This document shows positions 1 through 64,000 of a stretch of DNA of 64,000 nucleotides, piece after piece. Every line of letters begins with the position of its first letter. Positions within the stretch are counted from its first letter, which is position 1. The stretch is taken from assembly GCF_000585375.1 (NCBI RefSeq), contig NZ_KK073874.1, positions 8,157,913 to 8,221,912 on the forward strand, read 5' to 3'. Source of the stretch: Cryptosporangium arvum DSM 44712 (lineage in GTDB: Bacteria; Actinomycetota; Actinomycetes; Mycobacteriales; Cryptosporangiaceae). The notes under the pieces are model-generated. The model worked only from the letters and a program-made list of their open reading frames with translations, was not told where the DNA came from and made no database searches. A program made the translations under genes and the position numbers.

Positions 1-2
1 CG

Positions 3-1370
3 CGCACCGACGTGTACGCACTCGGCTGCGTGGTCTACCAGGCGCTGACCGGCAAGGTGCCGTTCATCCGCGACGACGACGCCGCGCTGCTCTGGGCGCA
101 CCTGATGGAGATGCCGACGCCGGTCAGCTCCGTGCGTCCGGAGATCCCGGTCGAGGCCGACCAGGTGATCGCCACCGCGATGGCCAAGGGACCGGAGGGC
201 CGGTTCGCGTCCTGCGGCGAGTTCATCACCGCTCTCGGGGCGGCGTTCGGCGGCAAGCCGGTGAACCTGCCGACGGCCGCGAGCGGCACGACCGTGAGCC
301 CGAGCAGCGCGCCGCCCGCGCCGCCGACCCCGCACTCCCCCACCACGCCTCCGCCCGCGTCGGGGCCGCCGTCGTGGACGGCGCCGCCGGCCGCCGGCGC
401 GCACCCGCAGCAGCAGGGCACTCCGCTGCCGACCGCGCAGTGGACCGGCGGCGAGTACTCGCCGCAGGCCTACTCGCCGCAGAGCGGGCCGCCGGCCGGC
501 ACCTACCCGAACCAGTACTCGCCGACGCAGTTCCCGCCGGCCGCGTACCCGCACTCGGCACCGCCGCACTCAGCACCGCCGCACTCGGCACCGCCGAGTC
601 AAGGCCTGCCGTACCCGTACTCCGGGCCGCCGCACCCGGGTTCGAGCCCGCCGTACCAGTACTCCGGGCCGCCGCATCCCTTCTCCGGGCCGCCGCAGGG
701 CATCAGCGCGCCGCCGCACGTGGCGAGCGGACCGCCGGCCCGGCCGACGAACCCCGACGGCAAGCGCAAGCTGCTGATCGGCGGGCTCGCCGGCCTGCTG
801 GTGCTGGCGATCGCGCTCGTCGTCGTGCTCGTCGTGAAGCCCTTCCAGGAGGGCACGAAACACTTCACGGCGACGACGACCGTGCCGGTCTCGTTCGACT
901 ACCCGGAGAGCTGGCAGGCGCACGGCGAGGGCACGAACGTCGTGTTCTCCCCCCACGCCGACGAGGCGTCGACGCTGTTCACCACCACCGGCACGAGCGC
1001 CGGCTGGACGCAGCTCGAACGGGAGCTGCGCAGCGACCCGGACTCCGTCGTCGGTGTCTACACATTCTTCTCCACCACCGCCTTCCCCAACACGGCCGAC
1101 GAACGTCGGGCGTCGCTCATCGCGCAGATGCCGACCACCCTCTCGCTGGATCCGCAGGAGAGCACGGTCATCGACAGCCGCGATTCGACGCTGCACGACG
1201 GGACGCTGCGCCAGGACGGCGGCGACGGTGAACTGCGGATCCGTTGTTTCGTCACCACCGACCCGACGTCGAACCAGACCGTCGTGCTCCTGTTCTTCTC
1301 GTCCGAGGGCGCGTGGAGCAAGAACGAGGGCAAGTTCAAGGCACTGCTCGACTCGGTGAAGTTCAGCTAA
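3..1370 (+). CDS. Ser/Thr protein kinase, C-terminal part (PknB-like, membrane-anchored)
   Basis: The gene is cut by the window's left edge: the frame is open to base 3 with no start. The first ~80 codons are the end of a Hanks-type kinase C-lobe, beginning in the RTDVYALGC segment (subdomain IX) and including the conserved Arg near GPEGRF. About 170 residues of Pro/Ser/Gly/Tyr-rich linker follow, with repeats such as SGPPH and PPHSA. One hydrophobic helix (bases ~770-835) then leads to an extracytoplasmic domain of ~175 residues. The layout is that of a bacterial transmembrane receptor kinase. Catalytic residues lie outside the window. It stops 18 bases before a Crp/Fnr gene on the same strand, so co-transcription is likely. 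The ligand of the outer domain is unknown. Confidence 0.9.
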   Translation, partial: RTDVYALGCVVYQALTGKVPFIRDDDAALLWAHLMEMPTPVSSVRPEIPVEADQVIATAMAKGPEGRFASCGEFITALGAAFGGKPVNLPTAASGTTVSPSSAPPAPPTPHSPTTPPPASGPPSWTAPPAAGAHPQQQGTPLPTAQWTGGEYSPQAYSPQSGPPAGTYPNQYSPTQFPPAAYPHSAPPHSAPPHSAPPSQGLPYPYSGPPHPGSSPPYQYSGPPHPFSGPPQGISAPPHVASGPPARPTNPDGKRKLLIGGLAGLLVLAIALVVVLVVKPFQEGTKHFTATTTVPVSFDYPESWQAHGEGTNVVFSPHADEASTLFTTTGTSAGWTQLERELRSDPDSVVGVYTFFSTTAFPNTADERRASLIAQMPTTLSLDPQESTVIDSRDSTLHDGTLRQDGGDGELRIRCFVTTDPTSNQTVVLLFFSSEGAWSKNEGKFKALLDSVKFS

Positions 1371-1388
1371 GAGGGGGAATCTCGCTCG

Positions 1389-2054
1389 ATGGAGTGGTCA
1401 GCGCTGTCCATGATCGCGGACAAGGAGCGACGTGAGCTGCTCGCGGTTGCCCGGCGCCGTAAGTTCCGCCGGAACGAAGTTCTGTTCCACGAGGGGGATC
1501 CGGCCAACTCACTGCACCTGATCGAGTCCGGTCACGTCAGCGTGCGGGTCACCACCGGGGCCGGCGACAGCGTGACGCTGGCCGTGCTCGGCCCGGGCGA
1601 GACCGTCGGCGAGCTGGCATTACTGGAGGCCGATCCGTCCAAGGCGGTGCGGTCGGCGACCGTCACCGCGCTGGAGGGCTGCGAGACGCTGTCGCTGCAG
1701 CGCGACCGGTTCGACGCGTTGCGTCAGCAGTACCCCCGTGTCGACCGGGTGCTGGCCGAGCTGCTGGCGAACGAGGTGCGCCGGCTCAACGGCCGGTTGC
1801 TGGAGTTCCTCTACCTGCCGGCCGACAAGCGGGTGCTCCGGCGGCTGGCGACGCTGGCCCGCGCGTACGACGACGGGGTCACCCGCCCGGTCGCGGTACC
1901 GCTGACCCAGGAAGTGATCGCGAGCCTGGCCGGAACTTCGCGTCCCACCACGAACCAGGCATTGCGGGCGGTGGAAGAGGCCGGAATCATCGCGATCGGA
2001 CGGTCCAAGATCGAAATCCTCAACCCGGCGGCCCTGGTCCGTAAGGCGCGTTGA
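1389..2054 (+). CDS. Crp/Fnr-family cyclic-nucleotide-responsive transcription regulator
   Basis: This 221-residue protein has an N-terminal cNMP-binding beta-roll followed by a C-terminal Crp-type winged helix (ALAGTSRP-like recognition region, about residues 165-215). The phosphate-binding cassette looks canonical, with Glu in VGELALL (E75) and Arg in VRSATV (R88), so cAMP binding is plausible. A GAGGGGGA ribosome site lies ~10 bases before the ATG. Three genes downstream on the same strand include a nucleotide cyclase, which could make its ligand. Target promoters are not identifiable from the window. Confidence 0.93.
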   Translation: MEWSALSMIADKERRELLAVARRRKFRRNEVLFHEGDPANSLHLIESGHVSVRVTTGAGDSVTLAVLGPGETVGELALLEADPSKAVRSATVTALEGCETLSLQRDRFDALRQQYPRVDRVLAELLANEVRRLNGRLLEFLYLPADKRVLRRLATLARAYDDGVTRPVAVPLTQEVIASLAGTSRPTTNQALRAVEEAGIIAIGRSKIEILNPAALVRKAR

Positions 2055-2176
2055 CCGAGTCACATCGGGCTCGAACAGCGATTACCGTCACGCGCGCTCT
2101 GGGTGACGGGGGCCACGAAGTCAGGCTTCCGTCAGTCCGGGTGGGCCGGGGAGCGGCGGGCGCCTACGCTACCTCC

Positions 2177-5100
2177 GTGCCACCCGTGCTCCGGTGCTCG
2201 AATTGCGGCGAGGAAAACAACCCGCCGCAAGCTCGGTTCTGCTTTTCCTGCGGAAACGCGATCAGTTCCGAGGACACCCGCGAACTCAGAAAGACGATCA
2301 CGGTCGTCTTCACCGACGTCGTCGGTTCCAGTGGGCTGGGCGAACGCCTGGACCCCGAGGTCCTGCGCCGCATGATGACCCGTTACTACGAGCACGCGAC
2401 CGCGATCCACGTGAAGCACGGCGGGCGGGTGCAGAAGTTCATCGGCGACGCGGTGATGGCCGTCTTCGGCCTGCCGAACTCCCGCGAGGACGACGCCCTG
2501 CGTGCGGTACGTGCCGCGGCGGAGCTGCACGCGTCGCTCGAAGCCCTCAACGAGACGCTCATGCGTGACTGGGGCGTCACGCTGAACCTGCGTACCGGCG
2601 TCAACACCGGCGAGGTGGTCATCGGGCGGGCGTTCCTCGGGCAGGACATCACGCTCGGCGACGTCGTGAACGTCGCCGCGCGGCTGGAGACCGCCGCCGA
2701 ACCCGGCACCGTCCTGATCGGCGACTCGACCTACCGCCTCTCCCGCGACGCGGTCACCGCCACGATGCTCCCGCCGATGACCGTCCGGGGCCGCGGTGTC
2801 CCGGTCGACGCGTGGCGGTTGCTCGCGGTAAAGCCCGGCGCGTCCGGTCACGCCCGGCGTCTGGACGCGCCGATCGTCGGACGCACCCGCGAGCTCGAGG
2901 AGCTGCGCCGGCTCTTCGACCGCACGGTCGCCGAGCGCTCCGTACGCACGGTCACCGTGCTGGGCACCGGCGGTGCGGGCAAGTCCCGGCTGCTGCACGA
3001 ACTGCTGGCCCAGGTCGGCGACCGGGCGACCGTGCTGCGCGGCGAATGCCTGAGTTACGGCGACGGGTTGACGTACCTGCCGCTGGCCGAGGTCGTGCGC
3101 CAGGCCGCCGACGCGGGGCCGGAGGAGGACACCGCCGCCATCCGCCGCAAGCTCGCCTCGCTGCTGCCCGGTGACGACCGCACGATCGACGTGCTGGCCG
3201 GGCTGCTGGGCGAGCCGACCGCACCGTCCACCTCCACGACGCTGTCGACGACGAACAGCGTCGAGAACCTCCCGCAGGCGATGTACCGGTTCGCCGCGAC
3301 GCTGGCCGCGCGGCGTCCGCTGGTGCTGGTGCTCGACGACCTGCACTGGGCCGAGCCGGCCCTGCTCGACCTCATCGACCAGCTCGCCGAGTGGCTGCGC
3401 GACAGCCCGGTGCTGATCTGCTGTCTCTCCCGGCCCGAGCTGCTGGAGGACCGGCCCGAGTGGGCCCGGGGCGGTAGCCGCACGTCGACGCTGATGCTGG
3501 AACCGCTGGCCGCCGACGAGTCGGCCGCGCTGCTGGACAACCTGCTCGACGGCGCCGAGGGAGCCGAGGAGGTCCGCTCGCGGATCGTGGCGGCGGCCGA
3601 GGGCAACCCGCTCTACATCGAGGAACTCGTCGGCATGCTGCTCGACGACGGTTTACTCGACCGGGTCGACGGCCGGTGGGTGCTCACCGCCGAGATCAAC
3701 CGGCTGGCGGTGCCGCCGAGCGTCGGGGCGCTGCTCGCCGCGCGTCTGGACGGTCTGCCGAAGGGCGAACGGGGCGTGCTCGAGCGCGCGAGCGTCATCG
3801 GCGACGTGTTCTACCGCAACGGCGTCGTCGCGCTCACCCCGCCCGAACAGCGTCGGGACGTGACCGGCGCGCTGCTCTCGCTGGTCCGCAAGGAGCTGCT
3901 CCGGCCGGAGGGGTCGGTGCTGCACGGGGAGAGCGCGCTGCGCTTCCGTCACCAGCTCGTCCGGGACGCCGCCTACAACTCCCTCTCCAAGCGCGAACGC
4001 GCGCACCTGCACGAGGTCGCCGGCCGCTGGATGGAGGAGACGCTCGCCGGACGGTTGCCCGAGCTCGAGGAGATCGTCGGGTACCACCTGGAGCAGGCGG
4101 CGCGGTTCCGCACCGGTATCGGCCCGGCCGATCCCGAGACACAGGAGCTGTCCCGGCGGGCCGCCGAGCACCTGGGGCGCGCCGGGCGCCGGGCGTTCGC
4201 GCGACGCGACATGCCGGCCGCGATCACGCTGCTGGGCCGGGCCACGTCGCTGCTCCCGGCCGAACACGCCGCCCGGGTCGGGCTGCTGCCGCAGTTCGCG
4301 GCCGCGTTGGTGGAGCGGGGTGAGTTCAACCGGGCGTCGGACCTGTTGACGGAGGCCACGGGGGCGGCCATCCGCACCGGCGACGCCGAGCTGCGCGCGG
4401 AGGCCGACAAGGTCCGCTCGGTGCTCCGGCTGCTGTCCGGCCGGTCGGCCGACGACCAGACCGGGCTGACGACGACCGGCGGCCGGCCACCGATCCCCGA
4501 TCTCTCGACGACCGTCGAACTCGGTTCCGGCGGTGGTTCGGTCGCCGCGAACTGGACGCTGTTGCGCGACGTCCGATGGCTGCCGAAAGCGATGAACAGC
4601 TCGTCGCGCGGCGCCGCCGACACCGAGCCCGGGAGCGGCTCGGCCGACGGCGGCGACGGACGGCGGCAGGCCATCGCGAAGAGCTTCTCGCTGGCCGCGG
4701 TGCTGGGCGACGCCCCGGTCGAGGCGACGATCACGCAGTACCGGCGGGAGCTGTCCAGCGTCACCACCAACCGCACCGCGGAGGTGCGGCTGCGCGGCGC
4801 GCTGGCCGGTCTGAGCGCGATGGCCGGGCGGTTCGACGACGCCCGCGAGCACCTGGTGGCCGCGCAGGCCATCACCGACCGGCTCGGTCTCCGCGTGCGG
4901 GCGGTGTCGCTCGCGTACCTCGGCGGGTACGTCGAGATGCTTGCCGGTGACCCGTCGAGCGCGGCCGAGAAGTTGCACGCCGGGGCCGAAGAATGTGCCC
5001 AAATGGGCGAACGGTACGTCCTTTCGAACCTGCTCGCGCTGCTCGCGCAGGCTCGGTACGCCCAGGGTGTGCTGGCCGAATCGGCCCAGCTGGCCAGCGA

Positions 5101-5419
5101 CGCCGAGCGCGCGGCGCCGTCCGACGAGGTCGTCGCGCAGGCCACCGCGCGGTCCGCGCGGGGCAAGGCGCTGGCCCGTCTGGGCCGGGTGGAGCAGGCG
5201 GTGACCGCGGCACGCTCGGCGGTCGATACGGTGCGCGGAACGGGTTTGTCCACCGTGGAGGCCGACGCCCTGCTCGACCTCGCGGAGGTGTTGGAAACTC
5301 TGAGAGACCCGATCGGCGCCCGGAACGCGGCGGCCGACGCACTGGAACGGTACGAAGGAAAGGGCAACGTGATCTCCGCAGCCCGCGCACGGTCGGTCGT
5401 CCTGCGGCTGGGTGGGTGA
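2177..5419 (+). CDS. Class III adenylate/guanylate cyclase with zinc ribbon, AAA ATPase and TPR region
   Basis: The GTG at 2177 is chosen because the recognisable protein begins with a double CxxC zinc ribbon (CSNCGEEN...CFSCG) a few residues later. The frame is open upstream to a TTG at 2051 that overlaps the Crp stop. The cyclase domain (about residues 40-220) has both metal Asp residues (FTDVVGSS and FIGDAVMAVF), the Lys in VQKFIGD typical of adenine specificity, and the Asn/Arg pair in NVAARLE, so it looks active. Then come an AAA/STAND-type ATPase with Walker A (GTGGAGKS, ~264) and Walker B (VLVLDDLHW, ~385), and a helical TPR-like C-terminus. The likely reaction is ATP to cAMP, gated by the ATPase module. 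It overlaps the next gene by one base. Confidence 0.9.
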   Translation: MPPVLRCSNCGEENNPPQARFCFSCGNAISSEDTRELRKTITVVFTDVVGSSGLGERLDPEVLRRMMTRYYEHATAIHVKHGGRVQKFIGDAVMAVFGLPNSREDDALRAVRAAAELHASLEALNETLMRDWGVTLNLRTGVNTGEVVIGRAFLGQDITLGDVVNVAARLETAAEPGTVLIGDSTYRLSRDAVTATMLPPMTVRGRGVPVDAWRLLAVKPGASGHARRLDAPIVGRTRELEELRRLFDRTVAERSVRTVTVLGTGGAGKSRLLHELLAQVGDRATVLRGECLSYGDGLTYLPLAEVVRQAADAGPEEDTAAIRRKLASLLPGDDRTIDVLAGLLGEPTAPSTSTTLSTTNSVENLPQAMYRFAATLAARRPLVLVLDDLHWAEPALLDLIDQLAEWLRDSPVLICCLSRPELLEDRPEWARGGSRTSTLMLEPLAADESAALLDNLLDGAEGAEEVRSRIVAAAEGNPLYIEELVGMLLDDGLLDRVDGRWVLTAEINRLAVPPSVGALLAARLDGLPKGERGVLERASVIGDVFYRNGVVALTPPEQRRDVTGALLSLVRKELLRPEGSVLHGESALRFRHQLVRDAAYNSLSKRERAHLHEVAGRWMEETLAGRLPELEEIVGYHLEQAARFRTGIGPADPETQELSRRAAEHLGRAGRRAFARRDMPAAITLLGRATSLLPAEHAARVGLLPQFAAALVERGEFNRASDLLTEATGAAIRTGDAELRAEADKVRSVLRLLSGRSADDQTGLTTTGGRPPIPDLSTTVELGSGGGSVAANWTLLRDVRWLPKAMNSSSRGAADTEPGSGSADGGDGRRQAIAKSFSLAAVLGDAPVEATITQYRRELSSVTTNRTAEVRLRGALAGLSAMAGRFDDAREHLVAAQAITDRLGLRVRAVSLAYLGGYVEMLAGDPSSAAEKLHAGAEECAQMGERYVLSNLLALLAQARYAQGVLAESAQLASDAERAAPSDEVVAQATARSARGKALARLGRVEQAVTAARSAVDTVRGTGLSTVEADALLDLAEVLETLRDPIGARNAAADALERYEGKGNVISAARARSVVLRLGG

Positions 5420-8400
5420 TGATGGCCCAGCTCGTCGAGGTCCGGGAAGCCGGACTCGAGCCGCGGACGGCGGTGATCGACGGCGTGGTCGAGGTGGGTC
5501 GGGACGCCGCGGGCATCCTGCTCTCCGACCCGGAGACCTCCCGCCGGCACGCCGCGCTCACCAGCGTCGAAGACTTCCTGACGGTTCGTGACCTGGGGAG
5601 TACCAACGGCACGACGGTGAACGGGGCCGCGATCCAGGCCGAGACGCTGCTCAACCCCGGGGACACGGTGGGGATGGGCGATGTCCGCATCCTGGTGATC
5701 GGTCCGCTGACCGACGCGCCCACCGACGGTCTTCCGGCCGCGCCGGCGGTGTCACCCGGGCCTGCACCGAGCGCTCCTGCACCGGGCGCTCTTGCACCGG
5801 GCGCGCCGGATGCGGCGCCTGGTGGTGCGGGGGGTGCTTGGGCGGGGAGTGCGTCGCCGCCTGGTTCGAGGTTGCCTGCCGATGCGTCGCCTGGGCCGGA
5901 CCCGGGAGCTCAGGGGGCTCCGGGGGTGGCGGGGCGTGCGCAGGTGCCGGTGCCGCCGTCGGCGGTGGGATCGGCCGCGGTGGGTTCCGCGCAGCCTCCG
6001 CAGCCCGGCCCGCCGGCTGTGGGGTCGGCGCAGGTGGGGTCGGCACAGGTGGGGTCGGCTCCGGTTGGACACGCTCCGGTTGCTCCGCCGCCCGGGTCCC
6101 AACAGCCGGGCGCTCAACCCGGGTTCCAGCATCCCGGGATCCAGTCTCCGGGTGGGCAGCCGCCGGGGGCTCAGGCTCCGGGCGGGCGAGCTCCTGGCGT
6201 GCAAGCTCCCGGCGGGCCAGGTCCCGGCGGGCCAGGTCCCGGCGGGCAGCAGCCCGGCAGGCAGGCTCCCGGCAGGCAGGCTCCAGGCGGGCAGGCTCCA
6301 GGCGGGCAGGCTCCAGGCGGGCAGGCTCCAGGCGGGCAGGCTCCAGGCGGGCAGCAGGCCGGCGCGCAACCGGGGATGCATCCGGCCGGGCCGTCACCCG
6401 CGGTGGGGTCCGCGCGGCCGGTACCCGCGGGCGCCCCGGCACCCGGCGCCGCCCCCGCCGCCTGGCGCGCCGCCGCGACACCGGGCGTCGCACCCGCGGG
6501 CGTTCCCGGCGGTACGCGGTTCGATGCCGAGCGCTCCGCCTCGGCCGAGGGCCGGGCCTTCCAGACCGGCCAGCCCCTCCTCCCCCTGCGCCCGGCGCTC
6601 GAAGAACTCGTCGCCAAGGAGACCGACGCCGCGGTCCTGCGCTACCGCCCCGGCAGCGCCGGCGAGGCCGCGGCGAACGGCTACGCCACCGCGGTGAAGC
6701 GGGCACGTAAACGCCTGGCGGGCCTGGGCTCCGAGCCCTGGGGCGTCAAACCCCAGATCTGCCTCGTCGACCCCTTCCCCGACCCCGACGACCCGGCGAA
6801 CATCCTCACCTCCGGCACGGTCGTCGACCCCGTCCGCGGCGAGATCTTCGTCGTCGTCACCGCCGAGGCACCTCCGGAGCCCCCGGAACGCCCGCTCGCG
6901 CTCTTCTTCGGCGCCGCACTGCCCGCGGCGCGTGACGTCGAGCTGCTGATCGAGGGTTACGGCCTGCACCTGTGCGGAGTGCCCTCCGCCGACTCCTACC
7001 TCGCCGACGTCGACGAGGAACGGGGCCTCCCGCCGCTGGTGCGCGCCGAGGGTGAGCTCCGGACGCTGATGGCGTTGTCCTTCGTCCGATTCCTCCTGGA
7101 ACGGGGCAGCGAAGCCGATCTGTGGAAGGTCTTCACGACCGCCCGGCCCGGCGCAGCCGACCTCACCGTGCAGGAGATCTACGGTGTCGGGCTCTCCGCG
7201 CTCGAGGAGCAGTGGCTCCGTTCGCTCGAGGTCGACGAGGAGCCGGTCCGGATCACCGCGTTCCTGCGGCTGGCCGGCCGGTACCTCCGCCCGCACGTCC
7301 GGCGCGAGATCGAAATCGCGATCTACCTGCTGATGGAGCTCGGCTTCGTCGCGGTGTTCCCGTTCGCGTTCACGAGCTTGATCAACGGCCTCACCAACGG
7401 CACCGCCGATCTCCAGTTCATCCTGCAGCTCGTCGGGCTGCTCGCCGGCACGTTCGCGATCAGCCTCGTGGCCGAGCTGCGCCGCAACTACGTCTCGGCG
7501 TTCGTCAGCCAATCGATCGTCCGTGCGCTCCGGACCCAGATGTTCAGCGGCCTGCAACGGCTGACGGCACGCTGGTACTCCGGCCGCAAACAGGGCGACA
7601 TCCTTTCCCGGCTGCTCTCCGACGTCGGCCAGTTGGAGCAGGGTCTTTCGAACACGATCCGGGACGGTCTGTTCCAGCTGCTCTCGCTGATCGTCGCGGC
7701 CGGAACGCTGCTGGTGCTGAACTGGATCCTCGGTCTGATCGTCCTGGTCGGCGCACCGATCGTCGCGTTCATCTACCGACGCATGGACAAGCCGGCGCTC
7801 AAGCGCAGCAAGGCGGTCCAGGAGAACGTCGGTGTGCTGGTCTCGGTCGCGGCCGAGAGCTACCAGGCGCACTCGGTCGTCCAGGCCTTCGGGCTGGAGG
7901 ACGAGGAGCGGTCACGCTTCCAGCGCGCCGCCGACCGGCTGTTCAAGCGTCAGCTGTCGCTGCAGCTGTTCAGCGGCCTGTTCGATCTGTCGGTCGACGC
8001 CGTGGTGACGACGCTGCGGCTGGTGACGCTCGTCGTCGGCGCGTACCTGGTGATCGGCGACCGGCTCTCGATCGGTGCGTTCGCCGCGGCGATCACGCTC
8101 GTCGGGCAGGTCGTCGGCCCGGTCACCGGCCTCACCGGCATCGGCCAGCAGATCCAGACGTCGACCGGTGCCCTGCAGCGGGTGAACGAGATCCTGCTCG
8201 CCAAGCCGGAGATCGACGACCACCCGCAGGCCACGCCCCTGCCGCCGCTGCGGCGCGAGATCCGGCTGGCCGACATCGCGTTCTCCTACGACGGCGACCG
8301 GCCCACGCTGCGCGGCATCGACGTCACGATCCGGGCCGGGTCGAAGGTCGCGTTCGTGGGCCCGACCGGCGCCGGCAAGTCGTCGACACTGCAGTTGCTC

Positions 8401-9468
8401 ATGCGGTTCTACGATCCCGACCGCGGCGCCGTGCTGTTCGACGGCCAGGACATCCGGGGCGCGACGATGGCCTCGCTGCGCGCGCAGCTCGGCGTCGTCT
8501 TCCAAGAGACGTTCTTGTTCGACGGGACGCTGCGCGACAACATCGGCCTCGGCCGGCTGGGCGCGTCGCCGGAGGACATCGAGAAGGCCGCGCGGGCAGC
8601 ACAGTTGCACGAGTACATCACCACGCTGCCCCGGGGGTACGACACTCCGGTCGGCGAGCGGGGCGTGCGGCTCTCCGGTGGTCAGCGCCAGCGGCTCGCG
8701 ATCGCGCGGGCGCTGCTCCGCGACCCTGCGGTGCTCCTGCTCGACGAGGCCACCTCGGCGCTCGACCCGCGCACCGAGCGGCTGGTCGCCGAGACGCTCG
8801 ACTCGGTCGCCAGCGGCCGGACGCTCATCGCGGTCACGCACCGGCTGACGTCGATCGTCGACTACGACCAGATCTACGTGCTGGAGAGCGGGCAGATCGT
8901 CGAGCAGGGCCGGCACGACGAGCTGGTCGCGGAGGGCGGCGTGTACGCCGACCTGTGGGCCGAGCAGAACGGTCTGCCGCGTCCGCAGGACGTGTCGGGC
9001 GAGGTGGTGGACCCGTCGCGCGCGCTGGCCCAGGTCCCGTTCTTCGCCCAGTTGGACGCCGGCGGGCTGGCCGTCGCGGCCGCGGCGCTCCGGGAGATCC
9101 GGCTGGAGCGCGGCGACACGCTTCCGGCGCGGACCGGGCAGTTGGCGGTCGTCGTCCGGGGCCAGGGCCGGGTCTTCGCGCCCGACCCCACCGGACGATC
9201 GGTGCAGGTGGCGCAACTCGGCCCCGGGCAGCTGTTCGGGCTGGGCGCGCTACTCGGCGACGACACCGCCGCCGAGCTGCGCGCGGACCGGCGGATGGAG
9301 CTCGGAATCCTCACCGACCAGGCGCTCTACCACCTGGCCACCCAGTTGCCTCCGGTCGCGGCCGCACTCAACGCGAGGCGGGCGGCGTCGGCGCCGCTGG
9401 GTGGTGAGCGGCTCTCGCAGATCCGGATGCTGCCGCCGGAACTCCGGCGGTTACCTCCAGCTTCGTGA
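5419..9468 (+). CDS. FHA domain - ABC exporter (TMD+NBD) - cNMP-binding-like fusion protein
   Basis: The start ATG overlaps the upstream TGA by one base. Order of parts in 1349 residues: FHA domain (~20-95, with SRRH and GSTNGT); Pro/Gly/Gln-rich linker (~100-365) with GGQAP repeats; a soluble domain I do not recognise (~368-600); six-helix exporter membrane domain (~628-935); nucleotide-binding domain with Walker A GPTGAGKS (~982), signature LSGGQ (~1085), Walker B LLLDEATSALD (~1105) and H-loop THR; and a C-terminal cNMP-like beta-roll (~1208-1330). The FHA domain should bind phosphothreonine, plausibly made by the kinase two genes upstream, much as Mycobacterium Rv1747 is controlled by PknF. 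The C-terminal roll has GLGALL where the ligand-binding Glu normally sits, so nucleotide binding is doubtful. The substrate is unknown. Confidence 0.92.
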   Translation: MMAQLVEVREAGLEPRTAVIDGVVEVGRDAAGILLSDPETSRRHAALTSVEDFLTVRDLGSTNGTTVNGAAIQAETLLNPGDTVGMGDVRILVIGPLTDAPTDGLPAAPAVSPGPAPSAPAPGALAPGAPDAAPGGAGGAWAGSASPPGSRLPADASPGPDPGAQGAPGVAGRAQVPVPPSAVGSAAVGSAQPPQPGPPAVGSAQVGSAQVGSAPVGHAPVAPPPGSQQPGAQPGFQHPGIQSPGGQPPGAQAPGGRAPGVQAPGGPGPGGPGPGGQQPGRQAPGRQAPGGQAPGGQAPGGQAPGGQAPGGQQAGAQPGMHPAGPSPAVGSARPVPAGAPAPGAAPAAWRAAATPGVAPAGVPGGTRFDAERSASAEGRAFQTGQPLLPLRPALEELVAKETDAAVLRYRPGSAGEAAANGYATAVKRARKRLAGLGSEPWGVKPQICLVDPFPDPDDPANILTSGTVVDPVRGEIFVVVTAEAPPEPPERPLALFFGAALPAARDVELLIEGYGLHLCGVPSADSYLADVDEERGLPPLVRAEGELRTLMALSFVRFLLERGSEADLWKVFTTARPGAADLTVQEIYGVGLSALEEQWLRSLEVDEEPVRITAFLRLAGRYLRPHVRREIEIAIYLLMELGFVAVFPFAFTSLINGLTNGTADLQFILQLVGLLAGTFAISLVAELRRNYVSAFVSQSIVRALRTQMFSGLQRLTARWYSGRKQGDILSRLLSDVGQLEQGLSNTIRDGLFQLLSLIVAAGTLLVLNWILGLIVLVGAPIVAFIYRRMDKPALKRSKAVQENVGVLVSVAAESYQAHSVVQAFGLEDEERSRFQRAADRLFKRQLSLQLFSGLFDLSVDAVVTTLRLVTLVVGAYLVIGDRLSIGAFAAAITLVGQVVGPVTGLTGIGQQIQTSTGALQRVNEILLAKPEIDDHPQATPLPPLRREIRLADIAFSYDGDRPTLRGIDVTIRAGSKVAFVGPTGAGKSSTLQLLMRFYDPDRGAVLFDGQDIRGATMASLRAQLGVVFQETFLFDGTLRDNIGLGRLGASPEDIEKAARAAQLHEYITTLPRGYDTPVGERGVRLSGGQRQRLAIARALLRDPAVLLLDEATSALDPRTERLVAETLDSVASGRTLIAVTHRLTSIVDYDQIYVLESGQIVEQGRHDELVAEGGVYADLWAEQNGLPRPQDVSGEVVDPSRALAQVPFFAQLDAGGLAVAAAALREIRLERGDTLPARTGQLAVVVRGQGRVFAPDPTGRSVQVAQLGPGQLFGLGALLGDDTAAELRADRRMELGILTDQALYHLATQLPPVAAALNARRAASAPLGGERLSQIRMLPPELRRLPPAS
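6286..6345 (+). repeat. 15-bp tandem repeat coding for GGQAP
   Basis: Four perfect consecutive copies of a 15-base unit (ggcgggcaggctcca) lie inside the FHA-ABC linker. Degenerate copies occur on both sides (GRQAP, GGPGP). They encode a flexible Gly/Gln/Pro spacer between the FHA domain and the rest of the protein. Confidence 0.9.
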
Positions 9469-9497
9469 TCGGGAGGTATCGGCTACGGGGGGGGTGA

Positions 9498-9571
9498 CCG
9501 CGGGCGGGGCTTTGGCCGCGGGCGGGGCTTTGGCCGCGGGCCGGGGCTTTGACCGCGGGCCGGGGCTTTGA
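9498..9571 (+). repeat. Four 18/19-bp tandem repeats in an intergenic region
   Basis: Two copies of ccgcgggcggggctttgg are followed by two 19-base variants (ccgcgggccggggctttga). They lie 30 bases after the ABC fusion gene and just before the end of the convergent small gene. They do not form an obvious hairpin. Confidence 0.85.
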
Positions 9572-9594
9572 CCGCGGGTGGTTGGGTGCGGGGG

Positions 9595-16904: not shown

Positions 16905-19043
16905 TCAGGCGACGCGGGGCGCGTCCAACAGGTCGGTGAACTCGGACGCCGGCACCGGGACGCCGAGCGAGGCGTACGCGGCGCCGTAGTCACGCAGAGC
17001 GGTCCGTGACACGCCCCCGGCGATCACCGCCCGGAGCCCCAGCGAACCGGCGAACCCGAGCAGCGCGTGGACGAGGGCCGGGTCGCCGCCCACCGTCCGG
17101 TGCAGGGTGAGCGTGCGCAGCGGCAGCGCGCGCAGCCGCCGGAGGTCCACCGCACCGGCGCCGAAGTCCGCAACGCCGAGGCCGACGCCCAGGTCGGCGA
17201 GCCCACGCAGCGGACGCTCGACCGCGGCGACGTCGACGCTCAACGCGGCCTGCGGTATCGCGAGTTCGAGCGCCTCCGGCCGGAGTCCGCCGAGACACTT
17301 CACGACGGCACCGACCACCGACGGATCCGCGACGCACGCCGCGCACACCGGCACGGTCACGGTGAGATCCCGCCAGCGGTGGGCGTCCGCGCACGCGAAC
17401 GCCAGCAGGCGCCGGTCGAGGGCGGTGAGCACACCGGCCGCGACCGCGGCGTCCGCGAACTCGTCCCGGTCCAGCAGGCCACGGCGCGGATGGCGCCACC
17501 GCAGCGTGGCTTCGGCCCCCACCACCCGCCCCGTCGCCAGCTCGACGATCGGGCGGTAGGCCACCTCGAAGTCGTCGGCCACCCGTAGTTCCTCTTCGAG
17601 GCGGAAGCGGTCGAGCGCGTGCTGGGCGAGTTCCCGGTCGGCGATCCGGTACCGGTTCTTGCCCTCCTGTTTCGCCCGGTAGAGGGCCAGGTCGGCGTCC
17701 CGGAGCACCGCATCGGGCGGACCGTTCGCCACCCCGACGCTCACCCGCAGCTCGACGGTCGACTCCCCGATCGTCACCGGACCCGCGACCCGGTCGAGGA
17801 TCCGCCGGGCGACGGCCTCACCGTCCCCGTCGGGCACCAGGACCGCGAACTCGTCGCCGCCCATCCGGGCCACGGTGTCCCCGTTCCCGGCCGCGGCCCG
17901 GAGCCGCCGGGCCACCGCCACGAGCAACTGGTCGCCGACGGCGTGCCCGCGCGAGTCGTTCACCGCCTTGAAGCCGTCCAGGTCGATCAGCAGCACCGTG
18001 GGAGCGTCCAGGACCGCCAGCCGCTCGGCGAACAGCGACCGGTTCGCCAGCCCGGTCAGCGGATCGTGGAACGCCTGGTAAGCGAGCTTCGCGCGCTGGC
18101 GGGTCAGCTCGCCGGCCAGCCGGGCGTTCCGCTTCAGCGACAGGAACTGCCGGGTCAGCACCGCGACGGCCAGCACGAACAGCATCCCGACCAGCACCAG
18201 GTTGACCCGCCGCACCAGGGCCTGGTGCACCGCCGCGATCAGCGCCAGACCGAGCAGCCCCAGGTAGGGCAGCGCCTGGGCGAGCGTCGACGGATAGTCC
18301 CAGGACGTCCGGCGCACGAACATCGGCATCGGCAGCAGAGCCGCCCGGCCGATCAGCACGGTGCCGAGCAGCAGCGCTCCGCCGGCCACCCGCTCCGGGG
18401 CCGGGTCCCCGGCCAGCGCCGCGAAGCCCGCCGCGACGGCACCGCACGACATCACCGCGATCCCGCCGGCGAACGACCCGAGCGACGTCGGGCCGTTCTG
18501 CGAGCGGCCCAGCAGCATCGGCAGCGCCGCCGACAGGAGCACGAGCAGCGACCCGGACAGTGTGATCAGCGCCAGCGCTCCGGGAGCGTCCACATCGACC
18601 CGTGGATCGACGCCGAACAGCGCCGTCCACGCCAGGCTGGCCAGCGACAGCCCGACCGCGGCGCCGTCGATGAGCATCCGCGTCGCCGAGGCCCGGGTTA
18701 GCGCCACCCCGGGAACGACCAGCAGCGTGACGACCGCGCAGGCCAGCGCACCCTGCGCCACCACGGCGAGCAACGACATCCGCATCCCGAGCGACACCCC
18801 GGCGAGCAGCCCGATCTCGTTGCACACCAGCGCGAGCGCCCACAGCCCCAGCGCCACGACGCCCAACATCCGCCAGCGACGCTGCGCGCCGGTCAGCGCA
18901 CGCGCGCGCCGGAGGAACAGGCCGGTGGCCCAGCACGTCGCGACCAGCAGCCCGGCCATCTCGACGTGCAGTGCTCCGGCGGGCAGCACCACGAGCACGA
19001 CTTGGAACGCCGCGCTCAGAATCACGAGCCAGCCGAGACGCAT
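16905..19043 (-). CDS. Membrane GGDEF protein with degenerate EAL domain
   Basis: The ATG at 19043 is preceded by GGGGGA. The 712 residues have the same layout as the paralogue at 13242-15491: multi-helix membrane region, GGDEF, then EAL. The GGDEF site is intact (MGGDEF, ~395). The EAL half has lost nearly every catalytic residue: EAT in place of EAL (~511), PVCAAC in place of the Asn motif, LAIPQA in place of LEVTET, ADFGAGA in place of DDFGTGY, and LTLHRTV in place of IKIDRSF. The fold appears kept and the frame is clean. It is probably a diguanylate cyclase with a non-catalytic, perhaps ligand-sensing, EAL domain. Confidence 0.92.
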   Translation of the reverse strand: MRLGWLVILSAAFQVVLVVLPAGALHVEMAGLLVATCWATGLFLRRARALTGAQRRWRMLGVVALGLWALALVCNEIGLLAGVSLGMRMSLLAVVAQGALACAVVTLLVVPGVALTRASATRMLIDGAAVGLSLASLAWTALFGVDPRVDVDAPGALALITLSGSLLVLLSAALPMLLGRSQNGPTSLGSFAGGIAVMSCGAVAAGFAALAGDPAPERVAGGALLLGTVLIGRAALLPMPMFVRRTSWDYPSTLAQALPYLGLLGLALIAAVHQALVRRVNLVLVGMLFVLAVAVLTRQFLSLKRNARLAGELTRQRAKLAYQAFHDPLTGLANRSLFAERLAVLDAPTVLLIDLDGFKAVNDSRGHAVGDQLLVAVARRLRAAAGNGDTVARMGGDEFAVLVPDGDGEAVARRILDRVAGPVTIGESTVELRVSVGVANGPPDAVLRDADLALYRAKQEGKNRYRIADRELAQHALDRFRLEEELRVADDFEVAYRPIVELATGRVVGAEATLRWRHPRRGLLDRDEFADAAVAAGVLTALDRRLLAFACADAHRWRDLTVTVPVCAACVADPSVVGAVVKCLGGLRPEALELAIPQAALSVDVAAVERPLRGLADLGVGLGVADFGAGAVDLRRLRALPLRTLTLHRTVGGDPALVHALLGFAGSLGLRAVIAGGVSRTALRDYGAAYASLGVPVPASEFTDLLDAPRVA

Positions 19044-19218
19044 ACGGTCCCCCGTCCTCCGCGCGCCGACCGGGGTGGCGTTCCCGGGCAGGCGTCCGAT
19101 GACGATCGAAAAGCGACTGTATGACCGATGAGCCCCGCGTAACACCCCGTTCACGGGAGTTCACAGAAGGACACCTTCGCTCAGCTAGGGATTCACGCGA
19201 ACACTGTGACGCACATCG

Positions 19219-19250
19219 CAAAAAGCCCCGCGGGCCGAAGCCCACGGGGC
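19219..19250 (-). terminator. Rho-independent terminator of the cupin gene
   Basis: On the minus strand the hairpin GCCCCGTGGGC / GCCCGCGGGGC has a four-base TTCG loop and is followed by TTTTT. It begins 15 bases after the cupin stop codon. Confidence 0.88.
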
Positions 19251-19264
19251 GGAACGAGCGCACG

Positions 19265-19657
19265 TCATGACTGCGGCGGTTCGTCCTTGCCGGCCTCTTC
19301 GAGGCGGTCGGCCTCTTCCTTGGTCTTGTGGACGGCACCGTCGGCGTGGTCCGGCGGCCCGTAGATCGTGTAGAGCACCAGCGGGTTGGGGCCGGTGTTC
19401 ACGAAGTTGTGCTTCCGGCCGGCCGGTACGACGACCAGATCACCCTGGGCGACCTTCCGGGTCTGCCCGGAGACGCGCGCCTCGCCGACGCCGCTGACGA
19501 ACGTCAGGATCTGGTCGTTCTCCTCGTGGACCTCCTCCCCGATCTCCCCGCCGGGCGGAATGGTCATGATGACGAGCTGAGTGTGTTCCCCGGTCCAGAG
19601 CACGCGGCGAAAATCCGGGCTCTTCTCGGCTTCGGTGGCGATCGTGAAGTGCTCCAT
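19265..19657 (-). CDS. Cupin-domain protein
   Basis: The 130-residue protein is one cupin barrel. It has a motif-1-like segment around GGEIGEEVHEENDQ and a motif-2-like segment PAGRKHNFVNTG, giving possible metal ligands His and Glu plus a late His. The tail is charged and probably disordered. It ends in a strong terminator and is divergent from an aldehyde dehydrogenase 121 bases away. This is a small metal-dependent enzyme or sugar/acid-binding protein; the substrate cannot be told. Confidence 0.85.
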   Translation of the reverse strand: MEHFTIATEAEKSPDFRRVLWTGEHTQLVIMTIPPGGEIGEEVHEENDQILTFVSGVGEARVSGQTRKVAQGDLVVVPAGRKHNFVNTGPNPLVLYTIYGPPDHADGAVHKTKEEADRLEEAGKDEPPQS

Positions 19658-19778
19658 GCGCGAGGGCTTCCCAGGAAGAGCGTCGGTTACACCGAGTGGA
19701 ACGAGTCGCGTGACAACTCCGTTGGCAAGGCATTACATCTGTTCACACGCGTTGAGCCCGTCAAAGGAGATGGCCACC

Positions 19779-21239
19779 ATGGGTCTGCTGGACAGTTCGG
19801 TCTGGGAAGGCAAGATCTACCTCGACGGCTGGACGGCCGGCGGAGCGGAGCCGGTGCCCGCGGTCGAACCCGCCACCGGCAAGGAGCTGGCGCTCGTGGG
19901 GCGCGCCTCGGTGGAGGACGTCCGCCGCGCGGCCGCCCGCGCGGTGGAGGCGCAGAAGGACTGGGCCGCCCGGCCCTACACCGAGCGCGCCGCCGTGCTG
20001 CGCAAGGCCGGTGACCTGTTCACGCAGAACGCCGAGGAGATCTCCGGCTGGCTCGTCCGCGAGGGCGGCGCGATCCCCGGGCGCGCCGGGTTCGAGATCG
20101 ACACCGCCGCTCAGGAGTGTTACGAGGCGGCGGCGCTGGCGTCCGCGCCGTACGGCGAGATGCTGCGCTCCGCGCTCCCCCGCTACAGCCTGGCCCGGCA
20201 GCTGCCGGTCGGCGTCGTCGGCGTGATCGCGCCGTTCAACGTGCCGGTGATCCTCGGGATCCGGGCGATCGCCCCGGCGCTGGCGCTGGGCAACGCGGTC
20301 GTGTTCAAGCCGGACCCCCGCACCGCGATCTGTGGTGGCGTCAGCATCACCCGGGTGCTCGAGGAGGCCGGTCTGCCGGCCGGGCTGTTCTCCTACCTGC
20401 CCGGCGGCGTCGACGTCGGCGAGGCCGTGATCACCGACCCGGCGACCAGGGTGATCGCGTTCACCGGGTCGACGAAGGCCGGGCGGCGCATCGGCGAGCT
20501 GGCCGGCAAACACCTCAAGCGCACGCACCTGGAGCTCGGCGGCAACTCGGCGCTGATCGTGCTCGACGACGTCGACCCGGCCGAGGTCGTGTCGGCGGCG
20601 GCCTGGGGGTCGTTCTTCAACCAGGGCCAGGTCTGCATGACGACCGGGCGGCACCTGGTCGCGGCCGCGGTCGCCGACGACTACATCGCCGCGCTCGCCG
20701 AGCGGGCCGACCACCTGCCGGTCGGCGACCCGGCCATCGAGCAGGTCGCGCTCGGCCCGGTCATCGACGCCCAGCAGCGCGACAACATCCACGCGCGGGT
20801 GACCGCCAGCGTCGAGCAGGGTGCGCGCCTGGCCGCCGGTGGCACCTACGAGGGCCTGTTCTACCGGCCGACCGTGCTCGCCGACATCCCCGTGACCGCA
20901 CCCGGCTGGGCCGAGGAGATCTTCGGCCCGGTGGCCCCGATCCGCCGGTTCTCCAGCGTCGACGAGGCGATCGCGCTGGCCGCGGACTCCGAGTACGGGC
21001 TCTCCCTCGGCATCATGACGCGCGACGTGGCGCGGGCCCTGGACATCGCCGCCCAGATCCCGTCGGGTGCCGTGCACATCAACGACCAGACCGTCAACGA
21101 CGAGGCGACGATCCCGTTCGGGGGCGTCGGCGCGTCCGGAACCGGCTCCCGTCACGGCGGTACAAGCGCCAACCTGGAGGCGTTCACCGAAACGCAGTGG
21201 GTGACGCTGCGATCGACGCCGGCCCAATATCCATTCTGA
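19779..21239 (+). CDS. NAD(P)+-dependent aldehyde dehydrogenase, benzaldehyde-dehydrogenase-like
   Basis: Two in-frame ATGs occur. The second (19779) is chosen because AAAGGAG sits 10 bases before it and touches the first. The 486 residues span the whole ALDH fold: cofactor-binding segment (APFNVPV), FTGSTKAG, general-base Glu in LELGGNS (~251), catalytic Cys286 in NQGQVCMT and EEIFGPVAP. The N-terminus (MGLLDSSVWEGKIYLDGW) resembles benzaldehyde dehydrogenases. It oxidises aldehydes to acids in the cytoplasm. The exact substrate is inferred only from resemblance. Confidence 0.9.
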   Translation: MGLLDSSVWEGKIYLDGWTAGGAEPVPAVEPATGKELALVGRASVEDVRRAAARAVEAQKDWAARPYTERAAVLRKAGDLFTQNAEEISGWLVREGGAIPGRAGFEIDTAAQECYEAAALASAPYGEMLRSALPRYSLARQLPVGVVGVIAPFNVPVILGIRAIAPALALGNAVVFKPDPRTAICGGVSITRVLEEAGLPAGLFSYLPGGVDVGEAVITDPATRVIAFTGSTKAGRRIGELAGKHLKRTHLELGGNSALIVLDDVDPAEVVSAAAWGSFFNQGQVCMTTGRHLVAAAVADDYIAALAERADHLPVGDPAIEQVALGPVIDAQQRDNIHARVTASVEQGARLAAGGTYEGLFYRPTVLADIPVTAPGWAEEIFGPVAPIRRFSSVDEAIALAADSEYGLSLGIMTRDVARALDIAAQIPSGAVHINDQTVNDEATIPFGGVGASGTGSRHGGTSANLEAFTETQWVTLRSTPAQYPF

Positions 21240-21275
21240 CCCTACTCGCGGGTAATCCATGGCAGGGTAGCCCGC

Positions 21276-22628
21276 GTGAACGTTCAGCGGCGTCTGCTGG
21301 CCGGCTGGGGCGCAACCGCCCCGACGGCCGCGGACGTGACGTCTCCGACCTCGATCGACGAGGTCGTCAAAGCGGTGGGGGACGCGCCGACCCGGGGCGT
21401 CCTGCCCCGCGGGCTGGGCCGCAGCTACGGTGACGCCGCCCAGAACGCCGGCGGGCTGGTCGTCGACCTCACCCGCTGCACGCGGGTACGCCGTTTCGAC
21501 GTCGAGGCCGGCGTCATCGAGGTCGAGGCCGGCCTGAGCCTGCACACGCTGATGCGTCAGGTGCTGCCGTTCGGCTGGTTCGTGCCGGTCACGCCGGGAA
21601 CCCGGTACGTCACCGTCGGCGGTGCGATCGCCGCGGACATCCACGGCAAGAACCACCACGTCGAAGGTTCGTTCACCCAGCACGTCCGCGGTCTCGACCT
21701 CCTGCTCGCCTCCGGCGCGGTGGTCTCCCTGACCCCGGCCGACGACGCCTTCCGGGCCACCGCCGGGGGCATGGGCCTCACCGGCATCGTGACCGCGGCC
21801 ACGATCCAGCTGCTGCCGGTCGAGACCAGCCTCATGTCGGTCGACACCGAACGCGCCTCCGACCTCGACGCGCTGCTGGCCCGCCTGGACGCCACCGACG
21901 ACGCCTACCGCTACTCGGTCGCCTGGATCGACCTGCTCGCCCGCGGCCCCCGCATGGGCCGCTCGGTGATCACCCGCGGCGACCACGCGACCCGTTCCCA
22001 GCTGCCGAAACGCAAGCGCGCGGAACCGTTCGCGTTCGGACCGCACCCGCTGGCGTCGGTGCCGCCGGGCGTCGTCCCGCCAGGGCTGTTGAACAAGGCG
22101 ACGGTGGCCGCGTTCAACGAGCTCTGGTACCGCAAGGCCCCGGCGTTCCGGCAGCACCAACTGCAGTCGATCGCCGCGTTCTTCCACCCGCTCGACATGC
22201 TCGAACGCTGGAACCGCATTTACGGCCGCCCCGGTCTGGTGCAGTACCAGTTCGTCGTCCCGTACGGCGCCGAAGACGTCGTGCGCACCGCCGTCGACCG
22301 GCTGAGCGCCGCCGGCTCGCCCGCGTTCCTCGCGGTGCTGAAGCGGTTCGGCGCCGGCAGCCCCGGCATGCTGTCGTTCCCCACCCCGGGCTGGACGCTC
22401 GCGCTCGACCTGCCGACGAACATGTCCGGCCTGCCGCGTCTGCTCGACGAACTGGACGAACTCGTCGTCGGCGCCGGTGGCCGGATCTACCTGGCGAAGG
22501 ACTCGCGGCTCCGGCCGGAACTGCTCCCCGCGATGTACCCGCGGCTGGACGAGTGGCGGGCCGCCCGGTCCGCGCTCGACCCCGCCGGGGTGTTCGCGTC
22601 CGATCTGTCGAGGAGGTTGGGCCTGTGA
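21276..22628 (+). CDS. dprE1: Decaprenylphosphoryl-beta-D-ribose 2-oxidase
   Basis: The 450-residue FAD-dependent oxidoreductase opens with a VAO-type FAD domain ([28 protein letters not shown]) and ends with [11 protein letters not shown]...[11 protein letters not shown], both characteristic of DprE1. It oxidises decaprenylphosphoryl ribose to the 2-keto intermediate on the way to decaprenylphosphoryl arabinose, the donor for cell-wall arabinan. The position of mycobacterial Cys387, the benzothiazinone target, is Ala376 here (GWTLALD). It overlaps the dprE2 start (GTGA). Confidence 0.93.
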
Positions 22629-23377
22629 TCAACGCTGTGGGCTCACCGCAGTCCCTGCTGCTGCTCGGCGGTACCTCCGAGATCGGGCTGACGCTCGCTC
22701 GCACGCTGGTCGCCGACCGCTGCCGCCGGGTCGTGCTCGCCGGTCGTCCGTCCGATGCTCTCGACCGGGCCGCCGACGACCTGCGGTCGGCCGGAGCCCA
22801 GGTCGAGGTGCTCCCGTTCGAGGCGTCCGACACCGGGTCGCATCCGGCTCTGATCGAAAAAGCTTTCGTGGACGACGTCGACCTGGCCGTCGTCGCCTTC
22901 GGTGTCCTGGGGGACCAGGCCCGGGCCCAGGTCGACGCCGCCCACGCGGCGGAGATCGCCACCACGAACTACGTCGGGGCGCTGTCGGTGCTGGTGCCGG
23001 TCTCGCAGGCGATGCAGCGCCAGGGACACGGCTCGATCGTCGTGATGTCCTCGGTCGCCGGTGAGCGGCCGCGCAAGTCCAACTTCGCGTACGGCTCGTC
23101 CAAGGCCGGGCTGGACGCGTTCGCCACCGGCCTCGGTGACGTCCTGCACGGGTCCGGGGTGCACGTCATGGTCGTCCGGCCGGGGTTCGTCCGGACGAAG
23201 ATGACCGCGCACCTCGAACCGGCGCCGCTCTCCACCACCCCGGAGGAGGTCGCGGACGCGATCGTCCAGGGTCTGCGCCGCCGCCGGGAAACGATCTGGG
23301 TGCCCGGGACGATGCGGCTCGTGATGAGCGCGCTGCGTGCCGTCCCCCGGCCGATTTTCCGCAAACTCCCGATCTGA
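22625..23377 (+). CDS. dprE2: Decaprenylphosphoryl-2-keto-ribose reductase
   Basis: The GTG at 22625 overlaps the dprE1 TGA. The 250-residue short-chain dehydrogenase has a nucleotide-binding GGTSEIG, SS...YGSSK catalytic Ser/Tyr/Lys and VRPGFVRT. Length and position directly after dprE1 fit DprE2, which uses NADH to reduce the 2-keto intermediate to decaprenylphosphoryl arabinose. The C-terminal region ([12 protein letters not shown]...PRPIFRKLP) also fits the family. Confidence 0.93.
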
Positions 23378-23479
23378 ATTCTCGCGTTCCACTTACCATC
23401 GCTGAACGGCAACGTGGCCCATACGCTGCCCGAACTGACCGTTGTCACGGCAGTGCGGGCCGGCGGCGAAGGAGTTCGA

Positions 23480-24430
23480 GTGAGGGAGACGGCTACCGCT
23501 TCCGACCCGTCGCTGACGCTGCCTCGCGCTCCGGAACGCCCCGGCGCTTCGGCGCGGGGTGTGGCGTTCGTGATGTCGCTCCGCCCCCGGCAGTGGATCA
23601 AGAACGTCCTGGTGGCGGCGGCGCCGCTCGCGGCCGGGCGGCTCTGGGACGTGCCGGTGCTGCTCGACACCCTGGTGGCGCTGGGGGCGTTCGTCGCCGC
23701 GTCGGCCGGGGGTTACCTGATCAACGACGCCCGCGACGTCGAACGCGACCGGGCGCACCCGTCGAAGCGGCGGCGGCCGATCGCGCGCGGGGACGTGCCG
23801 CTGGTACTGGCCTACGTGGCCGGCGTCGTGCTGCAACTCGCGGCGATCGGCGTGCCCGCGCTCACCGGGTACGGCAACCTGGCGATCTGCGTCGGCGTGT
23901 ACGTGTCGTGCACGACGCTGTACAACAACTGGCTCAAGCACGAGCCGGTGGTGGATCTCGCGCTGGTCGCGGCCGGGTTCCTGCTGCGCTCGATGGCCGG
24001 TGGGCTCGCGGCCGGGATCCCGCTGTCGCGCTGGTTCCTGATCGTGGCGGCGTTCGGCAGCTTGTTCATGGTGGCCGGCAAGCGGTACTCCGAGATCGTG
24101 ACGGTCGGGGACGACCAGGGCACACGCCCGTCGTTGCGCGAGTACTCGGCCAGCTATCTGCGGTTCGTGTGGAGCACGTCAGCGGGCGTGGTGATCGCCG
24201 CGTACTGCTTATGGGCGTTCGAGGTCGCCGACGAACGAGCAGGCGAAACCACGGCGCCGTGGACGTCGCTGTCGATCGCACCGCTGGTCCTAGGCCTGTT
24301 GAAGTACGCCCGCGACGTCGATCGTGGACACACCGGGGAGCCGGAGGAAATCGTGTTACGGGACAAGGTGCTGCTCGCGCTCGGCGGGGCGTGGCTGGTG
24401 CTGTTCGGTCTGGGCGTGCTCCATGTCTGA
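23480..24430 (+). CDS. ubiA: Decaprenyl-phosphate phosphoribosyltransferase, UbiA family
   Basis: GTG at 23480 with AAGGAG five bases upstream is chosen over an upstream GTG at 23414. The 316-residue protein has about nine membrane helices. Its Asp-rich motifs are NDARDVERD...HPSKRRRPIA and the later YNNWLKHEPVVD, as in the UbiA homologue Rv3806c of Mycobacterium. That enzyme joins PRPP to decaprenyl phosphate, the first step of decaprenylphosphoryl arabinose synthesis. The dprE1-dprE2-ubiA order supports this assignment. The 3' end overlaps the next gene by 8 bases. Confidence 0.92.
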   Translation: MRETATASDPSLTLPRAPERPGASARGVAFVMSLRPRQWIKNVLVAAAPLAAGRLWDVPVLLDTLVALGAFVAASAGGYLINDARDVERDRAHPSKRRRPIARGDVPLVLAYVAGVVLQLAAIGVPALTGYGNLAICVGVYVSCTTLYNNWLKHEPVVDLALVAAGFLLRSMAGGLAAGIPLSRWFLIVAAFGSLFMVAGKRYSEIVTVGDDQGTRPSLREYSASYLRFVWSTSAGVVIAAYCLWAFEVADERAGETTAPWTSLSIAPLVLGLLKYARDVDRGHTGEPEEIVLRDKVLLALGGAWLVLFGLGVLHV

Positions 24431-27400
24431 CCCCACTTCCCCGGGTACCAACCGCCCCGACGTGGGACGCGGCGACACGGGGCACGACGACACGGGGCGC
24501 GGTGAGCCTGGGCGCGGAGAGCCTGGGCGCGGAGAGCCTGGGCGCGGTGGCCCTGACCGTGGCGAGTTCGGCCGGGACGAATTCGGCCGCGGAGAGCCCG
24601 GGGGTGGTGTGCCCAGGGCCGGTGTGCCCGGGGGCGGCGTACTCGGGGGCGGAGAGGTTGGCCGCGGCGAGGCCGGTCGGGACGGGCTTGGGGGGCGTGA
24701 GCTCGGGGGTGCCGGCTCTGGCGGTGGGGCGGGGCCGTCGGACGGTGAGTGGTGGGGGCCGCGGGAGGAGCCGAGTTGGGCGGCGGCGGAGCGGGCGCGG
24801 TACGCGCAGGGTCCGCCGATCAGTCAGCCGTCGGCGGATCCGTGGTGGGAGACTCCCGCGGGCAGCTGGGCCGACACCAACGCGCTCCTGAACCGGTTTT
24901 CCAACCCTTCCCCCGGTGCCGCGCCCGCTTCTGATCCCGCGCCTCCGCGCGAGGCGGTGACTCCCCGCGAGCCCGCGCCTCCGCGCGAGGCGGTGACTCC
25001 CCGCGAGCCCGCGCCCTCGCGCGAAGCGACGTCACCTCGCGATTCCGCGTTTCCGCGCGAAGCGGTGACTTCCCGCGAGCCCGCGCCTCCGCGCGGAGCG
25101 GCGCCTCCCCGTGAGCCCGCACCCCCGCGCGAGGCGATGGCTCCCCGGACGTCTGCGCCGGCTCGCGGTACGGCCGCCGCGCCCACAGCAGTGCCGCCGG
25201 TTGCGCCTAGCCAGCACCGGCCCAGCATGCCTCCGGAACCCATCCCTCCAAGCGAGTCAGCGCTCCCCCGCGAGACAGCACCCTCACACGAGACAGCAGC
25301 CCGACGCGGAACCTCCGCCCCACGCGAAACCTCCGCCCCACGGGAGACGGCAGCCCCAGGCGAGACAGCAGTCCCGCCCGAGGCAGCGCTCCCGCGTGAC
25401 GCGGCGACCACGCGTGGAGTGGCGGCTTTCCGCGAGTCCGCTCCGGCGCGGGGCACGGCGGCCGCGCCCAGGGTGGTGCCGCCCGGGTCGTACGACGAGC
25501 ACGGGGCCGCCGCGGTGCCGCCGGGCGCGACCGTGCCGCCGGGCGCGACCGTGCCGCCGGGCGCGACCGTGCCGCCGGGCGCGACCGTGCCACCGAGCGC
25601 GACCGTGCCACCGAGCGCGACCGTGCCACCGAGCGCGACCGTGCCACCGAGCGCGACCGTGCCACCGGGCGCGACCGTGCCGCCGGGGGTGACCGTGCCG
25701 CGGGAAGAGCGGCCACCGGCTCCGGCTGAGTCGGCTTCGGCGCACGAGATCGGGTTGCAGCGTGAGGCCCCGGCGCCCGAGGGTGCCGACTCCCGGGAAG
25801 CCGGGCCCGCGGCGGAGGGCGCCTCCGCATCGCGTACACATGGCAGGAATGTCAACGGGCTCTCGCACGCAAACCTACGCACACCGGAGAACGCAGCCCC
25901 ACACACCGCGCAGAACGCAGCCCCACACACAGCGGAACACCCGGCCCAGACCACAGAGGACCTGGCCGGGGCCAGCGTCGAGACCACCTCCGCGAAAAAG
26001 GACGCGGCTGAGAAGCGCACCCCCGCCGCTCCCCCGAGCAAAAAGTTCGTCGACACGGCCGCAGTGACCCTCATCGTCACCGAGTTGCTCATTCGGGCCT
26101 GGGCCGCTTGGGGCGGCTACTTCTCGCTCGACGACTTCACCTTCGCGCGTCTCGCCGCGGAGAAAGGTCTCACCTCCGACCTCCTCCTCACCCCGTACAA
26201 CTCGCACTTCATGCCCGGCGCCTATCTCATGGTCTGGGCCGAAACCACGATCGCCCCGCTCGACTACCGGCTCGTCGCCGGTGTGGCCCTGGCCGGCATG
26301 GCGATCAGCTACGTCCTGATCTGGCTCCTGATCCGCCGTCTGGCCGGCCCGAAGCTCGTCGCGCTGGTTCCGCTGGCGATCGCGCTCTTCTCGCCGATCA
26401 CCCTCCCCGCCACGCTGTGGTGGGCGGTGAGCATCAACCAGCTCGCGATGCTGATCGCGATTCCCGGCGCGCTCCTCGCCCAACTCGCGTACCTGCGCAC
26501 GGGACGTGCTCGCTACGGTGCGATCGCGGTCGTCACCGCGGCCCTCGCTCTCCCGTTCTACGAAAAAGCCGCGCTCGTCGTCCCCCTGATTTTCATTTTT
26601 TCTGTCGTTCTGCAGCCGCAGACGGACCTTCCCGACCGCATCAAGGCCGCGGTGCTCCGCTTCAAGTACCAGTGGGGCGCGTTCGTGGTCGTCGGCGCGA
26701 CCTACGCGGGCATCTACCTCACCCGGCCGCTCGACGAGCGTTCCGAGTCCGCGGTGGACCTCGGTGGGCTGCTCGGCAACGCGGCGACGAACTCGGTGCC
26801 GTCCGGTCTGCTCGGTGGCCCGTGGTCGTGGAAGGCCATCGGCGCGGTCGACGCCAGCGCGAACCCGCCGGTGGCTCTGCGCGTCGTGGCGGTCGTGATC
26901 ATCCTCGCGGTGGTCGCGCTGACCGTGTACCGCCGGCCGCTCGCCTACCAGGCCTGGGTGTTCTTCGGCGGCACGCTGCTGTTCGACGTGCTGGTGCTGG
27001 CGGTCGGACGCCTCCAGCTCGGTTCCGGCGCGGCGATGGAGTACCGGTACTTCACCGACCTGGTGCCGATCGCCGCGGTCGCGCTCACGTTGGCGCTGCT
27101 CGGCCCGCCCGCGTGGGCCGCCACCTGGCCCCAGCGCACGGGCATCGAGTGGCCGCCGGTGATCGGTGGCACCCGGGTCGCGTTCGCGAACGCCAACGCG
27201 CTCGTGCTGCCGCTCGTCGTCGCGCTGTTCGTGAGCAGCCTGGTGTCCACTGTGAAGTACAGCAACCGCTGGCACGACAACCCGGCCAAGGACTACGTGG
27301 CGACCGCAGAGAAGTCGATCAACGCGATGGGCCGCGAGGTCGACCTGTTCGACGGTGCCGTGCCGGAGAAGGTCGCCTGGGGTGTGCTCAACCCGACGAA

Positions 27401-27845
27401 CTTCCCGTCGCGGTTGATGGCGCCGCTCGACCTGCCGATCAACCCCGACCCGGAGGTCAGCGACGACCTCTACGTGCTCGATCCGGACGGGCAGCTCTCG
27501 CACGCGCTCGTCACCTCGGCGAAAGCCCCGGCCGGCACCGCGAAGAACTGCGGCTACCGGATCGCCGGCAAGCGCGTGCCGATCTTCCTCGACAAGGAGC
27601 TCTTCAACTGGTGGTGGTACGCGGAGCTGCGCTACACCGCGAAGGAGACGGTCACGATCCCCTTCAACTCCGCGAACACCCGGGGCAGGAAGGTCACGTT
27701 CGAGAAGGGCGAGCACACGATCTGGGTGAAGGTGCAGGGTCCGGCCGGGTGGATCACGCTCGACAACGCGCCGAAGAGCGCGGGCCTCTGCATCAGCTAC
27801 GCGGCCGTCGGGGTGGCCGCCCCGGGCGAACCGGCTACCCCTTGA
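24423..27845 (+). CDS. GT-C-like polytopic membrane protein with long low-complexity N-terminus
   Basis: The ATG overlaps the ubiA stop. Of 1140 residues the first ~540 are low complexity (GRGEP repeats, PREAxxPRE repeats, ten VPPxAT hexapeptides). The rest is a membrane domain of about ten to twelve helices, then a soluble C-terminal domain (~residues 970-1140, with WWWYAELRY and a jelly-roll-like end). The first periplasmic loop after helix 1 has SLDDFTF with D570/D571, the acidic pair expected of GT-C glycosyltransferases. Its place after the arabinose-donor genes, where mycobacteria keep aftA/emb genes, suggests an arabinofuranosyltransferase or another user of the polyprenyl sugar. I do not recognise the exact family. 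Confidence 0.75.
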   Translation: MSDPTSPGTNRPDVGRGDTGHDDTGRGEPGRGEPGRGEPGRGGPDRGEFGRDEFGRGEPGGGVPRAGVPGGGVLGGGEVGRGEAGRDGLGGRELGGAGSGGGAGPSDGEWWGPREEPSWAAAERARYAQGPPISQPSADPWWETPAGSWADTNALLNRFSNPSPGAAPASDPAPPREAVTPREPAPPREAVTPREPAPSREATSPRDSAFPREAVTSREPAPPRGAAPPREPAPPREAMAPRTSAPARGTAAAPTAVPPVAPSQHRPSMPPEPIPPSESALPRETAPSHETAARRGTSAPRETSAPRETAAPGETAVPPEAALPRDAATTRGVAAFRESAPARGTAAAPRVVPPGSYDEHGAAAVPPGATVPPGATVPPGATVPPGATVPPSATVPPSATVPPSATVPPSATVPPGATVPPGVTVPREERPPAPAESASAHEIGLQREAPAPEGADSREAGPAAEGASASRTHGRNVNGLSHANLRTPENAAPHTAQNAAPHTAEHPAQTTEDLAGASVETTSAKKDAAEKRTPAAPPSKKFVDTAAVTLIVTELLIRAWAAWGGYFSLDDFTFARLAAEKGLTSDLLLTPYNSHFMPGAYLMVWAETTIAPLDYRLVAGVALAGMAISYVLIWLLIRRLAGPKLVALVPLAIALFSPITLPATLWWAVSINQLAMLIAIPGALLAQLAYLRTGRARYGAIAVVTAALALPFYEKAALVVPLIFIFSVVLQPQTDLPDRIKAAVLRFKYQWGAFVVVGATYAGIYLTRPLDERSESAVDLGGLLGNAATNSVPSGLLGGPWSWKAIGAVDASANPPVALRVVAVVIILAVVALTVYRRPLAYQAWVFFGGTLLFDVLVLAVGRLQLGSGAAMEYRYFTDLVPIAAVALTLALLGPPAWAATWPQRTGIEWPPVIGGTRVAFANANALVLPLVVALFVSSLVSTVKYSNRWHDNPAKDYVATAEKSINAMGREVDLFDGAVPEKVAWGVLNPTNFPSRLMAPLDLPINPDPEVSDDLYVLDPDGQLSHALVTSAKAPAGTAKNCGYRIAGKRVPIFLDKELFNWWWYAELRYTAKETVTIPFNSANTRGRKVTFEKGEHTIWVKVQGPAGWITLDNAPKSAGLCISYAAVGVAAPGEPATP
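25515..25694 (+). repeat. 18-bp coding minisatellite (VPPGAT/VPPSAT), ten units
   Basis: Ten consecutive 18-base units: four VPPGAT, four VPPSAT, one VPPGAT and one VPPGVT. The blocks of identical variants suggest growth by unequal exchange or slippage. Confidence 0.93.
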
Positions 27846-29886
27846 TCAACTGAGGACGCAGCCAGTTCCAGACCAGCTTCCCGCCGGCGGTCGTGAGGTG
27901 CAGGCCGTCGGTGCGGAGCGTCACCCCGTTCAGCTCGTTGGTGTACCCGCGGGCGCACAGGAACGGGTTCGGGTCGACGATCGACACCTGCTTCCCGAGT
28001 GACGTCGCCGCCGCACGCACCGCCGCGTTCGTCGCCGCCACGCGTTTGGCGTCGTTGAGGACCGGCGGGTACCGGCCGGCGGCGAACATCGTGGCGGCCG
28101 GCAGGCCGGTGTCGGGCACCTGGTGGCAATGGTTGAGGACGACGACCGCGCGCGGAGCGAACTCGAGGATCTCGCGCAGCACCTGGGTGTAGTCGGCGGT
28201 CGTCGCTTTCTGCCACTCGGTCGAGGTGTACGGCACCGTGCGTCCGCCGATCCACCGGTCGTACTGCTCCCAGGAACCGGCGAACAGCACGCCCACCGAC
28301 GGCTGCGCCGCCTCGATCTCCATCTCCCGGGCCGCGGCCCAGTCGGTGCACAGGGGCTGCTCGGGCGAGAGCGGCTTGCCCTCCACCGACGCCGTGTACG
28401 GCGCGACCCCGCACCCGAAGCGGGTGGCGATCGACAGGCTCAGCTCGGGCCCCGGGTCGTCCCGGACCGCGGCGAACAGGCTCAGCGCGTTCGAGTCGCC
28501 GACCAGCAGGACCTTGGTGCCGGCGCCGCCGCTCCGGGTCTGGTCGGCCGCCACCTCGGCCAGCGCGTCGACCGAGTCGGCCGACTGCTCCTTGATCCCC
28601 GCGACGCCCGGCACCATGACGCCGATCAGCGCCGCGCCCGCCGCGATCACCGCGATCGGTGCCGCGACCTGCGGCGAAGCCAACGAGTCCGGTGGCGCAC
28701 CGATACGCAGCGGACGTTCGACGATGATGAAACCGGCCACCGACACCAGCCCGGTCAGCGCCAGCCGGACGATCAGCAGCGGGATGCCGTCGACCCCGGT
28801 GCGTTCGGGGCTGAGCACCAGGAAGATCGGCCAGTGCCAGAGGTAGAGGCCGTAGGACAGCACGCCGACCACGACAAGCGGCTGCCAGCTGAGCAGCGCG
28901 TTCGGCGAAAAACGACCGGAGCCGACGACCGACGCGACGACGAGCGCGGCGAGCACCGAGAGGACCAGGAACCCACCCTGGTACATGCGCGGGTCGGCCT
29001 GCGCCGCGACCACGCACGCCACGACCAGCCCGGCCAACCCGACCCAGCCCAGAACGGCAACGACCACGCTGTCGACGAGACGCCGGCCGAATTTCGACGC
29101 GACCAGGCACGCGAGCACCGCGCCGACGAGCAGGCCCTGCAGCCGCGAATCGGTGCCGTAGTAGGCGCGTGAGCCGTCCGACGTGGACTGCACCGCGGCC
29201 ATCACCGCCGCCGAGCCGAGCGCCCCGACCCCGAGCAACCAGCCGAGCGAACGCCGCCCGAGCCGCGAGCGGAACAGCACGATCAGCACCAGCGGAAGGA
29301 ACAGGTACCACTGCTCCTCGATCGCGAGCGACCACGTGTGCTGGAACGGCGACGGGTCCTCGAACGCTTGCGCGTAGGACTCGCCCCGCAGCAGGAACCA
29401 CCAGTTCGAGACGTAGAGCAGCGCGGCCAGCGCGTCGCCGCGGGTGCTCGGCGGCCACTCGACGCCGAGCATCGGGAACAGCACGAGCACGGTCGCGACC
29501 ATCAGCACCAGCGCGGGCATCAGCCGCCGGATCCGCCGGATCCAGAAGTTCCGCAAGTGCAGCGTGCCGGTGCGGTCGTACTCGGTGAGCAGCAGCGTGG
29601 TGATCAGGTAGCCGGAGAGGACGAAGAACACGTCGACGCCCAGGAAGCCTCCGGGCAGGAACGTGACGCCGCCGTGGTAGAGCAGGACGGCGAGCACCGC
29701 GATCGCGCGGACGCCGTCCAGCGCGGGGTTGTACTGGTGACCGGCTCTGGGACGGCTGAACGTCTGTCCCTCGGCGACCGACGACCGCGCGGTGTCGAGG
29801 GGCCCCTCGACGGCGCGTTCCTCGGTCGGGGCTTCTTCCGGCGCGACGGTGTGCCTACCCACGCGGGCGATTGTGCCATTACTCAT
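27835..29886 (-). CDS. Acyltransferase 3 (OafA-like) with C-terminal SGNH domain
   Basis: The ATG at 29886 is chosen; the frame stays open far upstream only because it lies antisense to a real peptidase gene. Of 683 residues, an AT3 membrane domain of about ten helices occupies ~50-400, with ALDGVRAIAVLAVLLYHGG (Arg and His) and FFVLSGYL. An SGNH-like domain follows (~450-683) with VLLVGDSNALS and TDGLHL (Asp/His). This design moves acetyl or other acyl groups across the membrane onto surface glycans or lipids. It is convergent with, and overlaps by 11 bases, the arabinan-cluster GT-C-like gene, so cell-wall polysaccharide is a reasonable acceptor. No clear ribosome site is visible. Confidence 0.9.
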   Translation of the reverse strand: MSNGTIARVGRHTVAPEEAPTEERAVEGPLDTARSSVAEGQTFSRPRAGHQYNPALDGVRAIAVLAVLLYHGGVTFLPGGFLGVDVFFVLSGYLITTLLLTEYDRTGTLHLRNFWIRRIRRLMPALVLMVATVLVLFPMLGVEWPPSTRGDALAALLYVSNWWFLLRGESYAQAFEDPSPFQHTWSLAIEEQWYLFLPLVLIVLFRSRLGRRSLGWLLGVGALGSAAVMAAVQSTSDGSRAYYGTDSRLQGLLVGAVLACLVASKFGRRLVDSVVVAVLGWVGLAGLVVACVVAAQADPRMYQGGFLVLSVLAALVVASVVGSGRFSPNALLSWQPLVVVGVLSYGLYLWHWPIFLVLSPERTGVDGIPLLIVRLALTGLVSVAGFIIVERPLRIGAPPDSLASPQVAAPIAVIAAGAALIGVMVPGVAGIKEQSADSVDALAEVAADQTRSGGAGTKVLLVGDSNALSLFAAVRDDPGPELSLSIATRFGCGVAPYTASVEGKPLSPEQPLCTDWAAAREMEIEAAQPSVGVLFAGSWEQYDRWIGGRTVPYTSTEWQKATTADYTQVLREILEFAPRAVVVLNHCHQVPDTGLPAATMFAAGRYPPVLNDAKRVAATNAAVRAAATSLGKQVSIVDPNPFLCARGYTNELNGVTLRTDGLHLTTAGGKLVWNWLRPQLIKG

Positions 29887-29919
29887 GGGTAAGGAGGCAC
29901 ATCTTCGGGGAAGTGGTCG

Positions 29920-31950
29920 ATGGCGGATCCGAGGCAAACTGATGACGTGGATTCCACCGACATTTCGCAGGATCAGTTCCTCTGGCTGGAGGAAGTCACC
30001 GGTGACGGCCCGCTGGAGTGGGCCCGCGAGCACAACACGCGCACGCTCGACGCCTACGCCGGATCCCCGCGATTCGAAGCGATCCAGGCCGAGATCCGCG
30101 AAGTGCTGGACGCCGAGACCCGCATCCCGTACGTCACCCGGCGCGGTGAGTACCTCTACAACTTCTGGCAGGACGCCGCCAACCCGCGTGGCCTGTGGCG
30201 CCGGACGTCGCTGGAGCAGTACCGCAACGACAAACCCGACTGGGAGCTGGTGCTCGACGTCGACGCGCTCGCGGCCGCCGAGGGCGAGAACTGGGTGTGG
30301 CACGGTGCGGCGTTCCTGGCGCCGAGCTACGACAGGTGCCTGGTCTCGCTGTCGGTCGGCGGCTCGGACGCGGACGTCACCCGGGAGTTCGACCCGGTGA
30401 CGAAGGAGTTCGTCGAGGACGGGTTCGTGCTGCCGGAGGCGAAGAGCAGCGTCGGCTGGGTCGACGCGGACACGCTCTTCGTCGGTACGGACTTCGGACC
30501 GGGGTCGATGACCGACTCCGGGTACCCGCGCGTGGTCAAGCGCTGGCGGCGCGGCACTCCGCTCGACGACGCGGAGACGGTGTTCGAGGGCGAGCCGACC
30601 GACGTGTCGGTGCACGCCTGGCGCGACCCGCTCTCCGGGCTGGACTTCCTCACCCGCAGCACCGACTTCTACCACCGGAAGCGGTACCTGCTCGTCGACG
30701 GCGCGCCCCAGGCCCTGGACGTGCCGGACGACGCCGAGATCAGCGTCCACGCCGGGCAGCTGACCGTGGAGCTGCGGACCGCGTGGGACTCGTATCCCGC
30801 CGGGTCGCTGCTCGTCATCGACTTCGAGCGGTTCCAGGGCGGCGCACGGGACTTCCAGTCGCTGTTCACACCCGACGAGCGATCGGCGCTGGTCTCCTAC
30901 CACTGGACCGAGCACGCGCTGCTGCTCAGCTCGCTCGTCGACGTCCAACCGAGTCTGGAAGTTCTGCAGTTGACCGCGGACGGCTGGACGCGGACACCCT
31001 CCGCGCCGGTTCCGGACTGGTGCACGGTCCGGGTGCTCTCCACCGACCGGTTCCACGGTGACGAGTACCTGCTCGCCGTGGACGGATACCTCACGCCGCC
31101 CGAGCTGCACCGGCTGGTCGCGGGCTCGGACGAGCCGGCCGAGGTGCTCAAGAACTCGCCGGCGCGGTTCGACCCGGCCGGCCTGAGCGTGAACCAGTAC
31201 TTCGCGACCTCGGCCGACGGCACGAAGGTTCCGTACTTCGTCGTCGGCACCGGGCGGCCAGGCCCGACGCTACTCAACGGCTACGGGGGCTTCGAGGTCC
31301 CGCTGCTGCCCGGTTACGACGGCGGGCTCGGACGGGCCTGGCTCGCGCGCGGCGGCACCTACGCGGTGGCGAACATCCGCGGCGGCGGCGAGTACGGCCC
31401 GCGCTGGCACCAGGCGGCGCTGAAGGAGAACCGGCACCGGGCGTACGAGGACTTCGCCGCGGTGGCGGCGGACCTGGTGGCCCGGGGCGTCACCACGGCG
31501 GACCAGCTCGGGGTCTCCGGCGGCAGCAACGGCGGGCTGCTCACCGGCAACATGTACACGCGCTACCCGGAGCTGTTCGGGGCGGTGGTGATCCAGGTAC
31601 CGCTGCTGGACATGCGTCGCTACCACCAGCTGCTGGCCGGAGCGTCGTGGATGGCGGAGTACGGTGACCCGGACGACCCCGCGCAGTGGGAGTTCATCCG
31701 GACGTTCTCGCCGTACCACCTGCTGGCGGCCGACCGGCCCTATCCCCGGCTGCTGGTGACGACGTCGACCCGCGACGACCGGGTGCACCCGGGGCACGCG
31801 CGGAAGTTCGTCGCGCGGATCGAGGAACTCGGCTACCCCGTCGACTACTACGAGAACATCGAGGGCGGCCACGGCGGCGCGAGCAACAACGAACAGCGCG
31901 CGTTCATGCGCGCCCTGTCGTTCGCGTTTCTCTGGGAGAAGCTGAGCTGA
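29920..31950 (+). CDS. Prolyl oligopeptidase family serine peptidase (S9A)
   Basis: The 676-residue protein has an N-terminal helix-rich start and beta-propeller region, then an alpha/beta-hydrolase catalytic domain (~residues 430-676). The catalytic triad is visible: Ser536 in GGSNGG, an Asp in TRDDRVHPG (619/620) and His651 in EGGHGG. NGYGGFEVPL and GGTYAVANIRGGGEYG are classic S9A motifs. There is no signal peptide, so it is probably cytoplasmic, cleaving short peptides after proline. A GGGGAAG ribosome site precedes the ATG. It is divergent from the acyltransferase with only 33 bases between starts. Confidence 0.93.
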   Translation: MADPRQTDDVDSTDISQDQFLWLEEVTGDGPLEWAREHNTRTLDAYAGSPRFEAIQAEIREVLDAETRIPYVTRRGEYLYNFWQDAANPRGLWRRTSLEQYRNDKPDWELVLDVDALAAAEGENWVWHGAAFLAPSYDRCLVSLSVGGSDADVTREFDPVTKEFVEDGFVLPEAKSSVGWVDADTLFVGTDFGPGSMTDSGYPRVVKRWRRGTPLDDAETVFEGEPTDVSVHAWRDPLSGLDFLTRSTDFYHRKRYLLVDGAPQALDVPDDAEISVHAGQLTVELRTAWDSYPAGSLLVIDFERFQGGARDFQSLFTPDERSALVSYHWTEHALLLSSLVDVQPSLEVLQLTADGWTRTPSAPVPDWCTVRVLSTDRFHGDEYLLAVDGYLTPPELHRLVAGSDEPAEVLKNSPARFDPAGLSVNQYFATSADGTKVPYFVVGTGRPGPTLLNGYGGFEVPLLPGYDGGLGRAWLARGGTYAVANIRGGGEYGPRWHQAALKENRHRAYEDFAAVAADLVARGVTTADQLGVSGGSNGGLLTGNMYTRYPELFGAVVIQVPLLDMRRYHQLLAGASWMAEYGDPDDPAQWEFIRTFSPYHLLAADRPYPRLLVTTSTRDDRVHPGHARKFVARIEELGYPVDYYENIEGGHGGASNNEQRAFMRALSFAFLWEKLS

Positions 31951-31953
31951 GTG

Positions 31954-31977
31954 GTGGGCGGCCCGAGGGCCGCCCAC
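31954..31977. terminator. Bidirectional hairpin terminator
   Basis: Ten paired bases (GTGGGCGGCC / GGCCGCCCAC) with a four-base loop sit between two convergent stop codons, four bases after the peptidase gene and five before the oxidoreductase gene. T tracts are absent. Confidence 0.8.
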
Positions 31978-31981
31978 CCGT

Positions 31982-32926
31982 TCAGACCTGCGGCGCGACC
32001 TCGTTCGCGATGAGCGCCAGGTGGTCCAGGTCCTGCAGGTCCAGGAACTGGAGGTACATCCGCTCGGCGCCGAGCTCGCCGAACGAGCGCAGCTTCGCGG
32101 CCACCTCGTCCGGGGTGCCACAGAGCCCGTTCTCGCGCAGCTCGTCGACCTCGCGGCCGACCGAGGCCGCCCGACGCGCGATCTCGGCGTCGTTCTGGCC
32201 GCAGACCACGATCTGCGCCGCCGAGAAGACGATCTCCTTCGGGTCACGTCCGGCGCTCTCGGCGGCCGCACGCACGACGTCGAACTGCGCCCCGACGGCC
32301 TCGATCGAGTCGAACGGGACGTTGAACTCGTCCGCGTACTTCACGGTGAGCGCCGGGGTGCGCTTCTTGCCCTTGCCACCGATGACGATCGGCGGGCGCG
32401 GGCTCTGCGCCGGCTTCGGCAGCGCCGGTGAGTCGACGATCTGGTAGTGCTTGCCGTCGAACGAGTAGGTCTCGCCCTCCGGCGTCGCCCACAGACCGGT
32501 GATGATCTCCAGCTGCTCCTCGAGCCGGTCGAAGCGCTCGCCGAGCGGCGGGAACGGGATCGCGTACGCCTTGTGCTCGGCCTCGAACCAGCCGGCGCCG
32601 AACCCGAAATCGACGCGGCCGCCGCTCATCCGGTCGACCTGCGCGACGGCGACCGCCAACGGGCCCGGGTACCGGAACGTCGCCGAGGTCACGAGCGTGC
32701 CGAGGCGGATCCGGGACGTCTCGCGGGCGATCGCGCCGAGCGTGATCCAGGTGTCGGTGGGGCCGGGGAGCCCGTCGACGCCACCCATCGAGACGTAGTG
32801 GTCGGAACGGAAGAACGCCTCGTACCCGAGCTCCTCGGCGGTCTTCGCCACCGCGAGCAGCGTCTCGTAGTCGGCACCCTGCTGGGGCTCAGTAAATACG
32901 CGCAACTTCATGAACGCCATACTCAC
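31982..32926 (-). CDS. LLM-class F420-dependent oxidoreductase
   Basis: The 314-residue TIM-barrel protein of the luciferase-like monooxygenase superfamily shows typical motifs: GYEAFFRSDHYVSMGG, RIRLGTLVTS, DRMSGGRVDFGFGAGW, PIVIGGKGKKRTPALT and a C-terminal LGAERMYLQF. Members in actinobacteria use F420 to reduce or oxidise small molecules. The exact substrate is unknown. Possible starts are GTG 32926, ATG 32920 and ATG 32911; a GGAGGA lies ~12 bases before the GTG. Confidence 0.9.
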   Translation of the reverse strand: MSMAFMKLRVFTEPQQGADYETLLAVAKTAEELGYEAFFRSDHYVSMGGVDGLPGPTDTWITLGAIARETSRIRLGTLVTSATFRYPGPLAVAVAQVDRMSGGRVDFGFGAGWFEAEHKAYAIPFPPLGERFDRLEEQLEIITGLWATPEGETYSFDGKHYQIVDSPALPKPAQSPRPPIVIGGKGKKRTPALTVKYADEFNVPFDSIEAVGAQFDVVRAAAESAGRDPKEIVFSAAQIVVCGQNDAEIARRAASVGREVDELRENGLCGTPDEVAAKLRSFGELGAERMYLQFLDLQDLDHLALIANEVAPQV

Positions 32927-33178
32927 ACGCCCGTCGGGTCCTCCTTCGGAGGGACATGTGCAAACCGTCGGAGAAACGTTGGGAATCGCTGAGCGTCAGT
33001 ACCCAAACCACTTACTACCAGCGCGGATGCCGACATCTGCTGCCATTGTTGACGTTGTGTCGGGTCAGGAGTCAGCTACTGCGCCTCGCCGCTGCTCGAC
33101 CCGGAGGGTGGGATGATGAACTGGTTGGCTGCTCGTACGGCCACGCTGCCCAGTTCCCCCGCCCAGCCGAGGAGTGTC

Positions 33179-33919
33179 ATGGCCGAACGCGAGGCCGCGG
33201 CGCCCGAGGCCCGGCTGCTCGTCGTCGACGACGAGCCGAACATCGTCGAGCTGCTCGATACCAGCCTGAGCTACGCGGGCTTCGAGGTCCGCACGGCCAC
33301 CACCGGCCGGGAGGCCGTCGCCGCGACGAGCGACTTCACGCCGGACCTGATCGTCCTCGACGTCATGCTCCCCGACATGGACGGGTTCGAGGTGCTCCGG
33401 CTGCTGCGCGGCAGCGGCACCCGGATCCCGGTGCTGTTCCTCACGGCTCGCGACGGCACCGACGACAAGATCAGCGGTCTGACGCTCGGCGCCGACGACT
33501 ACGTCACCAAACCGTTCAGCCTCGGCGAGGTGCTCGCCCGGGTGCGCGCGGTGCTCCGCCGCACCGCCGAGGTCGCGCCCGTCTCCCCGGCCCCGGAGCG
33601 CATCCCCGACGTCTCGGCCCGCACGACGTTCGCCGACATCGAGGTCGACCGCGAGACCCACGAGGTCTGGAAGGCCGGCAAACCGGTGACGCTCTCGCCG
33701 ACGGAGTTCCGGCTGCTGCAGTACTTCCTCGACAACCCGGGTAAGGCGCTGTCGAAGGCGGTCATCCTCGACCACGTCTGGCACTACGACTTCGGCCGCG
33801 ACTCGAACATCGTCGAGTCGTACGTCTCGTACCTGCGTAAGAAGGTCGACACCACCGAACCACGGTTGATCCATACGATCCGGGGCGTGGGATACGCGTT
33901 GCGAGTGCCGCGGACTTGA
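33179..33919 (+). CDS. OmpR-family response regulator
   Basis: The ATG at 33179 has GAGGAG five bases upstream and gives 246 residues. The receiver domain has VVDDEPN, phospho-acceptor Asp61 in LIVLDVMLPDMDG, FLTARDG and the Lys in DDYVTKPFS. The C-terminal winged helix ends in SYLRKKVD...IRGVGYALR. It overlaps the sensor kinase gene and is its cognate partner. The target genes are unknown. Confidence 0.95.
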   Translation: MAEREAAAPEARLLVVDDEPNIVELLDTSLSYAGFEVRTATTGREAVAATSDFTPDLIVLDVMLPDMDGFEVLRLLRGSGTRIPVLFLTARDGTDDKISGLTLGADDYVTKPFSLGEVLARVRAVLRRTAEVAPVSPAPERIPDVSARTTFADIEVDRETHEVWKAGKPVTLSPTEFRLLQYFLDNPGKALSKAVILDHVWHYDFGRDSNIVESYVSYLRKKVDTTEPRLIHTIRGVGYALRVPRT

Positions 33920-35598
33920 TCGTGAAGCGCTCATTGGGTCGAGTGCTCACCGCGGTCCGGGCTGCCCCGGACGCGCTGCCGCTCGGCGTCAAACTAGTGG
34001 CGGCGCTGGTCACGCTGCTGTCGATCGCGCTCGTGGTCACCGGCGTCACCGGCACGCTCGCGCTGCGCGGCTACCTGATCGACCGTCTCGACGGGCAGAT
34101 CCGCGGCACCGCCAACCGGTACAGCCACAATCTCCCGCAGACGTCCGGCACCGAGAACGACCGCACCGAGGACTCGTCGTACGTCTACTACGTCCCGCCG
34201 GACGACGACCCGGTCGTGCGGCTGAACCGGCCGGCCGGCGGCGACCAGACCGCACCCGTGCTGCCGAACTTCGAGGACGAAGACACGCTGCGCCGGCTCG
34301 ACGAGGGTTACTTCGACGCCGAGCCGACCGGAGCCGGCCACAAGTGGCGGATGACCGTCCGCTACCTCTCCGACGAGGAAGGGCTCCTCGTCGTCGGCAT
34401 CAGCTACGACGAGGTCGACGACACGGTCGCCCGGCTGATCGCGATCGACGCGGGCGTCGGCGCCGTGACGCTGTTCGCACTCGCCGGGGTGGGCTGGGTG
34501 GTCGTGCGCTCCAGCCTGCGGCGGCTGCGCGAGGTGGAGACCATCGCAGGCGCGATCGCCGGGGGTGACCTGGGTCAACGGGTCCGGCCCGGGGGCGAGC
34601 GCACCGAGGTCGGGCGGCTGGCGACCGCACTCAACTCCATGCTCGAGCAGATCGAGACCGCGTTCACCGAGCGCGAGGCCTCCGAGGCGAGCGCCCGCGC
34701 GTCCGAGGACCGGATGCGCCGCTTCGTCGCGGACGCCAGCCACGAACTGCGCACCCCGCTGACCTCGATCCGCGGTTTCGCCGAGCTGTACCGGCAGGGC
34801 GCCGTGCCCGACGACCGGTACGCCGTCGACCGCGTCATGGAGAAGATCGAGGTCGAGGCGATGCGGATGGGGCTGCTCGTCGACGACCTCATGCTGCTCG
34901 CCCGCCTCGACCAGCAGCGTCCGATCGAGATGCGGCCGGTGGACCTGCTGCAACTGGCCGTCGACGCGGTAGAGGGCGCCCGGATCGTCGCGTCGTCGCA
35001 CCCGATCGAGCTGCGGATCGACACCGACGAGCCGCTCACGGTCACCGGCGACAGCGGGCGGCTGCGCCAGGTGCTGGACAATTTGCTGTCGAACGCGACG
35101 ATCCACACCCCTGACGGGACGGCGGTGGAGTTGCGGCTCTCGGTGGACGGGCGGGACGTCGTGGTGGCGGTGGTGGACGCGGGGCCTGGGTTGGCCCCGG
35201 ACCAGGCCGAACGGGTGTTCGAGCGGTTCTACCGGACGGATCCGGCGCGGAGCCGGGCGCACGGCGGGTCGGGGTTGGGCTTGTCGATCGTGGCGGCGCT
35301 GGTGGCCGCACACAGCGGTTCGGTGCGGGTGGAGACCGCGGTCGGCGAGGGGGCGAGCTTCGAGGTGCGCTTGCCGTTGGAGCGGGAGGAGTTCTTGGTT
35401 TCCGACGGGGCGGGGCTCGGTGGAGGGGCAGCGCCTGATTCCGGAGTTGGGGTTGGCGCCGAGGTCGGTTCCGGGGCTGAATCGGGTTCTGGGGTTGGGC
35501 CGGGTTCCGGGGCCGGGGCTGACGGCGGGGCTGCGGGTTCGGACGGGGCGGGGAGCGTGGACTCGCCGCAGCCGTCCGGTTCCAGCTCCCGAGGCTGA
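33916..35598 (+). CDS. Sensor histidine kinase with HAMP domain
   Basis: The TTG at 33916 overlaps the response-regulator stop; a GTG at 33922 is equally possible. Two transmembrane helices (~residues 25-50 and 180-205) flank a ~130-residue outer sensor domain. HAMP, then HisKA with His276 in DASHELRTPL, then HATPase_c with DNLLSNA, DAGPGL, FERFYR and GGSGLGLS follow. The last ~65 residues are Gly/Ser/Ala low complexity of no known role. Autophosphorylation and transfer to the neighbouring regulator are expected. The signal is unknown. Confidence 0.94.
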   Translation: MIVKRSLGRVLTAVRAAPDALPLGVKLVAALVTLLSIALVVTGVTGTLALRGYLIDRLDGQIRGTANRYSHNLPQTSGTENDRTEDSSYVYYVPPDDDPVVRLNRPAGGDQTAPVLPNFEDEDTLRRLDEGYFDAEPTGAGHKWRMTVRYLSDEEGLLVVGISYDEVDDTVARLIAIDAGVGAVTLFALAGVGWVVVRSSLRRLREVETIAGAIAGGDLGQRVRPGGERTEVGRLATALNSMLEQIETAFTEREASEASARASEDRMRRFVADASHELRTPLTSIRGFAELYRQGAVPDDRYAVDRVMEKIEVEAMRMGLLVDDLMLLARLDQQRPIEMRPVDLLQLAVDAVEGARIVASSHPIELRIDTDEPLTVTGDSGRLRQVLDNLLSNATIHTPDGTAVELRLSVDGRDVVVAVVDAGPGLAPDQAERVFERFYRTDPARSRAHGGSGLGLSIVAALVAAHSGSVRVETAVGEGASFEVRLPLEREEFLVSDGAGLGGGAAPDSGVGVGAEVGSGAESGSGVGPGSGAGADGGAAGSDGAGSVDSPQPSGSSSRG

Positions 35599-35600
35599 GG

Positions 35601-35996
35601 GTGTTGGGTAGAGGCATGCAGCGCTACTCACCGAGTCAGGCCGCCGAGATGACCGGCTTCAGCCTCGACACCCTGCGGTACTACGACAAGATCGGGCTGC
35701 TCGACGAGTTGGCACGCACCCCCGGTGGGCAGCGCATCTTCACCGAAGACGACGTGGCCTGGCTAGGAATTCTGCGCTGCCTGCGAGACACCGGCATGCC
35801 CATCGCCCAGATGCAGCGATACGCAGATCTAGCCCGCGCCGGCGACGAATCCCTCGCCGAACGAATCGCGCTCCTGGAGGAACACGACCGTGCGGTAGAG
35901 GACCAGATCGCCCGCTTGCGGGCCCAGCAGTCACACATCCGGCACAAGGTCACCTTCTACCGCTCCGAACTAGCGGCCCGCACCCCCGCTTCCTGA
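35601..35996 (+). CDS. MerR-family transcriptional regulator
   Basis: The 131-residue protein has an N-terminal MerR winged helix (YSPSQAAEMTGFSLDTLRYYDKIGLL...RTPGGQRIFTEDDVAWL) and a C-terminal coiled dimerisation helix. GTG 35601 has GAGG six bases upstream; ATG 35616 is an alternative that only removes five residues. There is no Cys cluster for metal binding, so it is likely an organic-ligand or thiol-independent type. It follows the histidine kinase by three bases but need not share its function. Confidence 0.88.
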   Translation: MLGRGMQRYSPSQAAEMTGFSLDTLRYYDKIGLLDELARTPGGQRIFTEDDVAWLGILRCLRDTGMPIAQMQRYADLARAGDESLAERIALLEEHDRAVEDQIARLRAQQSHIRHKVTFYRSELAARTPAS

Positions 35997-36118
35997 GACT
36001 GCCGCGCGCGACGGCCGATAGTGCGACGCCCAAGCGCTTCGCGGTGTCTTCGAGCGCATAGCGCGGGCACGACGAGGTGGGTGCCCGGCGGGCCCGACCG
36101 CCGAAAGTCTCAGCGTGG

Positions 36119-36976
36119 CTAACCGACGTGAAACTCTCGTTGCTTCGCCTCACCGTTTTCCAGCCAGCGGATACACAGAATGTCTTGATCGTCGCCGCCC
36201 ATCGTGCGCGCGATATTGACACGGCGGGTCTGACCGGCGTGGACGACCGTGGACGTGGATTCGCTGACGACGAACATGCTGGGGCTTTCGCCGACTGCCT
36301 CGAAGGTGACTTCCTGCGCGTCCTCGTCACCGATGTTCGTCACATCGATCCAGTGGCGGGTCGTGTATCGAGGCTTGCCTTTCTTGTCAACGTCCCGAAC
36401 TTCGCGCTCCTGGCGAGGCTGGGCCTGGAATCGAACTCCGGTGATGGACCGGTTCAGCGCCGGAACACCGAGATCGAGGTTCGCGATGTCGAACTCGATG
36501 GCCCTCCAGACTTCATGTTCGAGCTGGGATACGTTGCTGAATTCGCGGTAGAGACCCCGCTCCTGAATCTGCTTCTTGAACGCTCGGATCCCCTCCAACT
36601 GCTTGGTGTCGACGTCGTTGGGTAGCGATGCCGTCGAGAAATAGAGATGAACGGGCCTGTTCTGCTCGACGGCGCGTTCGATCTCCTCGACGGTGCCCGA
36701 CACCGCACCCGCGGTAGGAGAGCCGAGCCGACTACCGAACAACGCGAACACGATGTCGGAGTCGTCCACGCCTTGAGCGTTGATGAGCGCCTGCGGACGG
36801 TCACCGAGCTGGGGTACGGACGACGTCTCCCACCGCCATGGCTGAAGAATGATCTGTTTGTTCCTGGCGTTCGCATCGTTCCATCCGTGGATCGCGCTCT
36901 CGACCGCATCCCTGGCGTCAGGGATGTCAGACGGGGACGCGATCATCACGCGCAGAACATTCGCAACGTAAGCCAT
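36119..36976 (-). CDS. DUF4062 domain protein with C-terminal beta-rich region
   Basis: The 285-residue protein starts LRVMIASPSDIPDARDAV, the diagnostic opening of DUF4062. This TIR-like Rossmann domain elsewhere forms the N-terminus of large NTPase or NLR-like proteins. Here it stands alone: residues ~5-185 are the domain (GDRPQALINAQGVDDSDIVFALFGSRLG) and ~190-285 are a beta-rich tail with no named fold. There is no transmembrane helix. Base composition is visibly less GC-rich than the flanking genes. ATG 36976 is chosen because homologous domains begin just there; ATG 37000 and GTG 37006 are possible. No strong ribosome site is seen. A role in defence or signalling is inference. Confidence 0.78.
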   Translation of the reverse strand: MAYVANVLRVMIASPSDIPDARDAVESAIHGWNDANARNKQIILQPWRWETSSVPQLGDRPQALINAQGVDDSDIVFALFGSRLGSPTAGAVSGTVEEIERAVEQNRPVHLYFSTASLPNDVDTKQLEGIRAFKKQIQERGLYREFSNVSQLEHEVWRAIEFDIANLDLGVPALNRSITGVRFQAQPRQEREVRDVDKKGKPRYTTRHWIDVTNIGDEDAQEVTFEAVGESPSMFVVSESTSTVVHAGQTRRVNIARTMGGDDQDILCIRWLENGEAKQREFHVG

Positions 36977-37144
36977 AGCAATCACGATACGGCCCGACAT
37001 TCGCACGAAGTGGTCGACGGCTAGGAGGACCGGAGCGGAACGCTAGTGCATAACCCCAGCTCGCCAAGACGGCGACCGGGCGCTCGATCAGCACGCACTC
37101 AGCCAATGCGCATCGTTGACGATCGAGTCTGGGCGGTGGGGCTA

Positions 37145-37716
37145 GAGCGTGTTTGAGAAGTCCGTCGTTCGTTGGGTGATGCGTGGCTCGTGGTGATCTG
37201 ACGAATGCGGAGTGGGAAGTCTTGTCGGCGGGTCACGCGGCGGGCTGAGCATCAGGATTCATCCGGCTGCCGAGGCCGGACAACGACCCCTGGCGCTGCT
37301 GCTCACCGCCGGGCAAACCGGTGACCCGCCGCAGTTCCAGCCTGTTTTGGATGCCATTCGGGTTCCTGGCCGGGTCGGCAGACCGTAGACCCGACCGGCG
37401 CGGGTGCTGGCCGATAAGGCCTCGGATCCTGCGCCAACCGCGTCTACCTGCGTCGACGCGGGATCCGCGCCGCCATCCCTGAACAATCCGATCGGCTGGC
37501 TCACCGCAGACGCCGCGGCAGCGCCGGCGGCCGCCCACCGGCCTTCGCTCCCGACACCTACAAACAACGCCACGCCGTCGAGTGCGGCATTAACCGCCTC
37601 AAGCGCCACCGCGCCGTCGCCACCCGCTGCATCAAACTCGCCGTCCGCTACCTCACGACCCTGCACCTCGCCGCGATCAACGAATGGCTCCGCTGACCAG
37701 CAATCCAAACAGGCCC
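37145..37716 (+). mobile_element. Internally deleted IS5/IS427-type insertion sequence relic
   Basis: Imperfect terminal inverted repeats (GAGCGTGTTTG at the left, complement of CAAACAGGCCC at the right) are flanked by TA dinucleotides at 37143-37144 and 37717-37718. At about 572 bp it is much shorter than the ~800-900 bp expected for the group. Confidence 0.7.
37183..37696 (+). pseudogene. Decayed IS5-family transposase
   Basis: The left end reads MARGDLTNAEWEVLSAG, the usual start of these transposases, and then stops. A middle piece (LLTAGQTGDPPQFQPVLDAI) and a C-terminal piece ([25 protein letters not shown]...) lie in different frames with stops between. The end ...AINEWLR and stop are preserved. 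Internal deletion plus frameshifts make it non-functional. Confidence 0.8.
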
Positions 37717-38552
37717 TAGGCGTCGGTCGGAGTGGCGGGGATACGGGCCTTGAGGAAAGCAGCCACCCGGGCCTCCACCGCGGCCGCCTCGGCCGTCTGA
37801 GGGGCCGCCTCCAAACCCGGCTCCAGCGCCAACGGATGGGCCAGGCCCTCGATCGGGGCCAGCACGACCACGCCGCCGTCGCGGTGGGCGCCCAGGGCCT
37901 CGCGCAGCGCGGCCGCGTCGTCCTGGAAAGTCTTGTGGTCCTCCTTGCCGCTGACGATCAGCACGTCGGGCTGCGGCCGCCGCGCCATGATCTCGGCGGC
38001 CCGCTCGACAAAATCGAGCCGCGCGGCCAAGGCCCGCGACTCCGCGGACCACTGATAGTCGATCCCCATCCCCTGCTCGACCAGCTCCACCACCGACGTG
38101 GCCCGGATCGCCGCGTTGATCGCCACGAGCCCCGCGATCGGGAGCTCCGACTCGGTGAGCGTGAGCAGCGCCGCCCCGCCTCCGGCCGACCCGCCGACCA
38201 GGAACAGCTGCTCGCCCACCAGCGGCAGTTGTTCGCGCAGCGCGGCGACTACGGCGGGGAACTCGGCCGCGGCCTGGCTGATCACCGCGCCGTGGCACTT
38301 GAGCAGCGTGTCGTCGCGGACCAGCGTCATGATTTCTTCGAACCCGCCGGCCGGGGTGCGTGAGCTCATCAGCGGCAGCCCGAGGTACACCCGCCACGCC
38401 GGCACGGCGTCGAGCGGCAGCGCGGCCGCCATCGCCACCTCGGTACGGGGCGGATCCATCAGGTGCCAGACGACGACAAGCGGTGCCGCCCCGCCATGAG
38501 CGGGCGGCACCGCCACGAACGGCACCCCGGCCGCGACCCCGTGAATGTTCAT
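37716..38552 (-). CDS. Alpha/beta-hydrolase
   Basis: The 278-residue protein has the nucleophile elbow GGSAGGG (Ser near residue 122), an acidic residue in SGKEDHK and His in IEGLAHPL, so a full triad is plausible. There is no signal peptide. It lies 35 bases after the sugar-ABC permease gene on the same strand and may be transcribed with it. Its stop codon lies on the right junction of the IS relic. The substrate is unknown; an esterase acting on an imported compound is possible. Confidence 0.82.
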   Translation of the reverse strand: MNIHGVAAGVPFVAVPPAHGGAAPLVVVWHLMDPPRTEVAMAAALPLDAVPAWRVYLGLPLMSSRTPAGGFEEIMTLVRDDTLLKCHGAVISQAAAEFPAVVAALREQLPLVGEQLFLVGGSAGGGAALLTLTESELPIAGLVAINAAIRATSVVELVEQGMGIDYQWSAESRALAARLDFVERAAEIMARRPQPDVLIVSGKEDHKTFQDDAAALREALGAHRDGGVVVLAPIEGLAHPLALEPGLEAAPQTAEAAAVEARVAAFLKARIPATPTDA

Positions 38553-38587
38553 GCCCCGGACGCTAGGCCACCCCTACGACAAAACCC

Positions 38588-39409
38588 TCACTTGATCGCT
38601 CCCCGCGTAACTCCGGAGATCACCCAGCGCTGCGCGAACAGGTACACGATCAACAGCGGCGCCATCGCCATCAGGTAGCTCGCGAACGCTGTGGGGTAGT
38701 TCGTCTGGAACTGGCTCTGGAACACGTATTGCACCAGCGGGAGCGTCGCCGAACCGGGATCGGACAGGATCACCAGCGGCAGCAGGAAGTCGTTCCACGC
38801 CCACAGGCAGGTCAGGATCCCCACGGTCGCGTTCATCGGGGCGAGCAGCGGGAAGATGATCCGCCAGAACACACCCCAGGTGCTCGCGCCGTCGGTGACC
38901 GCTGCTTCCTCCAGCTCGCGTGGGATCGAGTTGATGTACGCGGTGAAAATGAAGATGTTGAACGCGAGCCCGTACACCACGTACAGCAGGATCAGGCCGC
39001 CGGGATTGTCCAGCCGCAGCAGCGCGGTCAGTTTCGCCACCGGCAGCATGATGATCGGGAACGGCACGAACAGCGCCGAGACGAAGTAGTAGAAGAGGAT
39101 CCGGAACAGCCGTCGGTGCATGTTCCGCGCGATCGCGTACGCGACCATGGAATTCGTCAGCAGCGTGAGCACCACCGCCCCGACCGTGATGAGCGCGCTG
39201 TTCAACGCGGTTTTCGGGAAGTTGGTCAGCCGCCAGGCGTCGGCGAAGTTCTCCCACCGCACCCGGTCGGGCAATCCGAATCCGGTGCCACCGAGCTGGT
39301 CGGTCGTCTTCAGCGACGTGACGATCGCGAAGTACAGCGGGATCAGGATCGTCAGCGCCAGTACGGCGAGCAGTGCCGTGAGCCACCAATTGGTCCGGGC
39401 CGCTTTCAC
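38588..39409 (-). CDS. Carbohydrate ABC transporter permease, MalG type
   Basis: The 273-residue protein has six membrane helices. The cytoplasmic EAA loop reads EEAAVTDGASTWGVFWRIIFPLL. It starts four bases inside the end of the MalF-type gene. It forms the membrane channel with that partner for uptake of a sugar or sugar derivative. No ATPase gene follows, so a shared MsmK/MalK-type ATPase encoded elsewhere is expected. Confidence 0.93.
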   Translation of the reverse strand: MKAARTNWWLTALLAVLALTILIPLYFAIVTSLKTTDQLGGTGFGLPDRVRWENFADAWRLTNFPKTALNSALITVGAVVLTLLTNSMVAYAIARNMHRRLFRILFYYFVSALFVPFPIIMLPVAKLTALLRLDNPGGLILLYVVYGLAFNIFIFTAYINSIPRELEEAAVTDGASTWGVFWRIIFPLLAPMNATVGILTCLWAWNDFLLPLVILSDPGSATLPLVQYVFQSQFQTNYPTAFASYLMAMAPLLIVYLFAQRWVISGVTRGAIK

Positions 39410-40272
39410 ACCGACACCTCCCGCCGCTGGAGCACACGCAACTGCAGGATCGAGAGCGCCACGATGATGACGAAGAAGACGACCGAGTTCGCGCTCTGAT
39501 AGCCGTACTCGCCGCCCTGGAACCCGCCTTTGTAGATCAGCACCGACACCGACTCGGTGTCCGTGCCCGGGCCACCGTTCGTCAGCGCCATGATGTGGTC
39601 GAAGATCTGCAGGAACGATTTGAGCGACAGCACCATGTTGATCGTGAAGAACCCGGCGATCATCGGGAACGTGATGCTGCGGAACCGCCGCCAGGTCGAC
39701 GCGCCGTCGAGGTCGGCGGCTTCGTAGAGGTCGGCCGGGACGGTCTGCAGACCGGCGATGTAGATGATGATGTTGAACGCGGCCGCCTGCCAGACCGCCA
39801 GGACCACGATTCCGATCCAGGCCGTCGAGGAATCGGTGAGCAGCGAGGTGGAGAGCGAGTCGATTCCGAGCTTCGACGCGAACGCCGGCAGCGAATTGTT
39901 GAAGAGGTAGGCGAAGATGTACCCGACGACGAGGATCGCGAGCACGTTCGGGATGAAGTAGATGCCGCGCAGCGTCGTCTTGAATTTGATCCGGCTGTTG
40001 AGCCCGAGCGCGATGGCCAGCGCGACGACGTTGACGAGCACGGTCGCCACCGCCGCGATCAGCAGCGTGAACCAGTAGGCGTGCAGCACCCGGCCGTCGG
40101 TGAACAACGCGACGTAGTTCCGGAAGCCGACGAGATCGGACGGGCCGTAGCCCGGGGAGTCGGTGAAGCTGTAGTAGATACCTTGCAGTACCGGGATCGT
40201 GTGGAAGACGAAGAACAACACGAACGCCGGCAGCACCATCAGGTAGAACGCCCGTGGCACGCGTCCGGTCAC
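39406..40272 (-). CDS. Carbohydrate ABC transporter permease, MalF type
   Basis: The 288-residue protein has six helices, with the typical N-terminus (FYLMVLPAFVLFFVFHTIPVLQGIYYSF) and EAA motif (YEAADLDGASTWRRFRSITFPMI). It overlaps both neighbours by four bases, showing tight translational coupling in the order binding protein, MalF type, MalG type. Confidence 0.93.
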   Translation of the reverse strand: MTGRVPRAFYLMVLPAFVLFFVFHTIPVLQGIYYSFTDSPGYGPSDLVGFRNYVALFTDGRVLHAYWFTLLIAAVATVLVNVVALAIALGLNSRIKFKTTLRGIYFIPNVLAILVVGYIFAYLFNNSLPAFASKLGIDSLSTSLLTDSSTAWIGIVVLAVWQAAAFNIIIYIAGLQTVPADLYEAADLDGASTWRRFRSITFPMIAGFFTINMVLSLKSFLQIFDHIMALTNGGPGTDTESVSVLIYKGGFQGGEYGYQSANSVVFFVIIVALSILQLRVLQRREVSV

Positions 40273-41537
40273 CCTTGCTTCACCGCCCCGAGTCCCCAGG
40301 TGCGGCGCTTCGCGACCTTGTCCCAGGAGTCGTCCAGGTCGTGCAGGAACGCGTCGACGTCGCCGTCGACCACGAACGTCTGCAGGAGCGGGCCGAGCGG
40401 GATGGCCGGGATGAACTGGTGGTCGGTGAAGCCGACGATCCGTCCGGAATCGACGTACGGCTGGACGCCGGCGAGCGCCGGGTCGGTGTTCGTGAGGCCA
40501 TTCCGGGTGGGCACGGCCACCTGAGCCTCGCAGTACTCACTCATGACCTGCTCCCCCATCAGGAAATCGATGAAGCGCTGCGATTCTTCGGGGTGATCAC
40601 CGTCGCGCGAAGCCGTCAACACGACGTCGACGCCGGAGACGAGCGTCGTTTTCGACGGATCGTCGGTGGCGGGCAGAGCGATGCTGCCGACCTGGAACTT
40701 CGGCTTGCCGGCCCGGATCTGGGGAACGGCGTAGCTGCCGAGCAGCAGCATCGCGACTTCCCCGCGGGCGAACGCGGTAGTGCCGTCCTCGTAGCCTTTG
40801 GACAGCGGATCGGGTTGCGTGAACCGGAAGAGCTGGGCGAGCTTGTCCATCGCTTCGTGCCAGCCGGTGGCGAAGTCGGTCCGACCCGCGAACCGATCCT
40901 CGAAGAACGTGTCGCCCTGGGTCTGCGCGGTGAGCGGAGCGAGCGGGGACTGTGCGGTCCAGGTGTCGGCGAGCATTCCGTAGAACGGCGTGACGCCGGC
41001 CGCTTTGAACTTCTCCGCCGCGTCGATCAGCTCGTCGAACGTCCGCGGCACCGCGATTTTCTGCTGCGCGAAGAGTTGCTCGTTGTAGAGCAGCCCGCTG
41101 GCGTTGGCCGCGAACGGAACTCCGTTCACCTCGCCGGGCGTCCCCTGGCCGAGGGTCTTGACGATGTCGACGTAGGCCGGATTGACGTCGTCGAGAATCG
41201 GCTCGTCCCGGAAATCACGGAAGATCTCGGCCGTGGCCCATTCGCCGTACGCGCCGTTCGCGTTCAGCGACATCACGTCGGGGACGTCGTTCTTCACCAG
41301 CCGCGTGCGCAGCGCGGTCTCGGGTTCGGCCGGGTTGTCCACGACGATCCGGACGTCGGGGTTGGCTTTCTCGAACTGATCCGCCAGGTCCCGGAAGTAG
41401 GCCTGGGCTTCGGGCTTGAATTGGAAGAACGTGATCGTCGTCCGGGAATCGTCGCTGGAGCAGGCCGTCAGGAACGCGGCCACGAGAAGCAGGCTCACGG
41501 CGAAGGGACGTAATCGACCGACAGACACGGGCATCAC
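40269..41537 (-). CDS. Sugar-binding lipoprotein of an ABC importer
   Basis: The 422-residue extracellular solute-binding protein has a signal peptide ending in the lipobox LTAC (Cys ~26), so it is tethered to the outer face of the membrane. It shows family 1 features such as GVPFAANASGLLYN and the C-terminal LQTFVVDGDVDAFLHD. A second ATG one codon downstream is equally possible. It is the first gene of the importer operon. The sugar cannot be named from sequence alone. Confidence 0.92.
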   Translation of the reverse strand: MMPVSVGRLRPFAVSLLLVAAFLTACSSDDSRTTITFFQFKPEAQAYFRDLADQFEKANPDVRIVVDNPAEPETALRTRLVKNDVPDVMSLNANGAYGEWATAEIFRDFRDEPILDDVNPAYVDIVKTLGQGTPGEVNGVPFAANASGLLYNEQLFAQQKIAVPRTFDELIDAAEKFKAAGVTPFYGMLADTWTAQSPLAPLTAQTQGDTFFEDRFAGRTDFATGWHEAMDKLAQLFRFTQPDPLSKGYEDGTTAFARGEVAMLLLGSYAVPQIRAGKPKFQVGSIALPATDDPSKTTLVSGVDVVLTASRDGDHPEESQRFIDFLMGEQVMSEYCEAQVAVPTRNGLTNTDPALAGVQPYVDSGRIVGFTDHQFIPAIPLGPLLQTFVVDGDVDAFLHDLDDSWDKVAKRRTWGLGAVKQG

Positions 41538-41616
41538 CGACCGATCCGGAGGGGTGCGCCCCCTCTACCCATCCACGCTTGACCTCAACCACAGTGCAGA
41601 TGTGACGGTGGAAAGC

Positions 41617-42414
41617 ATGAGCAACGCGTATCTGACCCGGATCGGGCACGACGGCCCGGTCGCACCCGACCTCCGAACCTTGGAAGCGCTGACCTACGCC
41701 CACGCCACGACGATCCCGTTCGAGAACCTCGACCCGTTCTCCGGCGTCCCGGTGGACCTGAACACGCTGAGCACGAAGCTGGTGGACCGTCATCGGGGCG
41801 GTTACTGCTTCGAACACAACCGCCTGCTGAAATCCGCGCTGGACGAGATCGGGTTCACCACGCACGGGCTGCAGGCCCGCGTCGTCTGGGGCGGCTCCGA
41901 CGACGACGTCACCCCGCGCGGACACAAACTGATCCGGGTCGACCTGGCGGGGACGCCCTACATCACCGACGTCGGTTTCGGCGCGATGACGCTCACCGCA
42001 CCGCTACGCGTGGAGCCGGACATCGAGCAGGAAACCCCGCACGGTGTCTTCCGGCTCCTCCACTCGGAGAACCCGCTCGGCGCGTGGCGCCAGCAGGTGC
42101 GGTTGCGCGGCGAATGGCGCACGACCTACCGGTTCGAACTCACCCCCGCCTTCGCGGTGGACGACGAGGCGCCGAACTGGTTCCTCTCGACGTCGCCGAA
42201 ATCGCATTTCGTCCGGGGCCTGACCGTGGCCAGGCCGACGCGGGACGGGCGCCGGTTGGCGCTGGCCGGACGCTCCTTCACCGCGTACGCGGCCGACGGC
42301 ACCGCCGACCGGCGGGAGATCGACACCTTGGCCGAACTGCGGACAGTGCTCACCGACGAGTTCCGCATCGAGCTCCCGGCCGGAATCGACGACGCGCTGA
42401 AGCGGCTGTTCTAG
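41617..42414 (+). CDS. nat: Arylamine N-acetyltransferase
   Basis: The ATG at 41617 (GGAAAG upstream) gives 265 residues, the normal length. The catalytic triad is visible: Cys64 in RGGYCFEHN, His ~103 in RGHKLIRV and Asp ~118 in ITDVGFG. The N-terminal IPFENLDPFSG motif is also typical. It transfers acetyl or other acyl groups from CoA to arylamines or hydrazines in the cytoplasm. Its stop codon overlaps that of the convergent gene in a shared CTAG. Confidence 0.93.
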   Translation: MSNAYLTRIGHDGPVAPDLRTLEALTYAHATTIPFENLDPFSGVPVDLNTLSTKLVDRHRGGYCFEHNRLLKSALDEIGFTTHGLQARVVWGGSDDDVTPRGHKLIRVDLAGTPYITDVGFGAMTLTAPLRVEPDIEQETPHGVFRLLHSENPLGAWRQQVRLRGEWRTTYRFELTPAFAVDDEAPNWFLSTSPKSHFVRGLTVARPTRDGRRLALAGRSFTAYAADGTADRREIDTLAELRTVLTDEFRIELPAGIDDALKRLF

Positions 42415-42836
42415 GTCCGGGCCAGCCGTCCGCGGGCGGCCATCGACTCCACGGCCAGCAGCCCGACGAGCACGAGCAGCTGGGTCGCACCCGCCTCCAC
42501 CGCGCTGCCTCCGCCGAGCAGCACGCCGACGAACGCACCCGGCAGCGTGACCAAGCCGACCGTCCGCGTCTGGTCGAGCGCGGGCACGAGCGCCTGCCCG
42601 GCCGTCGGGCGGCAGATCTCCAGTGCGGCGTCCCGGTCGGGGAAGCCGAGGGACAACGCGGCTTCGACCTCACCGTGGCGCGTTTCGAGCTCGTCGAGCG
42701 CCCGGCGTCCGGCCAGCGACGTGGCGGTCATCGCGCCGCCGATGAGGATCCCGGCGATCGGCACGGCCGCCCACAGGGCGGCGGTCACCGTCAGAAACAC
42801 CAGCGCGACGGCGAGCCGCGGCCCCACCTCGATCAT
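42411..42836 (-). CDS. N-terminally short UPF0014 (FetB/YbbM-like) membrane protein
   Basis: The 141 residues match the second half of UPF0014 permease-like proteins: IPIAGILIGGAM, a cytoplasmic helix ending EAALSLGFPDRDAA, then QTRTVGLVTLPGAFVGVLLGG and a last helix. The usual ~100 N-terminal residues with three or four helices are missing. Upstream DNA holds a hairpin, not coding sequence. It may be a truncated pseudogene or a reduced protein. ATG 42836 is preferred; a GTG upstream adds only low-complexity residues. Confidence 0.6.
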   Translation of the reverse strand: MIEVGPRLAVALVFLTVTAALWAAVPIAGILIGGAMTATSLAGRRALDELETRHGEVEAALSLGFPDRDAALEICRPTAGQALVPALDQTRTVGLVTLPGAFVGVLLGGGSAVEAGATQLLVLVGLLAVESMAARGRLART

Positions 42837-42855
42837 CGGGCCACTATCCCCCGAT

Positions 42856-42897
42856 GTCCGCGGTCCGGCGGAACGAAGGGGTGGCCGGACCGCGGAC
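42856..42897 (-). terminator. Perfect 14-bp inverted repeat
   Basis: Arms at 42856-42869 and 42884-42897 pair perfectly around a 14-base loop. The repeat lies downstream of the GlsB-type gene and upstream of the truncated UPF0014 gene. A terminator is the simplest reading, though it lacks a T tract. Confidence 0.5.
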
Positions 42898-42977
42898 GAC
42901 CACCCCCGCCCGGCAGCGCCCGGGGCGGGAGTGGTCACCTGGCCGCGACGAGGGTCGGGCGTGCGGCCAGGGGCTCG

Positions 42978-43262
42978 TCAGCGTCCGGAGGTGATCTTCG
43001 GACGGTCCTTCGAGGAGTTGGCCACCAGTGACACACCGACGCCGGCGAGCGCGATCTGCGCGGCCAGCTCGATCCAGTCGACACCCGGCGTGTCGGCGAC
43101 ACCGAGAACGCTCGCGACACCCGTGCCGACGAGCGCGGCGACGATGCCGACGACAAGCGTCATCAGCCAGCCGACGTGCTGCTTACCCGGGACGACCAGT
43201 CGGCCGAGCACACCGATGATCGTGCCGATGATGAGGGCAGAAATGATTCCGTCGATCTCCAC
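42978..43262 (-). CDS. GlsB/YeaQ/YmgE family stress-response membrane protein
   Basis: GTG at 43262 with GGAGAG five bases upstream gives 94 residues. The protein has three hydrophobic segments and the family's Gly-rich motifs (IIGTIIGVLGRLVVPGKQ, GWLMTLVVGIVAALVGT). These transglycosylase-associated small proteins are linked to envelope stress; the molecular role is not established. Confidence 0.85.
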   Translation of the reverse strand: MEIDGIISALIIGTIIGVLGRLVVPGKQHVGWLMTLVVGIVAALVGTGVASVLGVADTPGVDWIELAAQIALAGVGVSLVANSSKDRPKITSGR

Positions 43263-43361
43263 GGCTCTCTCCGATGGACGAGGATTTCGTCCCTCCAGCG
43301 TCGCGCCGCATCGGTTCCCCGCCCATCGGGGAAGCACCGGAGATCGTCCCTGAGATGGCCC

Positions 43362-44564
43362 TCAGACGAGTGTGACCTCTGGGAACGCTGGGACGGCCCG
43401 GTCGAACAGGTGCCGGTCGACCCCGCGCAGGTGCAGATCGAAGAACGCGCTCACGTAGGCCCGCTCCAGCGTGACGGTCCGGCGGCCGTCGAGCGTCCCG
43501 AACGCCTCCGTCAGGATCGCGGGTGCGATGCCGGGGATCTCCGCCAGCTTCGCCCGGGCCAGGACGACGTCGTGGAAGCTCAGGTGCTCGGTGCCGACGA
43601 CCTTGATCTCGCGGTGCCAACCGCGGAGATGGTCGGAGAACGTGCCCCAGTCCGGGGTGTTCTCCCGCGTGGTGCTGCCGCTGGCGATCTGCAGGAACGG
43701 CTTGTCGAGGCCGTCGGTGACCACCGAGCCGTACGGGTTGCCGTCCATGTCGATGCCGGCGGTCACGCGGGGGTCGTCGTGCGCGACCTGAGCCGCGGTC
43801 GCGCCGCCGAGCGAGTGCCCCACCATGCCCACGTGCTCCAGCCGCATCCAGCGCGGGTGGCGCGCCTGCAGCTCGTCGAGGACGAACCGGGTGTCGGCGA
43901 CCCGGACGTCGAGCGCCTTGCGGATGACCGTGTCGGGGTCCTTCTCCAGGAGCGCGTTTATCGTGTTCGGCACGGTGCGCCCGTCCGGGAACCGCACGGC
44001 CGTCGCGTCGTGCGGGTGATCGATCGTCACGACGACGTAGCCCCGGCTGGCCAGGTCCTCCACCAGCGCGGCGCTGGAGTTGCGCTCGGCGCCGTACCCC
44101 GGCGAGAACAGCACGACCGGGTGACCGCCCGGCTTCCTCGCGACCGGCGCTCCCACCGCCCCGTGCGTTCGCACCGCGTCCACGCCACCGACGACGCCGG
44201 GCGCGCCGGTGAGCGTCTGCACGAAGTCGCGGCCGACCGGGCCCGCTTCCGCCGGGGTGAGCCACGGGAATCGGGTGTGGCCGGCGGCCGTCCGCGCCGG
44301 GTACCAGATGTTGATCATCAGTTCGCGGCGCTGTTTGCCGTCGCCCCAGGGATCGGCCCGGTCGGTGTCGACGAGGTGCAGCGGCGTGGTCCCGACCGCG
44401 TACGTGCCGGTGGGTTCGGGCAACGTGAGCAGCGGCGCCGCCTGGTGACGGGTGGCCGCTGGGGGTTGCGCGGTCGCTGGTGGGGCGGCGACGGCGACCG
44501 CTCCGGCAAGTGCGGTGGCGACGGTCGCAACGGCCAGCGCGGCGCGGGGTGGGGTGAGACGCAT
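43362..44564 (-). CDS. Secreted alpha/beta-hydrolase, PAF-acetylhydrolase/lipase-like
   Basis: ATG 44564 with AAGGAA upstream gives 400 residues. A signal peptide (~1-33, hydrophobic core ending near ATAQP) is followed by a hydrolase domain with GHSLGG (Ser), Asp in AGIDMDGNPYG and His in GTEHLSFHD. VVLFSPGYGAERNSSAALVEDLASRGYVVVTIDHPHD matches the PAF-AH isoform II-like/chlorophyllase-type pattern. It probably cleaves esters outside the cell; the substrate is unknown. Confidence 0.87.
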   Translation of the reverse strand: MRLTPPRAALAVATVATALAGAVAVAAPPATAQPPAATRHQAAPLLTLPEPTGTYAVGTTPLHLVDTDRADPWGDGKQRRELMINIWYPARTAAGHTRFPWLTPAEAGPVGRDFVQTLTGAPGVVGGVDAVRTHGAVGAPVARKPGGHPVVLFSPGYGAERNSSAALVEDLASRGYVVVTIDHPHDATAVRFPDGRTVPNTINALLEKDPDTVIRKALDVRVADTRFVLDELQARHPRWMRLEHVGMVGHSLGGATAAQVAHDDPRVTAGIDMDGNPYGSVVTDGLDKPFLQIASGSTTRENTPDWGTFSDHLRGWHREIKVVGTEHLSFHDVVLARAKLAEIPGIAPAILTEAFGTLDGRRTVTLERAYVSAFFDLHLRGVDRHLFDRAVPAFPEVTLV

Positions 44565-44723
44565 CCGATTCCTTCGCGTCGGGTCGAGACCGGGACGGCC
44601 TCGGGGCGTCGCCGACGCTAGGTAGCCGACGGCCCCGTCCGCGTCTGCCGCCGGGCCGGACCGCATCGGCCCGGAGAGGGACCGCGCCCAGCCGTCGGGG
44701 ACTCCGCCGCCCGGAATCGCTCG

Positions 44724-46148
44724 TCACCCGACCCGCGCACCCGTCGGAGTCCCGACCGGTTCCGGGTCAGCGGTGGGGCGCGGCTTGCCGGGGGCGAAGG
44801 CGGCCGCGACCGCGCCGAGCAGCGGGGTGAACGCGGCGATGATCATCGCGGCGCGGAACCCGTCGGTGAACTGCGTGGGGGTGGCGTAGCCGCCGTGAGC
44901 AGCGAAGATCGCCGCCAGGATCGCCACACCGAAGACGCCGCCGAGCTCACGCAGCGCACTGTTGGTGCCGGCCGCCACCCCGGAGTCGCGGGGCGGCACC
45001 GCGGCCACGACCGCGTCCGCGGTGGTCGGGAAGACCAGGGCGATGCCGACGCCGGCGACGATCAGCGGCCCGACCACAGTGCCGTAGCCGACGCTCGTCG
45101 AGGCGACAGCGGCGAGCCAGCCCAGGCCTACGCCTTGGAGCAGCATCCCGATCAGCATCACCGGCCGGTTGCCGAACCGGGTGGCGAGAACACCGCCGAT
45201 CGGCGCGACGAGCATCGGCATAGCGACCCAGGGCAGGAGCCGCAGCCCGGCTTCGAACGGCCGGTAGCCCAGTCCGATCTGGAAGTACTGGGTGATCAGG
45301 AACAGCGAGCCGATCAGAGAAACGAACTGCAGGAAGATGACGGCATTGGCGGTGGCGAAGCCGCGGAGGCGGAAGTAGCCCAGCGGCAGCATGGGCGACG
45401 CGGCTCGCCGCTCCCAGGCCAGGAACACGGTGAGCAGCACGGCACCGGCGGCGAGCGAGCCGAGCGCCTCCCCGCTGGTCCAGCCCACCTCGGGCGCCCG
45501 CACCGGAGCCCAGGTCAGGCCGAAAAGGGCGGCGGCGGCCAGCAGTAGTCCGGGCAGGTCCAGCCGGGAGCGAGGGCCGTGGCTCTCTCGCAGCAGCACC
45601 GCGGAGAGCGCCGCCACGACCAGCCCGACGGGCACGTTCAGCCAGAAGATCCACTGCCAGGACAGTCCTTCGGTCACCGCGCCGCCCAGGACCGGGCCGG
45701 CGGCGACACCGAGACCGGAGACGCCGCCCCAGATGCCGATCGCGACGCTGCGCTTGCCGATCGGGAACGCTTCGCTGATCAGCACCAGCGACAGCGGAAG
45801 GACGATTGCCGCTCCCGCCCCTTGAACGACGCGGGCCGTGATCAGCGTGCCCGCGTCGGTGGCCACGGCCGCGGCGACCGACGCCAGGGTGAAGACGACG
45901 AGCCCGGTGACGTACAGGCGCCGCCGGCCGAAGCGGTCACCGAGCGCCGCGCCGCTGAGGATGAGGCAGGCGAAAGCCAGGTTGTAGGCGTTGAGGGTCC
46001 ATTCCAACTGGGACAGGCTCGCGCCCAGCTGGGTACGCAGCACCGGCAGCGCCGTGGCGACCACGACGACGTCGAGTGCGGCGAGGAAGCTGCCGAGCGA
46101 GGCCAGGACCAGCGTCCAGCCGCGACGCGCGGAAGGGGTTTCGGGCAT
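44724..46148 (-). CDS. MFS transporter, DHA2 (14-helix) type drug exporter
   Basis: ATG 46148 with GGAG seven bases upstream gives 474 residues. The N-terminus (LVLASLGSFLAALDVVVVATALP) and motif A (GDRFGRRRLYVTG) are typical of EmrB/QacA-like exporters driven by proton motive force. The helix count is consistent with 14. It starts 40 bases after a SigG-like sigma factor gene on the same strand and may be in its operon. Confidence 0.9.
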   Translation of the reverse strand: MPETPSARRGWTLVLASLGSFLAALDVVVVATALPVLRTQLGASLSQLEWTLNAYNLAFACLILSGAALGDRFGRRRLYVTGLVVFTLASVAAAVATDAGTLITARVVQGAGAAIVLPLSLVLISEAFPIGKRSVAIGIWGGVSGLGVAAGPVLGGAVTEGLSWQWIFWLNVPVGLVVAALSAVLLRESHGPRSRLDLPGLLLAAAALFGLTWAPVRAPEVGWTSGEALGSLAAGAVLLTVFLAWERRAASPMLPLGYFRLRGFATANAVIFLQFVSLIGSLFLITQYFQIGLGYRPFEAGLRLLPWVAMPMLVAPIGGVLATRFGNRPVMLIGMLLQGVGLGWLAAVASTSVGYGTVVGPLIVAGVGIALVFPTTADAVVAAVPPRDSGVAAGTNSALRELGGVFGVAILAAIFAAHGGYATPTQFTDGFRAAMIIAAFTPLLGAVAAAFAPGKPRPTADPEPVGTPTGARVG

Positions 46149-46188
46149 GGGTGTGCTCCGTGATCGTCGTACGGATGGAAAGTGCGGA

Positions 46189-47157
46189 TCAGCGCGACGC
46201 GGGCAGGCCGAAAACCTCGAACAGGGCGGGGTCGAGGAAGGCCACGACGGCGGCGATGCCGGTGGGGGTGGGCTCGAGCACCTGCAGGGCATGGGCGTGC
46301 GGCCGACCGTCCGGGCCGGCCAGGTACGTCGCCAGGGCGGGGCGTCCGTTCGCGGTGGTGGCGACGATCTTCCAGGGCCCGGCGACACCGAACACGGTCG
46401 TGGCCAGGAACCGGCCGACCGGTTCGCGGCCGACGAACCACTGTCGCAGCGGTGGCATCTCCCACACCACGTCGTGGCGCAGCAACCGGACCAGTGCGTC
46501 GACGTCGGCGTTCTCGAAGGCCGTCGCGTACTGCTCCACGAGTGCGCGCAGGTCGGGATCCGTCGGGTCCTGCAGGTCGTCCTCGATCGACGGGAACCGG
46601 GTCAGTTGAGCACGTGCTCGTTGAAGCGCGCTGGTCACCGCGGCGACGCTGACTCCGAGCAACTCGGCGACGTCCGCGGCGGGCCAGGCGAACACGTCGC
46701 GCAGGAGCAGCGCCGCGCGTTGCCGGGCCGGCAGGTGCTGGAGCGCGGCGACGAACGCCAGCCGCACACTGCTGCGTGCCACCGCCAGCGCGGCCGGGTC
46801 AGCGTCGGCGGGAAGGACCCAGACGTCCGGGACCGGCTGCAGCCAGGTCGTTTCCTCACCGAGGTCGGACGGGCCGAGCCCGGAGGGCAGCGGCCGGCGG
46901 CCGGACCGTTCGACCGCCCGCAGACACACGTTGGTGGCGATCCGGTACAGCCACGTGCGCAGCGACGACCTCCCGGCGAACTGCGCGCGGGCCTGCCACG
47001 CCCGCAGCAATGTCTCCTGCACCGCGTCCTCGGCGTCGTGCAGTCCGCCGAGCATGCGGTAGGCGTACCCCAGCAGTTCCGGCCGGTACGCATCGGTTCG
47101 CTGGGCGAAGTCGCGGTCGGTCAGCAGCCGGGACGTCGCGCCCTCCAGGACCGTCAT
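46189..47157 (-). CDS. ECF sigma factor, SigG/SigX5-like with C-terminal NTF2-like domain
   Basis: The 322-residue protein has sigma2 (YRPELLGYAYRMLGGLHDAEDAVQETLLRAW...SLRTWLYRIATNVCL), a linker, sigma4 (LPARQRAALLLRDVFAWPAADVAELLGVSVAAVTSAL) and a SnoaL/NTF2-like C-terminal domain (~210-322). The C-terminal domain replaces an anti-sigma factor in such families by inference. A GGAGCA ribosome site precedes the ATG. A paralogue lies at 60057-61022. Confidence 0.92.
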   Translation of the reverse strand: MTVLEGATSRLLTDRDFAQRTDAYRPELLGYAYRMLGGLHDAEDAVQETLLRAWQARAQFAGRSSLRTWLYRIATNVCLRAVERSGRRPLPSGLGPSDLGEETTWLQPVPDVWVLPADADPAALAVARSSVRLAFVAALQHLPARQRAALLLRDVFAWPAADVAELLGVSVAAVTSALQRARAQLTRFPSIEDDLQDPTDPDLRALVEQYATAFENADVDALVRLLRHDVVWEMPPLRQWFVGREPVGRFLATTVFGVAGPWKIVATTANGRPALATYLAGPDGRPHAHALQVLEPTPTGIAAVVAFLDPALFEVFGLPASR

Positions 47158-47376
47158 CGACTGCTCCGTGTCGCAGCCGGGTGGCTCGTCCTCATCATCG
47201 CCCCGATCAGCTCAATTTCGTTCGTCACAGGCTTAGATCCGCGCAAGGGACGAAATTCATCGCCTGTCTGCGGAACCGGTCATCACCAGTTCGCGCCGCA
47301 GCCGAAGCCGTCGGCGCAGAACCGTCGACGAGCGGCGGGTAGCGGGGCGCCATGGTTCCGGCCGCGGCCGGAGCGG

Positions 47377-48123
47377 TCACGGCAGTGGGCGCAGACCTTC
47401 GCCGAGCAGGACGTAGCCAGGTGCCGTCGTCGCGGGGTCAGCGGTGACCAGGTCGAGCAGGGTGGCACCGGCGGCTTCCGGAGTCAACAGCGGACCCCGC
47501 TGGCTGACGAAGGCAACCTCGGTCTGGTCGTTGCGTGCCGCGTAGGCGCGGATGCCCTGCCGGCCCACCTCCCCGGCCGAGGTCAGTTGCGGCAACACGG
47601 CGGTGATGGTCAGGCCCAGCCCGGCCCGGTCTGCTTCCGCCTGGGCATAGTTCGCGATGAATCGTTGAGTGGCCTTGGCGCCCGCGTATCCACCGCTGGC
47701 GGGAGAACCGTTGACCGCGGCCCCGCTGCTGACCACGACGATCCGGCTACCGGCATCGAGCGGTGCGAGCAGGGACTCACGCAGCCAGTGGAACGCTATT
47801 TTCACGTCGCTGTGCCAGTTCGTGGAGAAGGTCTCCCAGGTGTGCTGGTGCAGGGGGTGCATCACCGGAACGGCCCCGGCGACGAGGACCAGGAATTGTG
47901 GCCGGTAGCGATCCACGAGGGTCCAGGCCGCCGCGGGATCGGCCCCGTCCGCGACCTCGGGGCGAATGTTCTCGTGTGCCGTGGCCACCTCGTCGAGGGC
48001 CACCGGGTTCCGGGCGACGGCCACGACCTGCGCACCACTCTCCGCAAACGCGACGGCGACGCCGCGGCCCAGGCCCCGGCTAGCTCCGACCACCACCGCC
48101 GTCTTACCGGTCAAGTCCTTCAT
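47377..48123 (-). CDS. Short-chain dehydrogenase/reductase
   Basis: ATG 48123 has AAGGAG seven bases upstream and gives 248 residues. The Rossmann motif is VVVGASRGLGRG; the catalytic residues are Ser in VVVSSGAAV and Tyr/Lys in YAGAKAT. It is NAD(P)-dependent with an unknown substrate. It lies upstream of the SigG-like gene with a 219-base gap, so a shared transcript is uncertain. Confidence 0.9.
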   Translation of the reverse strand: MKDLTGKTAVVVGASRGLGRGVAVAFAESGAQVVAVARNPVALDEVATAHENIRPEVADGADPAAAWTLVDRYRPQFLVLVAGAVPVMHPLHQHTWETFSTNWHSDVKIAFHWLRESLLAPLDAGSRIVVVSSGAAVNGSPASGGYAGAKATQRFIANYAQAEADRAGLGLTITAVLPQLTSAGEVGRQGIRAYAARNDQTEVAFVSQRGPLLTPEAAGATLLDLVTADPATTAPGYVLLGEGLRPLP

Positions 48124-48448
48124 GCTCGTGCTCCTTGCTCGCATGGCTGTTGCTAGGTGAGATCCACGCGAGGCCGGATTTTCATCGGTTCGTGGCCGGA
48201 CCGGCGGTGTGGCCCGGACGACCCGAGGGCGGCACCTCCCCGAGAGTTCCGCGTGGGTCCCGGTCGCCGTCGTGCCTGTCGGCCGGGATCGCACGCGGGC
48301 GGAGCCGCCGCGCCCCGGGCCGCTCCCGGGCCGGCGGCCGGCGAGGGGAACTGCTGTACGGGCCCGTACGGGGCGCGGCGTGGGTGACGCGAGTTGTCGC
48401 GCGCCGGACCGGACTGGGGTGATGTGCGCCGGGGCGGATTGACGTGGG
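48124..48448. other. Intergenic region without a recognisable gene
   Basis: This 325-base, extremely GC-rich stretch lies between the SDR start and the response-regulator end. Only short Arg/Pro/Gly-rich frames occur on the plus strand, in several overlapping frames, and none has a ribosome site or recognisable motif. Promoters for the SDR gene are expected here but no clear -35/-10 pair is seen. Confidence 0.6.
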
Positions 48449-49099
48449 TCAGCGGCCGGGGCGGATCAGGCCGGATTCGTAGGCGCAGACGACGGCCTGG
48501 ACTCGGTCACGGGCGGCGAGTTTGTGGAGGATGCGCCCGACGTGGGTCTTGACCGTGCCGGTCGAGACGAGCAGCCGCTCGGCGATCTCCGCGTTGGAGA
48601 AGCCGCGTGCCATCGCGACGAGCACGTCCCGTTCACGCTCGGTGAGCGACTCCACCGCCCGCACGGCGGCCGGATCCGACCCCGGCGCCAGCATGTCCAA
48701 CAACCGCCGGGTCGTCGACGGGGCGATCACCGCATCGCCGGCGTGCACGGTCCGCAGCGCGGCCAGCATGTCCTCCGGCGCACCGTCCTTGAGCAGGAAC
48801 CCGCTGGCGCCGGCCCGGATCGCCGCCAACGCGTTCTCGTCCAGGTCGTACGTGGTCAGGACGACCACCTTCGGCGGCTCGACGAGCGCGGTGATGCGCC
48901 GGGTCGCCTCGATCCCGTCCATGATCGGCATCCGGACGTCCATCAACACCAGATCAGGGCGCACGCGCTCGGCCTCGGCGACCGCTGCCACGCCGTCCCC
49001 CACCTCGCCGACCACGGTCAGATCGGGCTGCGAATCGATGACCAGCCGGAACCCCGCCCGCACCAGCAGCTGGTCGTCGACGAGCAGCACCGAGATCAC
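48449..49099 (-). CDS. NarL/LuxR-family response regulator
   Basis: The GTG at 49099 overlaps the kinase TGA (GTGA), giving 216 residues; the frame continues upstream only within the kinase gene. The receiver has VLLVDDQ, Asp54 in LVLMDVRMP and Lys in FLLKDGAP. The LuxR helix-turn-helix has LTERERDVLVAMARGFSNAEIAERLLVSTGTVKTHVGRIL. It is the partner of the overlapping NarL-type kinase. Targets unknown. Confidence 0.94.
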   Translation of the reverse strand: MISVLLVDDQLLVRAGFRLVIDSQPDLTVVGEVGDGVAAVAEAERVRPDLVLMDVRMPIMDGIEATRRITALVEPPKVVVLTTYDLDENALAAIRAGASGFLLKDGAPEDMLAALRTVHAGDAVIAPSTTRRLLDMLAPGSDPAAVRAVESLTERERDVLVAMARGFSNAEIAERLLVSTGTVKTHVGRILHKLAARDRVQAVVCAYESGLIRPGR

Positions 49100-50325
49100 G
49101 GGGACGTCGGGATTCGTGCGCACACCTCGTGCCCTCCCCACCGCCCCGGTCCGGTCCGGATCGTGCCACCGTACGCCGCGACGCGCTCACGCATCCCGAC
49201 GACGCCGTGCCCACTGCCGCCGCCCCCGGGCCTGCTGTCAACGCCGCCGCGGTGCCCACTGCCACCGCCGCCGCGTTGCCCACTGCCACCGCCGCCGCGG
49301 TGCCCACTGCCACCGCCGCCGCGTTGCCCACTGCCACTGCCGCCGATGGCGCCTTGCCCGTCGTCGGAAATGCGTAGTTGTAGTTCGTTGTGGGACCAGC
49401 GCACCTCGACCGCGGCGCGGGCCGCCGGCCCGGCGTGTTTCACCACGTTCGTGAGGCTCTCCTGGACGATCCGGTAGACGGCCAGGCCGAGACCGGACCC
49501 GACCGGGGCCGGTGGCGGGTCGAAGCGGAGGTCGACGTCGAGGCCGTCGGCGCGGACCTGCTCGACCAGCTGGGGCACGTCGTCCAGGCTCGGCTGGGGA
49601 GTGCGGGGATCGGGCTCCTCGCGGAGGAGGCCGAGGAGGCGGCGGGTCTCGCCCATCGCCCGGCGGCCGGTCTCGCCGATCGTGGTGAGCGCGGCCTGCG
49701 CGGCCTCGGGCGAGCCTGCGTAGCGGCCACCGTCGGCCTGCGAGATCACGATCGCGAGCGAGTGGGCGACGACGTCGTGCATCTCGCGGGCGATTCGGGT
49801 GCGCTCGGCCGACACCGCGAGCCGCGCCTTCTGGTCGCGCTCGACCTCCAGCGCCGCGAGACGTTCCACCCGGACCCGTTTCAACGCCCCCAGCGCCCAG
49901 CCGGTGAGCACGAAACTGGCCATCGCGGCGCCGAAGAGCGCATGGCTGCCCAGCGTCGCCTCCGCCACCGGAGGCCAGGTGGAAGCGCCGAGACCGGCCC
50001 CGATCAGACCGGCGGTCAACATCGCGCGGGAGGCCCAGCGGGGGCCGTAGGCGGCGGTGGCGTGGACCGCGAGCGGCACCGCCAGATCGGCGACCAGCAG
50101 CACGATGTGCGGGAGCAGCAGCCACTGCGCGAACGCGATGACCGTGACCAGCCCGGCGCACCAGACCGGGCGCGTGCGACGCAGCAGCAGAGTGCCGGCG
50201 AGCAGCCCGGCGAAGACCAGGTTCGACCGGAGGAGCAGGTCGACCGACCAGAGCAGCAGCGCCACTCCGGCGTCGGCCAGCACCGGACGCCGGCGCAGCC
50301 AGGATTCGACACGTTCGGTCACCAC
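49096..50325 (-). CDS. NarX-type sensor histidine kinase with Gly-rich insert in the ATP-binding domain
   Basis: The start near GTG 50325 (or 50322) is chosen because residues upstream are antisense to the divergent gene. About 409 residues: four to six membrane helices, a HisKA_3 domain with His183 in REMHDVVAHS, and HATPase_c with ESLTNVVKHA and SDDGQG. Between the DDGQG box and the final GHGVVGMRERV box a run of 8-residue repeats (SGQRGGGG/SGHRGGGG) is inserted, in the ATP-lid position. Both conserved boxes remain. The membrane region has no known sensor fold. Confidence 0.9.
   Translation of the reverse strand: MVTERVESWLRRRPVLADAGVALLLWSVDLLLRSNLVFAGLLAGTLLLRRTRPVWCAGLVTVIAFAQWLLLPHIVLLVADLAVPLAVHATAAYGPRWASRAMLTAGLIGAGLGASTWPPVAEATLGSHALFGAAMASFVLTGWALGALKRVRVERLAALEVERDQKARLAVSAERTRIAREMHDVVAHSLAIVISQADGGRYAGSPEAAQAALTTIGETGRRAMGETRRLLGLLREEPDPRTPQPSLDDVPQLVEQVRADGLDVDLRFDPPPAPVGSGLGLAVYRIVQESLTNVVKHAGPAARAAVEVRWSHNELQLRISDDGQGAIGGSGSGQRGGGGSGHRGGGGSGQRGGGGSGHRGGVDSRPGGGGSGHGVVGMRERVAAYGGTIRTGPGRWGGHEVCARIPTSP
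49228..49345 (-). repeat. 24-bp coding repeat in kinase ATP lid
   Basis: About four 24-base units encode SGQRGGGG and SGHRGGGG alternately, with a degenerate unit (SRPGGGG) next to them. The repeats lie within the HATPase_c domain of the NarX-type kinase. Confidence 0.85.
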
Positions 50326-50410
50326 GGCATCGAGCCTAGTTTTCGGGAGACCCCGTTTTCGTCTGTCCACAGGCGTAGTTGGGCTCGGCCCGGAGGCATA
50401 CAGTCGGCGC

Positions 50411-50854
50411 ATGGCCGACCTCACGGATGTCGCGCGTCTCGTCACGCGTGAGCACGGGCTCGTCGTGGTTTCGACGTCGCGGGCCGACGGGAGCATTCAG
50501 TCGTCGGTGGTCAACGCGGGCGTGCTCGCCCATCCGGTGAGCGGCGACGAGGTCGTCGGATACGTGGCCATCGGCGGCTCACGCAAGCTCGCCAACCTGC
50601 GCGAACGGCCACAGACCACGGTGGTTCTGCGGGTCGGCTGGGAGTGGGTCGCCGTCGAGGGTAAGGCTCAGCTGATCGGGCCGGACGATCCGCTCGGCGG
50701 CGTCGACGCCGAGCGGTTGCGGTTGCTGTTGCGTGAGGTCTTCACCGCGGCCGGCGGCACGCACGACGATTTTGACGAGTACGACCGGGTGATGACGGCG
50801 GAGGGTCGCACCGCGGTGCTGATCACCCCGTCACGGATCTACGCGAACCGGTAG
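50411..50854 (+). CDS. PPOX-class F420-dependent oxidoreductase
   Basis: The 147-residue split-barrel protein starts at ATG 50411. Typical features are GLVVVSTSRADGSIQSSVVNAGV, a Lys-containing GGSRKLANLRERPQTTVVLR and a central EWVAVEGKA. Such proteins bind F420 or FMN and reduce small substrates. It is divergent from the kinase gene by ~85 bases and followed five bases later by an MBL-fold gene. Confidence 0.88.
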   Translation: MADLTDVARLVTREHGLVVVSTSRADGSIQSSVVNAGVLAHPVSGDEVVGYVAIGGSRKLANLRERPQTTVVLRVGWEWVAVEGKAQLIGPDDPLGGVDAERLRLLLREVFTAAGGTHDDFDEYDRVMTAEGRTAVLITPSRIYANR

Positions 50855-50859
50855 CCGCG

Positions 50860-51657
50860 ATGCTGATCGGTGACATCGACGTTCATCCGCTAGCCGACGG
50901 GACGTTCCGTGCGTCGCCGGAGTATTTCGGCGACCACGTGCGCGCTGAGGGGCACGAGGACCTGTTCGGCTCGGACGGGTTCGCGTTCCTGCCGATCGGG
51001 TGTTTTCTCGTCCGCACCGGTGACCGGACGATCCTGGTCGACTGCGGGATGGGGCCGCAGATGCGCGAAAGCGGCCCGCGGCGGCTGCTCGTGGGTGGGC
51101 AGTTGCCGGTGGGGTTGCGCGCGCTCGGGGTAGCGGTGGCCGACGTCACGGACGTGATCTGCACGCACCTCCATTCCGACCACACGGGCTGGCTCTTCGA
51201 CCGTTCGGCGGCACCGACGTTCGGCAACGCGACGATCTGGTTCGGGGCTCCGGAGTGGGACCACTTCGTGCTGGACCCCGCGGTCTGGATGTTCGACCAC
51301 ATCCGGGCCGGGTTCCGCGGATCGTCGCGGTTGCGGCCGGTGTCCGAGGACATGACGATCGCTCCCGGAGTGTCGGTCACGATGACACCCGGGCACACGC
51401 CGGGGCATCTGAGCGTGATCGTGGCCTCGGGCGGAGCACGCGCGTTCCTGCTCGGGGACGCGATCGTGTGTCCGGTTCAGCTGGACGAACCGACCTGGCA
51501 GTCGATCGGGGACGCGGACCCCGAAATGGCTTCGCGGGTACGTGAACGGTTGTTCCGGGAGCTGGAGGACCCGGCGACGCTGGGCGCCGGAGCGCATTTT
51601 CCCGAGTTGCAGTTCGGCCGTGTGCTGGTCGGCCAGGGCCGCCGCTGGCTGAGCTAG
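50860..51657 (+). CDS. Metallo-beta-lactamase-fold hydrolase
   Basis: The 265-residue protein has the metal-binding motif THLHSDHTGW, the later GHTPGH, Asp in LLGDAIVC and a final His in GAHFPE, so a two-metal site is complete. The N-terminal GCFLVRTGDRTILVDCGMG is typical of lactonase or quorum-quenching-like MBL proteins. It follows the PPOX gene by five bases and is probably co-transcribed. The substrate is unknown. Confidence 0.9.
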   Translation: MLIGDIDVHPLADGTFRASPEYFGDHVRAEGHEDLFGSDGFAFLPIGCFLVRTGDRTILVDCGMGPQMRESGPRRLLVGGQLPVGLRALGVAVADVTDVICTHLHSDHTGWLFDRSAAPTFGNATIWFGAPEWDHFVLDPAVWMFDHIRAGFRGSSRLRPVSEDMTIAPGVSVTMTPGHTPGHLSVIVASGGARAFLLGDAIVCPVQLDEPTWQSIGDADPEMASRVRERLFRELEDPATLGAGAHFPELQFGRVLVGQGRRWLS

Positions 51658-51771
51658 ACCTGACCGAATCGGAACGGCCGGCTCGGGTGGCCCGCCGCCG
51701 ACGGTGCTACGCGGAAGCGGTCCCGGTCGGACGAGCCGGAGCCCGACGTGACGGGACCGCTTTCCGCCGAC

Positions 51772-52263
51772 TCAGCGGTAGTTGACGAACTGCAGCGGGA
51801 TGCCGAAGTCCTCGTTCTTGAGCAGAGCGATCACGGCCTGCAGGTCGTCGCGCTTCTTGCCGCTGACCCGCAGCTGGTCACCCTGGATCTGGGCCTGGAC
51901 GCCCTTGAAGCCCTCGTCCCGGATGGCCTTGGCGATCTTCTTCGCCTTCTCGCTCTCGATGCCCTGGACGATCGTCCCGGACAGCTTGTAGGACTTGCCC
52001 GACTGCTGAGGATCCCCGGCGTCGAACGCCTTGAGGCTGATGCCCCGCTTGACGAGCTTGTCCTTGAACACCTCGAGCGCCGCGAGCAGGCGTTCCTCGG
52101 TGTCGGCCTGGAACGTGACCGCCTCTTCCCCCGCCCAGCTGACCGACGCGTTCGTGCCACGGAAGTCGAACCGCTGGCTGAGCTCCTTGGCGGCCTGGTT
52201 GAGGGCGTTGTCGACCTCCTGCCGGTCGACCTTGCTGACGACGTCGAACGACGAGTCCGCCAC
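51772..52263 (-). CDS. yajQ: YajQ family cyclic-di-GMP/nucleotide-binding protein
   Basis: The 163-residue protein matches YajQ over its whole length: [24 protein letters not shown] at the start, [25 protein letters not shown] and the C-terminal [17 protein letters not shown]. Members bind nucleotides or RNA; some bind c-di-GMP and act as effectors. Two c-di-GMP enzymes are encoded elsewhere in the window (13242-19043), but no direct link can be shown. It is divergent from the tRNA-Tyr gene. Confidence 0.94.
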
Positions 52264-52363
52264 TGTGTGCTGCTCCTCCCGGTTGTGTCGGGTACCTGAT
52301 TGGTGCCCGGGCTAGGTCATTGGCTATCCTCCCTCTTGGCAGTACAGCAAGTGCAAGTCCCCA

Positions 52364-52445
52364 GGCGGGTTGCCCGAGTGGCCAAAGGGAGCGGACTGTA
52401 AATCCGTCGGCTCAGCCTACGAAGGTTCGAATCCTTCACCCGCCA
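52364..52445 (+). tRNA. tRNA-Tyr (anticodon GTA)
   Basis: Acceptor arms GGCGGGT and ACCCGCC pair perfectly. The anticodon stem-loop is GGACTGTAAATCC with GTA. A long variable arm (class II, 82 bases) and the T arm GGTTCGAATCC are present. CCA is not encoded. This is the only complete copy in the window and the likely integration target for the islands downstream. Confidence 0.96.
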
Positions 52446-52446
52446 C
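52393..52446 (+). repeat. att-like direct repeat, copy 1 (inside intact tRNA-Tyr)
   Basis: These 54 bases, from the anticodon stem (GGACTGTAAATCC) to one base past the discriminator, recur exactly at 54840-54893. From 52395 the match to a third copy at 61676 extends 59 bases to 52453. Confidence 0.9.
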
Positions 52447-52456
52447 GCCTGGGTGA

Positions 52457-52496
52457 AACGGCCTCTGGCCAGCGGAAACGCTGGGCAGGGGCCGTT
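52457..52496 (+). terminator. Terminator-like hairpin after tRNA-Tyr
   Basis: A 17-pair stem with a GAAA loop and one G-G mismatch lies 11 bases after the tRNA. A hairpin of the same shape but different sequence follows each of the other two tRNA-fragment copies. Confidence 0.75.
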
Positions 52497-52700
52497 GTCG
52501 TGTCCGCTGGCTTTGCGGCCGGGGCGGGCGGGAGGGTGTCCGGTTGTGTCCCACTGTGTTCCACCGGCTATCACTGGGGCCGGACGCACGGCGGACAACG
52601 TCCGGACGGCGATCGGCGGGTCGTGGGCGCCGTGGCGGCGTGTCGCGGGGCTGATTCCGGCCGGCATCGCATGCCCTGGGGAGGCCTCCGTCACCGCGCG

Positions 52701-53216
52701 GTGGAAGGCTGGGCGGGTGGCACTACCGGACTGGATGTCGTACGGGTCCAGAAGTGGTGTGCCGATCGGGTCCCCGAGCGCGCCCTGCATCAGGTCCGGG
52801 TGGAGTGCGAGGTGGCGGCCCGGCACCTGACGATCGTGGAACGCCGGGCGCCGTATACCGAGGACGACTCGCCGTAGACGACGCTGCCGGTCGCCCGCTT
52901 GCGCTACACGATGGCCGACCGGACTTGGCAGCTCTACTGGCGCGACCGCAATCTCCGCTTCCACGCCTACGACCTGTTCCCGCCGTCTCCGCACGTTGCC
53001 GAGCTCCTCGAGGAACTCGACCGCGACCCCTTGCATCTTCTGGGGATGACCCGGGAAGGGCGACTCCCGCTCATCGCGGGCCGCAAACGGCAAGGGGCGG
53101 CCGGGCGCGGAGTCTGGCCGACCGCCAGCGCAGCGCGGCCTCCGACAGAAGCGACCGTTGAGCCCGGCGTGAGCCCGTGGATTCCTGAAGCGACGTCCGC
53201 CGCCTGCCCGAAATGA
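52701..53216 (+). pseudogene. DUF3024 protein interrupted by an in-frame TAG
   Basis: One frame reads RVPERALHQVRVECEVAARHLTIVERRAPY...EDDSP, meets TAG at 52875-52877, and continues in the same frame as ARLRYTMADRTWQLYWRDRNLRFHAYDLFPPSPHVAELLEELDRDP. Together these are the two halves of a DUF3024 domain (usual length ~110-120 residues). The TAG sits where homologues commonly have Trp, consistent with a single-base change. The part after DRDP departs from the family. It lies in the first tRNA-Tyr island. The function of the family is unknown. Confidence 0.72.
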
Positions 53217-53481
53217 CGTTTATGTACTTCACGGCTAACAGAAGATCGCAGTAGATAGCACTGGTTAACAGACCCGCAGATTAAAAGTGCCAGCGGCCAG
53301 CGGCGGATTTGCCTACGGCGGACAGCTAGGAAACGGCCGCCGAGGAGGATGGTGGCGTTGGCTGAGTGTTTCGCATCGGCCGCAGGGAGAAGGTGCCCTT
53401 GCCGCGAGCGTAAAGCCGAAGGCTCGCGAATGAAACATCAACTCGTCGCATAACGAACATGCGATGCGCTAGGGTCGAAGC

Positions 53482-54738
53482 GTGATCTCTCCGTTGATCC
53501 CGAGGAAAGTAGCTGGTCAGGTCGCTGAGGCGCTCGTTGACACCCGGGTCGTGCTGATCAGCGGAGCACGCCAAGCGGGAAAGAGCACCTTGGTTCGCGT
53601 GGTGGCCGGGGACCATGCCGGCGAGAGGCGGGATCTCGACAAGCCTCAGGACCGGGCGGCTGCTCTCACCGACCCAGTCGGATTCGTCGAGACCGAGTCC
53701 CTCCTAGTCATCGACGAGATTCAGCGAGCTCCTGACTTGCTGCTAGCAATCAAGTCAGCCGTCGACGAGGACCCCCGCCCGGGGCGCTACCTGCTGACCG
53801 GGTCGTCCCAACTATTCGGTATGGCCGCCGCGCCGGACGCACTACCCGGCCGAATGGAGACGATCGAACTCTGGCCGTTCAGCCAAGGCGAGATCGACGG
53901 AACCCCGGACCGCTTTATCGACGCCGCGTTCGATCTCGGCGCGGACTTGCGTGTCGAGTCAGAGGCAACTCGCGCCGATTACACCCAACGCATCGTCCGG
54001 GGTGGGCTGCCCGAGGCGGTGAGCCGCAGCGACCCGCGTCGGCGTGCCCGTTTCCACGATGCCTACGTGCAGTCCCTCATCGATCGGGACGTCAGCCAAC
54101 TCGCGGATATCCAGCGCAAAGACGAACTAAGGCGCCTGGTCCGCCTGCTCGCCGCCCGAACCGGCACGATCGTGCACGCCGACGGCAAAATCGGATCCGA
54201 CCTTGGCCTGTCCCGACCGACGATCAGCCGCTATCTGCAGGCCCTGGAGGAGATTTTCCTCGTCAAACGAGTGCCCGGCTGGTCCCGGAACCTGGGAACA
54301 CGCGCGACCGCGTCGTCGAAGCTGGTCTTCGTCGACTCTGGCATCGCCGCGCAGGAACTCTCCGTCGATGCCCGGGCGCTGCTGCGACCCGGCGGCCCCT
54401 TCGGTCCGTTGCTGGAGACCTTCGTGCTCTCCGAACTGGCACGCCAACGCACCTGGTCGGAGACGATGGTCGACCTCTATCACTACCGTGACCATTCGAA
54501 GTTCGAGGTCGATGCCGTCCTCGAGGACCGGCGTGGTCGGGTGGTCGGCGTCGAGGTCAAGGCAGCCTCCACTGTCGGCCCGGACGACTTCCGCGGCCTA
54601 CGCCGGCTCGCGGACCGGCTCGCTGACGATTTCGTGCTCGGCGTTGTTCTCTACACCGGCACAGCAACGCTGCCCTTCGGCGATCGACTCCGGGCGATGC
54701 CGGTCAGCGCGCTGTGGCAAGCCAAGCCCGACGAATAG
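53482..54738 (+). CDS. AAA_14/DUF4143 ATP-binding protein
   Basis: The 418-residue protein starts at GTG. The N-terminal AAA_14 ATPase has Walker A (SGARQAGKST, ~28-37), Walker B (LLVIDEIQRA, ~75-84) and sensor LTGSSQL. A winged-helix-like middle precedes a C-terminal DUF4143 domain of PD-(D/E)XK type with EVDAVL and VEVKAA. This widespread family is often encoded near mobile elements, and its biological role is not settled. It is the main intact gene of the first tRNA-Tyr island. GC content and codon use are somewhat less extreme than in the core genes. Confidence 0.88.
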   Translation: MISPLIPRKVAGQVAEALVDTRVVLISGARQAGKSTLVRVVAGDHAGERRDLDKPQDRAAALTDPVGFVETESLLVIDEIQRAPDLLLAIKSAVDEDPRPGRYLLTGSSQLFGMAAAPDALPGRMETIELWPFSQGEIDGTPDRFIDAAFDLGADLRVESEATRADYTQRIVRGGLPEAVSRSDPRRRARFHDAYVQSLIDRDVSQLADIQRKDELRRLVRLLAARTGTIVHADGKIGSDLGLSRPTISRYLQALEEIFLVKRVPGWSRNLGTRATASSKLVFVDSGIAAQELSVDARALLRPGGPFGPLLETFVLSELARQRTWSETMVDLYHYRDHSKFEVDAVLEDRRGRVVGVEVKAASTVGPDDFRGLRRLADRLADDFVLGVVLYTGTATLPFGDRLRAMPVSALWQAKPDE

Positions 54739-54839
54739 TCTGGCCAAACGACGGACGATCCGCGGACGACCACGTCCAGGCCCTCGCCAAAAATCGGCGG
54801 AGTTGCAGGTCAGCGCCGTGAAGTCAGATGAACGACGGA

Positions 54840-54893
54840 GGACTGTAAATCCGTCGGCTCAGCCTACGAAGGTTCGAATCCTTCACCCGCCAC
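54840..54893 (+). repeat. att-like direct repeat, copy 2 (tRNA-Tyr 3' part)
   Basis: It is identical over 54 bases to the 3' part of tRNA-Tyr. The 5' half of the tRNA is absent, so it is not a functional gene. It marks the junction between the two tandem islands. Confidence 0.92.
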
Positions 54894-54931
54894 ACACAGT
54901 ACGAACGGCCCGCTAGCTGCGGAAACACGGC

Positions 54932-56213
54932 GGATTCCAGGGGTCGTCGCAACACCGGTGATTAGCTGGCTTCGGCCAGGAGCTTAGCGAGACGCTCGGC
55001 TGGGGTTTCCCAGCCGAGCGTCTCGCGTGGACGGCCGTTGAGTTCGACCGCGATGGTGTCGAGGTGGTCGCGGTTGTGGATGGCGAGGTCGGTGCTCTTG
55101 GGAAAGTACTGGCGGAGCAGTCCGTTGGTGTTCTCGTTCGAGCCGCGTTGCCAGGGCGAATGCGGGTCGCAGAAGTAGACCGGCATGTCGGTGGCGAGGC
55201 TGAACTGGTGGTGCAGGTGCATCTCGCTGCCCTGGTCCCAGGTCAGCGACCTGCGTAGATGCGCCGGAAGCGTGCTCATCGTGGCGATCAGACCGTCACC
55301 GACCAAGCCCGGAGTCCGGCCGGTGGGCAGGTGCACGAGCATCACGTAACGGGTGGCGCGTTCGACCACGGTGCCGATCGCGGACTTGTTGTCTTTGCCG
55401 ATGATCAGGTCGCCTTCCCAATGCCCGGGCACCGCCCGGTCCTCGACCTCGGCAGGGCGTTCGCTGATCATCACCATCGGCGTGGCCATCCGCGGAGTGC
55501 GCGCCTGGGCCTGACGGCGGGGCCGGCGCATCGCCCTCCCGGTCCGCAACGCCGCGGCCAGTTCCCGGCGCAGTTCGCCGCGGCCCTGGACGTCAAGGGT
55601 CTGGTAGATCGTCTCGACAGACACGTGCATCTCCGGGCGGTCGGGAAGTCCCGCCGCAACCGTCGCATGATCTGTTCCGGACTCCACCGCAGATCCAGCC
55701 CGGCCTGAATGACCTGCCGTAACGCCAGGATCGTCGTGATCTTGCGCGCCTTCGGCCGCGGCCGGCGTGCCTGTGCGCGGGCGTGAGCGGCGTGCGGCCG
55801 GTACTGACCATTCGTCGGATGCCTGCGGCGGATTTCCCGGCTGACCGTCGAGGGCGCCCGGCTCAGCTCCGCAGCGATCGCGCGGCCGACGCCTTCTCCC
55901 GGAGCCGGTCGGCGATATGAAGACGTTCGTCCTCGGAAAGAAACCGGGACCGGCCAGACGCTGCCGGCACCTCGATCGGCGCCGCGGCCACGTTCCGTCC
56001 GGTCGGGTTACGGCCGTTACGCCAGCGCCGGCCCGTCTTCATGTTGATCCCGACGATCTTGCATGCTTCGCGACTACTCACGCCCTGACACACGAGCGCA
56101 AGGTAAACCTCACGCTCGCGCGTCAGACGACGACCCTGATTGATCGAACGATCCCGGACCTCAAACTCCATCGCACCCCCCAAGCAGGGATGTTGCAACG
56201 ACTCCTAGAACCC
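54932..56213 (-). mobile_element. IS30-family insertion sequence (defective)
   Basis: Imperfect ~25-base terminal inverted repeats (GGATTCCAGGGGTCGTCGC at the left; reading inward from the right, GGGTTCTAGGAGTCGTTGC) bound 1282 bases with one transposase pseudogene. No clear target duplication is seen. The element sits in the loop of an 18-bp inverted repeat (54903-54920 and 56216-56233), which is otherwise the terminator-like hairpin after tRNA copy 2. Confidence 0.82.
54962..56171 (-). pseudogene. IS30-family transposase with two frameshifts
   Basis: The N-terminal piece starts at ATG 56171 (MEFEVRDRSINQGRRLTREREV) with its helix-turn-helix, and runs to a frameshift near 55890. The middle piece (SREIRRRHPTNGQYRPH... 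region) is in another frame. A second shift near 55645 returns to the C-terminal catalytic half with intact DDE features: GHWEGDLIIGKDNKSAIG, LTWDQGSEM and DPHSPWQRGSNENTNGLLR. The reading-frame breaks make it inactive unless frameshifting occurs twice. Confidence 0.85.
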
Positions 56214-56567
56214 AAGCAGCTAGCGGGCCGTTCGATTTCCGCTCGCTTGTGATAGCGGGCGGCAGGGTATCCGTCGCTAGCCGTCAGCAGCCGTCACTGG
56301 TTCCGGACGAATACCGGATGACGCACCAGCCGTCCGTGGGCCCCGCGTGTGGGCGTGTGTGGCCCCGACACGCCCGACGCTCGGCTCGAATAGCGCTCAC
56401 CAGGAACCGAGCTGGCCACCCGGCCAGCGGCGCGAGCCACGGCCCCCGCCCGAGTCGCCTGCACGGTCCCTGTGCGGAGAACAGGACCACCCTGGCCACG
56501 CGCCGGCAGCATTCCTGAGCTGGGTAGGTTTCGGGTGAGACTGATGGTCGGCGGAGGAGCGCGGACG
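56214..56567. other. Remnant of tRNA flank and non-coding island DNA
   Basis: The first 20 bases are the right arm of the split hairpin. The next ~80 bases resemble the sequence that follows the hairpin after the other two tRNA copies (TTCCGCTCGCTTG; TCACTGGTTCCGGACG). No frame here has recognisable coding content; the ORFs on both strands are Arg/Pro-rich shadows. Confidence 0.6.
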
Positions 56568-56735
56568 TTGAGTGAAGCCCGGATCGACCTCCGAGGCGGT
56601 CCCGCGAGCTACACCAACCTCACCGTCTACCGCGACAACAACCACCAGCTCCCAGCCACCGTCGAAAGGGACTGCCCAGGCTCTAGTTGACTCCTTGCCC
56701 TGTGAGGCCTTGGCCTCGCTGGAAGGATCAGCGTC

Positions 56736-57044
56736 ATGCCCAAGCCGTTCCCGAAAGAGTTCCGGGCTGATGTCATCGCGGTCGCCCGTCAGGGCGACCG
56801 CACGATCGCCGAAGTCGCACACAGCTTCGGCATCTCCGAGTCCTGCCTCAACCGCTGGCTGAAGATCGCCAACCGCGAAGATGGCTCGGCCGGAACCTCC
56901 TCGTCGTCGGCGAAGCCGGCCACCGACACGGATCTCGAGGCCGAGAACCGCGAGCTGCGCAAGCGGACTAAACAACTCGAGCAGGAGAACGAGATCCTGC
57001 GCCGGGCGACGGCCTACTTCGCCCGGGACGTGCTCCCAAAATGA
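56736..57044 (+). CDS. IS3-family transposase OrfA
   Basis: The 102-residue protein has a helix-turn-helix (FRADVIAVARQGDRTIAEVAHSFGISESCLNRWLK) and a C-terminal leucine-zipper-like coiled coil (ENRELRKRTKQLEQENEILRRATAYFA). It ends in CCCAAAATGATG, where its TGA overlaps the orfB start by four bases, a plausible site for coupling or frameshifting to OrfAB. Confidence 0.93.
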   Translation: MPKPFPKEFRADVIAVARQGDRTIAEVAHSFGISESCLNRWLKIANREDGSAGTSSSSAKPATDTDLEAENRELRKRTKQLEQENEILRRATAYFARDVLPK

Positions 57045-57904
57045 TGTTTCCGCTAGTCCTCGACCTTGCCGCTGATGGTGTTCCGGTTGCGGTGACCTGC
57101 CGGACGCTGGGTTTCTCCAAACAGGCCTTCTATCAGTGGAAACGTCAGCCGGTCACCGACCGGGACTGGGCTGATGCGCACCTGATCAACGCCGCAGTCG
57201 ATATCCACCACGATGATCCGGAATTTGGATACCGGTTCATCGCCGCCGAACTCGCCGGCCAAGGCGTGACCGCGAGCCGCAACCGAGTCAACCGGCTCTG
57301 CACCCAGCAACGCCTCTGGTCGGTGCATGCCCGCAAACGCGGCCGCAGCCGACGGCCCGGACCGCCGGTCCATGACGATCTGGTCCGACGCGAATTCACC
57401 GCGGCCGAACCGAATCAGCTCTGGCTGACCGACATCACCGAGCATCCGACCGCCGAGGGCAAGCTCTATCTCTGCGCGGTCAAGGACGCCTGCTCGCGGC
57501 GGATCGTGGGCTACTCCATCGACGCCCGCATGACCTCTGACCTAGCGGTCAACGCGTTGCGCAACGCCCTGGACCTGCGCGGCCGGGCCGAGGTGATCGT
57601 CCACTCGGACCGCAGCAGCCAGTTTCGGTCCCACGCCTACCTTCACGTCCTGCGCGCCGCTGGGCTGCGCGGGTCGATGGGCCGGGTCGGGACCTGCGCC
57701 GATAACGCCGCGATGGAATCGTTCTTCGCGCTACTACAGAAGAACGTCCTCAACCGGCGCCGCTGGCCCACCCGTCAAGAACTCCGGTTGGCGATCGTGA
57801 CCTGGATCGAAAAGACCTACCACCGCCGCCGGCGCCAGAACGCTCTCGGGCGACTGAGCCCGATCGAATACGAGACACTCCACCAGACCGCTCACGCGGT
57901 CTGA
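57041..57904 (+). CDS. IS3-family transposase OrfB (DDE catalytic subunit)
   Basis: The 287-residue protein has the integrase core with all three acids: Asp in LWLTDITEH, Asp in IVHSDRSSQFRS and Glu in NAAMESFFALLQKNV, followed by the usual TYHRRRRQNALGRLSPIEYE ending. The frame is undamaged, so the element may still be active. Confidence 0.94.
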   Translation: MMFPLVLDLAADGVPVAVTCRTLGFSKQAFYQWKRQPVTDRDWADAHLINAAVDIHHDDPEFGYRFIAAELAGQGVTASRNRVNRLCTQQRLWSVHARKRGRSRRPGPPVHDDLVRREFTAAEPNQLWLTDITEHPTAEGKLYLCAVKDACSRRIVGYSIDARMTSDLAVNALRNALDLRGRAEVIVHSDRSSQFRSHAYLHVLRAAGLRGSMGRVGTCADNAAMESFFALLQKNVLNRRRWPTRQELRLAIVTWIEKTYHRRRRQNALGRLSPIEYETLHQTAHAV

Positions 57905-58368
57905 CTCCACCTACCGAGCCGAGTCAACCGAAGTCTGGGCAGTCCCAAATGCTCGTCGCCGACGGCGTCCTGGACTACAAACTCACCAGCGCCGTCACCA
58001 CCCCGGACGGCTACCCGATCTACCGCTGTCCCACGAACTGGCGACTTGCGGTACGGCCGACGCAACCGATTCCGCCCGGACACGATCCGGTGGAGACGCC
58101 GGCAGCGCCGGCAGGCGAGGTCGCCCCCTTGGACGCGCTGCTCGCCGCGCTCGACCAAAAGGACATTCACGGCCGTCACTGAACAGCGAGACGCGGGCAG
58201 CCAGCCACCCGAGCGGGTCACCAGGAAACGCGCGAGCACCTCGCATGGCGACATCACCCTCGCGACAAACCGCGGGCCATCTCATCGACACAACCAACAC
58301 GGGCGAGAACGCACTACTTTGCCGATGAAAGTGCGTTCGCCTGCGTGCGCCACTCGCCGACGGATGAC

Positions 58369-58404
58369 CACGGATTACTCGTGTCCTGACGCGAGTAATC
58401 CGTG
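58369..58404. repeat. Perfect 13-bp inverted repeat
   Basis: CACGGATTACTCG and its complement are separated by ten bases. The repeat lies between the split ORF and a small membrane protein frame. No T tract follows, so a terminator, an operator or a mobile-element scar are all possible. Confidence 0.6.
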
Positions 58405-58430
58405 ATCGATCTTGATATTCGGGTGCCGCC

Positions 58431-58703
58431 GTGCGATCCGACAGCTCTTCTGCCGCGATCCGTCACCCAGGAGCTGGGGGTTGTGGCGACCATGAGTCGG
58501 GTACCGACGGCGGCATAACTGGAACGGTAGTGGCATGCTCGGTCGGTGCGCTGGTGTTGATCTTCCATCGTCAGCTGGCAGGAATCTTCGAGCGGCGACA
58601 CCGGACGACCGGGCCGCTGCGTCACTACCCCCGAGTGTTCTTCCTCTTCTTCGGCCTGATGTTCATCGCGATGGGCGTCTACTCCCTCATCCGCACTCAG
58701 TGA
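58431..58703 (+). CDS. Small membrane protein, uncertain start
   Basis: The C-terminal 60 residues form two hydrophobic helices (VVACSVGALVLIFHRQLAG and VFFLFFGLMFIAMGVYSLI) joined by a basic loop, typical of a real small membrane protein. The first ~30 residues are irregular and may not be translated; a GTG near 58528 is an alternative start. No ribosome site decides between them. No family recognised. It may be the remaining end of a longer gene. Confidence 0.5.
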   Translation: MRSDSSSAAIRHPGAGGCGDHESGTDGGITGTVVACSVGALVLIFHRQLAGIFERRHRTTGPLRHYPRVFFLFFGLMFIAMGVYSLIRTQ

Positions 58704-58918
58704 ACCGACCGATCGGCCCGCCTCGAACACTGTCACTCGGCCGTCGTCCTGGAAGCCACACCTCTTACGCACTCGGGCATGGAGGGTCATCATTCCCGCC
58801 CGGCTGGCCACGCCCTGTCATGCCGCAGGGTACGCAGAGCACAGGCTGAGCGTTCACCGGCACGACCGGTCGGCTCGCCAGGAGTCAGCCGACGAGGCGC
58901 CCTCGAGATGGTGCTGCA

Positions 58919-59338
58919 CTAGGTGACGGCCAAGTCGCCCATCCCCAGAACGAGCCGGATCGGCAACTCTTTATCGTCTTGGCCTAGGCCGACGCATACC
59001 TCGCGCCCTTCCCGATGCCACGACTGCACGTTGGTAACAAAGCCTGCGAGATCATTCGTCAGTGTGCGGCGCTCGTCGTCCCACCGGATGTGCAGCTCCG
59101 CCCGCTGCGGCACGCCCCAGTGCTCGGTCAGTGCGTCGACCAGCCGCACGCGCTCGGCGTCCAGGCGCGCCCATGCGGCGCTGGCGGCGGCGCCATCATC
59201 GTCCTCGTAAAAGTCGCCACTCACCTCGATGTCGACGATTTGGTATCCAAGCTCCGGAAGGGGTGTCGAAATCAGTTGCTGTGTTAGCGCGACAGCCGCG
59301 GCCAGGTCCACGCCGAAGAGGTTAGCGGTGGGACGCAT
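58919..59338 (-). CDS. Hypothetical protein, 139 residues
   Basis: ATG 59338 begins MRPTANLFGVDLAAAVALTQQL. The protein is acidic, soluble and non-repetitive (EVSGDFYEDDDGAAASAAWARLDAERVRLVDALTEHWGV...). ELHIRWDDERRTLTNDLAGFVTNVQ suggests a compact alpha/beta fold. No motif recognised. The size, acidity and place in an island would suit an immunity protein, but nothing shows this directly. Confidence 0.55.
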   Translation of the reverse strand: MRPTANLFGVDLAAAVALTQQLISTPLPELGYQIVDIEVSGDFYEDDDGAAASAAWARLDAERVRLVDALTEHWGVPQRAELHIRWDDERRTLTNDLAGFVTNVQSWHREGREVCVGLGQDDKELPIRLVLGMGDLAVT

Positions 59339-59419
59339 CTTTACGCGCCGCGAGGTCGCCGGCATGCCGACGTCCTCTCATGCCGCGCCGGGTGTGGCGT
59401 CCCGTCTCTCGGAGAGACC

Positions 59420-59797
59420 TCATAGATCTTCCCACTCGTGAGGCTCTTGGTAGACGTGCCACCCGTGAAAGAACCACGCGGCGAGCTCTTGCAGGCGAGT
59501 CGTGCACGCCTCGTAGTAGCTGGCCGGTTCCGGACGCGGGAAGTCGACATGCGCCGTGTGTACCGGCACCCAGGTCGACACGTAGTAGAACCCCTCGGCG
59601 AGCCATCGATCCAGGTGTCCCCGATCGGCGTAGACGGCGCACACGGCGCGCATCGCTCGTTCCATATCGCCGAACCCGGCGCGGTCCCACTCTCGATCCG
59701 CGTAGAGCTTCAACATGAACGAGCCCGGCGCTGACTCGAACTCGCGACGGAGAATGCCTAACGCACTACTCACCACCCGAGCCTGCCAGACCGCCAA
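59420..59797 (-). CDS. Hypothetical protein, 125 residues
   Basis: The frame starts at TTG 59797 (or ATG 59716) and is rich in aromatic residues (LKLYADREWDRAGF, GFYYVSTWVPVHTAHVDF, WFFHGWHVYQEPHEWEDL). There is no membrane helix. The frame is open about 100 bases upstream without a start codon, so the N-terminus may be missing. It shares strand and neighbourhood with the 58919-59338 gene, and the two may form a pair. Function unknown. Confidence 0.55.
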   Translation of the reverse strand: MAVWQARVVSSALGILRREFESAPGSFMLKLYADREWDRAGFGDMERAMRAVCAVYADRGHLDRWLAEGFYYVSTWVPVHTAHVDFPRPEPASYYEACTTRLQELAAWFFHGWHVYQEPHEWEDL

Positions 59798-60056
59798 TTC
59801 ATCCGCGAGTGGCTGGAACCGGCCATCCGCTCCTGCCGCCGAGCGCTGAGTTCGGTACGGAAGTTGAACGCTGACGCCGAATGGTCGGTGGTGGGCTCAC
59901 TCGCCGGTCAGACCACCGGACAGTTCGACAGCCACGATCGTCAGGGCCGCAGCGCATCTGGAAGCCGACTCACCCACACCGTTCGTGTAACGCGGCCGCA
60001 GAGCGTCGCCGATCGATATGCTCGCGTTGGGGCGCTGGCAGAAGGGCAATCAGGTA

Positions 60057-61022
60057 GTGACGGCGACGGCGGAGGAGTTCGATCGCAGCATCGATCGGTA
60101 CCGGCCGGAACTACTGGCTCACTGTTACCGGATGCTCGGCTCGGTCCACGACGCGCAGGATCTCGTGCAGGAAACGTACCTGAGAGCATGGCGCGCGAGG
60201 GACCGCTACGACGCGAGCCGCAGCTCTCTGCGGACCTGGCTGTATCGCATCGCGACCAACGCATGCCTCACCGCGCTCGAGAGCCGCAGTCGCCGTCCGC
60301 TCCCCTCCGGCCTGGTCGCGGAGAGCGATCCACGCGGACCGTTGGTTCCTGGCGGGGAAGTCACCTGGCTGCAACCGCTACCCGATTTCCTGCTGAGCAC
60401 AGGCGGGCGAGGCACTGCAAGTATCGACCGCGCCAGCCTCCGGCTCGCCTTCGTCGCCGCCGTGCAGCACCTATCCGCGCGGCAGCGCGCGGTGTTGATC
60501 CTGCGTGAGGTGCTCGACTTCTCCGCCGTCGAAACGGCAGACATCTTGAGAGTCACGACCGCCTCGGTCACCAGTTCGCTGCAACGGGCCAGGGCCCGGC
60601 TCAAGGACGTGGGGATTCTGGAGGAGCAGGTCACCGAACCGTCCGACGCCGAGCAGCGCGCCTGGGTGGACAGATACATGAAGGCCTTTGAGAACGCTGA
60701 CGTCGAAGGTCTCAAGCAACTGCTCACCGACGACGTGCTCATGGAGATGCCCCCGATGGTCAACTGGTTCATCGGACGCGAGAACTACGGCGTGTTCATG
60801 GACTGGGTCTTCGCCAAGAACGGCAACCAGTGGCGCTTCCTGCCGGTCGGCGCCAACTCGCAGCCGGCATTCGCCGCTTACAACCGCGGCCCCAACGGGA
60901 CGTTCGAACTGAACACACTGCAGGTCTTCACGGTCACGAAGGGCGGAATCTCCCGCAACTCGGTCTTCCGGGACGCTGAGGTTTTTGCCTCCTTCGAGCT
61001 TCCCGCCACGCTCGAAGCCTGA
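60057..61022 (+). CDS. ECF sigma factor, SigG/SigX5-like with C-terminal NTF2-like domain
   Basis: GTG 60057 gives 321 residues; ATG 60018 is an alternative. Sigma2 (YRPELLAHCYRMLGSVHDAQDLVQETYLRAW...SLRTWLYRIATNACLTAL), sigma4 (LSARQRAVLILREVLDFSAVETADILRVTTASVTSSL) and a SnoaL-like tail (WVDRYMKAFENADVEGLKQLLTDDV...) match the product of 46189-47157. It lies inside the second tRNA-Tyr island, so it is probably acquired. It is followed 100 bases later by a separate NTF2-like protein. Confidence 0.92.
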   Translation: MTATAEEFDRSIDRYRPELLAHCYRMLGSVHDAQDLVQETYLRAWRARDRYDASRSSLRTWLYRIATNACLTALESRSRRPLPSGLVAESDPRGPLVPGGEVTWLQPLPDFLLSTGGRGTASIDRASLRLAFVAAVQHLSARQRAVLILREVLDFSAVETADILRVTTASVTSSLQRARARLKDVGILEEQVTEPSDAEQRAWVDRYMKAFENADVEGLKQLLTDDVLMEMPPMVNWFIGRENYGVFMDWVFAKNGNQWRFLPVGANSQPAFAAYNRGPNGTFELNTLQVFTVTKGGISRNSVFRDAEVFASFELPATLEA

Positions 61023-61122
61023 CGGGCCGTCGCTCCGGGCGCGATGAGTTTCGGCCCTGCCGCCGGTATGTAGTGACGAGTTCGCCGGAACACCTGGCGA
61101 ACCGGTCACAAGAGGAGAACCG

Positions 61123-61536
61123 GTGTCCGACAGCCGCGCGGAAGACGAGGCCGCCGTCCAGGCCGTATTGGTCGACTCCTACAAGGCATGGGAGGCCGGC
61201 GACGCCGAAGGCATGGTCGCCAACTACACCGCGGATGCGACCGCCATCATGACCGGCTCGCTCCGCGACAGCCGTGATGCGATCCGCGAGAACATGGCCC
61301 TGGCCTTCGAGGGGCCACTCAAGGGCAGCTCGACCTACAACAAACAGCTCAGCCTCCGCTTCGTCGGAGAAGACGCCGCAATCGTCGTCACCGAATCCGG
61401 CATTCTGTTCGACGGCCAGACGGAGGTTCCCGACGCAGGGAAGGTCAACGCAACCTGGGTGCTCGAGAAGCGGGAGGGTCAATGGCTGATCGCCGCGTAT
61501 CACAACAGCCCTATGTTGACGCCTGTCCAGCAATAG
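61123..61536 (+). CDS. SnoaL/NTF2-like protein (SgcJ/EcaC family)
   Basis: GTG 61123 has GAGGAG six bases upstream. The 137 residues form one NTF2-like alpha+beta barrel (VLVDSYKAWEAGDAEGMVANYTADATAIM at the start, WVLEKREGQWLIAAYHNSP at the end). The family includes small-molecule isomerases and oxidoreductase helpers. Its place after a sigma factor that itself carries an NTF2-like domain is notable. It is the last gene before the distal tRNA repeat. Confidence 0.88.
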   Translation: MSDSRAEDEAAVQAVLVDSYKAWEAGDAEGMVANYTADATAIMTGSLRDSRDAIRENMALAFEGPLKGSSTYNKQLSLRFVGEDAAIVVTESGILFDGQTEVPDAGKVNATWVLEKREGQWLIAAYHNSPMLTPVQQ

Positions 61537-61675
61537 CTTCTAAGCGCGACTGAGCAGTAGCCGGGCAGGCGCGACAACCGGGGTGGACGAGCAGCGGACG
61601 CCACTGCCTCGCAACGCACGGACTTTCTCGTGAATCCGCAGGTCCAGACAGCTGCGGTTGGAGCGACGCCGGCGC

Positions 61676-61734
61676 ACTGTAAATCCGTCGGCTCAGCCTA
61701 CGAAGGTTCGAATCCTTCACCCGCCACGCCTGGG
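61676..61734 (+). repeat. att-like direct repeat, copy 3 (tRNA-Tyr 3' part)
   Basis: These 59 bases match the intact tRNA-Tyr and its downstream GCCTGGG exactly. The 5' half of the tRNA is absent. The sequence beyond it remains clearly similar to that after the intact tRNA for about 150-180 bases. Confidence 0.92.
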
Positions 61735-61736
61735 GA

Positions 61737-61776
61737 AACGCCCGCTACCAGCGGAGACGCTGGTAGCGGGCCGTTT
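61737..61776 (+). terminator. Terminator-like hairpin after tRNA copy 3
   Basis: A near-perfect stem of at least 13 pairs (CCCGCTACCAGCG and complement) with a GAGA loop is followed by TTT. It has the same position and loop size as the hairpin after the intact tRNA, with paired base changes. Confidence 0.78.
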
Positions 61777-62167
61777 CGTGTCCGCTCGCTTCGAGGCATG
61801 AGGGCTGGGTGGGGTCTCCGGTTGTGTCCCATCGTGTTCCACGGGCTATGAGTGTGGCCGGACGTACGTCGGACAACATTCGGGGGCGTCGGCGCCGTTC
61901 GGGGCCGGTTCGGGCGGAGCGATCAGGCTCACATTCGCCGCTGGCGGCGGCCGACACGGCCTCCGATCCACGTTGCTCCGACACCACGTCCGGTTTAACC
62001 ACTGCCGCTCGTCGGCATAGACGCAGTGATCGGGCCAACAGATCGAGAACTGCGGGAACCCGCAGCGCTGTTCGGCCGGGCGCAGGACTGCCCGACGCGA
62101 TACCGACTCCTGCAACTTCGCCACTCCAGCCTGGGATGCCGCACCCCCGATCAGGATCCGTCGCTCG
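61777..62167. other. Non-coding flank beyond the distal tRNA repeat
   Basis: The first ~130 bases are similar to 52497-52620 (TCCGGTTGTGTCCCA; GGCCGGACG) and belong to the conserved tRNA flank. The rest shows only Arg-rich overlapping frames on both strands and no motif I can support. Confidence 0.6.
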
Positions 62168-62420
62168 ATGTCCGAACTACCGATCGACCTCACCAAGCCG
62201 CTCCCGGCCCACCCGCCGACCCGGCGGCAACCGCAGCTGCGGATCTTTCAGCCCAGCCCCCGCCAACTGCGCCTGGATTTCTCCGGTGACGTCGACCAAT
62301 GGTCCGAGCCGCTGCTCAACGCCGCCGAAATTGCGGCGGCATCACTCCCCCGAGCCGACATCCCCATCGACCTCGGCGACGTCACCACGCTCGCGCACCT
62401 TCGACCTCCACCGCTTCGCC
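62168..62420 (+). pseudogene. STAS-like (anti-sigma factor antagonist) fragment
   Basis: ATG 62168 starts MSELPIDLTKPL; the stretch LRLDFSGDVDQWSEPLLNAA...DIPIDLGDVTTL looks like the first half of a STAS domain. The frame then turns into Arg/Ser/Thr-rich nonsense, and the conserved Asp-Ser phosphosite region is missing. It is probably a truncated gene. The match is short. Confidence 0.4.
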
Positions 62421-62574
62421 TACTGGCACCACAGCCCACGGGTAGTGTGCTTCAGCCGGTGGTCGCGGCGTGCCGATCCATTCGGCCGTCGCGGGTGTGC
62501 TCAGGATCGGCCCACCGGTCCGTTCGTCGACGGCGCGGTCGAGCGCTCGCCCGGCACGAGAGGACGCTCGAACA

Positions 62575-62735
62575 GGCCCGTCGCGGCCGATCGATCTCGG
62601 GCTGCCCGACGGCGACGGGCTCGACCTGGTCCGCCCGGTCGCGCACCATCCGGACCTGCACCGGCCGCGGCGCACACTGGTGCTCACCGCGCGGGACGCG
62701 GTCGCCGACCGGGTCGCCGGTCTCGACGACCCGCG
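62575..62735 (+). pseudogene. Response-regulator receiver fragment
   Basis: One frame reads DLGLPDGDGLDLVRPVAHHP...TLVLTARDAVADRVAGLDD, the middle of an OmpR-type receiver domain, with the phospho-acceptor region before it and the KPF region after it lost. Sequence on both sides is not recognisable. It is a decayed remnant. Confidence 0.55.
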
Positions 62736-62864
62736 TGACCAGCCGGCCGGTCCCTCAACGTCTGCGACGACCTGGTCACCGGTCGGCCGACGGCGTCACC
62801 GGGGCCCACCCGTCCGCCGTTCCGTCCCCTGCCGGGTGGCGCGTCCAGGTACACCGCGGGCCCG

Positions 62865-64000
62865 TCACCCTGGGGGAGTCCGCGACTCCGCGGCGCCGGT
62901 GAACGCCGCCTCGGCTTGCCTGAGCCGTGGCTGCGGACCGCGTTCGGGGGGCAGGGTGAGGGCCGTGTGGGCCGGCCGCCCGGTGCTCGGCGGCAGGGTG
63001 GTGAGGCTCCGGAGCCGGTTGTTGCGTTTCTCCAGAGCTTCGACGGTAGTGGGGAAGAGCGCCGCACTGCCGTCACCGACCTGCGCCTGGTTCAGTTCGA
63101 CGAATCCGCGGACGTCGCGTTCGTAGGCGGCGAAGGCCGCGGTGTGCCCGCGATGGGTGGCCAGCGCGTCCGCGAGCATGTAGGCGCCGACGAGGGCGAG
63201 GCTGGAACCTTGTCCGGTCAGGAAAGAGGGGGCGTAGGCCGCGTCACCGAGGACCGCGACCCGGCCGCGGGACCAGCGCGGCATGTGGATCTGGCTGACC
63301 GAGTCGAAGAAGAAGTCGCTCGTGCGGCGCATGGCGTCGACCATCGTCGGGACTTCCCACCCGTCGTCGGCGAAGGTGGCGGCGACGAGGTCACGTTGCG
63401 CCGCGGGGTCACGAAGAACCTCGTACGGCGGTTGCGGGACGGCGAAGTTGAAGAACCCGTGCAACTCGTCGGCGTCCTGGACCGCGTAGAGCACCGCAGC
63501 CTTTCCGGGAGTGTTCCAGACCACCCCTTCGTGCGAGAGCCCGAAGGTGTTCCCCATGGAGAACACCGCGAAGCAGTAGCCCAGATAGCGGTGGAACTGC
63601 TGCTCGGAGCCGAACACGAGCTCCCGGGTGCTCGAGTGCATGCCGTCCGCGACCAGGACGATGTCGAAACTGCGCTGAGCTCCGCTGCGGAACGTGACGT
63701 CGACGCCGTGCGTGTGTTCGGTGAGCCCTTGGACGGAATCGTCGAAGACGAACTCGACGTCGTTCCGGACGGATTCGAACAACAGTCCCGTCAGGTCCCC
63801 GCGGCGCACCTCGAGATCGCGTCCCTCGACCCCACCGACCAGCTGCTGCGGGTGTATCTCCACGATCTCGCTGCCATCAGCGTTGAGGAACGTCAACCGG
63901 CGGGAGGCGATGTGTGCTTCCTGGAGTCGCGGAAGGATTCCCATCCGACGAGCTACCTCTATCGCGGTGCCGCGCACGTCGATCGGGTATCCACCGCCGC
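62865..64000 (-). CDS. FAD-dependent monooxygenase (PHBH/aromatic hydroxylase type), 5' end outside window
   Basis: The frame is open to the window edge, reading GGYPIDVRGTAIEVARRMG inward. The N-terminal FAD GxGxxG is therefore beyond 64000. Visible motifs are VLVADGMHSSTRELVFG (the DG motif region) and GRVAVLGDAAYAPSFLTGQGSSLALVGAYMLADAL (the GD motif that binds FAD ribityl). About 378 residues are in the window. These enzymes hydroxylate aromatic or polyketide-like substrates, or inactivate antibiotics, using NAD(P)H and O2. The substrate is unknown. Confidence 0.88.
   Translation of the reverse strand, partial: GGGYPIDVRGTAIEVARRMGILPRLQEAHIASRRLTFLNADGSEIVEIHPQQLVGGVEGRDLEVRRGDLTGLLFESVRNDVEFVFDDSVQGLTEHTHGVDVTFRSGAQRSFDIVLVADGMHSSTRELVFGSEQQFHRYLGYCFAVFSMGNTFGLSHEGVVWNTPGKAAVLYAVQDADELHGFFNFAVPQPPYEVLRDPAAQRDLVAATFADDGWEVPTMVDAMRRTSDFFFDSVSQIHMPRWSRGRVAVLGDAAYAPSFLTGQGSSLALVGAYMLADALATHRGHTAAFAAYERDVRGFVELNQAQVGDGSAALFPTTVEALEKRNNRLRSLTTLPPSTGRPAHTALTLPPERGPQPRLRQAEAAFTGAAESRTPPG

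Follow-up and report, generated by a model that had tools for sequence, protein, structure and literature searches.

The window, a stretch of 64,000 nucleotides from the genome of Cryptosporangium arvum DSM 44712, begins inside the gene of a Ser/Thr kinase, which is followed on the same strand by genes for a regulator of the Crp/Fnr family, a class III cyclase and an ABC exporter with an FHA domain. The preliminary description of this locus had claimed four such genes, and Pfam matches bear out that they are real genes with these domains. Only the C-terminal part of the kinase lies in the window (1..1370, + strand), as a gene fragment at 3-1370: the full gene reaches 607 bp further upstream, codes for 658 aa and yields a Pkinase match with E 8e-49 on the full protein. 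The part in the window comprises the end of the kinase domain, after which a Pro-rich linker, a single TM segment and an extracytoplasmic region were recognized by eye. The motifs VAVK, HRDVKPAN, DFG and APE are present in the C. arvum DSM 44712 protein, to which this statement is confined. The Crp gene (1389..2054, + strand, 221 aa) matches cNMP_binding with E 4e-24 and HTH_Crp_2 with E 3e-15. The cyclase (2177..5419, + strand, 1080 aa), assigned by Pfam and residue alignment, has a zinc-ribbon-like start, the cyclase domain (2291-2797), an AAA_16 region (2873-3418) and a TPR-like end with weak TPR matches. The exporter (5419..9468, + strand, 1349 aa, Pfam) starts with ATG 5419, which overlaps the cyclase stop, or alternatively with ATG 5422.

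The cluster has a fifth member on the same strand directly upstream of the kinase. Our first guess that this gene codes for a second kinase was ruled out, as the protein is trypsin-like. An active protease was ruled out as well: by eye, the catalytic His is absent in all four congeners and the Ser in two of them. As judged from the catalytic motifs of trypsin, the protein is a pseudoprotease.

The order of the five genes is identical in all four genomes of the genus examined, which exceeds chance. The gaps of 28 bp between the trypsin-like gene and the kinase and of 18 bp between the kinase and crp correspond to 28-32 and 15-18 bp across the four species, and the cyclase–exporter junction to -1 to 5 bp; the Pro-rich linker varies freely, as does the gap between crp and the cyclase. 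We count the same order and the near-constant junctions in four of four species against a clustering that has no functional circuit. The neighbourhood is thus conserved beyond the strain, as seen within the genus; the preliminary description had named a lack of such conservation as one of the results that would speak against the cluster. In the single sister-genus genome examined (93% complete) no orthologues of the exporter and the cyclase were found.

The cyclase start and its upstream region

The cyclase had previously been taken to start with TTG 2051 and to overlap crp. The resulting extension of 126 nt has a GC3 of 0.69 compared to a mean of 0.92, and none of 2130 overlapping coding windows has a GC3 as low. 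On the low GC3 and the conserved non-coding stretch upstream we rejected TTG 2051, which is probably wrong, and with it the Crp–cyclase overlap; the cyclase probably starts with GTG 2177. Of the tight junctions claimed earlier, the 18-bp gap between kinase and crp stands, and so does the cyclase–exporter overlap if ATG 5419 is the exporter start, whereas the Crp–cyclase overlap was built on a doubtful start codon. With GTG 2177 the Crp–cyclase intergenic region measures 122 bp (104-308 bp across the four species) and looks non-coding. Upstream of the start, 45 of 57 columns are identical in all four congeners compared to 37% of fourfold sites (P about 1e-10, simple binomial).

Cross-species columns and a genome-wide pattern match define a conserved non-coding block, GTCAGGnnnCCGTCAGTCCGGG (2120..2141, + strand), which has one exact match in each of the four genomes, every other match having 2-3 mismatches. 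With up to three mismatches there are 8, 9, 12 and 15 matches per genome versus 7, 7, 3 and 6 for the reversed pattern. A clear genome-wide regulon motif was discarded at these counts near the control, though a weak excess is possible. The block contains an imperfect inverted repeat CCG-N6-CGG (2129-2140, + strand), which is a candidate site for Crp; its centre lies at -42.5 relative to GTG 2177, near the -41.5 position of class II CRP sites. Against this assignment stand the shortness and the high GC content of the repeat, and the block may represent an element of a different kind. A candidate -10 element TACGCT (2165..2170, + strand) lies 6 bp before GTG 2177 in leaderless geometry and conforms to the TANNNT rule (as excerpted from PMC3898074). 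Block and TACGCT together probably form a promoter of the leaderless type that serves the cyclase and the exporter. As an internal promoter before the cyclase is probable, one tight four-gene unit is not supported.

Crp regulator and cyclase

Class III cyclases use two metal-binding Asp, a substrate Lys and a transition-state Asn and Arg. All of these residues are kept in four of four congeners (FTD, VQK, GDAV, VN, AAR), in agreement with the earlier claim of an intact catalytic site. The Asp/Thr partner position of the substrate-specifying Lys is ambiguous: a QDIT is present, but the loop has one residue fewer than that of CyaB.

The Crp was likewise described as having an intact cassette, which holds for the phosphate-binding cassette (GELALL..VRSAT in 4/4); the position of the adenine-contact Thr, however, is Leu in all four congeners. 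In cAMP-dependent CRP this Thr of the C-helix contacts the adenine. The alignment places RRLNG of the cluster Crp opposite RRTN both in the solved Crp/Fnr protein 3h3u, which we take to be the CRP of Mycobacterium tuberculosis, and in a second, GlxR-like Crp encoded in the same genome. The recognition helix SRPTTNQ is without the Glu and Arg usually found there, which makes its half-site hard to predict and counts against the model proposed below. Because Leu replaces the Thr, the cluster Crp may not need cAMP, and the proposal that the cyclase feeds this Crp is weakened to that extent.

The linkage of both genes speaks for the proposal. In the four congeners, each of the 16 class III cyclases is accompanied by a Crp gene at a distance of no more than 7 kb, and in 12 cases of no more than 1.1 kb; the cyclase–Crp linkage is thereby supported in the genus. 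Elsewhere in the order, the proportions with a Crp gene in the flanking DNA are 9/40 and 2/22. This comparison covers 62 of 124 matches in 60 regions, some ending at contig ends: the best 40 by E-value outside genus g9, 18 of 18 from genome G007, 4 of 19 from G034 and none of the 18 from G043. Both Crp matches in g9 are partial, with weak E-values of 2e-6 and 2e-7. Against our model, no Crp neighbour is present in 20 regions selected from the matches to the nearest relatives of the cyclase beyond the genus, four of these regions being shorter than intended and some cut by contig ends. The presence of a Crp gene near every class III cyclase found in the four genomes suggests locally wired circuits rather than one global cyclic-nucleotide pool.

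It is possible, if rather doubtful, that the cluster Crp works without cyclic nucleotide, like a natural CRP*, or with another ligand, that the cyclase supplies the cell-wide GlxR-like Crp and that the co-location reflects shared expression only. The conserved Leu in place of the Thr of 3h3u would fit such a regulator, as T127I/L is frequent among CRP* alleles (PMC2743635, in excerpt), and the separate GlxR-like Crp with its RRTN could receive cAMP from the cluster cyclase, a point that we count against our own model. On the other hand, the phosphate/ribose cassette (GE..L..RSA) is retained in full, which would not be expected of a regulator that binds no cyclic nucleotide, and a Crp gene accompanies each cyclase of the genus.

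The exporter and its link to the kinase

The exporter consists of an FHA domain, a hypervariable Pro/Gly linker, a pseudo-metallopeptidase domain, a TMD, an NBD and a degenerate cNMP-binding tail. The claim that it carries both an FHA and a cNMP-like domain applies fully to the former (5491..5679, + strand, Pfam E 9e-13), whose phosphothreonine-binding residues (G-R, S-R-R-H, STNGT) are intact in all four congeners. The cNMP-like domain (9139..9336, + strand) scores 28.6 bits with a cutoff of 27.5 and is degenerate, as the cassette Glu is absent in all 14 aligned homologues; of the 17 exporter homologues, L044 and L052 are cut and L050 shows no tail despite its closed frame, so that 14 rows make up the alignment. 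Because this Glu is missing, the tail is unlikely to read cAMP, and we rejected this role. Concerning the transporter part, PF00664 ABC_membrane precedes ABC_tran, and the best NCBIfam matches are MsbA models below cutoff. The domain at 6607..7260 (+ strand) has a peptidase MA-like, gluzincin-type fold without the zinc motif, HExxH being found in none of 14 exporter homologues. Its assignment to clan MA is weakly indicated by the VIA-align Z, and Foldseek against the PDB gave no match at E <= 0.001. The low-probability Foldseek neighbours include several toxin metalloprotease entries, which we take as generic clan matches.

Outside the genus, a kinase is found in the examined DNA of 7 of 13 distant exporter loci and a following subtilase in 8 of 13. 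Six of the seven kinases adjoin the exporter or are one gene away; in L045 the distance is about 5 kb. Three loci (L044, L049, L052) end in or at the exporter and two (L042, L053) begin inside it; L044 and the phylum match in G557 are probably one record and count once. L046 and L051 show no kinase match despite flanking DNA, about 0.5 kb beyond the exporter in L051, and are counted against our model. A Crp or cyclase gene was found in none of the 13 loci. The exporter–kinase core is therefore separable from the Crp–cyclase cassette. The linkage of the kinase to the FHA-bearing exporter is supported by these loci and by the four congeners, in all of which both genes share the cluster but are separated by crp and the cyclase.

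Could signalling genes simply lie together here, as they ordinarily do in a large actinobacterial genome, in two transcription units that are independent of each other and form no functional circuit? The probable internal promoter and the lack of the cassette at the distant exporter loci point this way. We nevertheless consider it unlikely, as order and junctions are kept in four of four species while linker and gap are free to vary, and as the co-location of cyclase with Crp and of kinase with exporter recurs.

Proposed working and comparison with known systems

As a tentative reading, which we hold to be quite possible though short of probable, we suggest that a phospho-regulated export module, made of the membrane kinase and the FHA–pseudopeptidase–ABC exporter, was placed under a local Crp–cyclase cassette in this genus. 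The kinase would sense an extracytoplasmic cue and phosphorylate a Thr; the probable location of this Thr is the Pro-rich linker of the kinase itself, that of the exporter, or a partner protein. By analogy with PknF–Rv1747, the FHA domain would then bind the phosphothreonine and gate export. Crp would be made from the upstream unit of pseudoprotease, kinase and Crp and would act at the conserved block before the cyclase, where it would set how strongly cyclase and exporter are expressed as one unit; what the cyclase produces would adjust Crp activity in a feedback. The promoter and its binding by Crp, the role of cAMP as the ligand, the phosphorylation and any substrate of the exporter are the parts of this model that we infer. 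More speculative, and in our view on the doubtful side, is the wider proposal of a new exporter family (FHA–pseudo-metallopeptidase–ABC–pseudo-cNMP) that in actinobacteria would form a conserved module together with a Ser/Thr kinase and, in many cases, a subtilase, and would probably handle or export peptides under phosphothreonine control. Into this module the genus would have inserted its cassette. A Crp whose need for cAMP is small or altered would drive cyclase and exporter from the leaderless internal promoter, so that second messenger, phosphorylation and export would be coupled at a single locus. On the whole, the preliminary observation is partly confirmed and its interpretation partly supported: both pairwise linkages are supported, whereas the single tight unit and the tail as cAMP reader are not.

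In the open-access literature we found no description of the combination of kinase, cyclase, Crp and FHA–ABC exporter and nothing on a kinase–cyclase fusion with TOMM; titles and the beginnings of abstracts yielded no subtilase/metallopeptidase exporter variant and no cyclase–CRP operon in actinobacteria. The parts are familiar, while the combination and the dead-protease domain of the exporter seem undescribed. If the model is true, it describes a compact system in which a single exporter is the meeting point of Hanks-type phosphorylation and signalling by cyclic nucleotides. It would also bring to light a family of exporters that carry a dead-protease domain and are linked to kinases and subtilases, and would open the way to a search for their substrate.

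The closest likeness to the exporter core is PknF–Rv1747 of Mycobacterium tuberculosis, where a Ser/Thr kinase gene is adjacent to the gene of an FHA-bearing ABC exporter. According to excerpts of the published work, Rv1747 serves PknF as a substrate in vitro, and the interaction requires the FHA domains of Rv1747 (PMC3908365); it has two FHA domains and is a half-transporter of the G-subfamily (PMC3908365; PMC5549992). In contrast, the cluster exporter has one FHA domain (Pfam), an MsbA-like arrangement with the ABC_membrane TMD before the NBD, and in addition the pseudo-metallopeptidase domain and the cNMP-like tail, and the cluster also carries Crp and cyclase. The regulator and the enzyme resemble CRP/GlxR with a class III cyclase, including the intact cassette, but here both are encoded together beside exporter and kinase, and the Crp differs in its Leu and its recognition helix. 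The TOMM kinase/cyclase fusion (TIGR03903) likewise unites a kinase, a class III cyclase and an AAA region; our kinase matches positions 4-236 and our cyclase positions 278-892 of this model. Here they are separate genes with 132.7 and 245.2 bits, far below the cutoff of 705.75 bits, and Crp and exporter are present in addition. Gluzincins such as M30 lugdulysin, collagenases and M1 differ from the exporter domain, which lacks HExxH and is embedded in an ABC exporter. Finally, an anti-phage system, for example a Pycsar-like one with its cyclase and cNMP-binding protein, is very improbable: PADLOC models for PycC and PycTIR match cyclase and Crp (E 1.4e-18 and 1.9e-15) and PD-T4-6 models match the kinase (best E 2.4e-106), but these matches reach no further than the cyclase, CNB and kinase domains that are common to both sides, the cluster keeps its synteny in each of the four species and does not lie in a variable island, and in place of a TIR or TM effector the partner bears the HTH_Crp_2 DNA-binding domain.

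The cluster genes and their conservation

Pfam searches confirmed the genes named in the preliminary description. A fragment of a Ser/Thr kinase occupies 3-1370 and a Crp/Fnr regulator 1389-2054; next comes a class III cyclase, with AAA_16 and a weak TPR match after its cyclase domain, and an FHA–ABC exporter extends to 9468. The source genome is a single contig of 9.2 Mb with the window at 8157913-8221912, and by adding the DNA upstream of the window we could show that the complete kinase comprises 658 amino acids with a full kinase domain and that a fifth cluster gene lies 28 bp upstream of it. The product of this gene has a trypsin-like domain (Pfam, E 4e-12) and a zinc-ribbon match at the C-terminus slightly below the Pfam cutoff; a signal peptide and a single transmembrane segment can be recognized by eye. 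Because inspection by eye finds the catalytic His replaced in all four congeners (this genome and three others of the genus) and the Ser in two of the four, this protein is probably a pseudoprotease.

With the cyclase as query within the genus, an orthologue with 87% identity was found in the three other genomes. The conservation beyond the strain considered in the preliminary description stands in so far as the order protease-like protein, kinase, Crp, cyclase, exporter is identical in 4/4 congeners; the five-gene set was observed only in this genus. In the one sister-genus genome examined, which is 93% complete, the exporter has no match and cyclase-domain matches do not exceed 35% identity. 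The exporter's own domain was present in 4 of 200 genomes sampled from the order, all of this genus, in 1 of 394 from the class (the source genome), and in 4 of 396 from the phylum, namely the source genome, one strong match and two near threshold.

A short distance downstream of the cluster and on the same strand lies a highly repetitive, low-complexity open reading frame of 1042 amino acids (10034-13162) with a transmembrane segment recognized by eye. An open reading frame on the minus strand (13242-15524), also judged by eye, looks like a gene for a GGDEF–EAL protein with N-terminal transmembrane segments, which would place a second nucleotide-messenger gene near the cluster.

The cyclase, the neighbouring Crp and a candidate promoter

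The metal-binding residues of the cyclase are retained, as are Lys, Asn and Arg; the Asp/Thr partner is ambiguous. All four congeners have an intact Crp cassette, GELALL...VRSAT, and the recognition helix reads SRPTTNQ, not SRETVNK. In the motif RRLN the cluster Crp has Leu where the GlxR-like paralogue and structure 3h3u have the adenine-contacting Thr (RRTN). A lowered cAMP need of the cluster Crp is plausible, because T127I/L is frequent among E. coli CRP* alleles according to PMC2743635.

The source genome has four class III cyclases and nine cNMP-binding domains. In the flanking DNA examined, a Crp-family gene lies near all 16 cyclases of the four congeners, within 1.1 kb in 12 cases and at 6.9 kb at most. 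Elsewhere in the order this holds for 9 of 40 cyclases (4 within 0.7 kb) and, in a cyclase-rich genus of the order, for 2 of 22, both matches being weak. None of the 20 regions chosen around close relatives of the cluster cyclase has such a neighbour. Judged from these gene neighbourhoods, local cyclase–Crp wiring is recurrent in this genus. A further locus in all four congeners (L087, L089, L092, L095) combines, within about 10 kb, a GlxR-like Crp with a class III cyclase and two kinase matches. A third cyclase (L085, L090, L093, L096), likewise present in 4/4 congeners, is followed by a Crp gene after 57-132 bp, measured between domain matches, and carries Gln in place of the usual substrate-specifying Lys.

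The frame from TTG 2051, where the cyclase would overlap the Crp gene, is open; its 126 nt have a GC3 of 0.69 versus a mean of 0.92, and none of 2130 overlapping coding windows is as low. Between the Crp stop and the likely start GTG 2177 there are 104-308 bp across the four species. In the final 57 bp before the GTG 45 of 57 columns are identical, compared with an identity of 37% at fourfold-degenerate sites; a simple binomial, which takes no account of dependence between sites, gives P about 1e-10. The block GTCAGGnnnCCGTCAGTCCGGG (2120..2141) occurs exactly once in each of the four genomes, always before the cyclase, and all other genomic matches to it carry 2-3 mismatches. A CCG-N6-CGG motif is centred at -42.5, near the class II CRP position. 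In addition, TACGCT ends 6 bp before the GTG, which fits a leaderless start and the -10 rule TANNNT given for a mapped actinobacterium in PMC3898074. The conserved block, the TACGCT spacing and the position of CCG-N6-CGG suggest that the cyclase–exporter pair probably has its own promoter, on which the neighbouring Crp possibly acts.

The exporter in distant loci

A scan of named genomes found the same linker/ABC protein at 13 distant loci, all of them metagenome-assembled and six titled Acidimicrobiia or Acidimicrobiales. An FHA match is present in 11, that is, in every locus extending far enough upstream. The flanking DNA examined contains a kinase at seven of the 13 loci, and neither a cyclase nor a separate Crp gene at any; matches to the Crp profile were rejected as Crp genes, being the tail of the exporter itself. 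Eight loci have a subtilase 3' of the exporter on the same strand, with Asp/His/Ser intact by eye; of the other five, four have little or no DNA past the exporter and L047 has a kinase there. From these loci with kinase or subtilase and without cyclase and Crp we infer an order of events in which the Crp–cyclase pair would have been added, whereas kinase and exporter, often with a serine protease, would form the older module.

Sigma-factor genes resembling the ECF-type one of L043 are found at five of the 13 loci (L043, L045, L046, L049, L050). In the window the exporter linker (5719-6600) consists of Pro/Gly-rich tandem repeats, for example, GGQAPGGQ; from the FHA match to the pseudopeptidase match it spans about 296 amino acids, and about 134, 224 and 346 in the three congeners.

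Comparison with known systems

In outline the cluster would work like PknF–Rv1747. However, Rv1747 is described in PMC3908365 and PMC5549992 as having two FHA domains and belonging to the G subfamily, whereas the cluster exporter has one FHA domain and an MsbA-like core; on this description it is not a member of the Rv1747 family. In the TOMM kinase/cyclase proteins the kinase, cyclase and AAA parts are fused, and the cluster's matches to the model of these proteins are below cutoff. The effector feature of Pycsar is absent from the cluster. No description of the kinase–Crp–cyclase–exporter combination was found in the open-access literature; its parts are known, and we consider the cluster worth testing.
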